The notes beneath the pieces are model-generated. The model was not told the origin of the DNA and did not search any database. It was given only the letters and a program-made list of their open reading frames with translations. From Isoetes taiwanensis (taxonomy: Eukaryota; Streptophyta; Lycopodiopsida; Isoetales; Isoetaceae): a stretch of 64,000 nt of DNA. The position numbers and the translations under genes are program-made. Shown here one piece after another: positions 1-64,000 of this stretch. The stretch spans positions 3,708,829 through 3,772,828 of the forward strand of contig JAJEKV010000041.1 of NCBI GenBank assembly GCA_021234155.1, given 5' to 3'. Numbering within the stretch: the first letter of the stretch is position 1; each line of letters starts with the position of its first letter.

Positions 1-1974
1 ACCTCGAATGGTGTGAAGACTTTGAAACTCATTCTGACACATCTGTTTTCAGACATCCCCCCTTGTACCTCGTCAGACATTTCTTCATTGCAATTATATT
101 GTTCTCATTAGTCTGTGGCTTACACAGTTCACTTAAAGGGGGCAATTCAATCAGCCTCAAGCTAAGTCTCCTAACCTTTACGGTGTAATCATGCCCTTAA
201 AACCAGATGCCCATACCTCACAATGCCATAGCATCTGTACCTTGGAAAAGGACATGGCCAATGTCTATGTGGTAGATGACAAGGATACTAGTAATGCTTT
301 CGGTCGGAACGACATCCTTGACGTCTGATAAACATAAATCTGCACAAAAATTATGTTTGTAAAGATGAGGGCACAAAATAAATGAAAAGATTAGGAGATC
401 CCACGACGAGAAATTGGTTATACACACTTAAATAGCTGACAGCCAGTTTCGCGTCGTGTGATCCACTTAAGGTGGTTACCATTTGAGCGTAATTTTGGGA
501 AAGTGTTTTTTGTGGAGATAGGCTCTTTTGCCATATCAGAAGGGGTGTATGCATGTCATATTATCATACTTTCCACTTTCGGCCACTAGAATTCAACTTG
601 AAGTCTGTTACCCTCCCTATCCAATGGGTCTGCACATCTGCTTGCCGTTGTCGATTCTATGCTTGCCCCTCATTGATGGCAGCATACTCATCCAAGAGAC
701 AAAACCTTCCACTTCTTCACCTTCTGTACATAAGGCTAATACAGAGATTATAGGAGACATGGATCCGAGATGAAGAGTGAGCAAAGCCGGAGAGGATGCA
801 TGAAGAGGCGCTCGAGTGAACAGTAGAGAAGTCTGGCGCCTAAACCTGATAAGATTTTTATTGCATCTGACACCAGGCAGACAAAGTAGCCATCATTTTG
901 GTCGGCAATATGATTCCCTAAAAATACGGGCCATTAATGTTGCTGCAATGCATGCATGGACATCTCCTATGAAAATTCGCCATGTGGATGCCAAGTAAGC
1001 CTGCTCATTTTTCTACTTGCAAACTAATATGGACTTTGATAAAAAAAACAGGCAAACCTGATTGGCCATGGCAAATATGACGTGGAATTCTTCAACCCAA
1101 GTTATGGGCCATTTTAAGATCCCAAATCCGTCCTAATGTCAGCCTTGCAATTTCAGGTCTCAACTGCTGCAACTGCCTTTGTTTCTATGAACCGGTCTGG
1201 GTAAGCTACTACAATGGAATTGGTTCCCATTGCTAGCAATTCCAGAACCCATCAGTAGTAATCGAACTACCAATCCTTGATTGGATCAGTCTGTGACTTC
1301 ATTCCAATCATTACGGTTGGACTGCTTGCTGTGAATTTAAATTCTTGGTGAGATCTCTGAGTTCGTTTGACCTTCTAAGAGTCCATCCCTATTGAACAGC
1401 AACTAGCCCACTGGCCGAAACACTGTCAAGCTTGGTCGTGGTCGAAACCTGGCAAAATATTAAGGTTATATTGAAGTATGGGGATACTATAACACTATAT
1501 CCCTCTCAAGAAGAGAAGAAAAGTGACAACAACTAATATGCATAATGTTCGAAGGACCACATCACCCAGCATGATATCACACCATAGATAGCCTCACTGC
1601 TTATAGAGTTTGTATGCTAACAACATATCAAAGGATAACAAAAGACGTCTGTACAAATGAAAATACAACAAGTTCACTCAGATCCTCCATCTGAGGTGAC
1701 TGATGAAGACCCAGTAAAACTAGAACCCTTGGAAGGTTCACCTCCCGGCTCTCCATCCAAGAGATGAACCCTTGGCTGTCTCTGCTCATAATATATCTGT
1801 TGGAAGAGGTCGGTCAGCATTTTCTAAGTCCGGTGCTTCCACACCAGCAAGACGTGTAACGTGATACTGGGCTCATCGGACGTGCCATCTTTGATAGATA
1901 TACAACAAGCAAGAGGGGTTTAGTCCATCCGGACTAAGTGGGAAAAACTGAGGTTAGGGAACCAACGACCATAC
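1..1974. other. Intergenic, nothing recognised
   Basis: AT-rich DNA without a convincing gene. The open frames are short (81 codons or fewer) and match no family I know. I see no splice-consistent coding chain, tRNA or intact repeat terminus here. Confidence 0.5.
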
Positions 1975-2090
1975 TAATAATGAAATAGCCATCCATGTTC
2001 AATACACGACTGCAGCAACTTACCTCGCTCCATAATAATGAAATAGCCATCCATGTTCAATACACGACTGCAGCAACTTACCTCGCTCCA
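1975..2090. repeat. Tandem duplication, 58-bp unit x2
   Basis: Two head-to-tail copies (1975-2032 and 2033-2090), each starting TAATAATGAAATAGCC and ending CTCGCTCCA. They are identical over the full unit, so the duplication is recent. Confidence 0.95.
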
Positions 2091-2359
2091 TTTTCCTGCA
2101 AGGGGTTAGACAATGAATCTCATACAGTCTCATGCCAAATGCATAACTACAAGCCTAGAATCTACGATCCAATCCAACTTTCCCCTTGGGTCGTGACCCC
2201 AAGAAGACATATTCCACGGTACGTACAGGCCTTAAAGCAAGAGGGCTCTCCCCTTGGACTCATCCGTCAAAACAAGACTACAACAGACGTCGTCTACAAG
2301 GAACTACTTCCGTAAACAAGGAACACTTTCTCTATCTCATGCCCAAGATGTAGATGGAA

Positions 2360-2470
2360 CACCGATCTCCTCGGAGATCGGTGCTCCCTCTACACCATGG
2401 GCGCCGCACCGACGGTTGCACTTGGGTTTGACTCCCAAGGGTGCACAAAGCGTCGGCTCCGCCGGTGCCA
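2360..2470. repeat. Two adjacent inverted repeats
   Basis: A perfect 11-bp inverted repeat with a 2-bp loop (2360-2383, arms CACCGATCTCC/GGAGATCGGTG) is followed by a longer imperfect hairpin at about 2399-2470. The inner arms of the latter are TGCACTTGGG and CCCAAGGGTGCA, and the outer arms are GC-rich (GCACCGACG and CGTCGG). The patch is GC-rich in AT-rich surroundings and is followed by TATATATAG. It could be the end of a foldback transposon; no target duplication is evident. Confidence 0.7.
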
Positions 2471-4386
2471 AATTCTTGTATATATAGATTATTTATTTTA
2501 AGCTACAACATATCGAGAAAAAGTATTTTGGTTTTGGTACTTTATTTTAAGTTATAACATATCTAAGAGAGAGTTCTGGTTTTGCTTTCGAAATGTACGT
2601 GCAAGTAGCTGAGGAAAAGCCGCCATTAGCCATGTACACGAACATTTTTATTAGACCAAATTGTTATCTCAAAATCTAAACTTCATTCACCCATAAGTAT
2701 TCTTATTAGAATTTCCAAAATTGACATCAGCTCTGACTCTAGAAAGTTGCTCCTTAATTTAGAACTTCTATACAACATGGAAGCTAGTTCAGGGGTTATG
2801 ATGGTGTAAAAATGTTGTCAATCAAACATGCAAAATAATTTGGATACAACAAGGATATGATGGTGTGGAAATGTTGTGAATGAAACATGCCCTCAATTGA
2901 TGCTGCCAAAATGCCAAAAATTTTATTGTCAGACCCTCAAACGATGCCATCAAAATCTATAATCAACATTATGCTTCAGCAAAATCTATAATCAACATTA
3001 TGCTTCAACTCAATGGTAAATTATTTTGCAAGAGAGAGATTTGTGGGTCACAAGTTAGAGACATTATTGTTGTGCGATTACTATCCTATAAAGGAAGATC
3101 AACCAAGATAAGTATTGACAAACTGTTTGTTTATGCATTGTGAAATCATACAAATGTGTCAATCAAAAGCACCAAGTAATTCATCCCTAGGTATGCTCTG
3201 GTGTATTATACATGTTCCCATTTTCAATACTTGTTTTCTACACATGCTTTCATTTTCTACACTTTTAACTATATACAATGTGGCTAATGTGGAGGAGGAT
3301 GCTCACAAAATTATCAAGAATTATCAGGTAAATTTTGCACGTCATTATATGATGTCACAAACATCAAATTTTGTGGTAAAAAGAGACACAGGTATGAAGG
3401 TACGGACTGTCTATCTCTCTAGTTATCAAGAAAATCAATGAGAAGTTCCATGATCTGCTAGTCTCTATATGTCCAACAGAAATCGCGCCCTGCAAGAAAA
3501 TGCTCCCTTTTTTGTGGCTTTATAGATGTAATGCATCTTTGTACGTTCTGTTTTAGTAATACAAGTGACGAGCCGTTCATTTCGAATTAATATTCGTGAT
3601 TTACAATACACATTAAGAAGGAGATAACTCCACAAGAATCGGATACAACGGAAGTAGTCGCTCTAAAAGTCAAGAAAGCATTTCGTAAACACGAAGAAAT
3701 CGAGAAAAATACTTACAAGAAATAGTCGCCTTTCTACAGCGGCGACAAATGTTTGAATCTGCAAGAAAAAAAGCAGTTTCAAATGAACCACATATGAGGT
3801 TTAGAAAATAATACAAGTCAAATAGAGTAGAACCTGAGAAACATAGAAACATAGGGGCATGTCTCATCTTACCTAAATGAAGAAAAATACTCAGCCTTTC
3901 AAAACGGCCGCGAAAGACCTCAATCTGCACTTGGGAAACCGATTTATCAAGATCCAGCAAGCAACTGAGCCCTAGAGAGTCTAACTAGCCTATAGCGTTG
4001 GAATAGGGAAATACGAAAGCATGCCTGACCGTCCACATTAATTTTGGACCGTCCACATTAATTTTGGGCTATTTATGACTTGTTGCTATCGTAGATCAAG
4101 ATTTTTTTTATAAAACTTTATGGAAACCTCCCTAAGTTAGCCAATGTAGAAACCTCTCTAGGCTTCAAAGAAAAGCCGGGGAGGTTTCCACAAAAGAAAA
4201 TGGGGGAGGTTTCCAGTCCTTGTCCTTGGGAGTCTAACCCAATTCGGGCGAATATAATCCAAATCGGGCGAATATAATTTGATCTTTGTATATATGTCAG
4301 ACATAGGGAAATACCTAGAAGGAAAATTTGGTAAAGACAACACTTGCTATCTCAATGTGTTTCACACATGCAAGCACTAAGCAAAG
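2471..4386. other. Intergenic with short duplications, no gene recognised
   Basis: It holds a 29-bp tandem duplication (2951-2979 and 2980-3008), a diverged duplication of about 60 bp at 2790-2900, and a 20-bp tandem duplication (4027-4046 and 4047-4066). A 108-codon frame at 3115-3441 begins with TTG and resembles nothing I know, so I do not call it a gene. Confidence 0.5.
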
Positions 4387-4410
4387 CTACCTACCCTTGT
4401 AAATCAAATT

Positions 4411-4560
4411 AATAGAATAGAATAGGTTTTTAGCGTCCACGGAGACCAATTGGCCTATGGGACCCAAACAAAAAGAGAGCAGCAAGCATATTACTGACAG
4501 GATTAAAAAACCCCCGCCCCGAAGGGTTTTCGAGGGAAAAACCTTAGCAGTAATAAGCAT
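4411..4560 (-). mobile_element. 5'-truncated LINE 3' tail
   Basis: Read on the minus strand this is a conserved 3' module: a hairpin block (4490-4554) with stem ends ATTACTG/CAGTAAT, then GGGTCCCATAGGCCAATTGG, then GTCTCCGTGGACG, then a tail of TATTC repeats. The same module ends the LINE at 34-36.6 kb and recurs at 31.7 and 40.0 kb. Only the last ~150 bp were inserted, as is usual for target-primed LINE copies. Confidence 0.8.
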
Positions 4561-5977
4561 GCTGGCACACTGTACAATTGCATAGAACAGTTCAAGACCG
4601 TCCCGTAGGACATGAAATAGATCTTTGGCATCCTTAGACACCTTGCAAGGCTTAGCAAATCAATCATGCATGTAAGAAATTATCAAGCTATTGTCAAAAG
4701 GCTTGAGTCTCTACACTGGAATGCAAACATGGAAGAGAATCGCTAAGTTGAAGAATCTAAGGCAGAAAACTAACAGAAAAAGCTGGTAGCCTTAAACCAA
4801 ATGAGACTTCAATCTCCTATTTCAAAAAAACATATATACTTAAACAAATCAATAAGATTCAAGGGGTACAGAGGGAAGCTAGTACCTTTTGTGTTATAAT
4901 CAAAGTACAGAACCGTTGTTCCAGAGATCTTGCACCAAAGCCTGGATCATCCCGGAACAACAAAAAATACAGATAGGTCAAGCAAGCAAAGTGGGAAACG
5001 TCGTCCGACCCCTAAATCCTTGAAGCCCGACCTTTAAATCCTTGAAGCAAGCCCAAAGCAAACAGAAAAAATGACACAGGCAAACTGCTGAACCAAAAAA
5101 CTCTCAAATTGGTACTTCACAAAGACACGATCCAGGCCAAGGGACCTCTTAACTTAACCAAAACGGGGAAAAAGAAACGCAACCAAAATAAAAAAAATAA
5201 ATGACCAGAAGCAGCAACCAGAAAGCGGCGGCCAGAAACGCAGCAATGTTGTGGCAGCGAAGGAAGGAGCGACATCGGAAGTTTCTCTGCCGAATTGCTT
5301 TTTTGCTAGACTTTCCGCCATAGTCACAACAACGTGTCATCTTTAAAAAAAAAATTGGGCATTTCATTTCTTTGTCCGATTTTTTTCCCGGACAAACATG
5401 GGACGTGGCAGAAAGATGTCAAGCTAGATTGGTCCCTAAAGTATAGATGTCGAAATATATGAAAAGTTGATACGAAAAGCACGGCTCCAAATTGGGGTTC
5501 CTCCCAAAATTTCCGGTTAAAGTTGTTAAAATCTGGTTTCTAAAATAAATGCCGGAAAATTTCTGGTAAAAATTTTGTAAAATACTTGTTAAATCTGGCA
5601 AATTAGAGGATATTTTCCTAAAAATCCAATAAGTAGCAATAAAGCACGGCATTTTGCCGGTTTAAGCAAAATCTAATCTGGAGGCCTGACGAAAAGGGCT
5701 TGGGGAAGCCTAGTTGACAATTCTGACAGCAGAATAGATCTGGGCTTGGATTCCAAAAAGGCCCTCATCCACCATAACGGCTTATGGGCAGTTTAATTAT
5801 TTTATATCCTGTCGCTTTCATATAATAAGGCAAAACAAATGAGAACAGAAAAGACAAAAGAATTAGACAGGAAGGATAAATGGTTGTTAGGACCTTTTCC
5901 ATTAAAGGCTTCTTGAAGATGATAAGCAGGCATAATGCTCATTCCTTATAAGCATATGTTAGAGATAAGGTTTGCTC
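4561..5977. other. Intergenic, nothing recognised
   Basis: AT-rich sequence with scattered short open frames and no family match. I see no transposon ends or RNA gene. Confidence 0.5.
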
Positions 5978-6053
5978 GTAGGCCCTTACATGGGGTAAGG
6001 GGCTGGTGAGCCCGCTAGGACGAGCCAGTTCCTCACGCCATGTAAGGGCCTAC
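5978..6053 (-). repeat. Perfect 16-bp inverted repeat hairpin, possible SINE piece
   Basis: Arms GTAGGCCCTTACATGG (5978-5993) and CCATGTAAGGGCCTAC (6038-6053) are perfect complements around a 44-bp loop that itself contains GGCTGG/CCAG pairing. On the minus strand GGTTCGAATG, resembling an RNA polymerase III B box, lies just upstream. It may be part of a tRNA-derived SINE or a foldback element; the A box is only weakly suggested. Confidence 0.6.
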
Positions 6054-6322
6054 ATTCGAACCTTCTCCCACCCAAGATTATTTCAGCCATTAGATGGCAT
6101 CTAGGATCTACGTGCGACAATATTAGGCCTAGAATCACACATGCTACTATATATTAAGTTTAAGTTGGCCTATGATAGTGACTTTAACCAACAATTACAT
6201 TGACAATCATACTTAATTATGTGCATTGTTAGGGCTATAAATATCTTATCTACAACTATATGACCAAAAATATACGTTTCGTATCAGACATTTGACAATG
6301 TGCAAGAATTAGAGGTCCCCCC

Positions 6323-6340
6323 TTTTTTTTTTTTTTTTTT
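6323..6340. repeat. Poly(T) tract
   Basis: Eighteen consecutive T residues just upstream of the region that aligns with the ISTL promoter. It may mark the edge of the duplicated segment or an old retroelement tail. Confidence 0.85.
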
Positions 6341-6349
6341 GGGGTTCTC

Positions 6350-6532
6350 AAAATAGTGGCGGGGCACGTCTAATTTTACCGCGTCAACAAGCTGTCCAAG
6401 ACATTCGCTATATAGCCGCTGATCTAACGCAAACCCTAAAGGATTATAATGATAATCGTCATGTTCTGCCGTCTTCGAATTGGCCAATTCATCTTGCCGC
6501 TGTTATACTTGAGTTGACTGCTTCCAGACGAT
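6350..6532 (+). promoter_or_regulatory. Duplicated ISTL 5' flank
   Basis: This stretch aligns with the sequence before the complete gene at 51,490-51,754. Shared blocks include CCGCGTCAACAAG, GCCGATCTAAC-like sequence and CCAATTCATCTTGCCGCTGT. The paralogue therefore came with at least part of its promoter and 5' leader, although several blocks of the parent leader are missing. Confidence 0.7.
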
Positions 6533-7866
6533 ATGTGTCGGGTGTTTATATTTCGTCACAACACTTTCAACGAAGGAAAATGGTAAGATCGCAATTTCAC
6601 CTTCCATCGTTTGTGTTTCTGCTTTTAGGTCCAGAAAGCTGCCAAATTTGGTCTGGCAATGCTTATTAGCATTCTATAACTTTACTACAGGATGCCAATT
6701 TTTAGATTTTGCTTATGGTATTGATGGATTTGTTACTTTTATGGATCATGTGGCAAGTATAGTTGTGTTATATTACAGCAAGTTTCAGCTGTCTCTGGTG
6801 GTGGCACGGATCAAAGTTGTACGTGGAAGGCATTATGCAATGGTTCGGCAGTCACGAAAAGATGTTGCCATGTGCCTTCAACAAGGGAACGAGTATATCG
6901 CTCGCAAAAAGGTATTCAATCCTAGATTGTCCATCGTTTATGCATTATTGAGATTCAATCATTATTTTTCAAATATTCAGGCCCTATGTTAAACATTAAC
7001 TGATTTTAATTGCAGGTTGAGCAAGCAATACGAGAGCAAAAGGAGGTTGAGGTTTTGAATCTGATTGAAAAAGCCTGCGCTTATCTTATAACACAACTTC
7101 CTTATTTATCTCAAAGGTAAATCCCCTATCAAACCTGTTCTTTCCTAGTTGTTCTGACTATTTTTTGGCATGATCTAATTGCAGTAGGATATGCCCTTTT
7201 AATTTACATGAGCCAGTAGCTACTATTATTTATGCTGGGTCCAGAGTAGAAGAATTGCCAGAGCTGCCTGAGGTTCGTGCAATGCTTGTATCCAAATTTG
7301 GGAAAGAGTTTGTTGACATTATTTCAGAACTTAGACCTGACAATCAAGTAAACAAGCAGGTACTTTGAAGAATTTCATATCCAGTGGGAACATCGTTCTC
7401 TTGGCAGCGAGCGTATGTAAGACTATCTATTCATCTTTGGCAAACGTTTGTGCAGCTTGTTCAATTTTTGTCGATAGAACCGCCAAATATAAGGCAAAAG
7501 TTCAAGGTGATGGAGGAGATATGTGCTGAGCATAATGTGCAATGGAAGGCGTGTAAGGTAAGGGTTCCTTGGTCATTTACAGTAAATAAGCTAAAGAGTC
7601 AACTACCATGCCGTAATTGCCTAAAAATAAGCTACTAAGGAAATACATTAGAAATTATGGACTTCCTAGTTCATGTAAGCTGTTTGGAAGTTTGGCAGGA
7701 TGTATATCATTAACAATGCTGTTGCTTCCAACAGGACCATGATATATCAGGAATTTCAGATCCAAATGAAGAGAACAAGGTTCCTATGGAAGGTATTTCT
7801 TCCAATTTGCATGCCAAGACAGTAAATAAGCCAAAAAGAAGTGGCTTGCCAACTAGCATGCCATAA
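6533..7866 (+). CDS. Truncated IST1-like (ISTL) paralogue, IST1 domain only
   Basis: Predicted exons are 6533-6582, 6779-6911, 7016-7116, 7188-7359, 7456-7557 and 7735-7866, joining to 690 nt or 229 residues. Exons 2, 3 and 4 match in length (133, 101, 172 nt) those of the complete gene at 51.8 kb, and introns are retained, so this is a DNA-level duplication and not a retrocopy. The whole IST1 domain (VVARIKVVRGRH, AMVRQSRKDVAMCLQQG, PELPEVRAML, SIEPPNIRQKFKVMEEIC) stays open. The protein ends shortly after the domain because sequence like intron 5 replaces exon 6 near 7815, giving a stop at 7864. IST1 proteins bind ESCRT-III and VPS4; this copy would lack the long tail. It may be expressed or be a young pseudogene. 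Confidence 0.7.
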
Positions 7867-8035
7867 ATGCCAAAAAATATACCACTGAGGGCTGCTCTTC
7901 TAAATTATTCTCCACTGGATTCAAGGCACCAATCCTAGGTTTGAAAAAATCATTGAAGCAACAAAAGGTTATGCCCATCTTGCTATTTCTTATAGTGATA
8001 GCATTTAGTCCAGAATATCAAACAAAACTATATCA
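7867..8035 (+). pseudogene. Remnant of ISTL exon 6
   Basis: From about 7890 the sequence again matches the parental last exon (GGATTCAAGGCA, TTTCTTATAGTGATA, CCAGAATATCAAAC), corresponding to about 53,510-53,655. The ~420 bp between this and the upstream part is missing. Similarity ends near 8035, which marks the 3' edge of the duplication. Confidence 0.8.
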
Positions 8036-8735
8036 AACAAAACCCATAGAGTTTTGGACTCCCTTATACCCACTACCCCCTTCTCTATATGTGCATTGAT
8101 AGGTGCCTCCTGCATGCATCCAACTTACTAGTATTTTAACTCACTAGTACTGAGAACAATCTCCCCTTTCCTCACTTTAAGTACTTTTTTCCTCGCTTAA
8201 AGTGCTAAGGCATCACTAGGGGAAAGAAACTATGAGGCACTAGTCTGTTCAAGACCTAGATCAATGACACTTAAGGATTACACAAGTATTACACCTATTA
8301 ATAGGGCATAGAGCCAAAAAGATGGATGTCCCATATTGTAAAAGGAAATCTCAAATGGATCTTGTAATCTAGTACTTAACTAACAGGAAGATCAAATAGA
8401 GAAGAACCCAACTTCCAACATTGATGGCATCTCTCAAAGCTATGCTATGCTCAGATGGGAAGCAATGTTTTTTTTTTTTGTCATGTGTATAAATGACAAG
8501 AAAAAAAAAAAAGGTAAGATGACGAAAAAAAAAAACACAAAAAGACTGAAAACGTCATCTTGTGCGTAAGTGCGTAAAATGCCCAAGGGTACAACTCTTG
8601 TATAGGGGATATGTCATGGGTGTGCAAGGGGTCAACCAAAAACCCCGTGTACATGGCTTAAAAATCTTCAACAAAAGAAAAAAAAAAGCTTCCACAAAAA
8701 ATTATTTTGGGCCGTTCATCTTGTTTGTTTGTTTG
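8036..8735. other. Intergenic with A/T tracts, no gene
   Basis: It contains poly(T)/poly(A) tracts that can fold back on each other (about 8468-8513, inner arms GTCAT/ATGAC) and more A-rich tracts to 8735. No gene is recognised. Confidence 0.5.
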
Positions 8736-9079
8736 TTTTTTTTTTCAAAAAAACAAGAGTTTATTAATTAAAAGCAAACATTGCAAGATGTACATATCTC
8801 ATCTAGTTGTATAAGCATATAAGCACAAGAAAATGCTCATGAAATATGAGCCTGAAGCATTATGTACTTACTTCAGCATACGAGACCAATGATAAAAATT
8901 AATTTGAATATAGTGAATCCAAATACGGTGCTTCACTTCTTCCTTGAAAGAGGAAGTCTTCTAAGCCATCAATATCTTACTCCGGGCTACGTCAATAACA
9001 CTACGAATAGATAATTAAATGCAGTGAAAAATGTGCAGTCTACAATGCTCCCAGATTGACCACAGTAGCCAACCAGACC

Positions 9080-9516
9080 TTAGATGAAATGCCTTTTGCT
9101 TAGCCATGGCCTATGTAGCTGGGTAGGATGCCAAGAGAGCAAATTTGATGTGGAGCATACTGTTGAATAAAGCTTATAGCTAAGACCATGCTGGTTGAAC
9201 TTCTGACAAGAAAAGAGAAGTGTTTCGAGATCTGAAAGGCAAAGCGGACATACTGCCGAGATAAGAAGATCATAGCGATGTCGCAAGATATTTACACGCG
9301 CACACCTATGTAAAACTTGCCTCCAAAATACAAAAACCTTAGGATGAAGCAACTTATCCCAAATCCAGCGCCATGTACGAGCCCACATTGATTGTGGGAT
9401 TTGCAGTTACCATCTATTTGACAACGAAAGAGGCTGGAAGAGTAGGAACTTTGCTTGAAATGTAGGCTATGGCAAGAGGTAACCACCTTCATAGCATACT
9501 CAAATAGAGACGACAT
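9080..9516 (-). pseudogene. L1 ORF2 C-terminal zinc-binding domain remnant
   Basis: Two overlapping frames carry WDKLLHPKVFVFWRQVLHR followed by a cysteine-spaced AVCPLCLSDLETLLF stretch. This is the pattern of the zf-RVT domain that follows the reverse transcriptase in plant L1 ORF2. One frameshift separates the pieces. Confidence 0.75.
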
Positions 9517-10329
9517 CTGCTAAGACCCATCTTCTTTGTGTAAGAGGATGAATTAATGCAGCAAGTGGAGGTGCTAAGAGGTCTAGCAGTAATGGTGCCC
9601 ACCAACATGTAACATCTAGTAGAGTATGGATAGAAGGACATGATCAAAGTAAGTGTCTGACCGCATACTATGCTGCCCATAATCCTCGTAGGAAGGGAGA
9701 AGCATTTGGAAAAGGCTGAAGAGGGTGAAATAGAGTCTAAGGAAGAGCTGGTTTGACTACCTTCTTATCTAAAGGAATACCATGATGAAGAGATTGTCCA
9801 AGAAGAAGTAAACCAGGAGAGTCATCTTCGTCATTTAGAAGCCTCCAAATGAATTTTTAAATGAGAACCTTACTCTGCAGTAAGAAGTCCATCATACCCA
9901 CGCCACCAGCCCACGTGGGGAAGATACATTCCAAGCCACTTTAACTACAACACCCTCCTGAATGCCAGTCCATATGAAATTCCAGACTATTGCAATGAGC
10001 TCCTATACTTTACCCTATGGGGCTAGCAAGAAGGAAGCCATGTAAACATGGGTATTGCAGAGAACTGATTTGGCTACTGTAATACGACTAGCTAGAGATA
10101 CTTTGCAATTGTCTTAATAGGAACCTCTCTACAAACCCTTGATTTCTTTCCATGCTGTTCCTCCACCAATATGAATGCCAATTGGGATTCCAAGTAGCTT
10201 CGAGCCTATTCATTAGCAAGAAGCTCCTGTGGATAATCATGAACACATGCCAAAATCGGAGTGTCCAACGTTCATAAGGCCGTACCTTTTTGCCAACCAT
10301 CAGCACTCCAGAAGCCAGTGAGAATGTAT

Positions 10330-10772
10330 CTAGGAGCAGTTTTGTAGCTTCAAGATTCTCAAATTAGCAACCAAGAATAGGAATGTGTCATCTGCATATC
10401 GATTACATTCTTCCTGTATATCATCCTCCATAGCGAAACCCTCCCCTCGGCTGTCGCAATAGCAAATAGCTGCGTCAACATCTTCGCAACAATTGTGAAA
10501 AGGAGTGGTGCTAATGGACATCCCTGACGAATACCAGGACAAAGTGGGAAAATTTCTAGTAGCTCACCATGAAAAAGAACAACAACCTGAGTAAAGACAT
10601 ACGACTTTATAACATCTGATGTAAAATGCTGCTCGTATCCCAATCTGAACATACATAAGTGCATGAAATCCCAGCTAACACTATCATATGCCTTTGCAAA
10701 ATCAAGTTTAAGATACACAACATGATGATTTTGCCAAGGTGCCCAATAGATCACTGCATATGTAGCAACCAC
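10330..10772 (-). pseudogene. L1 reverse transcriptase core remnant
   Basis: The frame shows KLDFAKAYDSVSWDF (motif A), GIRQGCPLAPLLF (motif B) and, in a shifted frame, YADDTFLF (motif C, catalytic YADD). The order and spacing fit non-LTR reverse transcriptases. At least one frameshift lies between motifs B and C. Confidence 0.88.
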
Positions 10773-11892
10773 ATTATTAAGGATGCATCGTCTTAGAAGA
10801 AATACTGATCGACTTAGCTAAAATATCCTTCACCCCTTCTCCAAATGTCTTGGCAAATATATATACCAATGATAATAGAGTAATTGGTCGTCAATCTGAA
10901 ATAGTCTAGGGATCTCTGATCTTGAAGATCAACGAGATGGCGTCTATATTCAAAATTTGACGAAGGTAACAAAAAATGTCAAACATATCTAGCTCCACCA
11001 TTTCCAATATTCCTGAACTTAATTAATATACCATTCAATCCTGGGCACTTCCCCTTTTAAGTTAAAAAACTGTCCTACCCAAATCAACAGTCATTCTAGC
11101 AGCCTCTACTGATAGACATTGCTCTTTAGAAATGATGGGAGAAATCCTAGACAGATCCATGTCTCGCATTTCTGATTAAAAGGGCAAATGTCTCTCAGCA
11201 AAAAATGGTTGAAGGTGATCATGTAGATGTTGCTCGAGATCTTCTGGCTGTAAGAGTACTGAGCTATCTAATAGATGCAGTGAAGACATGGTTGACGTCA
11301 TGTAATGCTTCTTAGCTACACAAAAGGAGAAGCCTATACAATGGTCTCCTTCACGAAACTACTACAAAGTTGCTTTAGTCTTTGCATGTTGGGTTTGTGC
11401 TACTATGTCATCCTCAATGAATACCTAGAAGAAAACCCTACTAAGAGAGGAGAAAAATTCTGATATAAAGTATTCAATAAAGCATGATCTGCTGCTGTGG
11501 GCTGTCAGTCCTACTGTGTCTCAAAATATTTGATCGCGACGGGTGCATCCACTATGCCGGCCATCCCTTAACGTTCTTTAACAGCAATTGCCCAAATGAC
11601 TTTGCAAGGTTCTTGGAAGTCTACATCTTTCAAGAATTTTACAGCGAAAGCACATCTGCCCCGAACATTGTTGTAGTAAAGGTTATATCCAAAAGAAGTT
11701 GTAGATGATGATTTGAAACTGAATTGTCTCTAAGGCAGGATCGGAAAGAAATGCCAAAACTGCATCCGCATTCCAGTAAGCCCTATCCAACTGAGAGCTT
11801 GCATGATCCCCATCAATCATACTATTGCACCAAGTGAAAGCATCTTCACCATTTAGTTCCGATAGGTTGCAGTCATGGAGAAGACGATGTCA

Positions 11893-12614
11893 TTACTGAC
11901 GCTCAAATTCGAACACAATATTAGAGGTGGCCCCTAGTCGATCCTCTTTCATTTTGACCATATCAAAGTCCCCTACAAAAATCCACGAGATCTCCTGGTC
12001 TATACTATGCACCTTGGACAGTAAAGACGCCCATAATGAAGCTCTCTTATGAGATCTATTATGAGCATATATATTATTCACAAGACCATACCGGGCTCCA
12101 TGTTCTTGCCACAAGATAAATGCCCAGTAGCCAAAGCGATCCACCAAAGTGAAGGTGACTTTCAATGAGGGTTGCCAAGCTATGGCAACTCCTGCACTAG
12201 CTAAATCAGCTACTACCACTAACACATTGAAGCGTCGGTCGACCATATTTGCAAGCTTTAACATATTTCCCTTACAACATTTGTGTCCTTGCAAATATAC
12301 AAACTGAGCATCCAACTTAAAAGATGTCCAACTCCTCGAAAGGGGGAAAGATGCCACCCCTTTGGACATTCCATGAGAATAAACGCATTGCTTTTCTGAA
12401 GGGTTTGGATTAGGGAGCACCATTGGTGCCTCCAGAGTGGCAATGACAGTATTCTCGGCCTACTCATCTTGCTTGTATAGCTAAATTTATGTGAACTCTT
12501 GTTAAGATAAAGGGATGTTGTTAGAGCTATGAGTAGACTTTCTCCACTTAATTTGACCTCTAGCAGACCTTCTCCACTTATGTTGACCTCCATCGAAGTG
12601 TTTGAAGGAGACAT
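11893..12614 (-). pseudogene. L1 AP-like endonuclease remnant
   Basis: A 176-codon frame contains FVYLQGHK, SAGVAIAWQPSL, RFGYWAFI and WIFVGDFDMV. These fit the order of the APE-type endonuclease that starts L1 ORF2. The upstream N-terminal strand (SWNVKG in the other copy) is not intact. The domain nicks target DNA in active elements; here it is broken. Confidence 0.75.
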
Positions 12615-13480
12615 ATATTATCGGTTGTGGAAGGTAATACAAAGATCTTAAGGTAATACAAAGATCTTAAAGATAAATAAGCTATAGAATGTAGTGAATT
12701 CACCTCAAGGAAAGGCCCAAGCAATCTTATGGATGTAGTGAATGCACCTCAAGGAAAGGAAAAGGGGAACGATATAGAATTCTTAACTCCAATCAATATC
12801 AAAGTGAAAAGCTGGGTTTGGGGGAGAGAAAAGAAGATGGAATTGATGAAGGAGGAAAGAGCCAGATTCATCATTATGGCCAAGCTAAACGGTGATATAC
12901 TGCTAGAAACTCAGCATTAAGGCACTAGAGAGAAGCAGATATGGAGAAAACTCCATTTCAAATTGCGACATCCGAAATGAGGATGCGTGTTTTGCGACAT
13001 AAATGTTAGAATCAGAGCTTGGGATTCGAATCCAAGTGTGCCAAAACTTTGTCTCCTTCACAATCTCCTTCCCAAATCCTTATGGTCAGCAAAACTCAAA
13101 CTCTTCTCTCTGTGTTCCTTTAGAACGTCAATCTTCCCCTTTTATAGTTTTAATTTTCACCGACATGCATATTAGATGACTAGTGTTTCCAACAAGCTGA
13201 ATTAAACCATTAAATGTCAATCCATGCATCCTAGACCATTGCCCATATGGCATGACAAACCCAACAATAAAAAAGGGCGACTAAGTCAAGAATATATTCA
13301 AAAGTTTAACTATTCTTTCATGCTCTTGGGAGAGCTAGAATTGCTAACTCTAGGCAAGGTAATCCTTCTTGCATACGGGCTTCTTAATGAGGCAGAATCG
13401 AGCTAGAGCGAGAGACTCTTGTAGAAGAAATTCAATAAGCTCTTGAAATCTGACCAACACTTGCAAGGAGCATCTCCAAC
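12615..13480. other. Intergenic, short duplications
   Basis: Two direct copies of GGTAATACAAAGATCTTAA (about 12,632-12,669) and two of TGTAGTGAATnCACCTCAAGG (about 12,690-12,760). No gene is recognised. Confidence 0.5.
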
Positions 13481-13702
13481 GTGATGTTGAATCATATGCA
13501 ATTGATCAAGAATGGGACTCTAAAAGCAGTCGAAGCCAGAGGGAGAATTTATTGTTTTGGATGCGGGGAATTTGGACAAATCAAAGTAATCTTGAAAGAG
13601 GTCGAAGCCAAAGGGAAATTTTATTGTTGTGGATGTGGGGAATTTGGACAAATCAAAGTAATCTTGATTGTGGATGGGCATGGATCATATTCACGAGAAT
13701 GA
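13481..13702 (+). pseudogene. Retrotransposon gag-like fragment with duplicated zinc-knuckle remnant
   Basis: The 73-codon frame contains YCFGCGEFGQIKVIL and YCCGCGEFGQIKVIL, each a CxxCGxxG half of a CCHC zinc knuckle that has lost the last Cys. The two copies arise from a 72-bp tandem duplication (13,530-13,601 and 13,602-13,673). It lies just upstream of Gypsy LTR sequence, consistent with a gag remnant. Confidence 0.55.
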
Positions 13703-13888
13703 ATACGTCTTTGATACATATACAATAGACTTCTAATTGTAACACCTAAAAAAGGTTCCTGAACAAATATGGACTGTAAAGTAACGAACTGCACAACAAT
13801 ATAGATGCCTAACCTATATTGTTATCTAGAAAAGCTAAGAGGAAAAAATGGAAGTACTTTCACCTTCCTAGTATAATATGAGAAGCAG

Positions 13889-14372
13889 CAAATGTGATGA
13901 CCATATGAATATTATATTCCTATGTACAAATATGGTCGTCAGATGAATGCATATAGCTACACAAAGCAGACTTCAAACTTGTAATTTGCTAGTCACAAGT
14001 TATATATCTTTGCCAAGTGCACTATCTATCTTCCTTAATAATATTCTTTTGCATCTTTCTTATATGGCATCAGATTTTAAGAGGTTCTAGAACATTCCAG
14101 AACCTACATGCATGCGCGACAATTGGTGACATCTCGTTCGTTCAAGTGGCACAATCTGGGCCATTGGTTTAGATATATATACAGAGGAACCTCGTTCTTG
14201 TCGAACCATTCCAGTTTCTCTTGGGCCTTTTAGATATCTATCTTATGTCTTGCTTGTCTTCAAGCCATTATATTCTTGATTCTTATTTGTATATTAAATT
14301 CTTTGTTGATCTTCGCATATTCATATTTTCCATGTATTTTTCTTGTTTTTGCATAGGTTCACGACAGTTTGG
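13889..14372 (+). mobile_element. Ty3/Gypsy LTR (family A)
   Basis: It begins TGTGATGACCATATGAATA, matching sequence after a polypurine tract at 30,430 (ATTATATTC, ATGTACAAATATGGTCGTCA). Its end (TTCTTGTTTTTGCATAGGTTCA) matches a fragment at 33,060-33,200. Gag-like coding sequence follows, so this is a 5' LTR. Exact termini are uncertain. Confidence 0.65.
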
Positions 14373-14451
14373 ACTGGAATTCCTTACCAGTTCTCCTCTG
14401 CTTTAAGCCTAAGTATTTCTTTGTCCATATTTAGTGTTTTTTTATCTCTAG

Positions 14452-14870
14452 GAGGAAGTCCAGCAGCTTGGTCGAGTATATCAGCAGTTGCGGTTGGATA
14501 ATAAAGAGCTAAGAGATCGAATAGCTTCTCATGAGTCAGCTTCTAGCTCTGAATTGAGGCCACAAGATCAACTTGCCAACATTTGACGACATGGTCCAAA
14601 CTTTGCGACTTTTTAACTCATATTCGCTTGTGATTCAGCTCCATTCTCATAGATATTCCACAGTTCAGGAATGAGTTGGAATGATTGGTTCTCTTCTCAT
14701 AGGGCCAATTTTTAGTTGATTTGCTCCTTCATTGGAGAGAGGAGTTCCAGAATTGCAAGACTTTGTTGCTTTCACTGCTGAGCTCGAGGCATATTTTGAG
14801 GACACAGATTATCAGGGGACAACAGTTACGAAACTTAGGCAAGGTTCTCGCCCAGCCTAAGTTTGTGCAA
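14452..14870 (+). pseudogene. Ty3/Gypsy gag remnant
   Basis: Downstream of the family A LTR, broken frames encode EEVQQLGRVYQQLRLDN, ASHESASSSELRPQDQLAN and FAPSLERGVPELQDFVAF. I infer a coiled gag N-terminus from the location and the repetitive charged pattern. Stops and frameshifts are numerous. Confidence 0.5.
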
Positions 14871-15351
14871 AGGGGATGCATTCGTATATAAAGGGAGTAT
14901 GCCATTTGCATGCAAGGGGTGGCAAAAAATCCCACGTATATGGACTTTTAAGAAGCCAAATTTGATCTCTAAATAAAATTTACTTAGGAAACTCTATATA
15001 TGTATGTAAATGGGTCAAGAAAATCCCCTCCTCATGCATACAGATAGGTTATACGAAAAAACCAGTGAACCTCCCTTGGGTTTTTGCATCTAAATTCCAC
15101 CAAATTGCAATTGATACACAATATTTATTGATATATATAATTGAGTGAAAAAGCCATCCAATAAGCCATCCAATATCTTGTTTGGTTTGTGGCTAGTCTA
15201 TTGGATTAGCAATTGAATATTTTGTGTTCAAGTCTCTGGGGGTCCATCATACATAAAAATACGATCTATCTATCTATCTTGATATTATCTAAGGGCAAGT
15301 TAACAAATAAACCTTGACCTTTATTTAAAAGCAAAAAAGGCAAAAAAAGGT
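14871..15351. other. Intergenic / degraded repeat
   Basis: AT-rich DNA with a short TCTA microsatellite near 15,270. No gene is recognised. Confidence 0.4.
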
Positions 15352-15822
15352 GTTGTTACCTATAGATAGAAGAACCAATTTGAAAGCTGATATCTCCAGA
15401 ACCACAACTTAGAATTGGGCGATATTTACCTTATTGGAAAGTTCATGAAGTCTAGTTTCCAGATTGTGCTTGTTTGTCCATAGATCCTTATGATCTGAGA
15501 GTTATGCCCAAAAAGGTGTATAGGGGCTTAAATTGATTGCAGAACTAGATTTGCTTCTTTCTATGTTTCATGATAATGAGCCTAGCCTTATCTTATAGTA
15601 TTTTTTCTAGCTTCTTGCTTGATCATATATTTAAAAGGAGTTCCTGTAACACTAGTTGTTGGTGGCTAGAAAGAACTTGTTCTTATATAGTCTTGCAAAT
15701 TGGTAGCTTGATTTGGTGACATCTCTTTTAGTTGGTCCGATTGGGTGATAAATCGAGTACCCTGTGGTGTTTTACTTTCTACCAACTTGATGATTTGCAG
15801 GTTGATATCCTTATTCATATCA
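15352..15822 (+). mobile_element. Ty3/Gypsy LTR (family B) with primer binding site
   Basis: It starts TGTTGTTACC and ends TTATTCATATCA, followed after AT by TGGTATCAAAG (15,825), a good match to the initiator-Met tRNA primer site TGGTATCAGAGC. A second copy of the last ~240 bp lies at 29,640-29,883. The leader after the primer site is interrupted at 15,966 by the 12.1-kb TIR element. Confidence 0.75.
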
Positions 15823-15966
15823 ATTGGTATCAAAGTTGAGTTTCTTTCTTTGAAGCTTGTTGGCAATGGTTCCATATCTAACTCCTAGATCAATGGAATA
15901 GAATTGGACAGGGAGAACGTTTTGCTAGAAATATTTTTGGGAGATTGTTTTGCAGGAAATTCTTTT

Positions 15967-15991
15967 AAGTCGTATTTAATTAAAGTGGGAC
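15967..15991 (+). repeat. Left terminal inverted repeat of the 12.1-kb element
   Basis: The 25 bp match the reverse complement of 28,087-28,111 without mismatch. The core TTTAATTAAA is itself palindromic. Confidence 0.9.
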
Positions 15992-16859
15992 TCATTCCAT
16001 TCCCATTTTTTTTCGGAACCCGGTTAATTTACATAAAAAGTAGCACCCCGACCCGAAAACTATCCTTAATTCGAATTTTTGAATAAAACTCAAATCCAGC
16101 CAGTCTTTGCAGTTTTCCCGTGTTTCGCGAAGTCGAGAACAAAAACAATGCAACTGAAACAAAGGAAATTCATTAAAGTTTGAAACCAAAGATGTAGTTG
16201 AAAAAGAATTTTTATTAATAAATTGAACAGATACAATGTATTTTACATCGGACGCAGAGACCATGGCGGTCTTGCTGTCACTACAGTTACATCATCTTGG
16301 TAGGTGGTCCACCTTAGGGGATTAACTTGTGGCGCTTCTTCATGCCGTCTGTAAGCCTTGGGGCAACTTTGAGAGTGTGGAATGCCTCACGTGGAGGTGC
16401 CTCTCGAGCTACCGGCCGACCTGTCCACCCGACTTCTCCACTTTCCTCCTCATGACCTTTCATCGAATATGCTCCTTCCCCAACCTCCGTGGATGTTATG
16501 CAATGCTTGCAATATGCCTTGAGCTTCCTGGACTTTCTCTTTGTTCTTCGCCTGTTCTTTATTCCCAGGGTGTAGCGAGCAACCTCTGAATTCGCGAGCA
16601 ACCTTGTCCCAAAGGCCGGGCAAGAGTGTAGCGTGACCGGGATCTGTGCCAGAACGGTATTTCTTCCGCCTTGAGCGGGATCCGTGCCGCCTGGAGCGGT
16701 CTCTGTGATGCCCGGAGCGGGATGCGGCCGGTATCGGATCGTGCACGAACCACCGGAGCAAGGAGAGTATGATTAACAATTACGGTGTCATTAGTCAAAA
16801 CGTAGAAAAGAACGTTGAAATCAAATTACAACGGAGAACATTCATTCCATACAACCGCA

Positions 16860-17175
16860 TCCAATGGCGTGGGAAGTAGTGTCTTTCGACTCACGCGAGT
16901 CGAGAAAGGCCCATAAAAAATCAAAGTACAACCATTCTCATTAGAATATGGTTGCATCCAATCACACACGGAAGCATACAAATGCTTTTGTCAACGAGAC
17001 AACTAGCATGCCTTTCTCGACTCGCGAGTCGAGAAAGTCCCAGGAAACCCAATGTACAAGCATTATCATAATAGATTGTACAAGCATTTCATCAACACGA
17101 CAAGCATGCCTTTCTCGACTCGTGAGTCGAGAAAGGCATCGAAAACTCAATATACAAGTATATTCATTACAAAAT
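16860..17175. repeat. Palindrome-anchored tandem units
   Basis: Three units of about 95-130 bp, each beginning with the palindrome and continuing with diverged but alignable spacers (TACAAGCATT, CAACACGACAAGCATGCC). They lie 3' of the cargo gene. Confidence 0.75.
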
Positions 17176-17252
17176 GGTCAATACATGTGTTCACGTTCGA
17201 TTACAATATTCACACAATTTGACTATCTGAAAGCAGGGGTCACTCTTCTTGT

Positions 17253-18065
17253 TCACCAAAGTATTTGTCGTCCATAGCTTTCATGATCGGCTTGCTCTGG
17301 ATCGGGTTCCGTGAGGCTCGGATAGTTCGTAAGCACATCGACAAGAATGGCAAAGAGGATTCCGCCAAGACAGACGAGTCCCAAGGACAACCACCTATCT
17401 CGTCTCATATTCTTCAGGTCGATATGGCTTAGCAATGATTGTATTTTGCGCGTTATGATAGCACTTGTAGGCGGAGTCGTCTATGATCAGCGTGTTGTGT
17501 TTGCCATAGTCCTGGAATTGCTCATAAACACTGTCCAGCCTTTTCACCATTATAGGCTTCCCCTTTGTGATGGCTGGATCGAGGTCCTTCACATGCTCGA
17601 CCCTTTCGTTTCCCCAAACGAACTTGAACTTCAAAACTGAAATGCCGAGAACACCAAGAACATTGACAATATTTTTCTTTGCCATACAAGACCATATGCC
17701 CACTTCAATCCCGTGCGGGCACCAGTCAATAATTTCCTTAGCTCGGGGCTCGGATACACTATTTTATGCTCTGTTTTCACCGATCTGCGAGGTGTTAATC
17801 TCGGGGGCGTCTTTGTCGTGGTATCTGCAGCTAATACTCCATTGACGTCAAATATTACAAGCTTGGTGGGACCACCGGATCCCGATTGGAGTTTGGCTCA
17901 CCATATTTCCGTTAAATTCGGGATCCAAATGCGGGATCATTAACTTTTCGTGTTCTTTACCGGGCCGCGAGCGGTGTCTTGCTCGGATTTTCATTCTCAT
18001 TCTCCTCGCGACGTGAACCGTTGGAATCCATTGACAATGATCCGGACTCGTTGAGCTGGAATTCC
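17253..18065 (-). pseudogene. Cargo gene last exon: FCP1/SCP-type HAD phosphatase-like domain
   Basis: After an acceptor (TTTCAG, exon start 18,065) the minus strand encodes a charged linker and then an FCP1 homology domain: KLVIFDVNGVLA (Asp at 17,849), IIDWCPHGIEVGIWSCM, LKFKFVW, GKPIMVKRLDSVYEQF, NTLIIDDSAYKC (17,490-17,455) and IIAKPYRPEE. FCP1/SCP enzymes remove phosphate from proteins such as the RNA polymerase II tail via a DxDx(T/V) motif. Here the second Asp is Asn (DVNG), so catalysis is doubtful, as in some plant relatives of the family. Three single-base shifts break the frame (near 17,960, 17,735 and 17,415). The end is LGGILFAILVDVL plus about 25 residues. Confidence 0.72.
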
Positions 18066-18201
18066 CTGAAATGATGACATCTGTCAGAAAGGAAACGAGT
18101 TTTCTCAACTCGCGAGTCGAGAATGACAAGAAAAGGTATTGAAAGGAAACGAGTTTTCTCGACTTCGAAGTCGAAACACCGTTAGAGCAAAGTAAACTCA
18201 C

Positions 18202-19832
18202 CTCAATCTCAGGTTTTCAATAATGTTTTCGGCAGCATTCTGGTCCAATCCTTCGACATCCTCGTCTCCGTCAGGTTTGTCTCCCTCGTCCTCGTCGTCT
18301 TTACTGCTTCCATTTGTCTTCCTCCCCTTGAAATGCTCATGAAGCAGATCCAGGTATGACTGAATGGTTTCAACCATGTCCTTATTTCCAACCACGGATA
18401 TAGGTTTCATTCCAAACAGCATAGCCCCCTGAGAGAACAGGCCATTCATGTACCACTCGCGCATACAATTTGATCTTCCTCGACCAAAATGGTTATGAAG
18501 TACTTGATAACTCTTGGCGGATAGGAATTCTATGTATAGGACCTGGTCGCACCATCCTTGCTGACCTTGTCCATCGATGGAACATCCTCCATAAACCCCC
18601 CCCTTCGGGTTCCATCTGCTCTTGAGAGATCATGAACTTGTCGAGATAATGATGCTCGCTAGACCACCACTTATCCAGGTCGACCGCCGATCTTGAAATC
18701 AAAACCAAAACTATGTTGGCAAAGCTTGGTGCCTTCGGGCAAAAAGAGTCCGCACTCATGATCAAGTTCGTATATGGAGTGCATGATCTTGTTGGTGAAG
18801 TTAATATCAGCTGCCCATTGGGAGACAGCGGTTGTTTGATTGCCCTGCATGCAAAAGACAAGGAAACCGAAAGTATCCAGTCGGTCATGTCCGAACACGC
18901 CTTGTACCACTTTGCTCTATGTCAGCTTTGTCATAAAAAGGGTGGGGTCTTCGATCATATTGATGGCAAATAGTGCCGGGGTCAGTGCCGGTTCGGACCA
19001 CCAAATCCCTTGTGTCCCAAAGTAACCCGAAATGGGGGGAGCTATAAATCGCCTTAAAATGGGACCACCCGAATCCAAGCTTCCTTTTAATTGCCATAGC
19101 ACGTTTAGGGAAAGGAAGGGTTTTGACGTGCAGCTTCAGCTTGGTGTTGATGTAGGGTTGACATAGACGGTTCAATTCCTTCATGTCTTCCTCATCAAGG
19201 GCAGCCTTTTCCTTGTAATAATCAAAATCATGGTATTCATTAGATGCAACGTTCGTAACTCCCGTGATGCCTTCTTCTAACGCATACGCCGCCGCTTTTA
19301 GGGCGTGGCATAATCCTTTGCGCCCCGCAATTTAGAACTCCCGGTCTTCCTCGGCAGGATTGTTCCCTCAAGATTTTGCCTTGTAGGTCAAGCGTTTCTT
19401 TGTCCGTGAGGCCCTCGTATCCTCTTCATGAACTGCTTGTCAAACAACTTGGGGTCGGGCCTGCTTGGAAATTCTCCATTCTTTGTCCTTGACTTGCCTC
19501 TTGTCCATTGAGCCCATATGTCGGTCCATTTCTCCCGGACCGCCTCGATTGCTAAGAATGAGGTCGTATTGGTCCGAGAGAGACTCCCTACCTTTCCTTG
19601 GTGTTCTCTTCTTCTTTTCCTCTTCTTCCTCTCCCTCGTCATCTTCTGTCCCTCCAGTGAGAACATATCCGCATAGTTTCTCAAAGGTCTTCCACTTATC
19701 AGGGAGCCCCTGTTTCCTTTAGGGCCGAGGACAACCCAATGCTTTCCACTGTTGCCTAGCGTGTATGATCTGGTCAGGATAAGGGCTGCATTCAGACAAT
19801 GTACCAATGTCAGAGCATGAAAGTATCTACAA
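18202..19832 (-). pseudogene. Cargo gene middle exons, unrecognised
   Basis: Broken frames form one continuous protein: YFHALTLVHCLNAALIL (after an acceptor near 19,833), a Lys/Arg-rich segment (RERKKRKRRREHQGKV), FGHDRLDTFGFLVFCMQGN, FTNKIMHSIYELDHECG, REWYMNGLFSQGAMLFGM, and an acidic C-terminal part (DDEDEGDKPDGDEDVEG). It ends at a good donor (GAG|GTGAGT at 18,202). Frame breaks occur at about 19,400, 18,900, 18,680 and 18,490. I do not recognise the family. It lies upstream of the FCP1 domain with a 136-bp intron between, so I infer one gene. Confidence 0.5.
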
Positions 19833-19859
19833 ACACCCGGAATAAACAGTAAATAGTAG

Positions 19860-20262
19860 CCCCGGGTTTTCTCGACTCGCGAGTGAAAGTCCCTTGAATG
19901 TCTAATTTTCTTTTACTTCTGCGGGTTTCTCGACTTCGCGAGTCGAAAAGCTCTGCATCCTTTGATTTTCTGCATTACCACGCCTTTCGACTTCGGCGGT
20001 CGAAACCCCGATGATAATCGGCAAATGTTAGGATGGCAGGGCTTTCTCGACTTCAGCCGGTCGAAAGTCCCATTCAATGTCTAATTTTCTTTTATCGGCT
20101 AAGGGTTTTCTCGACTTCGCGAAGTGAGAAAAACTCCACATCCTTTGATTTTACGTGTTTACTCGGGGCTTTCGACTTCGCGAGTCGAAACCCCGATGAT
20201 ATCGGCAAATGTTAGGATGGCGGGGCTTTCTCGACTTCGCGAGTGAAAATGGAAAGATTCGT
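19860..20262. repeat. Higher-order palindrome array (A-B-C x2) inside a predicted intron
   Basis: Seven palindrome starts about 57-65 bp apart (19,866, 19,925, 19,984, 20,041, 20,106, 20,166, 20,226). Spacers repeat in order: A (AATGTCTAATTTTCTTTTA), B (GCATCCTTTGATTTT), C (CCCCGATGATAATCGGCAAA), then A', B', C'. The repeat unit is therefore a 180-bp triplet. The array fills the intron between a donor at 20,270/20,269 and an acceptor near 19,833. Confidence 0.85.
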
Positions 20263-20269
20263 TATTTAC

Positions 20270-21545
20270 CTTCACGTGGCGGCACTTCGCTGCTATTGTG
20301 TTCTCGCGTTGGCTAATCTTGGCGGTTCGGTTCTTGGCGTCTCGCCGAAAGAACTCTGCACTCGCTTTGGCATATCTATCCTTGATCCTTTGCGGCACCT
20401 CCTTCTCCGATCTGCAATACTTGAGCGCCCTAACCGAATCGCGGCCGGCCTACAACCCAGAACCGGACGTCTTTTCCCTTCAGATCTTCCTCAGACTTCC
20501 AGCTGAACAACTCACCTGTCGATCTGCTAAAAGGTATGACATCCGCAGGCATTGGATCTGCAACGGGATGTCGCACCATCAGGTTCAGAATCTCCAGCAT
20601 GTGTGCTGGATTAAATTCCCTGTGGTTGAACAAGACGGCATCTCCCGTGCAAACCTTCAGCCGTCTAATGTCCAGCAGCAGCTTGTGTGATATTCCCAAC
20701 GGATAATACTGAGCTAGACGCTCCATTTTCTGTGCCCCTCTCTGAGAAATCCTGATCTGATCATCTGGATCGAGGTTTGGGGAGTCGACCATATCTTCGT
20801 CTCCTTCGTCATCTGACTCCTCCCGTGTAGTGTCATCATCCCCATCTTTGTTTTTTGGTGGACTTTTTTGTGTATGAACCACAACATTCCCCACTGCAGA
20901 GTGTTGTAGAGTCTTCAGCACAGTAGAAGTGAAGCTCCCCGTATTGAACAGTTTTTCCCTGACTCTGGAAATCTCCATACCAAGCTCCCTGGATGTTAGG
21001 GTTCCGGCCTCCTTCATCCCTTCCAGATCCTTCCACCCAAGGTTCTGACAATTTAAAAGGCGCCCGGCCTTTTTTGAAAAGCCCTTAGCCTTGCTCATGG
21101 AAGAGTGAGAATAATTTGAAACGCTAATTTTTGGTGCGATAGAACTTACTCCTCTGGCGCAGTCCTCGACATGTAGTGTTAAATGCTTCGAATGGCAAGC
21201 GAGGCGGAGAGCACAACACCGATTTTCTTGTACTTGTCTCCCCGAGCTCTTCTTGTCCCTTTGGTGTAGAAACAGATCTTTCTCCTTCCCACTTGTCGAT
21301 ACCTCGACATACCACCAAGAATCTGCCATTTGTTTCAAGAAAGCTCGTCTCCGGTCCCTCGATGACCGAAGAATGGAGTTCGGCCCGCTGATCACCGGTG
21401 AGTCCGAGGTGAATCTTTTGCAAGAAGAACGGATGGATCGGTTAGGGTATTCCGACAAAAGAAAAACCTCGAGCTCACCCGGGTGTTTGTCTTCTTCTTC
21501 TTGCTGCCCATTTGGCGAAGCATCCCCTCCGGCCTAAAGCTTCTT
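20270..21545 (-). pseudogene. Cargo gene large exon, unrecognised acidic protein
   Basis: Two frames join here. One (21,423-21,124) reads LTGDQRAELHSSVIEGPE, FLETNGRFLVVCRGIDKWEG and STPKGQEELGE. The other (to 20,430) reads SKKAGRLLNCQNLGWKDLEG, SRELGMEISRVREKLFNTG, an acidic stretch (REESDDEGDEDMVDSPN), QRGAQKMERLAQYYPLG and CTGDAVLFNHREFNPAHM. A further shift leads to VPQRIKDRYAKASAEFFRR and a donor CATGTGAAG|GTAAAT at 20,270. I know no family for it. Position and strand suggest it is an upstream part of the FCP1-domain gene. Confidence 0.5.
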
Positions 21546-22468
21546 GGGCGGAGTCATTTCTATATGCCCTCTCATCCTCTTGGGACGACTCGTAAAATTA
21601 AGTTTCCTCCGCGTTGTGAGTTTTAGGACCGCATGTAAAAAAGATCGGCGTGTTCTTTAATTTGAAGTTAAGGACATGCAATCATTTATGAAAAAAAAGC
21701 GGGCTAAAGGTACAAAGACGGATTAAGCCTTTAGCCCCAAACACTATTTCAAATTGAATCACATCAAGGGACTAAGTGAGTGGAGCGTAGTTTATCTTCC
21801 CCTGCGGCATTGGGGAACTTCGAGGTCGGAGGGATCATCGACTGTTAGCGACTTCGGAATGGCGCCCAGCGACCTTAAGCGGTAAAATAACGGCGCCTTG
21901 CATATGTGTTTTTCCCCGACCGCGTCCTATTGCAAGCAGTTGAATTGATCGATGAGCACGGAGCTAAGGTAGGAAGCGGAGAGGAGCTGCCAGACACCGG
22001 AACTCTACACTGCGGCGCCATGGAAAGGGGATACGCGAGAATCGCAGTGTCTAATGGTAATAGATCGCGAATACACTCTTGAAGAGACCGGCTGAAAAAA
22101 GCAAAGACTACGGGTGAGGCTGCGGGATCCGTGATCTGATGGCCCAAGGAATTACTAGCGTGAAGAGGTGAGTTTGAGAGATGCCTATGTTATTTAAACA
22201 GTAGAACATGCCGTATGTGTTTAAATAATGGAACTGCTGATAAGCTCGACGGATTCAGTGTTTCCTTGTCCAACATTTCTCAGCTTCGAGAGATGATTTA
22301 CTCTCTAGGTTGAGAGATGCTCGGCAAGGAAACATTGGATCGGGGGTAAAGAACAGTTCCGTTTTAGGTCTGTTTTTCCATGGACTGTTTACTTGGAATG
22401 TTGTACATAGATCAGGCTAGGACTAAGGCCCAGGAGATGCGGTTCAAATGCATCCTCTTGTAGTTAGT

Positions 22469-23512
22469 CGGAGGGGCCTCCACCTGTCCAACCACTCCTC
22501 TTAGCAATATTCGAGGAAGATGGTTCAAGGAGAGTGGCTCGAGATAGGCTAGAGGCACTTGGGACTAAAAACAGGAGAATAGAAAGTGCAGTACTTGTAG
22601 AGAATGCAAGCCTTGGCTTCCTCTGTGGTTTCCCTGTGGTTAGTTGTAGAGGCCTCCACCCAGTCCGAGCCCCTCCCCTTCGCACTATTCGACGAAGATG
22701 GTTCGAAGGAGAGTGACTCTGACTGGGTCGAGGCCACTTGCTACCGCATGACGTGAGAATTGGTCGGGCTAAAGGGATTCTCGACTTGCGAAGTCGAGAA
22801 TGCTTGGCTTCTGTCTACATTCTGGACTTCGCAAGTCGAAATGCCTTAACCATCCGTAACTCCGGTTAGTACACATGGAGTGCCGGTTGGGTAAGGCATT
22901 CCCACTTCAGCGAGCCGAGAATGCATCTGAAGAAGCTCGTGGAATGCATGCATTCTCGCGACCACATAATGGAGAATTGGGTTGCTAAGAGTTGGCCTGC
23001 GACGGTAAAAAACACTTCCCTTCAAAATGTCCGAGGAAGATAGAAGGAGAGTGTTTAAGATCGCCGCAGGCCAGCTCTAGAGTGCACTAGAGTCAAGGTT
23101 TTCGACTCACGAAATGAGAAAGCAGCCAACAACTCGTTGTTAAATGTAGGAGGCCTCCACCCAATCGAGCCCATCCCCTTTGCAATATCTCGAAGATGGT
23201 TCAAGGAGACGGTCTTTGATTGGGTAGAGGCCAATGCGACCACACACGAGAAATTGGGTTGCTAAGAGTTGGCTATGATACAAAACCACTTCCCTTCGCA
23301 ATGTCCGAGGGAAGATAGAAGGAGAGTGGTTGAGACCGCCTGCGAACCAGCTCGAGTGCACTAGAGCTGCGTTTTCGACTGAAGTCGAAAAGCGCCAGCA
23401 CCTCGGTGGTTGAGTCGCCGAGGCCTCCACCCGGTCGGGACCAGGTCCTCTTCGCCATATATATTCGGCGAGCATGGTTGAAGGAGAGTGGCTCGGGCGG
23501 GTGGAGGCACCT
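22469..23512. repeat. Four foldback repeat units
   Basis: Four units of about 85-95 bp (about 22,469-22,556; 22,649-22,735; 23,150-23,235; 23,417-23,512) start with GAGGCCTCCACCC or a close variant, contain CCCTTCGCnATATTCG and GAAGATGGTTCAAGGAGAGTG, and end with the complement (GGGTnGAGGCC). Each can fold into a long stem. Between them are two copies of a second unit (GAATTGGGTTGCTAAGAGTTGGC, about 22,970 and 23,250). Confidence 0.8.
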
Positions 23513-24134
23513 ACGACTGCACAAAGAGCCATTGGCGGTATCACATTCTCGACTCACGAGTCGAGGAAGGCCGCAGCAGGTTCTAAAGAATGTGAAGACA
23601 TTGGGTAGGCTGTGCAATCACGGAATCGAGAATCGAGAATCCCTCAACACATAGCGGTCCGAGTGTACACTCCCTCTTCTCGCCTCATGAAGTCGAAGTT
23701 CTCGACTTCGGAAATGGTAGAAGAAGGCCCGTACTTCCTTTTTGTTGGCAAGTCGAAGTATTCTCAACTCGCCACTCCCTTCATGTCTCTGCAGTTGGAT
23801 TTCTTGTGAGTTAGAAATGGAGATTCTGTGAAGCAATTCCTATTCTGAATTCTTGCTGGGAGAAAGACATTCCTAGTTATTTTCTGTTAATGCTCTGCAA
23901 TATCTTACTTCCTAACACCAGTCTCTGATGATTTCTCTCTCGGTTGCTTGCTACTATAACCACTATTCTCACTTGTGCATGTACAATGTATTCAATTCAA
24001 CCACAAGCAAGAAAAAGATAACAAAAAACAGAAAACAATACAAAGATTATTAAGATTAATGAGAAAACAGAGAAAAGTGGAGAACAGTACAGAAAAATGA
24101 GATTAAAAAAGGGTATGATATTACAAAAACATAC

Positions 24135-24428
24135 CTGGAAGATTTGCTGGATGAGGAGGAGGCTTCCGACTTCGATTCCATGTGGGTATAGTCGTTGACA
24201 AAGCGTGAATAAGGATTTGTCTGGGTCAGAAATTGTATCGAGGGGATTAATAAGAGCCTCTAACAACGTAATATAAGAAAAAAATGCACTAAAAGACTTA
24301 CGAGAAAACTAAAAAGCAAAGACTAAAAGGGCCTCACTTTCTTTCTCGAAGCAGCCCGCTCGAACAATGAACCCGCTAGCGAGAACTTCAAGGAAGCGTC
24401 CCCGATCACGACCAAGCTGCTTTGTCAT
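24135..24428 (-). CDS. Cargo gene possible first two exons
   Basis: ATG at 24,428 opens a 91-nt exon (MTKQLGRDRGRFLEVLASG, ending FEK; donor GTGAGG at 24,337). A second exon of 125 nt (24,259-24,135) encodes NPLDTISDPDKSLFTLCQR and YPHGIEVGSLLLIQQIFQ, ending CCAG|GTATGT. The phases agree (91 + 125 = 216 nt, 72 codons). I do not recognise the protein. It could be the start of the FCP1-domain gene, joined by a long intron, or a separate small gene. Confidence 0.4.
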
Positions 24429-24719
24429 AAGATGGCTACCGAATCGCTTCGGTTTGATCGATCGCCTGATCGGTAAAGCGGGCGCCTAAGGAAACAGGGA
24501 GCTCGAAGAGTGATCAGAGAAAACAGGGGAGGAAGAATGGTCGGGGGGAGAGGAAGAGGGTGCAGTTAATTCTGGCTGCACCCTCGAACCTCGTAAAAGT
24601 GCAATAATATACTTCTGTCACGTGTGGGCCATGCCCTCCATGACGTGGCGTCTGGGATTCTTGACGTGGCCCGCGGTTTCACCTCCTCTGAAGAGGCGCC
24701 ACGTGGCCATGCCAAGATA

Positions 24720-24990
24720 TGAAAGGGTTGGTTATATGTTTATATATGTTGTCTTATGTATTTAATAAGGTTTCAATGGTTGAATAGTATCAATGGTATA
24801 TATGGTTACAATGTTCACATATGGTTTAGAATGAGTGTGGTTGTATGCTTTAATATGGTTATATGATTTTAGTTAATATGGTTGTATGATTTAATATGGT
24901 TATATTTAATATGTTTGTATGGTTTTATATGGTTCATATGGTCATATTTGTGGTGTTTGGGGCTATATGGTTTTAATGTGAGCTTTTCAT
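24720..24990. repeat. TATGGTT-rich low-complexity spacer
   Basis: Degenerate repeats of ATATGGTT/TTTAATATGG fill the space between the divergent cargo and transposase genes. It probably holds the two promoters, but no specific site can be named. Confidence 0.6.
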
Positions 24991-25007
24991 TCAGGGGAGC
25001 ATGTGAG

Positions 25008-27915
25008 ATGAGTAAAATGGAGCCGGGGAAGTCCAAAGGAGGCCATTGCCCTAGGCTCCAATGGAGGAGGATGGGTTGCCTTTTGTTGCACCCTTGCAAC
25101 TGCATCGGTATTTGCGAGAGGGCATAATAACTGCAGTTGATCCATTTGATAGTGTGAATGATGAGAGGCTGGGAGATGAACATCTTGGAGTTGGCATTGT
25201 GAAGCTTCTTATCGAAGTTGATACTATCATGTCCCAGGGAAGCTCTAGTGATTGCATTGTGTGCTCAGGGCTGCCGGAGTCCCAAGCTCCGATTTGAGAT
25301 GGCCAATTAGATTTATTACACACAAGAATGGTGATACTCTAGAATGCCCCATCTTGAACTACACACCCCAAGGCCCACCCAAGGCCATGTGGAAGATTTG
25401 GTGGTCGATGAGCATCCTTTGATCACAAGGAAGAGACGCTATGTCTTTCATAAAAGGCAGCCAAAGGTGCCCAAGAGGCCTAGAAGTGACAAATATTTAG
25501 AAAGGATGGAAAGTATGGCACCAACCAAAGAAAACCCGGAGGCAATTAGGGGACAAGAGTGTTGCAACCTAGATTGCACAAAGTGCATTACAATGTGGAT
25601 GACCTCGTGGCGATAAGGTCCCAATACATTGGACAGACTTCAAAAAGATAGGATTAATTTCATTTACTCCTTGTGTAGGAATTCCAGCTATGATGAAAAC
25701 ACAGACTACTATATATCAATTGAGGGGATGAAGGTATGTATGAGAGCATTGAGATGGATTCTTGGGGTGAGCAAGTCTTCATTTTACGATATCTTGGGAG
25801 CAGGTTAGAAAAGGGCACACTTTGTTCCAACATGGTAATGCACTCACTTTGAAACCTAGAGCAAATACTCTAAAGGCCATTGCAGTCTTGAGAGCTTTGT
25901 GAGATACATGTCTCAATCTATGCCCCACAAGTCGAAGAAGTGAACGAGCACGGTGCAGCGAGTGGTGCAAAAGAGTGTTGCCACAACACTATATCCAAAA
26001 GGAGTGCCTTAAGGAGGTCAACTCCATCCTAGAAACTACTTGGAGGTAGGCCTCTTTCTCAATCACATTTCAGCAAGTTATGGAGCACTCACTTCTGGAC
26101 GTGAGTGTCCTACAACACATGCCATTCTCAAAGTGCAACACTTGCATTCAACTCAAGGATACACTTGCATCAACTGCAATAGAGAAAGAAAGAATGGCAA
26201 TTAGGGAGCAATTTGCGTGATCACCAAAGGGACCAAATATCATGTAGGCAGTTGTATTGGCGGAGAGAACATTTTCTCGAGATGCAAAAGGACAAATTTT
26301 TGTGTATAATTCATGATAAGATGGACCAACACAAGACTTTCTTGCCAAAGCTAGATCCTTTACCCAAGCGTTGTCAAAACGCTTTTTTAGATGAAAGTAA
26401 GTCCAAGGGTGTATTAACACATGGTCATGGAACCGGAACATATGGTCATTTTGTGCTTGATCTATGGAGAGATGATCCAAACTTCCATGTGAGCTCTATT
26501 TTCAAGTGCTTGAGAACACTAGAGAAAGGATCGATAGAAGGGAGGAGGTATTCCCCTTCAAAGACCCATTTTGAGGCTTTGATGGATGATCAACCGCTTT
26601 GTTACCAAAGGCGAGATAAAAAGCTCACATCCAAGGTGCCTAGTGAATCAAGGAGGACTTGGGATGATTTCCCCTTACTAGAGAAATCCTTTGCTGAGGA
26701 GCTATGTGTTCAGTTGGACAACCTGTTGGAAAGAAAACAAGAATAGATGGATGTTTGGGGCAATGTCATACTTGGACGGCGGTGGGAGTATTCAAAGTTG
26801 TGAAAGTGGGATTCATGATGGTTGGGCATACGCATGATGATATTGATGGATTCTTTGGAACTTTCTCCACCAAGCTCAAGAGAGAAAACGTGACCACTCT
26901 CCCCCAACTAATGGATGTGTTTGAGAGCTGCATTGACCCCAACCCAATGGCTTTCTTGATGGATGAGGTTGCAGATTGGAAATCATTTGTAGAAGGATAC
27001 TTGCTAGATGGCAAGGACCAGTTAATGAGACACACAAAGCCACTTCAATTCAAGTTTTGGGTTAGGGATGGAATACCAATCATGCAATATAAGTGGAGAC
27101 CAGGTGACAAGTTGTGGATGCCCGTACAAGGTATCGAGTTGTGGCAAAGGGGTGCTTCTTTGGTGAAGTTCTCATTCCTAAAGGGCAGCCAAAACCACTA
27201 CCTCCCTTCAAGACAGGTCAAAGACTCTAGCCAACTAGTGAAGGGCATCAAGGATTACATAACGACCGGGATGATGTTCAAATGGAAAGCACACCTCCAC
27301 TCTTAAGAAAAATCAAATGGACTCCCTAATCAAGTACTGGGAGAAAGTTGTAACATGCTTAGAAACTGAACAGCCATGTGGGAGGGAGCTAAGAGACGGG
27401 TTCTTGCCAGAGTCAAGATGGGAGGGTTCTCAAGGTGCAAGCACGTCTAAGAATGCTCACTTGGGTCCCAAGTGGTTTGTGGGAAGTAAGGCCTCAAAGC
27501 CGAAGTGGTTTGATCTTCCTGAGTGGGATCCCTTTGAGGACATCAAGGAAGGATACTTTGTGCTAGTAAGGCCCGATGATGAGGACCGGCCCAATATGGT
27601 TAGGGGTGGCACTCTCGATGTGACCACCACTATGCCCGATGGAGAGGAGTTAGCGTCCCCGGATTCCAAATTCAATATTGGGAGCCCATTGGGAGGCACA
27701 AGAAGGGCAACTTGAAGGAGCAATACACCGATCACCGGGAGAAGAAGTGGAGGCCAAATTATGCTGACCCTCAAAGGAGGGAATTGGTGGAGTGTGTGGT
27801 ATGGTCATATCCAAGTTCTCACATTGCAAAAGACAACACACACAAGATCCCAAGAAAGGAGATGGACAAGGCCATGAGCAACCTCCATGCTATATCATTG
27901 TATGAGGGTGCATAA
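25008..27915 (+). pseudogene. Transposase-like protein (DUF7869-type), frameshifted
   Basis: Collinear frames give one long protein: DPFDSVNDERLGDEHLGVG, a Cys-rich ECCNLDCTKC, INFIYSLCRNSSYDEN, VCMRALRWILGVSKSSFYDI, DKMDQHKTFLPKLDP (26,314), HGHGTGTYGHFVLDLW, VGFMMVGHTHDDIDGFFG (26,803-26,856), KFWVRDGIPIMQYKWRP, and a basic C-terminus. The DxMDQxKT...VGHTHxDxDxxF order is what I know from uncharacterised plant and animal proteins labelled DUF7869. Acidic residues in those motifs suggest an RNase H-like, DDE-type nuclease (inference). At least five frameshifts or stops (about 25,655, 25,806, 26,219, 26,740, 27,690) break it. The start is unknown; ATG at 25,008 is possible. Confidence 0.7.
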
Positions 27916-28046
27916 TATTGAGAAGTTTGAAAACTTTCTCAACTAGTGGTTTGTAAAATTTATGAGGAAAACAAGTAACCCAATTCTATGTGTGTCATGT
28001 GTAATTCTATTCAAGCAATCAATTCAGAAATTTCTTTTATGGTGTG

Positions 28047-28073
28047 TGAGTCCCATTTTCAGTCTGAGTCCCA
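28047..28073 (-). repeat. Subterminal TGGGACTCA repeats, right end
   Basis: Two TGAGTCCCA copies (28,047-28,055 and 28,065-28,073) lie 14-40 bp inside the right TIR. On the left the same nonamer in mirrored orientation overlaps the TIR end (15,986-15,994). Subterminal repeats of this kind usually bind the transposase. Confidence 0.65.
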
Positions 28074-28086
28074 AAATTCAAGATTT

Positions 28087-28111
28087 GTCCCACTTTAATT
28101 AAATACGACTT
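28087..28111 (-). repeat. Right terminal inverted repeat of the 12.1-kb element
   Basis: Exact reverse complement of 15,967-15,991, followed by TTTT as at the left outer edge. Confidence 0.9.
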
Positions 28112-28287
28112 TTTTGTTTGAAGTTGAAATTACCGCTGGACATGACTTTGCATCAAAGCTCTGTGCAAATTTAACAAGTGGCTCTGGATGATCGATAGAC
28201 ATTCCTCGCTGGCTTACTATCAGCTTGATCTTGTTAAGCATTTAAAGTAACGCCTGCAGACATAGATACGTAATCTGCAACCCATGG

Positions 28288-28335
28288 CAGTCCATCTGAA
28301 CCCATCCATTTCAGTCCATCTGAACCCATCCCTTT
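28288..28335. repeat. Tandem duplication, 24-bp unit x2
   Basis: CAGTCCATCTGAACCCATCC occurs at 28,288 and 28,312 with the same phase. Confidence 0.9.
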
Positions 28336-28399
28336 CAGGCATCTACTGAGAAAAAATTAATGATTTTTTAAGCTCCCCATGCCTGGCATATGTATAAAC

Positions 28400-28960
28400 T
28401 GTGACATTTCAGAAATCAAAATCATGGTTGGGCAATTCCCTAAGGTGCTCAATTGCATTGAGGAGAAATCCATGTTTGGCATATCCTCCAAGAATCATAT
28501 TCCATGATACACTTCTCAGCCATTCCTGCAAGAATCACATTCCATGATACCAAATGTATTAGCTTAGGACAAACCATCTATTAGAAGCTATATATTCATC
28601 TTCAACATTCCTGCATGAGAATATATAATGGTTCCACCAGTAGACCACTTGCTTAACAACAAGTAAAGCAGATCTGTTTGACCACTAAGAATTTGTACAT
28701 GAGAAAAGAGCTGAGCTTTCAATTGCAAACAAGTATGAGTTAACACAGAATTTTCTCTCATTTCTGTATGTGGACACAAGTCCAGGCGCAGCCTAGAAAC
28801 CAAAAAAATTATTTTTGAAGCTGAAGGCATTTGATCTTTGCTTAATTCCAAAGCCACATCAAGATCTTGTACGTTCTTACTCAGGACAAAAAGCTCTTTT
28901 GTTTGCTTCTGTTTTCTTAATTGACATAGGTCATTCCAAGAAGTGAATGTAAGGAACAAG
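28400..28960 (-). pseudogene. PPR-like gene remnant
   Basis: Minus-strand translation at about 28,512-28,430 gives VSWNMILGGYAKHGF and AIEHLRELP, typical of a plant pentatricopeptide repeat (VSWNxMIxGYAKxG...EALxLFxxM). A 123-codon frame at 28,588-28,959 with weaker resemblance lies upstream. PPR proteins bind organellar RNA; this piece is too short and broken to work. A duplicated GCAAGAATCACATTCCATGA block lies inside. Confidence 0.5.
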
Positions 28961-29639
28961 GATTGCAGCGAACTGAAAAAAACAGATGATATGCCTGAAT
29001 CTCCTTAGAGAATCCTGCTGCTTTGCATAAGATGCCAAAGATTCTCACTTCGTTTTGAACAAACTTGTGCTTCAAGAATACCGTATCAAAGAGAAGAGGT
29101 GCTATGCTGGTAAACTTTGACTTCTAAAATCTGTAGCTCCAAGGCAGCAAAATGCTCCAAACGCAGGTGCCATATCCGGCTGGATGGAAGCTAGTTCTGG
29201 CCATGCCAAGCCGCACCCTAAACCGCATCCCTAATCTGCACCCTGTTAGAGTTTAGTAACGCATGCTTTGCACTTAATCAAATTCCAGATTTCAAAGATT
29301 TGGCCAGGGCGGGCAACATTGCTACAAAATGCCTCCTCCAGAGAGCAAGAACAGAGAAGTTTCTTCTCCGGAAGCAAATCTGGCTGGCAACCGTAAAGCA
29401 AACCCTTTCCTCAAAGAACCCTAAAATAAGGGACCTCGATGCTTGCATGTCTGTTTTGGGAACTTAAAAATAATTGATTTTTCAAGGAAAAATATGCAAA
29501 TGCTAAATCATTGCAAAATCATAGATAATATGTCATTTAAATATGAGAATACAGTGCGCACTCTAGATATACTAAACAATAGGTCTCTTGCAATACGCCC
29601 ATCAAATCATATGAAAACCATAGAAAAAAACGTACAAAA
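28961..29639. other. Intergenic, nothing recognised
   Basis: No coding or transposon signature that I can name. Open frames are short and of biased AT composition. Confidence 0.4.
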
Positions 29640-29883
29640 ATACAAAAGAAAACCCCTGTTATTATGCTATATATTCTTGCTTGATCATGTCATTAAAAGG
29701 AGTTCATTTAACACCAATAGTTGGTGGCTAGAGAGAGCTTGTTCTTATACAGTCTTGCAAATTGGTGTTTGATTTTGTGACACTTTCTCTAGTTGGTCTG
29801 GTTGGGTGGTAAATCGAGTACCCTGTAATGTTTTACTTTCTACTAACTTGATGTCTTGCGGGTTGATATCCTTATTCTTATCA
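29640..29883 (+). mobile_element. Ty3/Gypsy LTR (family B), 3' portion
   Basis: It aligns with 15,600-15,822 (AAAAGGAGTTC, GTTGGTGGCTAGA, AAATCGAGTACCCTGT) and ends at the same CA (29,883). No primer site follows, so it is a truncated or nested copy. Confidence 0.75.
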
Positions 29884-30432
29884 GATTGCCAAACACTATC
29901 TTCAGTGGTTGTTGACCTCAATTTGTCCGGGGTCTTTGGAAGCGGCTTTTGGAGCTATTATATGTCGACTACTCATTGACTTCTGGTCATCATCTAGAAA
30001 GTAATGGGCAAACAAAGCGCACTAATCAGACTCTAGAATATTATTTGAGGTGCTTTATCAGTTATTAGCAGGATGATTGGGTCGATTGACTTCCATTAGC
30101 TGAGTTTGCCTATAATAACTCAATACATGCTTCCACGGGCTCCGTTCTTTTTGAACTCGGGCCAACATCTTGTTGATCTCTTAATGTTAGGGGTTCCTTC
30201 CCAGATCAAGTTCTTCCACTGCCTCCACCAATGAAGATTGATGGTCACAAGGAGTTCAAGGTTCAAGAAATTTTTTTACTCTAAGTTCGGGAACCTGCTG
30301 AGAATCTAATGCTCCTGATAAAATTGCGGAGTTCCAGCGTTGTTATCTGGATGAGCCAAGTTTGAGGGCTCCAGCTTTAGTTCCATCTCCAGCTCCAAAA
30401 ACTCTTCGCCGTCATAGAAGGGGGATGATTTG
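29884..30432 (+). pseudogene. Ty3/Gypsy integrase 3' remnant plus polypurine tract
   Basis: Broken frames read IAKHYLQWLLTSICPGS, a degraded counterpart of the H-P-Q-T-D-G-Q-T region, then LGRLTSIS-like and AEFAYNNS-like sequence, matching the integrase core C-terminal part of plant Gypsy elements. AGAAGGGGGAT at 30,417-30,427 is a polypurine tract, followed by the start of a family A LTR. Confidence 0.65.
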
Positions 30433-30490
30433 ATGACTATATGCGTATTATATTCGCATGTACAAATATGGTCGTCACACAAATGTAAAA
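30433..30490 (+). mobile_element. Ty3/Gypsy LTR (family A), 5' stub
   Basis: TGATGACTATATGCGTATTA and ATGTACAAATATGGTCGTCA match the start of the LTR at 13,889. Similarity stops near 30,490. Confidence 0.65.
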
Positions 30491-31484
30491 AAGTAGTTGC
30501 ACGAGGCAAGGTTATGATATTCGTTATGCTCTTATTTTGTTTATATGCTTTGTTTGTTTATAATCATGTCAGAGACTACGCACATGACATGTTGTGAGAG
30601 ATAGAATAGCAATTCATTGTAATGCTTTTGCAAATTAAGAGCAATTCAAGTTCATGAAATCATAAGCCATACCTATATAATTAAAATTAGAATTGAGGCC
30701 GATTAAATCCTTGCTAGAAAATGGCGCTATGGCCCTGATTGATACAAAATTGCACCCTCTCTGTGGTGCAAAGGTATTATTTGTGTGGGGTTTATCAACT
30801 CTTCTCCTAACAACTTCGTTTTTGTGGCGAGTATAACAATGTCACAAGTCTTGACTCAAATATTTGGCATGCCATTTCTATACTTAGAGCTTGTCTATAT
30901 TGTCAATGAACTTGTGTACCATTTGCAGGTTTTACCCATATCACTATGCACCATTTGCTTCAGATTTAAAGAGCCTTGCGAAACTAGAGATAATGTTCTT
31001 CTTGGGCAAATCCTTTCGGCCATGAAAACAACTGATGGGCATATCACGAGCTGCAAGGTGAAATCCTGCTATAAGCATGAATTGATAAGTATAATGATGA
31101 GTTAAAACTTTTTATATCGATTGAGCTGTGTATAGTGATTGAGTTGTGTCTTGCCAGAACCCCAATGCACTGTGTATAGTGGTTGAGTTGTGTCTTGCCG
31201 GAACCCCAATGCGATAGTAGAACTTACAGAGACATCAATGGCTGTGGATATAATAGAGGATATTGAATGATGCTTGAATGGACTTGTTTGGGTTCGATTC
31301 CCAAAAGGCTTTTGTTTGCATCTAATGCGTTGTTTCTTAAAAACTACACTAGAAAAAAATGTTTTATTGTATAAAAAACAATAGTGGTTGCCACGTTATA
31401 TGTTGTTTATTAATTGTTACGAAATATCGGAATAAGTTACCAAGTCATTATATCGAGGAAGATAGATGCGATCAAATATCATTG
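30491..31484. other. Intergenic, duplicated short blocks
   Basis: Two copies of TTGAGTTGTGTCTTGCCnGAACCCCAATGC (about 31,140 and 31,185). A 106-codon frame at 30,785-31,105 has no recognisable domain. Sequence from 31,340 is distantly alignable with 32,600-32,760. Confidence 0.4.
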
Positions 31485-32481
31485 TATTCTAGAATGGGAC
31501 TCGCAAGAAACCAACAAACCGCCCGATAGATAGGCTTCTCATTCATCTCAGCAGATTTTCTACAATGGTGGACAATGGGTAGCCGCACACATGCGAACTA
31601 CCCACGAAAAATAAAGGGAAAATCCAATTATATCATTTGGACCCCAAAAAAATACAATGCTAATAGATGAGTGGCTGATGTACCTGCCGAAAGCTTATCA
31701 CCGGGATTAAAAAACCCCGCCCTTCCGGGTTTTCGAGGAAAAACCCTAGTGATAAGCCTTCGGCAAGGGGCTTAGACAAATGTAAGGCATAGAATTGCTC
31801 CCAAAAACCCCCGCATGGAGAAGTCAAAACAGATGCCGCTCGCCAACCTGTACCTGCACATCACCAACACAACAAACGAGAAAACATACCAGAGAATAGC
31901 ATCACCCAGCGGGTGGAAAAATATGATAAACAGAACTTGTACAAAATATAATAAACAAAGAAGGGGGGGAGGGTGGGTTCAAGAGAATAAGGTACTGCTG
32001 AGAGAAGAGGAAGCCGATGAGTCGGGGATGCGTAAACGCCACCAAATAGTCGAATTCCCAACCAAAACGGGCATGCGCCGCCCGCATGCATGCATGACAT
32101 GCATGCTCGTCCCATTCTAGAATGGCGATCCGATGTCTCGGATCGATGCGATTCTAGAATGGGACTCGCAAGAAACCAACAAACCGCCCGACTACCAGAG
32201 AACTTCCTTACAAACTAGGATCGAGGACGAAGGTCACAGGACGAGGCCAAAGGCCGCTAAAGGATAGCAAGAAAGATACGCCAAATTGGCTAAACCAGGC
32301 AGGAAGAAGCCCCTCCCCTGCCTGGAAACAATTCAAGAGAATAAGGTACTGCTGAGAGAAGAGGAAGCGCCGATGAGTCGTGGATGCAGAAACGCGCCTG
32401 AAATAGTCGAATTCCCAACCAAAACGGGCATGCGCCGCCCGCATGCATGCATGACATGCATGCTCGTCCCATTCTAGAATG
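31485..32481. mobile_element. Tandem pair of non-autonomous TIR elements
   Basis: Each unit starts ATTCTAGAATGGGACTCGC and ends GCTCGTCCCATTCTAGAAT. The first (31,485 to about 32,125) holds an antisense LINE-tail hairpin; the second (about 32,151-32,481) is shorter. The same spacer, beginning GGCGATCCGATGTCTCGGAT, follows both units. Their right parts (31,978-32,153 and 32,332-32,510) are near-identical with ~3 bp of indels. No coding capacity is seen. Confidence 0.7.
31686..31764 (-). repeat. LINE-tail hairpin module
   Basis: Arms GCCGAAAGCTTATCAC and GTGATAAGCCTTCGGC (one mismatch) enclose the A-rich/C-rich core GGATTAAAAAACCCCGCCC...GGGTTTTCGAGG, also found at 4.5, 36.4 and 40.0 kb. Confidence 0.8.
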
Positions 32482-32510
32482 GCGATCCGATGTCTCGGAT
32501 CGATGCGATT

Positions 32511-33060
32511 AAACTTGAAATACACTAAGCATTAGTTTCTATCAGACATTTTAAGTTGTTAAAAGAACTAAGTGGAATAACTATGGTTTAGTACCATGGA
32601 GAAAAATAGGGTAAAAAAAATCATTGTCATATTTAAACCAAGATTGTTTATCACGTTGTGTATTGGTGATTAATCACTATAAAGCATCATGGTAATCATC
32701 CACTTAAAATTATCATGTCAATATACCGAAGGAGATAGATGTGATCAAATACCAGTCTACTAAACTTGACATACTAAACAATAGTATATATAATATAGTT
32801 TAAGTTGTTACAGAGACTAATTAAAATTGTCATGTTTCAATACCATGTCACAAAACAATGTTGGCTTAACACTTTTACAAAATATGTTGATAAACCATCT
32901 TAGATAACTAGACATGGTTTGTAAACTTTTGAACCCACTAACATGTACTGATTTATGAATTTGGTTTTCACCAACAAACCATAGAAAAAAAATCATATTG
33001 GTTCAATTTTGGGGGCCTTGTGTCACTAATTGTAAGTGACATACCTTTACTAAGTGCATC
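32511..33060. other. Intergenic / degraded repeat
   Basis: GATAGATGTGATCAAATACC (32,733) echoes GATAGATGCGATCAAATATC (31,463), showing that the TIR pair sits in an older repeated sequence. No gene is recognised. Confidence 0.4.
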
Positions 33061-33205
33061 TTTCTTGTGTTCTTACTCAGGCCATTTATTCTTGATTTTT
33101 ATATTGTATATCAAATTGTTTGCACGATCTTTGCGCATTTCTTGCATATTTCTTATATATTTTCCACATATTTTTCTTGTTTTCACATAGGTTCATAATG
33201 CAAAA
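33060..33205 (+). mobile_element. Ty3/Gypsy LTR (family A), 3' fragment
   Basis: ATTCTTGATTTTTATATTGTATATnAAATT and TTTTTCTTGTTTTCACATAGGTTCA match the end of the LTR at 14,260-14,360. Confidence 0.6.
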
Positions 33206-33950
33206 TGCATATAAACTATATGATCATGTGATGAAATCCATATATAATGGGGAAAAATAGCAAGGAGTGCCTTGCCCATGAATTTCCCTGATCAGGTTCG
33301 AAGCTGACAAGCTAAAGGTTTGATTTTTATTTTTGATTTCTTCTATACTAACAAAACTTGAATTCTTTTTTAGTAGTCAGTTGTCCAGCAAGAGGGTTTC
33401 ATCAGCTTCCATCTTTACACTACAATTCATGATTACATTAGTTATGCACTTGGGAGTGACACTAATTTATCATGGAATTACCACAACTTTTATAGCTTCA
33501 AGTTCAAACATATGTACAGGTATTCTGTGAAGAATCAAACAATGACAATTCACTTGAAATGAAAGATTAAGGATGACAGTTGCAAAGCCAACTTAAAGCA
33601 ACTTTGATAAGCCCCAATTCAATCCAAGATTAAGGCTTTTATTTGGTAGTTTTTGCACAAAAGCTTAACCACCAACAGGAAAAGATGACTATTGTCATCA
33701 GCAGATCTTGGCGGGCTAGCATCAAATGGCGAGAGTCGTCCGTAGATAAGGAAAGGCTAGAATGGTCAGGAAATCCAAAAGCTACGCCTTGATTAGAAAT
33801 AAACATTGCATCTGTTATTGGGTGGCCACTTTACCCTCCTTTATGAGTTTGAGAATAGAATCCGATACTGGAGGTGAAAGAAAAACAATTGGACATAAAG
33901 CTCCTGGAACTTGTCCTTAGTTAACAATTAAAAATTCATATTGATATCTA
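33206..33950. other. Intergenic, nothing recognised
   Basis: AT-rich DNA without convincing coding or transposon signals. Confidence 0.4.
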
Positions 33951-33989
33951 GAAGATTCTCACGTGAAAATAAGCAAAGTTTGAGCAGCT

Positions 33990-36581
33990 CGCTCAAGCTC
34001 CTCTTTGCAAAGGAACTCCATCGCTTCATGAGCAGGGCCTGGAGGCAAGAGAAGACCACATATCTTGAATCTATGACATTTTCATTGCCGCTCTCGACGA
34101 TCCACAGGGGCTGCAACCACCTTCCCCCGCAATCACTGGTTCGATGACGAATGTCGGGAGCTGAAACGATGGCTCCGCCAAGTGCTGGACCCCACCATTC
34201 GCCCGCAGGCCGTCCGTCAATACTGCTCCTTCCTCAAGACCAAGAAAGCCAGGTACCTTGCGGAGCACCAGCAACAGATGTTTGGTCTTCTAGACCGCCA
34301 CCCTAGGGCCTTCTGGAGAAAGGTCTTGAGTAAGCCCTCGCATGACCCACGGGAAATATTACCCGGGAACAATGGATGAGATACTTGCGGCAGTATGTAT
34401 GACCCAATGGGAAGCCGGGCACCGTACCTCCATGAGCAGGCCTAGCACCGGGTCATTAATGAAGGGGATGTCATAATGGGCCTGCAGCCCTGCAACGCTA
34501 ACGGGAAGGCGTGATTTGGATGGTATCGCGGTGAGCTTCTCAAGTGGGCGGGCCCCAATGGTGCTTCGGTTCTCCGCGGCACTCTTCAACGGGGGCATTG
34601 CAAGAAGGTTTCCCCCGCACTTGACTACCCGGTAGAGTTGTGCCCATATATACAAAGCGGGGGACCCCCACAACCCGGCCAACTATCGTTACCATTATGG
34701 TCGGTTCTGTCTTTGCCAAGTTGCTTGCCGGGGGATTCTTGAGCGGCGATTGACACTTTAGGCGAGGGATGGAGAAGTGCGGGCTCTCCACCTTGAGCGA
34801 GGCTTCCGCCCAGGCATTCTACTATTGACCATATCTTCACTCTGCGAACACTCATAGAGGATAGCCTAATCGGCCTTGAGAATGCATCTTTGTTGCTTTG
34901 TGGATTTCGCCAAAGGCTTTTGACCACGGTGCCTCGGGATAAGTTGTGGGACCAGTTGAGACGACTAGGGACCCCGTCGACTTGCGAAATGCTATATCTA
35001 CATACTATCTGAGGCTTGCTCCGGTCGTCTCACACCGCTCGGGGAGCCCGTTGTTAGTAGCATTGGGGTGCGCCCGGGGCTGCCCTCTATCCCCGCACGC
35101 TCTTCGGCTTGTACATTGACCAGCTAGAAGAATGGCTAGGCGAGCACCTGGGAGGCTTCGGTTGATGCACCACATAATCCGACAACTCATATATGCCGAT
35201 GATGTTGACACGCCGCATATACCCCGAGGAGGACATGCAACGCCACCTAGATGCTTTGGACACTTTACGCCAATTCAGCGACATGAGAGTTAACTTGGCC
35301 AAGACAAGGGTGTCTTCTGGTCCCATCATCCCAAGACCCACGCCTTCCCTCATTCACTTACCAAAAGGGTAGTGGAGGTGGCTCGGTCTTATAGGTATTT
35401 GGGCATTGAGTTTTCTACTACCACACACCGGGATGCATCCATCGGTTACGGGTCATTGCGGTGGGAAAGCCACAGATGCAATGCAAAACAACGATCCAAG
35501 GCGTAGTATGCATGGGGTCACCGGGCACACTTGTTCGAGGGCCTTGGTTGAACCGGTCCTCCTCTATGGGGCGAACTGTGGGGGCGGTGATATCCCTCAC
35601 CACTTGGAACGATCTAGAGCAGTGCACGGAAGGCCTTCTTGGCCCTGCACTCGGGAGTGAAATCCACGGTCCCCATATCGGATCTTGCTCCGTGAGACAG
35701 GCTTCCTTCCATTCTGAGGGCGTACCGAACGTCACATTATTTACTTCCGAGGAAGGTGGTGGCTATGGATGAAGCCCGGCTGCCCAACCTTGCTTTGGCG
35801 ATGGCGATGGGCCCGGCGACTCAAAGCTTCTTTGGAAAGACAAGCAAGCCCGGTGGTTCTCGCTATGGAATGTGCGCAGGCACAAAGATGTGGACCGGTG
35901 CATACACCGAAGGAACGCTGCGCCTTGAAGCGTGCTTGGATGCTTGCTTCATGGCCAAGCTTTGGGATGCAGAGGCCCCTGTCACATGTCAAGGTGGCAA
36001 ATTATCGACAAACAGGTTAATCCCATGCTCACGAGGGGCCCACACCACTACTACGCACCCATCTACCCATGAAAAAGCGGAGGGTGATTGCTTCCATTCG
36101 CCGACAGTGCACACCACCTCCGCGTGAGACAGGGAGATGGATTTGGGAGCCGCGTGAGGACGAGAGTCCGCTCGCTTTGTCAACGAGGCCCATTGAGGAT
36201 GAAAGTCACGCCCTCTAGGCCCCCGTCCATTTCGAGCATATCCCGGCTCGGATGCTTGGTTAGTTGTGCCCCATCGCCTTGCATGAGCTAACGAGCACGG
36301 ACCTCGTAGGCTTGTTGGGATCGTACCTCCTGGAGGTAATGGATAATGCCAACTTCGGTTATGCCCCCGTCCGACATTAACCTCGGTTGTACTTGTGATT
36401 ATGTATATAATCGTGTAGTATGTCAAATCCTTATTGCTACTAAGGTTTTTCCCAAAAACCCTTCTGTGGGGGTTTTAATCCCGGTAGTAATACGCTGCTT
36501 GCTCTCTCTTTGTACTTGGGTCCCATAGGCCAGTTGGTCTCCGTGGACGATAAAATCATATTCTATTCTATTCTATTCTAT
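33990..36581 (+). mobile_element. Non-L1 LINE, 5'-truncated and heavily mutated
   Basis: Plus-strand frames, broken many times, read WFDDECRELKRWLRQVL and RHPRAFWRKVL (linker before the RT), DPHNPANYRYHYG, STIDHIFTLRTLIEDS, LLLCGFRQRLLTTVPRDKLW (motif A region), a degraded RQG block (RPG near 35,070), LFGLYIDQLEEWL and LIYADDVD (YADD, about 35,190-35,215), then YRYLGIEFS. C-terminal pieces (KAFLALHSGVKS, HHLRVRQGDGF) precede a 3' UTR with the hairpin module (36,433-36,491), GTCTCCGTGGACG and a TTCTA-repeat tail. It differs from the L1 copies in sequence and tail. It directly abuts the Copia LTR. Confidence 0.8.
36433..36581 (+). repeat. LINE 3' hairpin and TTCTA tail
   Basis: Hairpin ends ATTGCTAC/GTAGTAAT, then TTGGGTCCCATAGGCCAGTTGG and about four TTCTA units (36,561-36,581). 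It acts as the 3' end recognised by the element's reverse transcriptase (inference from LINE biology). Confidence 0.75.
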
Positions 36582-37083
36582 TGAAAGAAGTAAGGTAACA
36601 CAAACAATTGATCTATGAACTTAGAATATCTCAATAAGAGCAACTTATACCAATGACAATGAATGTGAAATCAATAAATAAACATGTTCATTGTGTAAAC
36701 CTCGACAACTCAAGCCTGTTCCCCTGAACATCTATTTCGTCTGTGTCCACCTGTGTAAACTTCTTCTTGATTTATTCAGCATGGATCCGGCCGCTTTGGC
36801 CAGATCCTACCGCTTAGGGAATAGCTGGATCGATCTCCATTGTTACAGGAAGTTTCTATAATTCGAATGCGAACTTGGCTCCAAAATAATTCATGTGGCC
36901 GTCCAACCCTAATGTAAATATATTTACCTTGTAAAACCATGGAACCATTGCACCATTATAATAACTCATGCAACCTTAGAATATGGCTTATGGCATCACT
37001 TATTTCCAACTGCTTTTAGTTGTTCTTCTGCTCCCTGTGCCCTGAACTGTGCTCAATGAATGAATTAGCATGAATTTCCTTCA
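36582..37083 (-). repeat. Copia 3' LTR
   Basis: 502 bp, TG...CA on the minus strand (TGAAGG...CTTTCA). It lacks the 29 bp after GAAAGAAGTA that are present in the other LTR. Confidence 0.92.
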
Positions 37084-37397
37084 TTTTCCCCTTTCATGCT
37101 AACTTCATTTCTGTCATCTGAATCTTGAATTCCCAATTGGTTCTTGAATTTCTGAAACTTAATTTCTGAGAGGCCTTTAGTTAATATGTCTGCAACTTGT
37201 TCATGTGTAAAGATATATTCAACTGTCACCACACCTTTTGCAACCAGTTCCCTAATAAAATGAACATGCAGTTCAACATGCTTGGTCCTTTGATGCAACA
37301 CTGGATTCTTTGTAATTGCAATACAGCTCATACTATCAGAATAAAGTGTTGTAGGCAACTTCTGAAATACCTTTAGTTCATTGAGTAATCATCTAAC
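37065..37397 (-). pseudogene. Copia RNase H C-terminus
   Basis: The frame reads TLYSDSMSCIAITKNPVLHQ, RTKHVELHVHFIRE and HEQVADILTKGLS, the standard end of Copia pol. It is separated from the upstream RNase H by two TGA stops at about 37,395-37,403, where the family normally has Trp codons. The last codons overlap the LTR start. Confidence 0.85.
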
Positions 37398-37829
37398 TCA
37401 AGCAATTTCCTTTGCAGCAAGTGTAACAGCATTATACTCTGCTTCAGCTGTTGACATGGCAACACATGACTGCTTTTTGCTTTTCCATGTGATGGCAGCT
37501 CCTCCTAGCATCAAACAAAATCCAGAAGTTGACTTTCTTGTGTCAATATCACTGGCCCAATCAGCATCGGCATATCCCTTTAGTACTAAATCATTATTGT
37601 TAAAAATCAGACCCTGGTTTTGTGTATACTTCAGATATCTCAAAACTCTTTTTGGTATTGTCCAATGTTGCTTGCCTGGATTACTACTAAATCTGCTAAG
37701 CAAATTGACTGTGAATGCTATTTCAGGTCTTGTACAATTCGATATGTACAGCAAACACCCTATTAATTCCATATATGGAACCTTTTCCATTTCTATTTGT
37801 CTCCTCTTGAGTTTTTGGACTGTGATCAC
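37398..37829 (-). pseudogene. Copia RNase H N-terminal part
   Basis: It carries YMELIGCLLYISNCTRPEIA, VLRYLKYTQNQGL, GYADADWASDIDTRKSTSG and CVAMSTAEAEYNAVTLAAKE, hallmark Copia RNase H motifs with catalytic D and E residues. A one-base shift links it to the RT frame near 37,820. Confidence 0.9.
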
Positions 37830-39093
37830 TGGATAGTCTCAGACCTTGAACAATTGGAGTCCTAGCAATGTTACAGTCCAGCATATTAAACCTTTTAAGC
37901 ATGCTTGATATATTGCTTTTTTGAGAAATTTTCAGAGTGCTTTCTCCTCTATTCCTTGATATCTCCATGCCTAAGAATTTCTTGATCTCCCCTAGATCCG
38001 TCATTTTGAATTTGCTGGTAAGAATCTGTTTGCAGTGATCTAGTATTTCGATGTTGCTTAGTACTAGAATGTTATCATCAACATATAAAGCCAGTATACA
38101 AAACCGGTCTCCCTTATTGAGTATATACAAATTCCCATCATTCAAAAACTTTGTGAAGCCATGTTCCAGAAGATATTTATCTATACATTGATACCACATT
38201 CTGGGAGACTGTTTGAGACCATACACAGCACAATTGAGTTTCCATACCATGCCTTCCACTGGAACTTCAAATCCTGGTGCTTGTTTCATGTAGACATCAT
38301 CATTCAACTCTGCATGCAAAAATGTTGTGCTTACATCCATGTGATGTATGTCCAAATTATGTGCATTAGCAAATGCCATGAGAATTCTAATACTTGTTAA
38401 CTTTACTATGGGAGAAAATGTCTCCTCATAATCTATCCCTTTCCTTTGGGTAAATCCCTGTGCCACCAGCCTTGCCTTGAATTTTTCTTCACCATTAATG
38501 CCTCTTTTGATTTTGTACAGCCATTTGCTGCCTACAACATTTTTCTTTTCAGGGTTTTTGACAACTTCATAAGTCTGAGTTCTTTTGAATGCTGAAAGTT
38601 CCTCCATCATAGCATTTTTCCATTGTTCTGCATGCTCAGAGTTCATTGCTTCCTCATAGGACTGTGGTATGTCAGGGTCCAGAATTGCCATGATTTGGTG
38701 AATGTCTAAATCTTCTTTATGTAGCCTTCTGCTTCTGCCATGATCCATTCTGCCATACATATCAGAATTTATTTCCATTGTCTCCATTGTCTTCCTTAGT
38801 TTTTCTATTTCTGTCTTTCTTTTCCTTTTATCCTGGTGAACCTCTGCATTATCAGTGTTATCTGGCTGATCAACATATGTGTTGTCTTCCTTTGGAATTG
38901 ATTGCTCGATTTCTGCCTCAGCACCATCATGGTCTGCATTTGTTGGCCTTGTATTATTCTGAAATTTAGTTGCCTGCTCATTATCATCATCAAAATTATC
39001 CAAGCTATTTGACTTGAGTATATCATCACTTGAATAATTGATATCTTTGCTTAAGGATGGCTGTTGCATCTTAAGTCTGTTTTTATAGACCAT
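37723..39093 (-). CDS. Copia reverse transcriptase frame
   Basis: 456 codons. An acidic hinge (SSDDILKSNSLDNFDDDNEQ) is followed by the RVT_2 domain: EQWKNAMMEELSAFKR, VGSKWLYKIKRG, KARLVAQGFTQRKGIDYEE, MDVSTTFLHAELNDDVYMKQ, VYGLKQSPRMWYQ and the catalytic LALYVDDN (YVDD), then KFKMTDLGEIKKFLGMEI. The enzyme copies element RNA into DNA. The frame is open throughout but detached from the integrase by a one-base shift near 39,095. Confidence 0.92.
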   Translation of the reverse strand: MVYKNRLKMQQPSLSKDINYSSDDILKSNSLDNFDDDNEQATKFQNNTRPTNADHDGAEAEIEQSIPKEDNTYVDQPDNTDNAEVHQDKRKRKTEIEKLRKTMETMEINSDMYGRMDHGRSRRLHKEDLDIHQIMAILDPDIPQSYEEAMNSEHAEQWKNAMMEELSAFKRTQTYEVVKNPEKKNVVGSKWLYKIKRGINGEEKFKARLVAQGFTQRKGIDYEETFSPIVKLTSIRILMAFANAHNLDIHHMDVSTTFLHAELNDDVYMKQAPGFEVPVEGMVWKLNCAVYGLKQSPRMWYQCIDKYLLEHGFTKFLNDGNLYILNKGDRFCILALYVDDNILVLSNIEILDHCKQILTSKFKMTDLGEIKKFLGMEISRNRGESTLKISQKSNISSMLKRFNMLDCNIARTPIVQGLRLSSDHSPKTQEETNRNGKGSIYGINRVFAVHIELYKT

Positions 39094-39899
39094 ATTCTCA
39101 CGAATACCACATCTCTGCTAATAATAATTTGCTTGTTCTCAGGGTCATACATTCTATAGCCCTTTGCTTGTTCATCAAACCCCCAAAAGTAGCATTTGAT
39201 AGCTCTATTATCTAGCTTCTTCCTTAATTCCTTAGGAATATGTGCGTATCCTAGGCATCCATAGGTTTTGAACAGTTCATAAGATGGCATATTTCCATTC
39301 CACATTCCTTCAGGTGTTTTTCCTTGAATACTTACAGATGGCAGTTTATTTTGCAAAAGTACAACTGTTTTAACTGTTTCTTCCCACAAAAAATTAGGCA
39401 TACCTGATTGCTTGAGCATGGATCGAACTGCATTGAGGATGGTCCTGTTCTTCCTTTCTGCTATGCCATTTTCCTGAGGGGTAAATCTGCAAGTCAATTG
39501 TCTTCTGATTCCATGTTCCCTGCAATGATTGTTAAATGCTCCTGATAAAAATTCCCCACCTCTGTCAGATCTAACACATTTAATCATTTTTCCAGTTTGT
39601 CTTTCTACTTCTTGTTCAAATAGCTTATATGCTGAGAATGCCTGATCCTTATGCCTTAACAGATAACATTTGGTTTTTCTTGAGAAATCATCTATGAATG
39701 TAATAAAATACTTCTTCTCAGTCAAACCTGTAACATTTATGGGGCCACATAGATCAGTGTGTATTAGTTCTAGAATTTCTTTAGCCCTCTTGTTTGATTT
39801 AACAAATTTCAGTCTGGTGTGTTTGCCCAGCATGCACCCTTCACAAATAAATTCATTTTCTTCTTGTTCTTCTGCCGCAATCATGTTATGCTTGGCCAT
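39051..39899 (-). CDS. Copia integrase frame
   Basis: 282 codons. The zinc-binding part (CEGCMLGKHTRLKF) is followed by the catalytic core: ELIHTDLCGPINV (first D), FITFIDDFSRKTKCYLL, CVRSDRGGEFLS (second D), PQENGIAERKNRT (E) and YGCLGYAHIPKE. It inserts element DNA into the genome. The N-terminal zinc His residues are cut off by the LINE-tail insertion. An adjacent 30-bp duplication (CATGTATTTGAGATTGTTTATA twice, 39,898-39,950) marks the disturbed junction. Confidence 0.9.
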   Translation of the reverse strand: MAKHNMIAAEEQEENEFICEGCMLGKHTRLKFVKSNKRAKEILELIHTDLCGPINVTGLTEKKYFITFIDDFSRKTKCYLLRHKDQAFSAYKLFEQEVERQTGKMIKCVRSDRGGEFLSGAFNNHCREHGIRRQLTCRFTPQENGIAERKNRTILNAVRSMLKQSGMPNFLWEETVKTVVLLQNKLPSVSIQGKTPEGMWNGNMPSYELFKTYGCLGYAHIPKELRKKLDNRAIKCYFWGFDEQAKGYRMYDPENKQIIISRDVVFVRIWSIKTDLRCNSHP

Positions 39900-39984
39900 G
39901 TATTTGAGATTGTTTATATTGGTGGCTATGTATTTGAGATTGTTTATACATGAGTGTATATATATTTGTTTTATATGTTGGAAC

Positions 39985-40150
39985 AGTTTGCCAGCAGGCT
40001 GATTGCTGCCACGGTTTTCCCTCGAAAACCCTTCGGGGCGGGGGTTTTTTAATCCGGGTAGTAATCCGCTTGCTGCGCTTTTATATTGGGTCCCATAGAC
40101 CGATTGGTCTCCGTGGACGATAAAAATACCTTCCTTCCTTCCTTCCTTTC
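39985..40150 (+). mobile_element. LINE 3' tail inserted in Copia pol
   Basis: The plus strand shows the hairpin module (40,002-40,065, ends ATTGCTGCC/GGGTAGTAAT), TTGGGTCCCATAGACCGATTGG, GTCTCCGTGGACG and a TTCC-repeat tail. It interrupts the Copia frame right after RRWHER. Only the last ~165 bp of the LINE were inserted. No clean target duplication is visible. Confidence 0.85.
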
Positions 40151-40618
40151 ATGCCATCTTCTAAATGTTGCAGCTGTCACAACATTAATTGAGCCATCAC
40201 ATCTTATATTATTGAGAGCAAATAGATTTCCCACTTGTTTTGCTAAAAATTTCAATGTATTATCCAAATAGATGTTACATTGAGTTTTCTCAAAGCATAC
40301 TTTATAACCGAGATCAACAAGTTGACTGATAGAGATCAGATTTCTAATAATTGAAGGAACACACAAAACATTTTTTAAGTCTACTGGTTTTCCCGATAGA
40401 TCAAAGATCTCAAGAATTCGAGCCACTTCAACTTTTTGCAAGTTGCCATCTCCCATTTGAACATAGCTGAATCCTTTGATTACTTTCTCCTTGAGTTTTT
40501 GAGATTCTTTAATCACTGATCTTTCAGCTCCTGAATCTAGAACAAGCATATCATCTTTAGAATCCAGATCTCTTATGGACAAAGATTTGCTAACATCAGA
40601 GTTTAGACATACCTCCAT
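40049..40618 (-). pseudogene. Copia protease and pre-integrase region
   Basis: The frame holds MLVLDSGAERSVIKES (protease DSGA active site), FSYVQMGDGNLQKV, VLCVPSIIRNLISISQLVD and VVTAATFRRWHER, then runs into the LINE tail. The preceding acidic linker (INIEEEEIEDEN) is in this frame and shifted by one base from gag. Confidence 0.85.
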
Positions 40619-40650
40619 ATTCTCGTCCTCAATTTCTTCTTCCTCAATGT

Positions 40651-41643
40651 TTATATTTTGGCCATGTTTACTGCAGGGTTTCTCCCTCTACCTCTCCCTC
40701 TAAAGCTTTGAGCTTTTCCCCTTGTAGAATTTCCTTTGAAAATATCAGTGCCTCGACCTCTTCCCCTATTCAAATCCTTTGGGCTTGAACAATTTACTGC
40801 CATGTGGCCAAATCCATTGCAATTATAGCATTTGCTTTCTTGTGTGCCCTTTGGACAATTGTTCTTTAAATGTCCGTACGGATTGCATATGTAACATGGC
40901 CCTAGTCTGTTTTTATCAGAATTTTTAGTTTTCCCTTTTCCAGCATAAAGAATTTCAGTGTGGTCTACATTACCACTAGTTAATGATTTTTGCTCCAATT
41001 CTGTCTTCACCATCAGCTCAGCATGATCTCTATTTTTTGCTACATTCCTTACCAATGTAGATAAATGTTCAAAATTAGAGAATGCTCTTGCTATGGTCAT
41101 TACCTGATAATCTTGAGTGATACTTGTGCCAGCTGCCTCCAAGTCTGCAACCAGATTATCTAGTTTCTGAAAGAACTCAGTAAGGTCATCATTATCATGG
41201 AACTTTAAGTTCCTTAACTCTCTATCCAGCACATCCAGCTGAGAGGATGTCTTATTTTCATATGTTTTTATCAAATAGTTCCAAATGCCCCTCGGGCTCA
41301 TTCCTCTGACCTTCAACAGAATGCTAGATCCTAACTTAACAGTAATGATACTCTTTGCTTCAATTACTTTGGCAACAGCATTATCATCACTACTGGTTAC
41401 CTCTATGGAACTAGATGTTCCCTTTCCCTTCGAGCTGGAACTTTCAGCAGTGACAATAACAGCCTCATTCTTGCTATTTGTTTCACTGACTTGTTCCTTT
41501 TCTTCATCATCTCCATTGACATATGTCCATAGGCCTTCAACTTCCAGTATTTCTTTAATTTTCTCTTTCCATACTTGAAATCCCCCTGTACCTTTGAAAA
41601 CTTCAACAGCACTTAGTAGAGAAGCACCTAGCCTAGTTGACAT
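40651..41643 (-). CDS. Copia gag
   Basis: 330 codons starting MSTRLGASLLSAVEVFKGTG just inside the primer site. It contains the UBN2-type gag core (SIILKV-like, RGMSPRGIWNYLIKTYENKT, QLDVLDRELRNLKFHD, DLEAAGTSITQDYQVM) and two CCHC zinc knuckles, CYICNPYGHLKNNC (residues ~250-263) and CYNCNGFGHMAVNC (~272-285), then an RG-rich tail. Gag forms the particle and binds element RNA. It ends AVNMAKI at a frameshift relative to protease; in most plant Copia elements both are one frame. Confidence 0.9.
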   Translation of the reverse strand: MSTRLGASLLSAVEVFKGTGGFQVWKEKIKEILEVEGLWTYVNGDDEEKEQVSETNSKNEAVIVTAESSSSKGKGTSSSIEVTSSDDNAVAKVIEAKSIITVKLGSSILLKVRGMSPRGIWNYLIKTYENKTSSQLDVLDRELRNLKFHDNDDLTEFFQKLDNLVADLEAAGTSITQDYQVMTIARAFSNFEHLSTLVRNVAKNRDHAELMVKTELEQKSLTSGNVDHTEILYAGKGKTKNSDKNRLGPCYICNPYGHLKNNCPKGTQESKCYNCNGFGHMAVNCSSPKDLNRGRGRGTDIFKGNSTRGKAQSFRGRGRGRNPAVNMAKI

Positions 41644-41649
41644 GTTCCT

Positions 41650-41663
41650 GCTCTGATACCAAA
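41650..41663 (-). promoter_or_regulatory. Copia primer binding site
   Basis: On the minus strand the LTR end CTTTCA is followed by TT and TGGTATCAGAGC, the complement of the initiator-Met tRNA 3' end. Confidence 0.92.
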
Positions 41664-42194
41664 TGAAAGAAGTAGGAATTTATGTATTATTGTAATGTCA
41701 ACTAGGTAACACAAACAATTGATCTATGAACTTAGAATATCTCAATAAGAGCAACTTATACCAATGACAATGAATGTGAAATCAATAAATAAACATGTTC
41801 ATTGTGTAAACCTCGACAGCCCAAGCCTGTTCCCCTGAACAGCTATTTCGTCTGTGTCCACCTGTGTAAACTTCTTCTTGATTTATTCAGCATGGATCCG
41901 ACCGCTTTGGCGAGATCCTACCGCTTAGGGAATAGCTGGATCGATCTCCATTGTTACAGGAAGTTTCTATAATTCGAATGCGAACTTGGCTCCAAAATAA
42001 TTCATGTGGCCGTCCAACCCTAATGTAAATATATTTACCTTGTAAAACCATGGAACCATTGCACCATTATAATAACTCATGCAACCTTAGAATATGGCTT
42101 ATGGCATCACTTATTTCCAACTGCTCCTAGTTGTTCTTCTGCTCCCGGTGCCCTGAACTGTGCTCAATGAATGAATTAGCATGAATTTCCTTCA
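41664..42194 (-). repeat. Copia 5' LTR
   Basis: 531 bp, TG...CA on the minus strand. It pairs with 36,582-37,083 with only a few substitutions plus the 29-bp indel. The element promoter should lie here. Confidence 0.92.
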
Positions 42195-43024
42195 TTCATC
42201 CGTAGAGACTGGAGAACTTGAGGCAATAATATATCAGACTGAGATAAAGAAGCAAGGGGCAAATACAGAGGCTGCCTGAGGAGGTTATAAAAAGGGTAGT
42301 GGGTTCGTTGCGGTCGGCAAAGGAGTTGCTATACCAGGCGGAGAAGGGCAAGAGGGGAGAGGAGGAACAGAGGGTGCTGAGATTGGGGTAGAAGGCCGAA
42401 CAACATGTGATACAACTGAGAGTCAGGATAATGGGTGGGGGACTCCGCGCACTGGAGGTAGCAGGAGAAACAAAAAAAATAACGAGGAAAAAGGACTCAG
42501 GTTACCAAATTTCTAAAACATGTGACCAAATTTGGCAGGATAGGAGCACCAGTTGATTGAAAAGAATGAGCATGACCAGTACTAAGAAATGCATGAGTGA
42601 CTGGATGACAATTGGTGCGTGGAGGGAGGGGTCTCTGGTGAATTGAATAAGCATAGGTGGATTACTGTCTGCCACCGCTGGAATCAAGACGAATTTAGAA
42701 TCCACTACATCTTTGACATCAAGGAAATCAAACCAAACCATGAAACCACATATCAATGGAAAACAAGTGTTGGAAATTGAACATAAACGCAACAGAATTG
42801 AAATACATAAATAATCCACATAGTTAAAAAGCTTCATGGCTATAGTTACAAGCATTGTCGAAACATTATTAGACATTACTATGGATTCAAAAAAATATCA
42901 TAGAAAAGATAAGGAACAACATAACACAAGAAGATATCATAAGAAGGACAAGAAACAACATTAGGCACAACAAACGTATTATTGGCATCCCTGGTATATT
43001 TGCTTATAAAACAACAATATTTTT
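42195..43024. other. Intergenic, nothing recognised
   Basis: A purine-rich segment at 42,200-42,490 is followed by AT-rich DNA. A 124-codon minus-strand frame at 42,502-42,876 has no family signature. Confidence 0.4.
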
Positions 43025-43376
43025 TCTATTTTGAAGGATCACATTAAATAATGATAAGGAGTAAAGTACAAGAAGAGCGATATAGGGGAACACTGGCCCG
43101 AGCGACCCCGTTCGAGCGAGCGCTCGAACCGCTCATAAGCCTATCTACGACTCAGGAAATGAACACGTCGTTACTGTCTACAATAAGGAGGGTCCTTTCC
43201 CAGATAGCCGCCTTGAACTGTTCTTTCCGAGAGGACGCCAGGTAGGAGAGGTATAATTTGTATCTCAACTGAGGGATCAATGCCCCAGGTTGCACCTCTT
43301 CATTTCTGAACACCTTCATACATCGCCGCTTCCATATGAGCCAGAGTAGCCAGGCCTTGCACAGATAAAACAACAA
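43025..43376 (-). mobile_element. 5'-truncated L1 3' end
   Basis: The minus strand encodes CKAWLLWLIWKRRCMKVF and LIPQLRYKLYLSYLASSR, the C-terminal end of L1 ORF2, matching AWLVWLIWKRRLWIF and FPRLRYKLF at 50.1-50.3 kb. The 3' UTR ends ATTTAATGTGATCCTTCAAAATA, like the L1 tail at 50,440. It contains a short palindrome, GTTCGAGCG-AG-CGCTCGAAC, near 43,109. Confidence 0.75.
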
Positions 43377-43739
43377 TATTGTTAAGGTTGTTAAACGGCT
43401 TCCTGCCTAATCTCATGGTCCAAATCAAAAGAAATACAAAGGTGAGCATATGTAACAAAGGAAGCAAGAAGCATGATCCATATGAAAAAAGAAAAATAAA
43501 AAAAGGGACTTAGTAAGATGGTTAATCTAGGGAGCTGAAACAAAACGACAGGGACGAGTGTAACCATGAAATCGGCTAACTTGAAAAAATAAAAAAGCAA
43601 ATAAAGAAAATAGACAATCCACCAAAAGGAAAATGTAACTACGACAAATATATATACTAGGTTAAAAGACCAATCTAGAGATGAAACAAATGGACAAAAA
43701 CTACTAGCCAAAAAAAAAAAAGTGACCCAAATGTAAACA

Positions 43740-44631
43740 ACAAGAAAAACATGAAACTGAAAAGCAGTCGAATTGGGCGGTCGGGGTTCTGACGGCGAAA
43801 CTTTGATCGATGATATCTCTCTTATCTGGTGTCAGATTTTGGCGTGCTTGGGCTCGTTGGAAAGCTTGCTCCGAGCTCTTTCCGGAGAGGTATAGCATCA
43901 GCTGTTTTGCATGTGGCTTGTTGACGCAAACAACTGATTTCCGGACTAGTTCGGATATCATGGCTCCTGCTAGACAGGCTGATGGGGGATCGATTGAACC
44001 TCATGGCTTGGGGCTGAAGCCAAGGGAGATGGCTAGGAGGAAGAATCCTTCAGTAAAGGGGAAGGGCGCGGGTCTCGGCACACATGAAGAGGCATGGGCT
44101 GTAGGAAGTGGCATGCAATTGGTGGCAGAGATGAGGGAGCTCTTGGAATCCCCTTCGGTTGAGAGGTATGTGGATTGCTCTTCCTCTCAATATAATTCTG
44201 AGACCCCAGTAGATTGTGTCTTGGAGACTCCGGTCTTGATTCCATCAAGCATGCCCCCTTTGGAAACTGGATCTGTGATGCCCTCTTCCCCTGTGCTTGG
44301 GAAGGGATCACTTGCTGGTGATACGCCCTCTTCTAGGGTGCATGTAGCTGATGTGCCTCCTGGGGTGCCCCTGGATACCTCTCAGGGTGCCAGGGCAGCA
44401 GCCCCAACTCCTGTGCGCCCGGCCTGGCAGAGCAATGACACTGTTGCTCGCATCACTCGGCCGGGGTTTTCAGATTGGATCAAGCGCAAGGCTCCAGAGT
44501 GTAGGACTGCCCGTGTTCAAGAGGCTCTGAAATTTGTGGAGGATCATCACTCTGTTGACCTGCAGGCAGCTCTTCCAGAGACTCTATGGATAGATATTGA
44601 TCATACCAGGCATGTTCAGACCATTGATCAT
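43740..44631 (+). mobile_element. L1 5' region, first copy
   Basis: 5' leader and ORF1 start of the L1 that continues after the inserted ISTL piece. Its last base shared with the second copy is 44,627 (ACCATTGA), followed by TCAT filler. The 43,896-44,627 segment is repeated at 44,851 to about 45,577. Confidence 0.8.
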
Positions 44632-44637
44632 ATCTGA
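43810..44637 (+). CDS. L1 ORF1 N-terminal part (copy 1)
   Basis: 275 open codons. The likely ORF1 start is the Met at 43,961 (MAPARQADGGSIEPHGLG). It has a basic segment (PREMARRKNPSVKGKGAG) and a Pro/Ser-rich middle (VPPGVPLDTSQGARAAAP), then DWIKRKAPECRTARVQEAL. ORF1 of plant L1 elements binds RNA; I see no zinc knuckle here. The frame ends six codons into the captured ISTL sequence. The copy at 44.85-45.6 kb has the same sequence with indels. Confidence 0.65.
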   Translation: MISLLSGVRFWRAWARWKACSELFPERYSISCFACGLLTQTTDFRTSSDIMAPARQADGGSIEPHGLGLKPREMARRKNPSVKGKGAGLGTHEEAWAVGSGMQLVAEMRELLESPSVERYVDCSSSQYNSETPVDCVLETPVLIPSSMPPLETGSVMPSSPVLGKGSLAGDTPSSRVHVADVPPGVPLDTSQGARAAAPTPVRPAWQSNDTVARITRPGFSDWIKRKAPECRTARVQEALKFVEDHHSVDLQAALPETLWIDIDHTRHVQTIDHI

Positions 44638-44850
44638 TGATAAGAGCTTTGAAGGTGATGATGATTGGGATTCCACACCAAATGAAGCTTATAGACGGTT
44701 GAACAGTAATAGGCTTCACCCTCGTGGTCCCCTGTTCAGCAACAGTCTTAACTTGACAAATAAGTTTTCAATGGTAGAGCAAGAGCACGATTCCACTGGA
44801 AACAGCAAAGATGAAAATGATTTCCATGGAATACGGACTTTAAAACCCAG
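44632..44850 (+). pseudogene. Captured 219-bp fragment of ISTL exon 6
   Basis: This matches 53,783-54,001 of the ISTL gene base for base except three transitions (about 98.6% identity, no gap). It encodes SDDKSFEGDDDWDSTPNEA to IRTLKP in the original orientation. It lies between two copies of the same L1 5' segment, with TCAT filler on the left and shared AG at the right junction. It contains no splice site and no poly(A), so it is an internal exon piece. Confidence 0.95.
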
Positions 44851-45848
44851 CATCAGCTGTTTTGCATGTGGCTTGTTGACGCAAACAACTGATTTCCGGA
44901 CTAGTTCGGATATCATGGCTCCTGCTAGACAGGCTGATGGGGGATCGATTGAACCTCATGGCTTGGGGCTGAAGCCAAGGGAGATGGCTAGGAGGAAGAA
45001 TCCTTCAGTAAAGGGGAAGGGCGTGTCTCTCACACATGAAGAGGCATGGGCTGTAGGGAAGTGGCATGCAATTGGTGGCGAGAGATGAGGGAGCTCTTGA
45101 ATCCCCTTGGTTGAGAGGTATGTGGATTGCTCTTCCTCTCAATATAATTCTGAGACCCCAAATGGATTGTGTCTTGGACTCTCGGTCTTGATTCCATCAA
45201 GCATGCCCCTTTGGAACCGGATGCATGATGCCCTCTTCCCCTGCTTGGGAAGGGATCACTTGTGGTGATACGCCCTCTTCTAGGGTGCATGTAGCCGATG
45301 TGCCTCCCGGGGTGCCCCCGATACCTCTCGGGGGTGCCGGGGCAGCAGCCCCAACTCCCCGTGTCTTGCCCGGGCTGGCGAGCAATGACACCGTTGCTCG
45401 CATCACTTTCGGCGGGGTTTTCAGATTGGATCAAAGCGCAAGGCTCCTCCGTGTAGGACTGCCCGTGTTCAAGAGGCTCAAAATTTGTGGAGGATCATCA
45501 CTTTGTTGACTGCGGGCGGCTCTTCCGGAGACTCTATGGATAGATATTGATCATACCGGGCATGTTCAGACCATTGAGAATCTAGTTTCATTTTATGATA
45601 TTGGGCTACTTCACGGGTTACATATTGGACACGAGGAGGTTTAGCTCTTGGCTTCTGGGACATCCGAGGCGGATTGGTTTGCCGGTATCGGTCTCACGAA
45701 ATTCCTACCAAATAATTTCTTCATAATCATGTTGGAGGTGAGTCTTCCGTCGCGGTAATTGGTTAGTCGGGGGTGGATACTTTGGATGAATCTTATGTGT
45801 TGTATCGAAGATTACACTCCCAACAATGTCCACCGAGTTCTTTGACAA

Positions 45849-46667
45849 ATGTTAAAATCCGTGTTGGTTCCGTTCGGGATCTTCCTCCCCGATCGATGGT
45901 GCTTGATTTCTTGGTTTCTATGGCTAATGGCCCGGGTGTATATTTGGCTCATTCTATTGTGCGGTCCCCAAGATCTATGTTGCTCTACACGCTGCGGCTG
46001 TGCCCACTTCTCTTCCAAAGGCGTAGTGGTCCCCGGCATTTTCTCTTCGATTGAAGCTTTTGAATGGCTCGAGATCCGGCGGATGTTTCCATCTATTGTG
46101 CTACCATCTGACCATGTTGATGATCCTGCTGGTGCTTGTGATGTGGTAGGGGTTGCGGGTGCTTATGCAGGGGCCCGGGATTCCTCTGTTCCTGAGGTAA
46201 CAGGCAGAGGACTCCGTGGTGCAGTGAGTGGAGTTGGACGAGGTGGTGTGGTTGGGAGAGTTGGTGTGGGACGAGGCCAGGGCAGGCTTGCTGCTGGCCG
46301 CCCATTGGATGGCGGGGCTAGGGGACGTGGTGGCTCAGGGGAGGGCTCAGATGATTTGGTTGTGGCTAGGTCTGAGGACATGGCTGTGGGAGGGGCTGAT
46401 GATCCTGTTGGGGATGTCCTGGTAGCGGTATGTGCTGAGCATGAGGTGGCTGGAGCAGCCCGGTTGGAGGTAGAGACTAGTGTGGCTCATGACTCTATGG
46501 AGGTGCCTGGGGGACTTCCAACACGTGTTGGAAGTGGAATGTCACGTAGAGCGGTTGTGGGTCACATTGCTGCGATTAATCCACTGGCTCTAGATGATGA
46601 CTCTGTGGAGTGGGCTGATGGCCTGGTGGGTAGGCATGTGGGGCTGGACACTTCTCCTCCGGGATGA
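45849..46667 (+). pseudogene. L1 ORF1 C-terminal part, Gly-rich
   Basis: 272 open codons. Residues from about 120 form a Gly/Arg-rich stretch (GRGLRGAVSGVGRGGVVG, RPLDGGARGRGGSGEG) of the kind found in RNA-binding tails, ending VGRHVGLDTSPPG. The N-terminal ~75 codons look out of frame. The stop TGA (46,665-46,667) overlaps the ORF2 start. Confidence 0.55.
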
Positions 46668-47665
46668 ATAGATCGATCCTTAGTTGGAATGTGAAGGGGG
46701 ATGGGGGAGGGGGGGGTCCTCTAGTAGTAAGAGGGCCCGTGTTTCTTTGGCACCGGCGGCCCCCCGATATTGTTTGCATTCGGGGAGCATAAGTGTCACT
46801 GTGGGTGATATGTCCAGCTCATGAATATGGTTGGTAGGCAGGTTTGCCTCTATTGCTTCTTCTTCCGGGCGGACTAGTGGGGGTACGCTTATTGCTTGGA
46901 GGATAGATGTGCGGGTCACATACCTGCAGTGAGCGAGTTTGGTCGGTGGGCAATAATTAAGTGGTTAGAGGGAGGGCAAGAGTGGGGGATTGTTAATGTT
47001 TATGCCCCTAATCAGCCTTCTCGGTGAGGGTGCTTTATGGGGGCCACAATCGGAATAAGTTCTTGAGCCCTTGGTGGGTTCTGTGTCGGTTGGTTCTTTG
47101 TTAGGGGACTTCAATATGGTAGAGCCAGTAGAGGATCGCTCTGGTTCGGGAACCCGTGTTGTGCATGGGTTTGAGAGGACCCATGGTCTTGTTTGTTGCG
47201 GATTTGGCCTTGGTTGAGGTCCCCGGGGACTTGTCTTTCACCTATTGTAATAGGCAGATTGGTGCGGGCGGGGGCGTATGCTAGGCATGACCCGGTGCTA
47301 TGCTTCCCCATGCGCCTTTGGATGGTGTGCCCTCTTTGTGCCGGGAGTAACATTCGTCTACCTCCATTTCTGATCATTACCCTCGGGTTTTGTCCGGTCG
47401 AGTCACGGTTGCCTCTCGACCCTCTAGGGCGGTGTTCCGCTTTGAACAATTTCCCACGGCCGATCGGATTTCGACCCAAAGGCCGAGTTGTGGCTTGATA
47501 CCTTTTATCTCTAAAGGGTATGTCCGGTATGGTGACCGCATTGGCGTGGTGAAGCGTTTTGCCAAGGTCTTTGGTAGGCGGCGCGTGTGCGGCCAGGAGC
47601 GGCGAGAGTTGCATGGTCTCTATCGGGGAGTTGGAGACGATTCGGGCGCAGACTTCCGATGGCAT
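46664..47665 (+). pseudogene. L1 ORF2 endonuclease region
   Basis: It opens MNRSILSWNVKG, the typical first strand of the L1 APE-type endonuclease, then is soon shifted. Downstream fragments include NVYAPNQPS-like sequence (about 47,000) and GSLLGDFNMVEPVEDRSG (about 47,095-47,145), containing the GDFN motif. Several frameshifts follow. Confidence 0.75.
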
Positions 47666-47948
47666 TAGGGAGAATGCGGTTGCAAAATAAGTATTGTTGC
47701 TCGGAGCAGGTTAAAGTGTAGGAGGCACGCGTGTGAAGGCGGCCCCACCTGGTTGAAGGAGGGGGACACAAATTCGGCCGGTGTTCTTGAGCGTACTAGG
47801 CGGCGGCGATATCACGGATCTATGGCGCCCCTTGCTTTGCGATGGCGGGACTTTGGAGGATCCCGCTGATTTGCGAGAGGTATGTGCATGCTCATTTCTC
47901 AGGGTTTTTCGCACAGCGCACTCTTCCCTATGAGCAGGAGATGCATAT

Positions 47949-48780
47949 ATGTGCATGGCCAAGGATAAATGTCCTGGGCTGGATGGCATCCATGTGGAGT
48001 TCTTTCAGACTTATTGGGAATGGGCTGGTGAGTCTGTGTACCAGGTGTATCTTGAGTTGCTGCAGTCTTCTCAAATAGATAGGATCTTGAATACCGCATG
48101 CATTTCCTTGATTCCTAAGGTTAAGCAGCCTTCTACTATTAATGATTGGAGGCCTATTTCCTTGTTCTCCTCTGTGTATAAGATTATTGCGAAAGCCTTG
48201 GTAGAGAAGTTGAAGCCGGTGTTGACTTCTTCCATTAGTAAGGTGCAGTCTGGGTTTGTCCATGGGAGGAACATTTTGACTAATGTTGCCGCAGCTTATG
48301 AGGGCCTTTATTGGGCCAGGCGAACAGGTCAAGGCATTGCCTATCTTAAGCTTGACTTCGCCAAAGCTTACGATAGTGTCCGTTGGGAGTTCTTGTCTGC
48401 CATGATGTTAGCGTTGGGGTGTAGAGACAATCATGAAGCTGCATAGGTCAGCACGAGCTACGGTGGTGTGCCAGGGTGAACCCTCCGCCTTTTTCTCCTT
48501 AGGCAGAGGGGTGCGTCAGGGGTGCCCTTTGGCGCCGTTTTTGTTTACGATTGTGGCGGAGGCACTATCTCAGTTGTTTTTTGCTGCAGTGGAGGAGGGG
48601 ATGGTGGATGGGCTTCGGATGCAGGATGGTAGCCAGCAGATTATTAACTAGTTTGCCGATGACACTTTCCTCTTCTTGGTGGCAGAAGAGCGGAATTTGC
48701 GGAATGTGAAGGGTTTGCTGGATACTTTCTCCTTGGCCTCGGGCATTCTTCTGAATTGGGGTAAGTGCTCCGCATTATGG
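47949..48780 (+). pseudogene. L1 ORF2 reverse transcriptase
   Basis: Motifs in order: KDKCPGLDGIHVEFFQTYWE, ACISLIPKVKQPSTINDWRP, ISLFSSVYKIIAKALVEKL, SGFVHGRNILTN, YLKLDFAKAYDSVRWEF (motif A), GRGVRQGCPLAPFLF (motif B), FADDTFLFLVAE (motif C) and SGILLNWGKCSA. Catalytic Asp residues are present. A stop just before FADD and a frameshift near 48,430 inactivate it. Confidence 0.9.
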
Positions 48781-49687
48781 GCCCAGCTGACTCCTCCTCC
48801 CCCTTGTTTGGCTCTATTCCCTTGGAAGGTGCTTCCAGGTAATGTGTGTACTAAGTCAAGGTATTCCCTTTGGAGGGATGTTTCCATGGGGAGGGTGTGG
48901 GTTGATATTTTGCAGGGGTTGCAGAAACACCTCAATTGGTGGAAGGGTAGCAAGTTGTCCATGGCAGGTAGGATCACTATTGCCAAGTCGATTGCTTTGT
49001 AGCACTCATGTGTATACAACATCTGTGATGTTAGCTCCCGAGGGTAAGATCTGTGCTTTGGATAAGATTGTTCAAATTTTGTGTGGGGGGGGGATGATGA
49101 AGGGGCGGTTGTTAAAGTGGCTTGGTGGAAGTGTCTCCGCCCAGGAGGATGGGGGCTTGGCCATTTTGGATTTGGCACCGCATAGTAAGGTGTTGGTCTC
49201 AAGTTTGTGCGGAGCATTCGCAGGATAGAGCATCTTCTCCAGTGCGGGCTTGTTGTTGTTGCGATCTCTTAAGCCATTGTGTGGCGTTTGGGAAGCCGCC
49301 TGCATGCATGTGGAGTTGCCCCGGCACCTTTGTTGTATAGTCTCCGCCTTTCCCACATGCATCCCCTTTTCTCCGCGGGGTGTTTGCGGGCTTGGGATCA
49401 TGTGCGTGTGCTCTTCCAAATAGATTATGCCTCGGTTTATCACCACTCTTCTCCTTTCTTGTGGGTTTCTCTACCCCTTGCGCTCTTGCCCTTGGCTGCC
49501 ACGTGCATGCTCGGACGCAGGCCCATTGGAGGCGAGCTGCTATGCTCACCTTGGAGGATTAGTATTGGGGTGGTCAGCTAGCTTCGTGGGAGTTCTTCGA
49601 GCTTCGCTTTTCCGAGGGGCGCGTGACCGGGCTATCCGGGAACAAGTGGCGGGAGTATTCCGCTACACATACCTATAGTCCCTCAGG

Positions 49688-50355
49688 ATGATGTGGTGGT
49701 GCAGGTTTGGAAGGTTCATCCGGATGTTGTGTCTTCTTGTTTTGTGCAATCTTATTACCGGATGCTGGCTATTCATGACACACTGTCCCCTTCAGGCAAG
49801 TGGTCTCTGCAGCTTCCCGGTTCTCGATGGCGCTTCGGTTTGGGCGTGGACATGGAGCTCATTTCCCCAATCAAGGTTAGGGTGCTTCGTGGCGGGTGGT
49901 GCATTTATCGTCGGTGAATGCCCTTGTGAATCGGTTTAGACCGGGTGTGAGCCCTCTCGCCCTTGTTGTGGCCTTCATCGTGAGACGTGGAGCATTGTGC
50001 CGGTTTTATGCCCTCACTTGCGGGGGGATTGGGTTAGGACTCTGTTTCGTTGAGATTGACTAGCCGCCAGCTTTTCTTCATGTGTATCCGGTGCTTGGCG
50101 CTCTTGCGGCGCCAAACCTTGCATCTGTCGCGGGCTTGGTTGGTGTGGCTGATTTGGAAGCGGCGGTTGTGGATCTTTTCGGGGGATTCAGCAGCTGCGG
50201 CCTCTCGATTCCCTCGACTTCGGTACAAGCTATTTCAAAGCTTTACGGGTGTTCCCGGGATTAGTAGAGCGGAAGTTTGCCATTTGGGGGACTTCTTGGG
50301 TGTTGTAGATGGTGATGGTCGGTTTATGCAAGATGGAGTTGCAGTTTTTACGTGA
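49688..50355 (+). pseudogene. L1 ORF2 C-terminal domain
   Basis: Fragments VVVQVWKVHPDVVSSCFVQS and SGKWSLQLPGSRWRF lead to SRAWLVWLIWKRRLWIFSG and SRFPRLRYKLFQSF, the end of ORF2, also found at 43.2-43.4 kb on the opposite strand. Frames are shifted several times. Confidence 0.65.
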
Positions 50356-50488
50356 GTTTGTTGTGGAGGTCGAGGTATCGCTGTCTCTTTGAAGCAGTTC
50401 TCCTTCCTCCTCACTTGCTTTGTAACATTACCATTCTTTTAATATATTAATGACACAATTCTTCAAAAAAAAAAAAAAAAAAAAAAAA

Positions 50489-51489
50489 GAAACCTTTAAA
50501 ACCTTCAAATTTTTTAAATTAGGGAATACCAGCTACGGTTTTGTAATGCATTGCGACCATGGGAGAAAGATTGCCGGAATAACTCAGCCCTGGTATCCAA
50601 CAAAAAAGCTTTTAGACGGGCTATTCCGAGCAGACGACCTATGATCAATGAAGCCATGGAAACTGGGGTTGTCTGGAGCAGGTGAGCATACCCTGATGGG
50701 CATGCATGAAACCAAGTACCGACAGAAAGAGAGCAATGACATGTACCAAGGCAGATATGATTGTGCAAACTGACCTATTTCGACACGGGATATCAAAGGA
50801 TTTGGAAAGAACTCGGCAGAGGGATGAGAAGCAGAGGTCTATCAACAATCAAGCAGAGACAAGCGATCATCCATACAAATATCTTGTGGGATCGAATCCG
50901 TGAAGTCATCATCGATGTCGCTTAGAGTGCAGGTAACTACCCTAAGAATATTCCAGAAGGATTCATACCTGGAGTATGGGATGGACTTGAGAAGTAGTAG
51001 AATTCTAACAATGAAACAAAAGATCCAGCTCAAAGAAAATGTCGATGAAGAATGTGAGAAATAACAAAGGCTTCGTGGAAGAAAAGAGTTAAAAATGACC
51101 TGAGCCAAAGAAGACTAGAGCTAAAATGATGGTTTTCTTCATAATATTTGCATAGAACCATTATAGAACTATTGGTTACTTATGTGAGACTCACATGAGA
51201 GTTTTTTTCCCCTGTAAGCACAGGGGCTATTTTCAAATGCTGAAGATTTTCCTCCCCGCAACGCGGCGTCGTGGACGGCGCCACAGCTGAAACTCTTGAA
51301 CGGGGCTGAGACTTTCGTTTTCAGCACTGGGTCAGCCAATTTTCACGCCCATTAATTATGTGGACAAAGGCCGTAATATCTTATGTAGAACTGTGCTATT
51401 AAGATATATTTTTTTTTATTAAACATGGAGGCATCTAATAATGGCTAGGCCCACAGTTAATTTTATCCTAAGCAAAATGTCCAATGGGG
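50489..51489. other. Intergenic between L1 and ISTL
   Basis: No gene is recognised. It holds the region upstream of ISTL, which may include distal promoter elements that cannot be named. Confidence 0.4.
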
Positions 51490-51754
51490 TGCAAGAATAG
51501 TGACGTGGACACGTCTGGTTTACCGCGTCAACAAGTTGGCCAGCGTCAATTCGGACGGTCAAGATGTTTGCGACGTCCATCGTAGCCGCCGATCTAACCC
51601 AAACCCTGCCGGGTCAAAAGGGAAGCAACGCCCTGTCTGCTCACAGGTCTGGAATGATAATCGCCCTTTCCTTCCGGTTTCCGCACTTTCTCTCCGTTTC
51701 AGAATTGCCCAATTCATCTTGCCGCTGTAATTGAGTCGATTGTGTTCACAAGAT
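51490..51754 (+). promoter_or_regulatory. ISTL promoter and 5' leader
   Basis: The region before the ISTL ATG is conserved in the paralogue's flank at 6.35-6.53 kb, more than the surrounding DNA, which suggests promoter and leader. No TATA box is obvious. Confidence 0.5.
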
Positions 51755-54700
51755 ATGTTTCGTCACAAAACATTCAAGGAAGGAAAATGGTAAGATCGCA
51801 AATTTGCCTTCCATCCTTTCTTTGTGGTTTCTGCTTTTCAGGTCCGGAAATTTGTCAATTTTGGTCTGGCTTAGCTTATCAGCATTCTCTAACTTTCTAC
51901 AGGATGCCAATTTTTTATTTTGCTTCTGGTCATGATGAATTTGTTACCTTTGGAGGATCATGTGGCAAGTTTATTCATCTAATTGTGTTGTATCACAGCA
52001 AGACTCAGCTGTCTCTGGTGGTGGCACGGATCAAAGTTGTACGTGGCAGGCATGATGCAATGGTTCGGCAGTCACGAAAAGATGTTGCCATGTGCCTTCA
52101 ACAAGGGAAAGAAGATACTGCTCGCCAAAAGGTATTTAATAGATGAAAATTTAACTGCGCATCGTTTATGTAAAGTTCGATTTAATCATTATTTTCCAAA
52201 AATTCAGGCCTTATGCTAAAGGTTTAATTGCAGGTTGAGCTAGCAATACGAGAGCAAAACAAGGTTGAGGTTCTGAATCTGATTGAAAAAGCCTGTGTTC
52301 ATCTCATAACACAACTTCCTGTACTATCCCAAAAGTAAATGCTGGTATCAAACCTGTTCTTTCCTAAAGAGCTAGTCTTACTATTTTTTAACATGATCAT
52401 GCAGGACATGCCCTTCCAGTTTACATGACCCAGTAGCTACTATCATTTATGCTGGGTCCAGAATGGGAGAGTTGCCAGAGCTGCCTGAAGTTCGTGCAAT
52501 GCTTGCATCAAAATTTGGGAAAGAGTTTGTTGACACTATTTCAGAACTGAGACCTGGGAATCCAGTCAACAAGCAGGTACTTTGTTAAAGAATTTCATAT
52601 CCAGTGGGAACATCGTTCTCTTGGCAGCGAGCGTATGTAAGACTATCTATTCATCTTTGGCAAACGTTTGTGCAGCTTGTTCAATTTTTGTCGATAGAAC
52701 CGCCAAATATAAGGCAAAAGTTCAAGGTGATGGAGGAGATATGTGCTGAGCATAATGTGCAATGGAAGGCGCCAAGAGAGGACCAGCATAAGGTAAGGGT
52801 TCTCAGTCATTAGTTTTGCCAAGGGAGACAGTAAATAAGCCAAAGAGTCAACTACCATGCCATAATTGCCGAAAACTACACCACTGAGGAATACATTAAA
52901 AATTATGGACTTCCTAGTCCATGTAGTGTGTTTCGAAGTTTGGCTGGATGTATAGCACTAACAATGCTGTTGCTTCCAACAGGAGCATGATATATCAGGA
53001 ATTTCAGTTCCAAATGAAAAGAACAAGGTTCCTGTGCAGCCTCAGCATGTGAAGGAAGACATTTCCTCCAATTTGCATGCTCATCACACTTCTCCAGTAG
53101 ATGCTCAACTACAGACAAGACCCACGAAAGGAAATGGAAAAGAAGATAATCATAAGCCTATAAGACCCACAAGTTCATTGAACGGAAATGGAAAAGAAGA
53201 CAATAGGCCACAGCAGGATGCCCAGGAAAATATGGTTTATAACTTTACTCCTTCAGCTAAATATCCTTCACTTCATCAGCCTCTTCTTTCCGTAGAAACC
53301 TCAGAAGTCCAGAGTACCAGCATGGACTCATCATTAAAAGAAGCAAAAAGGGAGCTAAAAAAACTGGGTATTTTACCAAACAGTTTCATTGATAAGACGC
53401 GACCTGCTACGGAATCAGTTAGAAGGGTTCCTAAACATTCCAAAGAAGACGAAATGTACCATGAGCTTGCAATTGCTGCAGAGGAAGCTGCCTCTGCTGC
53501 AAATGCTGTTGCTGATCTTCTAAATCATTCTCAACTGGATTCAAGGCAAGTCCCTATCCTAGGTTTGAACAAATCAATGAAACAACAGGAGGTTATGGCC
53601 GACTCTGGTATTTCTTATAGTGATAACATGAAGCCCAGAATATCAAACAGCACTCCACAGGAGCAAGTGAAGCAGCATCACATAGTTGAGCATAATGAAT
53701 CAGAATCGCTTCCAATTGCGAACGAAAGCATTTACGAGAAAAAAGTCTCTGCTCCAATCGAGCACTTCCTGAAAAGCTACGCATCTGATGATAAGAGCTT
53801 TGAAGGTGATGATGATTGGGATTCCACACCAAATGAAGCTTACAGACGGTTGAACAGTAATAGGCTTCACCCTCGTGGTCCCCTGTTCAGCAACAGTCTT
53901 AACTCGACAAATAAGTTTTCAATGGTAGAGCAAGAGCACGATTCCACCGGAAACAGCAAAGATGAAAATGATTTCCATGGAATACGGACTTTAAAACCCA
54001 GAGCCAACCTAAATCTTCAGGATCTGGATCTCCTTGATGAGCATTTTCCTCGAGAAAGTCCAGAAAAAGTTTCAGAAATGGAGCAGTCCACATCATTTGA
54101 CACTAAATCTACTTCTGGAAGTGAAGATGAACTTGATCCCATATACTATACCACTAATGCTCCAGCCTTGGGCTCTACATACAGCTTTGGCGATGGAGAT
54201 GACTTTGAGTCAAAAATCAATTTGGCTTACAAACGCCTAGATAGTGATAGGCTTTATCGCAGTAACACCCTCTACCCTCGCAAGACTGCAGAAGAGACAA
54301 TGAGCTCTCTGCCAGAAGTTCGTATAGAAAATAGTGAACAAACGAAGTTATTTTCAACTCCAAAGTCTCACAGTGAAAGTTTATTCAATATGTGCCAAGT
54401 TGAAGATTACCATGAAACAAAGTTGAAAGAAGCCAGCTCTGATCTGCCTGTTTTTGATGATTATGAGGACAGTGAGCAACCACCCAAGTCACTAGAGAGA
54501 GAGCGTTTGGAAATTTCAAAGAACTCATCAACACTCAATGTGACTAAAGTGCAGGATTCAGATGGTGAAAAAGACAAGGTTAGTGTTGGAAGTAGTGGAG
54601 TCGGTTGGGATCGTTCACTATGGAGTAAGCGTACTCGAGAGAACAGGAAAACACTCAATGTGAATAATGTAGATGGTGAGCAGGGAAGTTCTGTAAGTAG

Positions 54701-55496
54701 TGAAGTTGGATCACTATGGAACAAGCATACCCAAGAGAACAGGTCAACACTTAATGTAAATAATTCAGATGATGAGCAGGACAAAGAAAGTTCTGAAAGT
54801 AATGAAGTTGGATCACTATGGAACAAGCATACTGGAAAAAACAGGTCAACACTTAATATAAATAATTCGGATGATGAGCAGGACAAGGAAAGTTCAAGTA
54901 GCGGAGTTGGTTGGGATAGATCACTATGGAATGTGCGTAAACGAGAAGATTCTAAGTCTTCTAACCCTAGAACATCAGATGTAAAAAACAGAAAGAACAA
55001 TTTCCCAAGGGAGGAGAATAGGTCGAGATGGAACAGAAGCAAACAAGGGGAGAGCAATACCTCTGACAGCCATGCCTTGGAGGAAGAAACTACTAATATA
55101 AACACTAAGGCCTTTAGAAAAGAAATCAAAACCTTTGCAGAGATTGAAGTGGATACCAGTGTAACTAGAGGGCCTAGAAAAAAATGGAGTTTGCACAAAC
55201 TTGAAGACGCTAGTAATTTATACAGTGGTCATGGTTCTGATGATGACAATGCAAGCATGAAGGAAGGAAACGAAAGCCCTGTTGAAGTTGGATGGGACAG
55301 ATCAAAATGGAGAACTACTGATAAACATGCTTCACCTGAACGTGGAGTCGGACATGTTTCCAATCTGGAGAAAAACGATAGAGAAAAAGCTTCTGATCTG
55401 GTACCAAGTGTTAATCCTGATAGTCCTGTGCCAAAGCGACGTATAGGAGAAAGCGTTAGGTCGAGAAGAACTATCAGAGCAGGAGTGTCGAGATAA
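51755..55496 (+). CDS. IST1-like protein (ISTL), complete
   Basis: Six exons with GT-AG borders: 51,755-51,789, 51,999-52,131, 52,234-52,334, 52,405-52,576, 52,676-52,792 and 52,983-55,496; 3,072 nt, 1,023 residues. ATG 51,755 gives MFRHKTFKEGK, the usual IST1 start. The IST1 domain (Regulator of Vps4) spans about residues 12-180: TQLSLVVARIKVVRGRHDAM, SRKDVAMCLQQGKEDTARQK, IREQNKVEVLNLIEKAC, ELPEVRAMLASKFGKEF and SIEPPNIRQKFKVMEEICAE. IST1 binds ESCRT-III and regulates VPS4 in multivesicular-body sorting. A long Ser/Asp-rich tail follows, as in the large plant ISTL members. It contains two related blocks (about 454-485 and 591-620) and a 34-residue tandem repeat with GWDRSLW or GSLWNKH (about 724-835). 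No frame defect. Confidence 0.95.
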
Positions 55497-56230
55497 TGAT
55501 AAGTTATAGAAGAACCTGACATGTACATGAATGCGCTGCATTTCCGCAACTCTGTTACGAAGTTGAGATTACCATTTCAAGGATCACCCAGAACTTATCA
55601 GAAGCAAAGGGCCAAAGGCGAGCTATTTGCTATCAAATGTGATAAAGCCATTGGTTCGACACCACGTCCAGTGGAACAAGGAGTAGTATGACTATTATAC
55701 TTTTTGTTTCATAGGGGCTGGAGTTCCTTGTTTTCCTTTTGTTTTTGCTTTTTTTATTCCTATAAAGCGAAGCACAATAGATTGCAATGAGAATTGAGAT
55801 GGACCATTGAATTGTTTAGCTCAGAAAAACGAAGTACTCTTGCAAAGACAAAGAAGGGACAATCAGTTCTAGAGCTTTCCTAATTCCATGAACATTTCCT
55901 AAAGTTCTCAACTACATACTTGCCACTTGTTTAACAAAAGGGCTACACGCTTGTCACCTTTTTAACAAGGATAACAAGAATCGAACAACTCTAGTGCTCT
56001 CCCTCTCTAAGGGCTACATGCTTGCCACTTGTTTAACAAGGATAGAACAATTCTAGTGCTCTTCCTCCAAGGGCTTTCACGAGCAAACTTGACACTCCAA
56101 TTTGCTCATTATAATATACCAGAATATACTATATAACATAACAAAAGAAGCATTCATACATGCATGTCCAACATTCTCTTTAACATAATGTGAAAAGGTG
56201 ATTGCTTAACATTTCATTTTCTAATAGTAC
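55497..56230. other. ISTL 3' region with short tandem repeats
   Basis: It probably includes the 3' UTR. At about 55,915-56,070 a unit of about 75-80 bp recurs (GGGCTACAnGCTTG, TTTAACAAGGATA, CTAGTGCTCT). Confidence 0.5.
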
Positions 56231-56233
56231 TAA

Positions 56234-56568
56234 GGGACGCCTCACATGTAACGTCTCCGGCGCCTCCCCAATATGAACGTCTCCGGCAAGAATTTTGAGG
56301 CGTTCAAGATTGCTACACCATCACCGGTTTTTGCTACTCCGTCACTGTTTTTGCACCACCGAACTTCAAGATTGCTTCAAGATTTTACCTATTGCTGCAG
56401 GTGAAGACCAAAAATGACTGGAAACGGAGGTCAAGACGTCCAAACGCTGAAGCAGCCGGTCGATCAGGAACTGCTGGAGCAGTTTGACGTCCAACGGTTT
56501 GGACGTTGAGCCGCCCGGCAAAAAACATGAACATGTGAATACTGTTAGTATTACATGTGAAGCGTCCC
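56234..56568. mobile_element. Tourist-like (PIF/Harbinger) MITE
   Basis: 335 bp with 18-bp terminal inverted repeats (GGGACGCCTCACATGTAA at 56,234; complement with one mismatch at 56,551-56,568), flanked by TAA on both sides (56,231-56,233 and 56,569-56,571). A 3-bp TAA target duplication is the PIF/Harbinger hallmark. It has no coding capacity. Confidence 0.9.
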
Positions 56569-56571
56569 TAA

Positions 56572-57550
56572 GGGAATGAACATTCATTCATTCCAAAATG
56601 TCAACTAGCTGAATAATAATATACAAGAAATTTATCGCGGCGGCCAAGGCCATCGATAACATTTCTTTGACTCAAACTGTGTCTATTCAGAATAGTGTGG
56701 AAGACGCCTAATATGAGACCGGGACGGTGTGAAAGAAGCCCAATATAAGAGATGCCCATTTGGGAATTCGTATGGAATTTGGAACATGCCAAAAAAGACC
56801 TTGTATTTGAATTAATATTTGACAATATCTTTCTTTTAGAACCATAACTTCAATTAAAAATAGAGTCTCATAGTAGTCTCCTTCTAAAGGAGTAAAAAGT
56901 TGAAGGTAAAGGATTTTAGATGTCATTGTTAGGGGATATGTGTAAAGTTTGGCTTGGTGTGACTTCAAAAACTTGCATATTAGAACAATTGCATGTGCAT
57001 TTCGATGCTTGAAGATATAGGACATGTTCTCTTCACTTAGCAATCTATCTAAGTAGAAAATCACATCTCCATGTTAAAATGCTTATATCTTTTAAATTAT
57101 CATCTCAGGCCATGCAACTTGTTGGAGGATGTTAATATAGATTTTATCAATGGCCGTGAAGAAACTAGTCCTAACGACCCATTTTAAGCATCCATTTTGA
57201 ACATTATTTGGTGGATTTGAATTGAAAGTTCAACTAGCATTGTTTCTATCATGCAAAAAATAATTCTAGTCTACAAACTATTATTGTAGACAGACCCCAA
57301 AATACAAATTGGAGCAAAGTATCTTAGTACACAGAGATGGGCCCTAAAAAGGTAATGAGAAAAGAGTGCGGCCTACCAATAGCTTTTGAATCTGGCTTTC
57401 AAGTTGAATATTCATCCTCTTCTGTACAATCCACTTAAAAAGCTACATGCTTTAGCACTTGATTAGGCTTTTGTATAGTCCAAAAATTGCATGTGCTAGG
57501 TTTTGTTTAGATTTGTTTAGCATGACACAGACCAACAGGTGGAGCAAAAT
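56572..57550. other. Intergenic, nothing recognised
   Basis: AT-rich, with only short frames and no repeat ends that I can define. Confidence 0.4.
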
Positions 57551-58615
57551 GTTGTCTAGCTCCTTTTCTACGATGACATTCTGTCGGCCCTGAATGGAAG
57601 GCTCTTGACAAATGATTGTCTTGGAGATGTAAAGTAAGTTGTTGCAATTTCCTAGTGAATCAGGGATGCTTCCACCTAAAAAGTTACCTCCAAAGCTTCC
57701 ACAAAGCGTATTTGCACCTAAAAAGTTACCTCCAAAGCTTCCACAAAGCGTATTTGGACGAGGGAAGCATACCTCCAAAGGAGCACGGCGACAAAGAGAG
57801 ATACTCAAGATTGTCACAATTGCCTGGTTCTTCTGCTATGTAGCTTCCTTCAACAGATTTCCCTCTGATTCCAAATTAGATAGAGATGACATGTTTCCAA
57901 TAGTGGGCAACATCTTGGCGCCAATCAATCCGATGTCGAACAGGTCAAGATAGAAAAGGTTTGTAAGGTTCCAAATTCCTTGTGGAAACCTCTGCCCCAT
58001 TGCATTATGATTTGCTAGGCTAATAAGTTCAATCTCTGGCAGCTTTGTGAGGAAATATGGGAATGGTCCCTCCAGTTGACCTACAATTCCACTTCTTGCA
58101 TGTACCCATATTAGCTTGTTGCAGTTTTTAAGCTCCTGCGGCAGAGCCCATGTTAAATCAGTAAAGAAAGAAACTGAAGATTTTTCAGCATTCCAGTTCC
58201 TTAGAAATTATTCCAGTGAGAAAGGGGTTGTTGCCAAGCCAGAGATCCAGGGAGAAGAGCAATTCCCTAGACATGGAGAGATAGTCCCTGTCAAATTACT
58301 GTCTGATTTCTGAAGACGCCCCAAGTTCTGCGACATATTTCCTGTTATGTTGTTGGCTCTTAAAACTAACTGTTGCAACATTTCAAGCTTTCCTAACTTA
58401 GATGGAATTGTCCCTATTATCATATTAAAGGTCACATCAAGAATAAAAAGATAGACAGAAAGAGAAGAGCAGTTGGCTAGAGAATTAGGAATTTAGCCTG
58501 ATAATTGATTATTTCCGGGCTTTAATTCCATCAGAGAAGACAACTTGCCTAGAGAGCTCGGAATAGATCCAGTAAGATTATTGAGTGCCAAAAAAATTCA
58601 AGTTCTTGAGATTTT
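57551..58615 (-). pseudogene. LRR receptor-like gene fragment
   Basis: Minus-strand frames encode leucine-rich repeats: LNNLTGSIPSSLGKLSSL, IIGTIPSKLGKLEMLQQLVL, ITGNMSQNLGRLQ, LTGTISPCLGNC, LTNLFYLDLFDIGLIG and LGGSIPDSLGNCNNLLYIS. The LxGxIPxxLGxLxxLxxLxL consensus is that of plant extracellular LRR receptors. No signal peptide, membrane segment or kinase is present. Several stops and shifts occur, and a 42-bp tandem duplication (57,673-57,756) doubles 14 codons. Confidence 0.8.
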
Positions 58616-58779
58616 CCAATTCCATGGATAAGTGATCTTTACGTTGCTCTGTTTTGCCTAATCTCTCTTTTACCCTTTTTTTGGGGGCTTGTCTTTTGTG
58701 CTCTATGTTCTGGAAATGGCAACCCCATGTTAGCTGGCATAATTTTCCAGATTGATGGTTAAAAAATGGTAGAAGTTGA

Positions 58780-60366
58780 CACTAAATTTGGCATACAGAT
58801 AATGATGAGGCAGATGTCCCTTCTGAACCTGGTTTCGATGATTCCCCATGAGCTGAACCTCCACTTAGACGGTCTGATCGTGCTCGGAAACCAACTAAAA
58901 GGATGCAATCGTATCTGGACGGTAAGAAGTCTCGCACCGCTGCATTTATAGCTTTAGATAGTTCTATTTCATTAGTAGAACCAGTGGCATTTTGAGAAGC
59001 CATGGCTAGTATTGCTCACCACCTCTGGTCTGAAGCCATGAACGATGAAATGAAGTCCCTTGAAGAGAATCACATGGCAGTTGGTTTCCCTTCTAGTAGA
59101 AAAGCTATCAACTATAAATGGGTGTATAAATTAAAATTTGATGAGCACAACTGTGTCTTACGCTACAAAGCCGGACTTGTTGCCCGAGGGTGCTCACAAA
59201 AACCTGGTACAAGAATCCAAAACAGCAGCCAGGTATGGTGCTACATTTTTATGGTGCTTATTTTGTTGCTACTTGAAATAAAAATATTGGTAGATGTAGA
59301 TACATGAAGGGAATTCTGTAAGACTGAGCGCAACACAGGTTTGGGTACTAAGATGAAGTTTCAGCACGTTAGACTAGTCTGTTCAAAATTCTGATTCCAT
59401 ATTTGAATTCAGCATGCTCGAATTAGTCAATAACAAGTTTCAATTTGTTAAAATTCGAACTTTTTTTTTGGCCCCAAAATAACACGTTCACCTTGGCTGA
59501 TAACTCGTTAGCCGTTATTTTCGCGTTAGCCGTTAGCTAACGAATAACTGCTAACTTCTAACTATGATTACCACGCTATAGCTGCTTCTGTCACTGAAAT
59601 TCATGGTATAGCAGTCTCCTACAGGAGTGTCATTGTATCAATGATGCATTTAATGGTGTGCACACGTCCCGATATCTCTGAAGCAGTTATTACTTTGAGC
59701 CTATGGAATGTTCCAGCATAAATCACTAACAGACTCTCAAGCATCTGCTCAGGTATTTGCAGCACACTTCCAATCTTGGTATGTTACTACACGTCACCTC
59801 TCTTGCTCTTGAAGGGCTAATAGATGCAGACTATGGTGAGGGGGTCTCCAGATAAGAAGTCACAGACAGGCTTCTGTTTTCGGCTGCAAGGGGGAGTGGT
59901 AAGCTGGGCACTTGTGATCAGAATATATGGCCATCTGAGCAGTAGCAATCTGGCTTAGACGGTTGCTTAAGGAACTTGGAGCAAGGCAGTCTGCTCCTAC
60001 ACTTCTCTTCCAACGATAACAAGGTAGCAGTTAGTCTTGTGAAGGGCTAGTTTTCGGTTTGCAGCCCCCCTCTGATGTGGCATGCATCTAAGCCCTTGAT
60101 TTTCAGATTGTATGGTGTGGATCTATGCCACGTTAGGAGGGGGGGCTATAAAACGAAACTGCCCCCTTGTGAAGAATCCAACTAACATCACTAAGGCTAA
60201 GCATATTGAGATACAGTTCCACTTTACTCGAGAGAAGGTTGCAGCAAGGGAGTTGGATATCATGCATATCAGAACCCAATATATGACGGCAGATATTTTT
60301 ACCAAGCCATTACCAAATGGGAGATTCACTAAATGTGTTGAAGAACTCGGAATGGTTACCGTTTAG
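58780..60366 (+). pseudogene. Ty1/Copia pol remnant
   Basis: Plus-strand pieces: PLRRSDRARKPTKRM (hinge), LWSEAMNDEMKSLEENHMA, KAINYKWVYKLKFDEHNC and YKAGLVARGCSQKPG (RT start), then MMHLMVCTRPDISEA (about 59,640-59,690) and a C-terminal KAKHIEIQFHFTREKVAA with YMTADIFTKPLPNGRF (60,200-60,330). The RT core, including YVDD, is missing. It is more diverged than the Copia at 36-42 kb. Confidence 0.85.
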
Positions 60367-60444
60367 AACAGTTTGATTACTTCCTTGCTTGTGCAATCGG
60401 AAGCTTGCTTAAAAGGGAACCTTGAAGAATGATCAAACTTGTTC

Positions 60445-60650
60445 TCGAGGGGGAGTGTTGACATTTGGTGACCTGTCAGCAAGGCCGAGTCTGACATGGG
60501 CAACAACCTATAGTTAGTAGTCTTTGTATTTGCCTTTTGTGGTGTGGGCTGATATTGAGAAGCATTTTGCTCCTCAAGTTAAGAGCGCTTCATGTATTTG
60601 AATTCTAGATGCATCAATGAGAGAATCTGCAGTTCTTGTTTAAGTCCAAT
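60445..60650 (+). mobile_element. Copia remnant polypurine tract and 3' LTR
   Basis: CGAGGGGGAG (60,447-60,456) is the polypurine tract. TGTTGACATTTGGTGACC begins the LTR. The right end is unclear, near 60,640. The 5' LTR is not seen. Confidence 0.75.
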
Positions 60651-62118
60651 AGTAAGTTCATAATACATCCTAGCGATGCTCTTTGCCACCATCCTAAGTT
60701 TACTCTTCATAAGTTTAAATACATCATATTGGTGCTCCTTGGCATCGTCCTAGGTTAACAAGAGTGCTCTCTATTAGACCAATGTCATAAAACAATGCCA
60801 CCACCTAAATGTGTCCTTTGTTAGATCACCACCTCATATCAACCATTGTGAATACGCAGTGCTAAATTTACAAGGCTAAGCTTACACCCTAGGATTCGAC
60901 ATCTTTCATGTCAGAACCACGTCAGAACCACGTTAGAACGAGTGATGATCTATCTTTACGTCAGTCTCACACAAACAGATAACCGAAACTTATGTTCAGC
61001 AACGCCGCACGCTTGTGACAGATTATGTATGTCTAGGTTAGCTTTAGCATCTAGGATATTTAAGCACTTGTTCAATATCTTAATCGACATTGTTATGTTA
61101 ATGTTCTGCACAACCAAACTGTTTGAAATTTGCAATAGTGCTATTACTTTCTCTCCACACATGTAAGCACAAATCCAGCAGTATATGTAGATACATAAAA
61201 TATATCTCTTCCATTTATCTTACAAACATCCTAAATTGGATAAGAAAGTAGCTCTTGGTAGAGGCAACAAGGTACAATTGAATTTACAAACCTGAAAAGA
61301 ACGATGCCATATCGATTTGAATGTGCCAATAACCTCATCTAGTACAAATAGGGCTCCCGATGTTTAACTTCAATCCTATCACCAGCAGCAGGAACGAAAA
61401 CATCTGTGCAGACTACTTCAGCACTGTAAAATTCTGTACCTTGATCCAAGCCGTGACAACGGAAAACTTATTAAATTGTCCCATGTTTTTCTGCATCTTG
61501 GCATTTTCCACAAGTTTTGACACCCATCAGATCTTCAAGATCCACAAGAACATTTCTTCATTTGCATGTGCCAATAAGTGCCCAACCCCATCTATTAGAA
61601 ATGGAACTCCAATTTTAAATTCCATCACCAGCACCAACAATAAATTTTTTTACAAGGATCTCAAATGATTTCTGCATTTAATTTCAGTTCTGCAACTTTG
61701 GTACTGCAAAACATCGTAAGCCTCTTCTCAGATTTTCAAGATCCATAAAAACAGTGTTACCCCCATTCGAACCAGAATGCTCACTATCAAATTTAGTGTT
61801 ACAATGTTTCGTAAACCCTGGAAGTGATAGCAAACTGCATTTGCTTTTCTTTAACGAATGCATAAAACAGGCTAATTGTTCCAAGTATTTCACAGGTCAT
61901 GCCTGCAAATATGAACATATTGACAAATTCTAATCTTCCAATAATTACTCCCCATTGGAAAATAATTCGTCTTGTTGTTTTACATGGCCGGAATTTCCTT
62001 CCCTCCAAAAACATGCTGACAATGACAATCCAAGAAAGTTTACATTTCACTCATTTCCATCTTAAGGCGACTGTCTTCATTAGGCATCTTAGAGTATGCG
62101 TAGCTTGCCTCTCGAGTT
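60651..62118. other. 3' flank of the G-patch gene
   Basis: Mostly AT-rich non-coding DNA, possibly with the G-patch 3' UTR. A diverged duplication is visible: 61,315-61,395 and 61,560-61,640 share GTGCCAATAA, and ATCACCAGCA. No other gene is recognised. Confidence 0.45.
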
Positions 62119-62892
62119 TCAAACATTATCTGGCCAAAATTCACGGAAGAAACAGCGCACAAATTCCTTTTCTTCAAAATCTTGTTGCTGAGCAATCACT
62201 TTCTTTTCCTTTGCAATTGCTTTCTTTTCCCTTCTCGACAATGTGCCATTATTATTTTCCTTTCTTGATACTGAGCAGCTACTTGAATTCTCTGAACTTG
62301 AAATTTCCTCTACAAACTTTCTCTTCTTTTCTGCACCAACACCTCGCCTGTCAGACTTAAAGACAGTCTCAACAGGATTTAATCTGCCCTGTGAAACAAT
62401 ATGAAGTAATCAACTGATCAGAGGAGTCATAAGTAGCAAAAGGTCATTAACTTTCACTAAACTGAATATGAACTTACAACTGACCTGTTCTGCAGCTCCA
62501 AGGCCAGTTCCTTCCTTCCAACCTGATTTTCGTAAAAGCTATATAACAAAAAGAGATGATGCTTACTATTTCGATTCAAATGTGAATGACAAAAGGAATA
62601 GTAGAAGTGCACAATATATCCCAGACAACACTTGCAGACCATGAATTTCACAAAGCAGATGCCATGAATTGAGTTCCGTAATGCTAGAAATAAAATACCG
62701 ACTCACCTTGAATCCAACGTTACATTCAGTCAATCGACTAGAATTTGAGGAGGATTGCGAAATCGAAGCAGATTTGTGATGGTATTCAAGCGAAGGAGCG
62801 CTATAGGAAGGCGACGGACCACAGAGATCAGATGCTACGCTCTTCACGAAGACGGGGCCGGAATTCTCCTGGGCGCTCCGGTGAAGACCCAT
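62119..62892 (-). CDS. G-patch domain protein, complete
   Basis: Three exons on the minus strand: 62,892-62,707, 62,538-62,485 and 62,388-62,119; 510 nt, 169 residues, all phase 0 with GT-AG borders (introns 168 and 96 bp). The start Met gives MGLHRSAQENSGPVFVKSVA; an upstream in-frame stretch exists, but this Met begins the conserved-looking part. The G-patch lies at about residues 66-98: SGWKEGTGLGAAEQ, GRLNPVETVFKSDRRGVG. G-patch motifs bind and activate DEAH-box helicases or nucleic acid. A Lys-rich tail follows (REKKAIAKEKKVIAQQQDFE), ending FFREFWPDNV. I cannot say which G-patch subfamily it is; RNA processing is a fair guess. Confidence 0.85.
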
Positions 62893-63176
62893 CAACAAAC
62901 TGGGAAAGGCATGGATTAGGGTTCTTAAGAATGGCAAATTCTGACGTGTATTTTCAAGAAACAAAATGGGTTAGACGTGGCACTTAGGTGGCCGCATATA
63001 ATAAAAAGACAAAAAGCGCGAAATTTTCCTAGGGTTGAACATGGAGCATCAAAAATCCTATCTCCAAAGCGATCCCTGCCTTGCTGCTACGTCTGCATTT
63101 TTGGAGATGGGCTCTTCTTCCATACCTTGGCCTTCCGGTGGCCCTGCAATTAGTATCCTTACCTTTTTTTTCCGTA
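62893..63176. promoter_or_regulatory. Shared divergent promoter region
   Basis: The G-patch gene starts leftward at 62,892 and the next gene rightward at 63,041 or 63,177, leaving 150-285 bp. A bidirectional promoter is likely. No TATA box is evident. Confidence 0.5.
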
Positions 63177-64000
63177 ATGAACTTACCTGAAGGAGCCATT
63201 GATGCGGCTGGTGCTTTGTTTCATAATTTCTTCAATGGCCCGGACTCTGGCTTGGCTCATCTCCTTCTCAATGCTACGTCTATGCTAAGTGGTCTTTTCA
63301 ATAATACGGCCAGTCTTTCAACCATAATCAGCTTGGTCACTTCTGGACCTGAAGGATTCTTTAATCAGCTTAGCGTCGCACTTAAGGACACAACTTTCAG
63401 GAACATCTCCACAGACCTTCTGTCAAAGGCTTCTGAATTCTGGGTGAGCTTTCTTTTGCTAATTTAGAGAAGAAAAACAAAAGTCTGTCTAATTGGGCTG
63501 TAGTAAGTATAATTTGCTTCCTCTTATAAACTTTATATGTTCTCATCACAAATTCACAGCCATAGAAAATCCCGGTTTTTTGCTAAACTTTTGTCAAGCA
63601 AATGCATGTTTAGAACAGGGAAATCTTCTTACATGCTTAATGTTTCAAAAGATGTAGTTCTTGAACTAGAGTACTAAATCTGGGGTGTTCTTTCTGCAGG
63701 ATAAAGGTTACTTTCCAAGTTGGCTTTTCCCCATAATATTTTGGATCCTTCAAAAATATGTGATCGTGCCAGCAGGTTCTCGGGCCTTAAAAAGTGGTTC
63801 CAATGCTCTAAGACGCGTGGCAACTTTTCGAAGACCTGGCCCGTTAGCTGTTTCTCCACAACTCACTACACCTGATGATGGTCCAATTTCTCCTCCTGAG
63901 AGTCCAGATGATAGGCAAGTTTCTACTCAGACACCTGATGCTAATGCAGTTTCTAATCCTCAGATTCTGCACACATCTTCTAGCCCCCTGTCAGATAATC
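63177..64000 (+). CDS. Unrecognised membrane protein, 3' end beyond window
   Basis: Exon 1 ends 63,443 (donor GTGAGC) and exon 2 starts 63,700 (acceptor TTTCTGCAG); phase 0 at both, and the frame stays open to the window edge (about 189 residues visible). The first Met in this frame is at 63,177 (MNLPEGAIDAAGALFHNFFN). An upstream ATG at 63,041 opens a different frame of about 50 codons, so the start is uncertain. Visible parts: LLLNATSMLSGLFNNTASL, FNQLSVALKDTTFRNI, a probable membrane segment WLFPIIFWILQKYVIVPAG, then a basic stretch (RALKSGSNALRRVATFRRPG) and a Pro/Ser-rich tail. I know no family for it. Confidence 0.6.

Follow-up and report, generated by a model that had tools for sequence, protein, structure and literature searches.

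The unit at positions 15967–28111 of the window is a full-length, decayed copy of an autonomous DNA transposon family of about 12 kb. It is probably a Sola1-like transposon with an accessory protein that carries an FCP1-like domain in place of the methyltransferase of its relatives and is aimed at the family's own palindromes. The window is the whole 64,000-nucleotide stretch that was analysed (3708829–3772828 of contig C1047), and genome-wide searches covered the Isoetes taiwanensis assembly of 1,658,258,908 bases (~1.66 Gb) in 1110 contigs.

Ends, copies and target sites

The boundaries of the element are as follows.

15963..15966 (no strand): left flank TTTT, putative 4-bp target site duplication, from sequence reading
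15967..15991 (+): left 25-bp terminal inverted repeat (TIR), 100% match to the right end
28087..28111 (-): right 25-bp TIR, 25/25 complementary to the left end
28112..28115 (no strand): right flank TTTT, from sequence reading

The perfect 25-bp TIRs, the TTTT on either side and the mirrored subterminal motifs described in the initial annotation are all present, the last as TGGGACTCA at 15986–15994 and as its reverse complement TGAGTCCCA at 28047–28055, repeated at 28065–28073. Its proposal that these ends delimit one mobile unit was borne out as well. The 25-bp TIR is far from a single occurrence, being found genome-wide at 3819 places that differ from it by no more than 3 mismatches (1888 forward and 1931 reverse; reversed control 0), and the 4-bp target site duplications (TSDs) were identical in 20 of 23 distinct TIR pairs examined. 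Both pairs on C128 have one flank in common, which gives 19 independent sites with identical 4 bp. The pair on C16 has a 5-bp flank match (GTACA) instead of 4 bp, and two pairs have no flank match, C6 (TTAA/GTAA) and C10; the latter is probably not one element, because the same end type lies on either side. No single sequence is favoured among the target duplications of the 23 pairs. Sola elements reportedly have 4-bp TSDs, a length with which the window family agrees.

For pairing and for proximity to palindromes, 100 listed TIR places were used of the 3819, all of them exact. These form 34 facing neighbour pairs, with spans of 3–5 kb (10 pairs), 5–11 kb (3), 11–15.5 kb (13) and more than 15.5 kb (8); the longest class may hold other insertions inside or represent unrelated ends. 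Two outward-facing pairs of less than 30 kb were seen among the same 100 places.

Five long copies (C15, C16, C22, C35 and C118) can be aligned to most of the window copy, in segments of 77–95% identity, and a sixth, C907, has both genes inside the same ends. Three short copies (C1, C4 and C40) have in common with the window copy just 195–211 bp of the left end and 65 bp of the right end.

Copy C907 is inserted in LINE reverse-transcriptase sequence, and its joined flanks align over the joint at all 40 of the genome places listed, with 86–93% identity. These uninterrupted LINE paralogues are paralogous empty sites for C907, so that empty sites, which the initial annotation proposed as a check, exist for this copy. 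The window copy has no clean one, since its two flanks come from different repeats: the sequence on the left runs on as one repeat in L080 and L081, two other copies, and that on the right as a different repeat in four (L076–L079). The TTTT/TTTT of the window copy may be a true duplication or a chance match in T-rich DNA. With facing TIRs repeated across the genome, duplications of fixed length and an empty site (copy C907), the family has the properties of class II TIR transposons.

The DUF7869 gene encodes a candidate transposase

Gene 1 lies in the right part of the element.

25008..27915 (+): DUF7869 gene, putative transposase, frame-shifted in the window copy; 830 aa open in C907
26315..26338 (+): DKMDQHKT, candidate first acidic residue(s), column nearly invariant in alignment A1
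26824..26847 (+): GHTHDDID, candidate third acidic residue(s), invariant in alignment A1

The window copy matches DUF7869 at 26698–27306 on the plus strand (8.2e-24), with a second, weak match at 26183–26746 (0.037) that is under the curated cut-off. The 830-aa stop-free protein of copy C907 matches PF25273 at 8.4e-44. DUF7869 proteins from other repeats of the same genome are 27–28% identical to the gene 1 protein. In alignment A1 (10 DUF7869 sequences, one genome), there is no variation at D594 (QLDN) or at D633 and D636 (GHTHDxID) and almost none at D460 and D463 (DxMDQ), a pattern that would be expected of a DDD/E transposase, with a putative DDE fold. This set of Asp residues, together with the finding of no second transposase candidate inside the element, makes the DUF7869 protein the candidate transposase, as had been suggested from the sequence at the outset.

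Cut-and-paste movement of the element would depend on this protein acting at the TIRs as a DDD/E-type transposase, with the Asp of (I/V)(H/I)DxMDQ, of LDN and of GHTHDxID as candidate catalytic residues. A search of PDB sequences with the protein gave a best match of 0.073, to an antibody chain, and the profile search was empty; a single-sequence structure model of the window-copy transposase fragment had a mean pLDDT of 36, too low for fold comparison. No papers naming DUF7869 were found among the open-access papers searched. A viral origin was considered and rejected, as a search of viral contigs with alignment A1 gave 55 pattern matches and 0 confirmed relatives.

The accessory gene ends in an FCP1-like domain

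Gene 2 is a predicted gene on the opposite strand.

17243..21329 (-): gene 2 (accessory), several exons, frame-shifted in the window copy, limits inferred from conserved frames
17401..17949 (-): HAD domain of FCP1/NIF-like type, with FDVNGVL as its motif (reading from 17855)
18201..19525 (-): middle part of gene 2, without family match
20270..20670 (-): stretch of gene 2 that may be ParB-like, with frame shifts in the window copy, position approximate and transferred by tblastn from C907

The two genes are divergent and match DUF7869 and NIF/FCP1, in line with the initial annotation, and each is broken by frame shifts in the window copy. Gene 2 had been described as a multi-exon gene ending in an FCP1-type HAD domain. 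The PF03031 match agrees with this, and the gene is more than an FCP1 gene: its order is an N-terminal part, a possible ParB-like region, a middle part and the FCP1/NIF-like domain. It probably starts with MADSWWYVEV at 21329, as judged from the conserved reading frame.

The NIF/FCP1 match (PF03031) of the window copy is at 17395–17763 on the minus strand (1.3e-5), and copies C907 and C1107 match at 2.9e-10 and 1.3e-10, all of them over the cut-off. The IWS and DDS motifs are retained. The catalytic DxDx(T/V) is replaced by DVNGV(L) in the window copy and three others, and as the second Asp is absent, phosphatase activity of the FCP1-like domain is not to be assumed. With this change from D to N, phospho-binding or an altered chemistry would be as likely as ordinary phosphatase activity.

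FCP1/NIF domains of the DxNGV type are also found in a second kind of repeat (L048, L049 and L099). There, a RING-like/coiled-coil gene ends in NIF, and the other strand carries a different transposase-like gene (WSDGCS...HGKGEHDG). In a 13-row NIF tree, all DxNGV/YMNGV domains stand apart from three canonical DLDxTL ones (93/97), a grouping that carries a long-branch warning.

Sister loci carry a ParB-like region and a methyltransferase

At a locus on C1034, a DUF7869 gene of another type is adjoined by ORFs that encode a ParB-like region and, at 5.4e-15, an N6_N4_Mtase domain; the same two domains are present at loci L097 and L098 (N6_N4_Mtase at 1.1e-17 and 9.7e-19). The ParB-like regions of these methyltransferase-type loci have DUF6551 (0.0023), phrog_723 ParB (0.018) and TIGR03764 ParB (0.039) as best matches. 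When the best 150 of 1444 methyltransferase and the best 150 of 9911 DUF7869 first-look candidates were paired, 25 pairs lay within 40 kb of each other (1.09 expected); 23 of these have opposite strands and the order of the window element, and 17 are 4.9–6.2 kb apart.

In copy C907 the sequence of the possible ParB-like region is VVDGQHSVRAAQ. Its best family match is weak, to phrog_1033 ('ParB-like partition protein', E 0.036, residues 266–355 of C907), with no curated cut-off reached. Aligned with L097, the region scored 48 (shuffle mean 29.2, SD 4.7; reached by 5 of 2000 shuffles) along a colinear stretch with xVxGxHSxxA; for L083 the score was reached by 36 of 2000 shuffles, and the best alignment falls on a different stretch. 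BLASTP between the FCP1-type and methyltransferase-type accessory proteins was weak, and hhalign of gene 2 with the ParB regions of the methyltransferase-type loci gave a probability of 0.3%. Of these comparisons the shuffle test alone is favourable; on balance gene 2 appears likely to carry a ParB-like region, with a putative ParB fold. A second single-sequence model from a frame of the window (pLDDT 37) was too low for a fold search.

For methyltransferase, tblastn with the L097 methyltransferase pieces gave no hit in any of ten copies searched. A degenerate methyltransferase as the middle part of gene 2 was also tried, being alignable by eye, and was rejected on sequence: the scores were at the shuffle mean in six of six comparisons, with 207 to 832 of 1000 shuffles matching the score, and hhalign gave 0.1%.

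The 4-bp TSD (the length said to be that of Sola), the giant size and the opposite-strand ParB and methyltransferase gene agree with Sola1. They argue against DUF7869 being a new transposase superfamily that has the ParB-methyltransferase gene in common with Sola1 through transfer of accessory genes between superfamilies. Such movement is on record for fungal TET/JBP genes, according to the available text of PMC12730594; we regard this alternative for DUF7869 as unlikely. Sola1-like is the best reading of the window family on the features compared, and its membership of Sola1 is putative.

Different palindromes in three types of DUF7869 locus

Copies of one long palindrome are clustered within the element.

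16886..17130 (no strand): palindrome cluster 1, exact TCGACT-N-AGTCGA, sites 16886–16903, 17017–17032 and 17115–17130
18105..18174 (no strand): palindrome cluster 2, gene 2 intron, 18105–18120 (1 change) and 18159–18174 (exact)
19872..20247 (no strand): palindrome cluster 3, gene 2 intron, exact at 19930–19946 and 20172–20188, four more with 1–2 changes
22781..23721 (no strand): palindrome cluster 4, between the genes, exact at 22781–22797, 23375–23388 and 23549–23564, others with 1–2 changes

The palindromes, whose core is TTTCTCGACTCGCGAGTCGAGAAA, are spread over about 7 kb; some lie in introns, others between the two genes or past the NIF exon. Exact TCGACT-N(0-8)-AGTCGA occurs 9 times in the element and 0 times in the remaining 51,855 bases of the window, and 18 sites are found in the element when up to 2 changes are allowed (shuffles: mean 3.35, maximum 6). 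Six other long copies have 5, 5, 6, 11, 11 and 14 exact palindromes and the three short copies, of about 4 kb, have 2, 3 and 5. Those of the short copies cluster 0.8–1.3 kb from the left end, and in the window copy this distance is 0.9–1.2 kb. The short copies and the window copy are without similarity by blastn in that left palindrome stretch. Genome-wide, an exact 18-mer palindrome was found at 3851 sites (control 0). Among 50 of these that were listed, 28 lie up to 12.5 kb inside an exact TIR, and none lies solely outside one. The remaining 22 are not close to an exact TIR, an outcome that inexact ends or other families would account for.

Palindromes of other sequence are found in two further types of locus with DUF7869, ParB-like and methyltransferase parts. 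At L097 and L098 the palindrome is AAGTGTATTCCGGAATACACTT; counting sites with at most 3 changes, there are 9 and 8 of them, most at intervals of 41–42 bp, in introns of the ParB-like and methyltransferase gene. Genome-wide it has 1810 occurrences (control 0), and it is found no further than 2 kb from six of the seven methyltransferase hits listed on contigs C1–C97, the exception being C29. Locus L083 has a third type, GGTATNAATTNATACC, with 5 exact occurrences and 5 with 1–2 changes. Perfect 14-bp palindromes number 8 in L083 (0.51 expected), 6 in L097 (0.28), 6 in L098 (0.27) and 3 in the window element (0.74); three stretches of another transposon type have 2, 0 and 0 (0.5 expected each) and the window flanks have 1 and 6 (0.97 and 2.19 expected).

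If the palindromes were internal binding sites of the transposase, with gene 2 unrelated to them, short copies without genes would be expected to keep both ends and palindromes for mobilisation in trans, as they do. Such sites would not account well for palindromes spread over about 7 kb of introns and intergenic parts rather than just near the ends, nor for the other palindromes, spaced by about 41 bp, in the introns of the ParB-like and methyltransferase gene at the sister loci, and this explanation seems improbable to us. We favour the palindromes as targets of the accessory protein.

The two genes are inherited together under purifying selection

Both genes are present in seven of seven full-length copies tested (the window copy and six others), with every gene part found by tblastn, and in the three short copies (C1, C4 and C40) tblastn found no part of either gene. 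Pairing of the best 150 of 4616 FCP-exon hits with the best 150 of 8947 transposase hits gave 35 pairs within 40 kb (1.09 expected by chance). The order is identical in all 35, the strands are opposite in 34, and 18 pairs are 8.9–10.1 kb apart. Further copies with the same ends and gene order, which had been predicted for a genuine transposon, are thus present. A general NIF search paired with a general DUF7869 search (150 best of 3263 and 150 best of 9911) gave just 2 pairs where 1.09 are expected, so the partnership of FCP1-like domain and DUF7869 belongs to this transposon family and not to DUF7869 at large.

Both genes are under purifying selection. The dN/dS values were 0.11–0.45 for the transposase (6 pairs) and, for gene 2, 0.34–0.61 in the N-terminal part (3 pairs), 0.16–0.23 in the middle part (2 pairs; C1049 and the window copy had no alignable block) and 0.20–0.62 in the NIF domain (10 pairs), all as point values without significance test from few copies, with open frames selected and aligned blocks of less than 60% identity removed. 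That the FCP1-like gene is a host gene captured passively, as pack-type cargo of no use to the element, is very unlikely: FCP1/NIF genes are also host genes and several NIF types are repeated in the genome, but place and orientation are fixed in 34 of 35 listed pairs, gene 2 is in 7 of 7 full copies at the position of the methyltransferase gene of the sister loci, and dN/dS is below 1 in 10 of 10 NIF pairs (alignable blocks selected, without significance test).

Proposed function of the accessory protein

Gene 2 would encode an accessory protein as in Sola1-type elements, with DNA binding by the ParB-like region and an FCP1/NIF-like HAD domain where relatives carry a methyltransferase. The ParB-like region may bind the palindromes of its own family (TTTCTCGACTCGCGAGTCGAGAAA), including those of the short copies, for which we see a little less than an even chance. 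The C-terminal module would in this way be brought to the palindromes; its counterpart in relatives would methylate the element. Here a phosphorylated partner, plausibly from the transcription or chromatin machinery, would be dephosphorylated by the FCP1-like module or, in view of the D-to-N change, held by it. The role as host-interaction cargo that the initial annotation suggested for the phosphatase domain is putative. The classical substrate of FCP/SCP phosphatases is the C-terminal domain of Pol II.

Tentatively, DUF7869 transposons could be seen as running a ParB/parS-like self-recognition system, in which each family has its own palindrome array and a cognate ParB-like protein with an exchangeable effector (methyltransferase or FCP1-like HAD), which would act on the element and its short non-autonomous relatives and control chromatin or transcription.

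A Pfam family without function, DUF7869, gains a candidate one as transposase, and the FCP1-like module would join the effectors known on eukaryotic transposons, which suggests a modular accessory gene in Sola1-like elements. Palindrome arrays may be the missing, directly testable target of ParB-like accessory proteins, for which binding and marking of their own element is no more than a proposal in the accessible text of PMC12477816.

Comparison with known systems

Gene 1 belongs to Pfam PF25273 (DUF7869) by sequence match (8.4e-44, C907); Pfam assigns the family no function, whereas the domain is found here within a unit bounded by TIRs and TSDs. The domain of gene 2 resembles the FCP/SCP (NIF) phosphatases (PF03031) in its HAD family match and in its IWS and DDS motifs, and differs in having DVNGV rather than DxDx(T/V), a long unrelated N-terminal part and a location inside a transposon. 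With the ParB-parS partition systems of bacteria and phages the element shares a possible ParB-like region and family-specific palindromes in one unit; the similarity of gene 2 is weak, however, and here binding is putative, with no ParA seen and no partition function.

Eukaryotic DNA transposons that carry TET/JBP genes, and KolobokP transposons, likewise have an enzyme gene beside the transposase, but the enzymes and the superfamilies are others, as far as the available text of the two sources goes (PMC12730594, PMC9587614).

The initial annotation knew of no described superfamily with such a pair of genes, and this has to be revised, as a related layout is published for Sola1-1_Ec32 of Ectocarpus and is present at DUF7869 loci of Isoetes. 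In the accessible description, Sola1-1_Ec32 is a 21.5-kb element with a ParB-like and N4mC/6mA methyltransferase gene opposite to the transposase, and similar accessory genes are cited from green and red algae (PMC12477816). The window family differs in its FCP1/NIF-like domain, without detectable methyltransferase, and in its size (12 kb compared with 21.5 kb), and palindromes are not mentioned in that part of the description of Sola1-1_Ec32 (PMC12477816). Both are large DNA transposons with a second gene opposite to the transposase and an accessory protein that is ParB-like (only possibly so here), and the sister DUF7869 loci in Isoetes also have the DNA-methyltransferase domain; the likeness is drawn from layout, size, TSD length and the published description as available. 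An FCP1-like version of the Sola1-type accessory gene was not found in the open-access papers searched. A transposase with an opposite-strand ParB-like and methyltransferase gene is thus already known, and the FCP1-like version would be the new part.

Copies of the element and their flanks

The copy in the window is bordered by two different repeats (15863–15966 on the left and 28112–28215 on the right), which meet exactly at the element. Rearrangement, nested insertion or assembly may account for the difference between the two flanks.

Two further copies, at 91535–106412 and 130552–141846 of contig C128, lie 39 kb apart in identical flanks, and this pair is a segmental duplication or an assembly duplicate. 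Internal deletions are seen as well. The copy at L046:325–1899 has the middle part of gene 2 fused in frame to the FCP1-like domain, giving a 525-aa open frame, and this fusion is the product of an internal deletion. A pair of ends 5.1 kb apart (C124:445389–450497), with a matching TSD and both genes inside, spaced by only 2.4 kb, is likewise an internally deleted derivative.

Related loci and domains

In the C-terminal part of the DUF7869 protein (L043, the copy with an intact 830-aa protein; and L021), the domain is followed by the stretch YFVLVRPDDEDCPIWLGVAL / GMLVAVLADDDEEGRMFWLAKVL, which, judged by eye only, looks like a beta domain of the chromatin-reader type.

DUF7869 loci with a ParB-like/N6_N4 DNA methyltransferase gene on the opposite strand are frequent in the Isoetes taiwanensis genome (L083, L097 and L098; genome-wide hit pairs), and 6mA or 4mC may occur at these repeats in the plant. 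The AAGTGTATTCCGGAATACACTT and CTCGACTCGCGAGTCGAG palindrome types are found together within about 1 kb at C18:59571–60593, a contig with no exact TIR among the places listed.

The NIF/FCP1-like domain is also present in a second repeat type (L048, L049 and L099, on contigs C1037, C1040 and C1051), where its motif is DLNGVL/DINGVL. One strand of these repeats carries a RING-like, coiled-coil gene with NIF at its end, and the other a distinct transposase-like gene with the motifs WSDGCS and HGKGEHDG.
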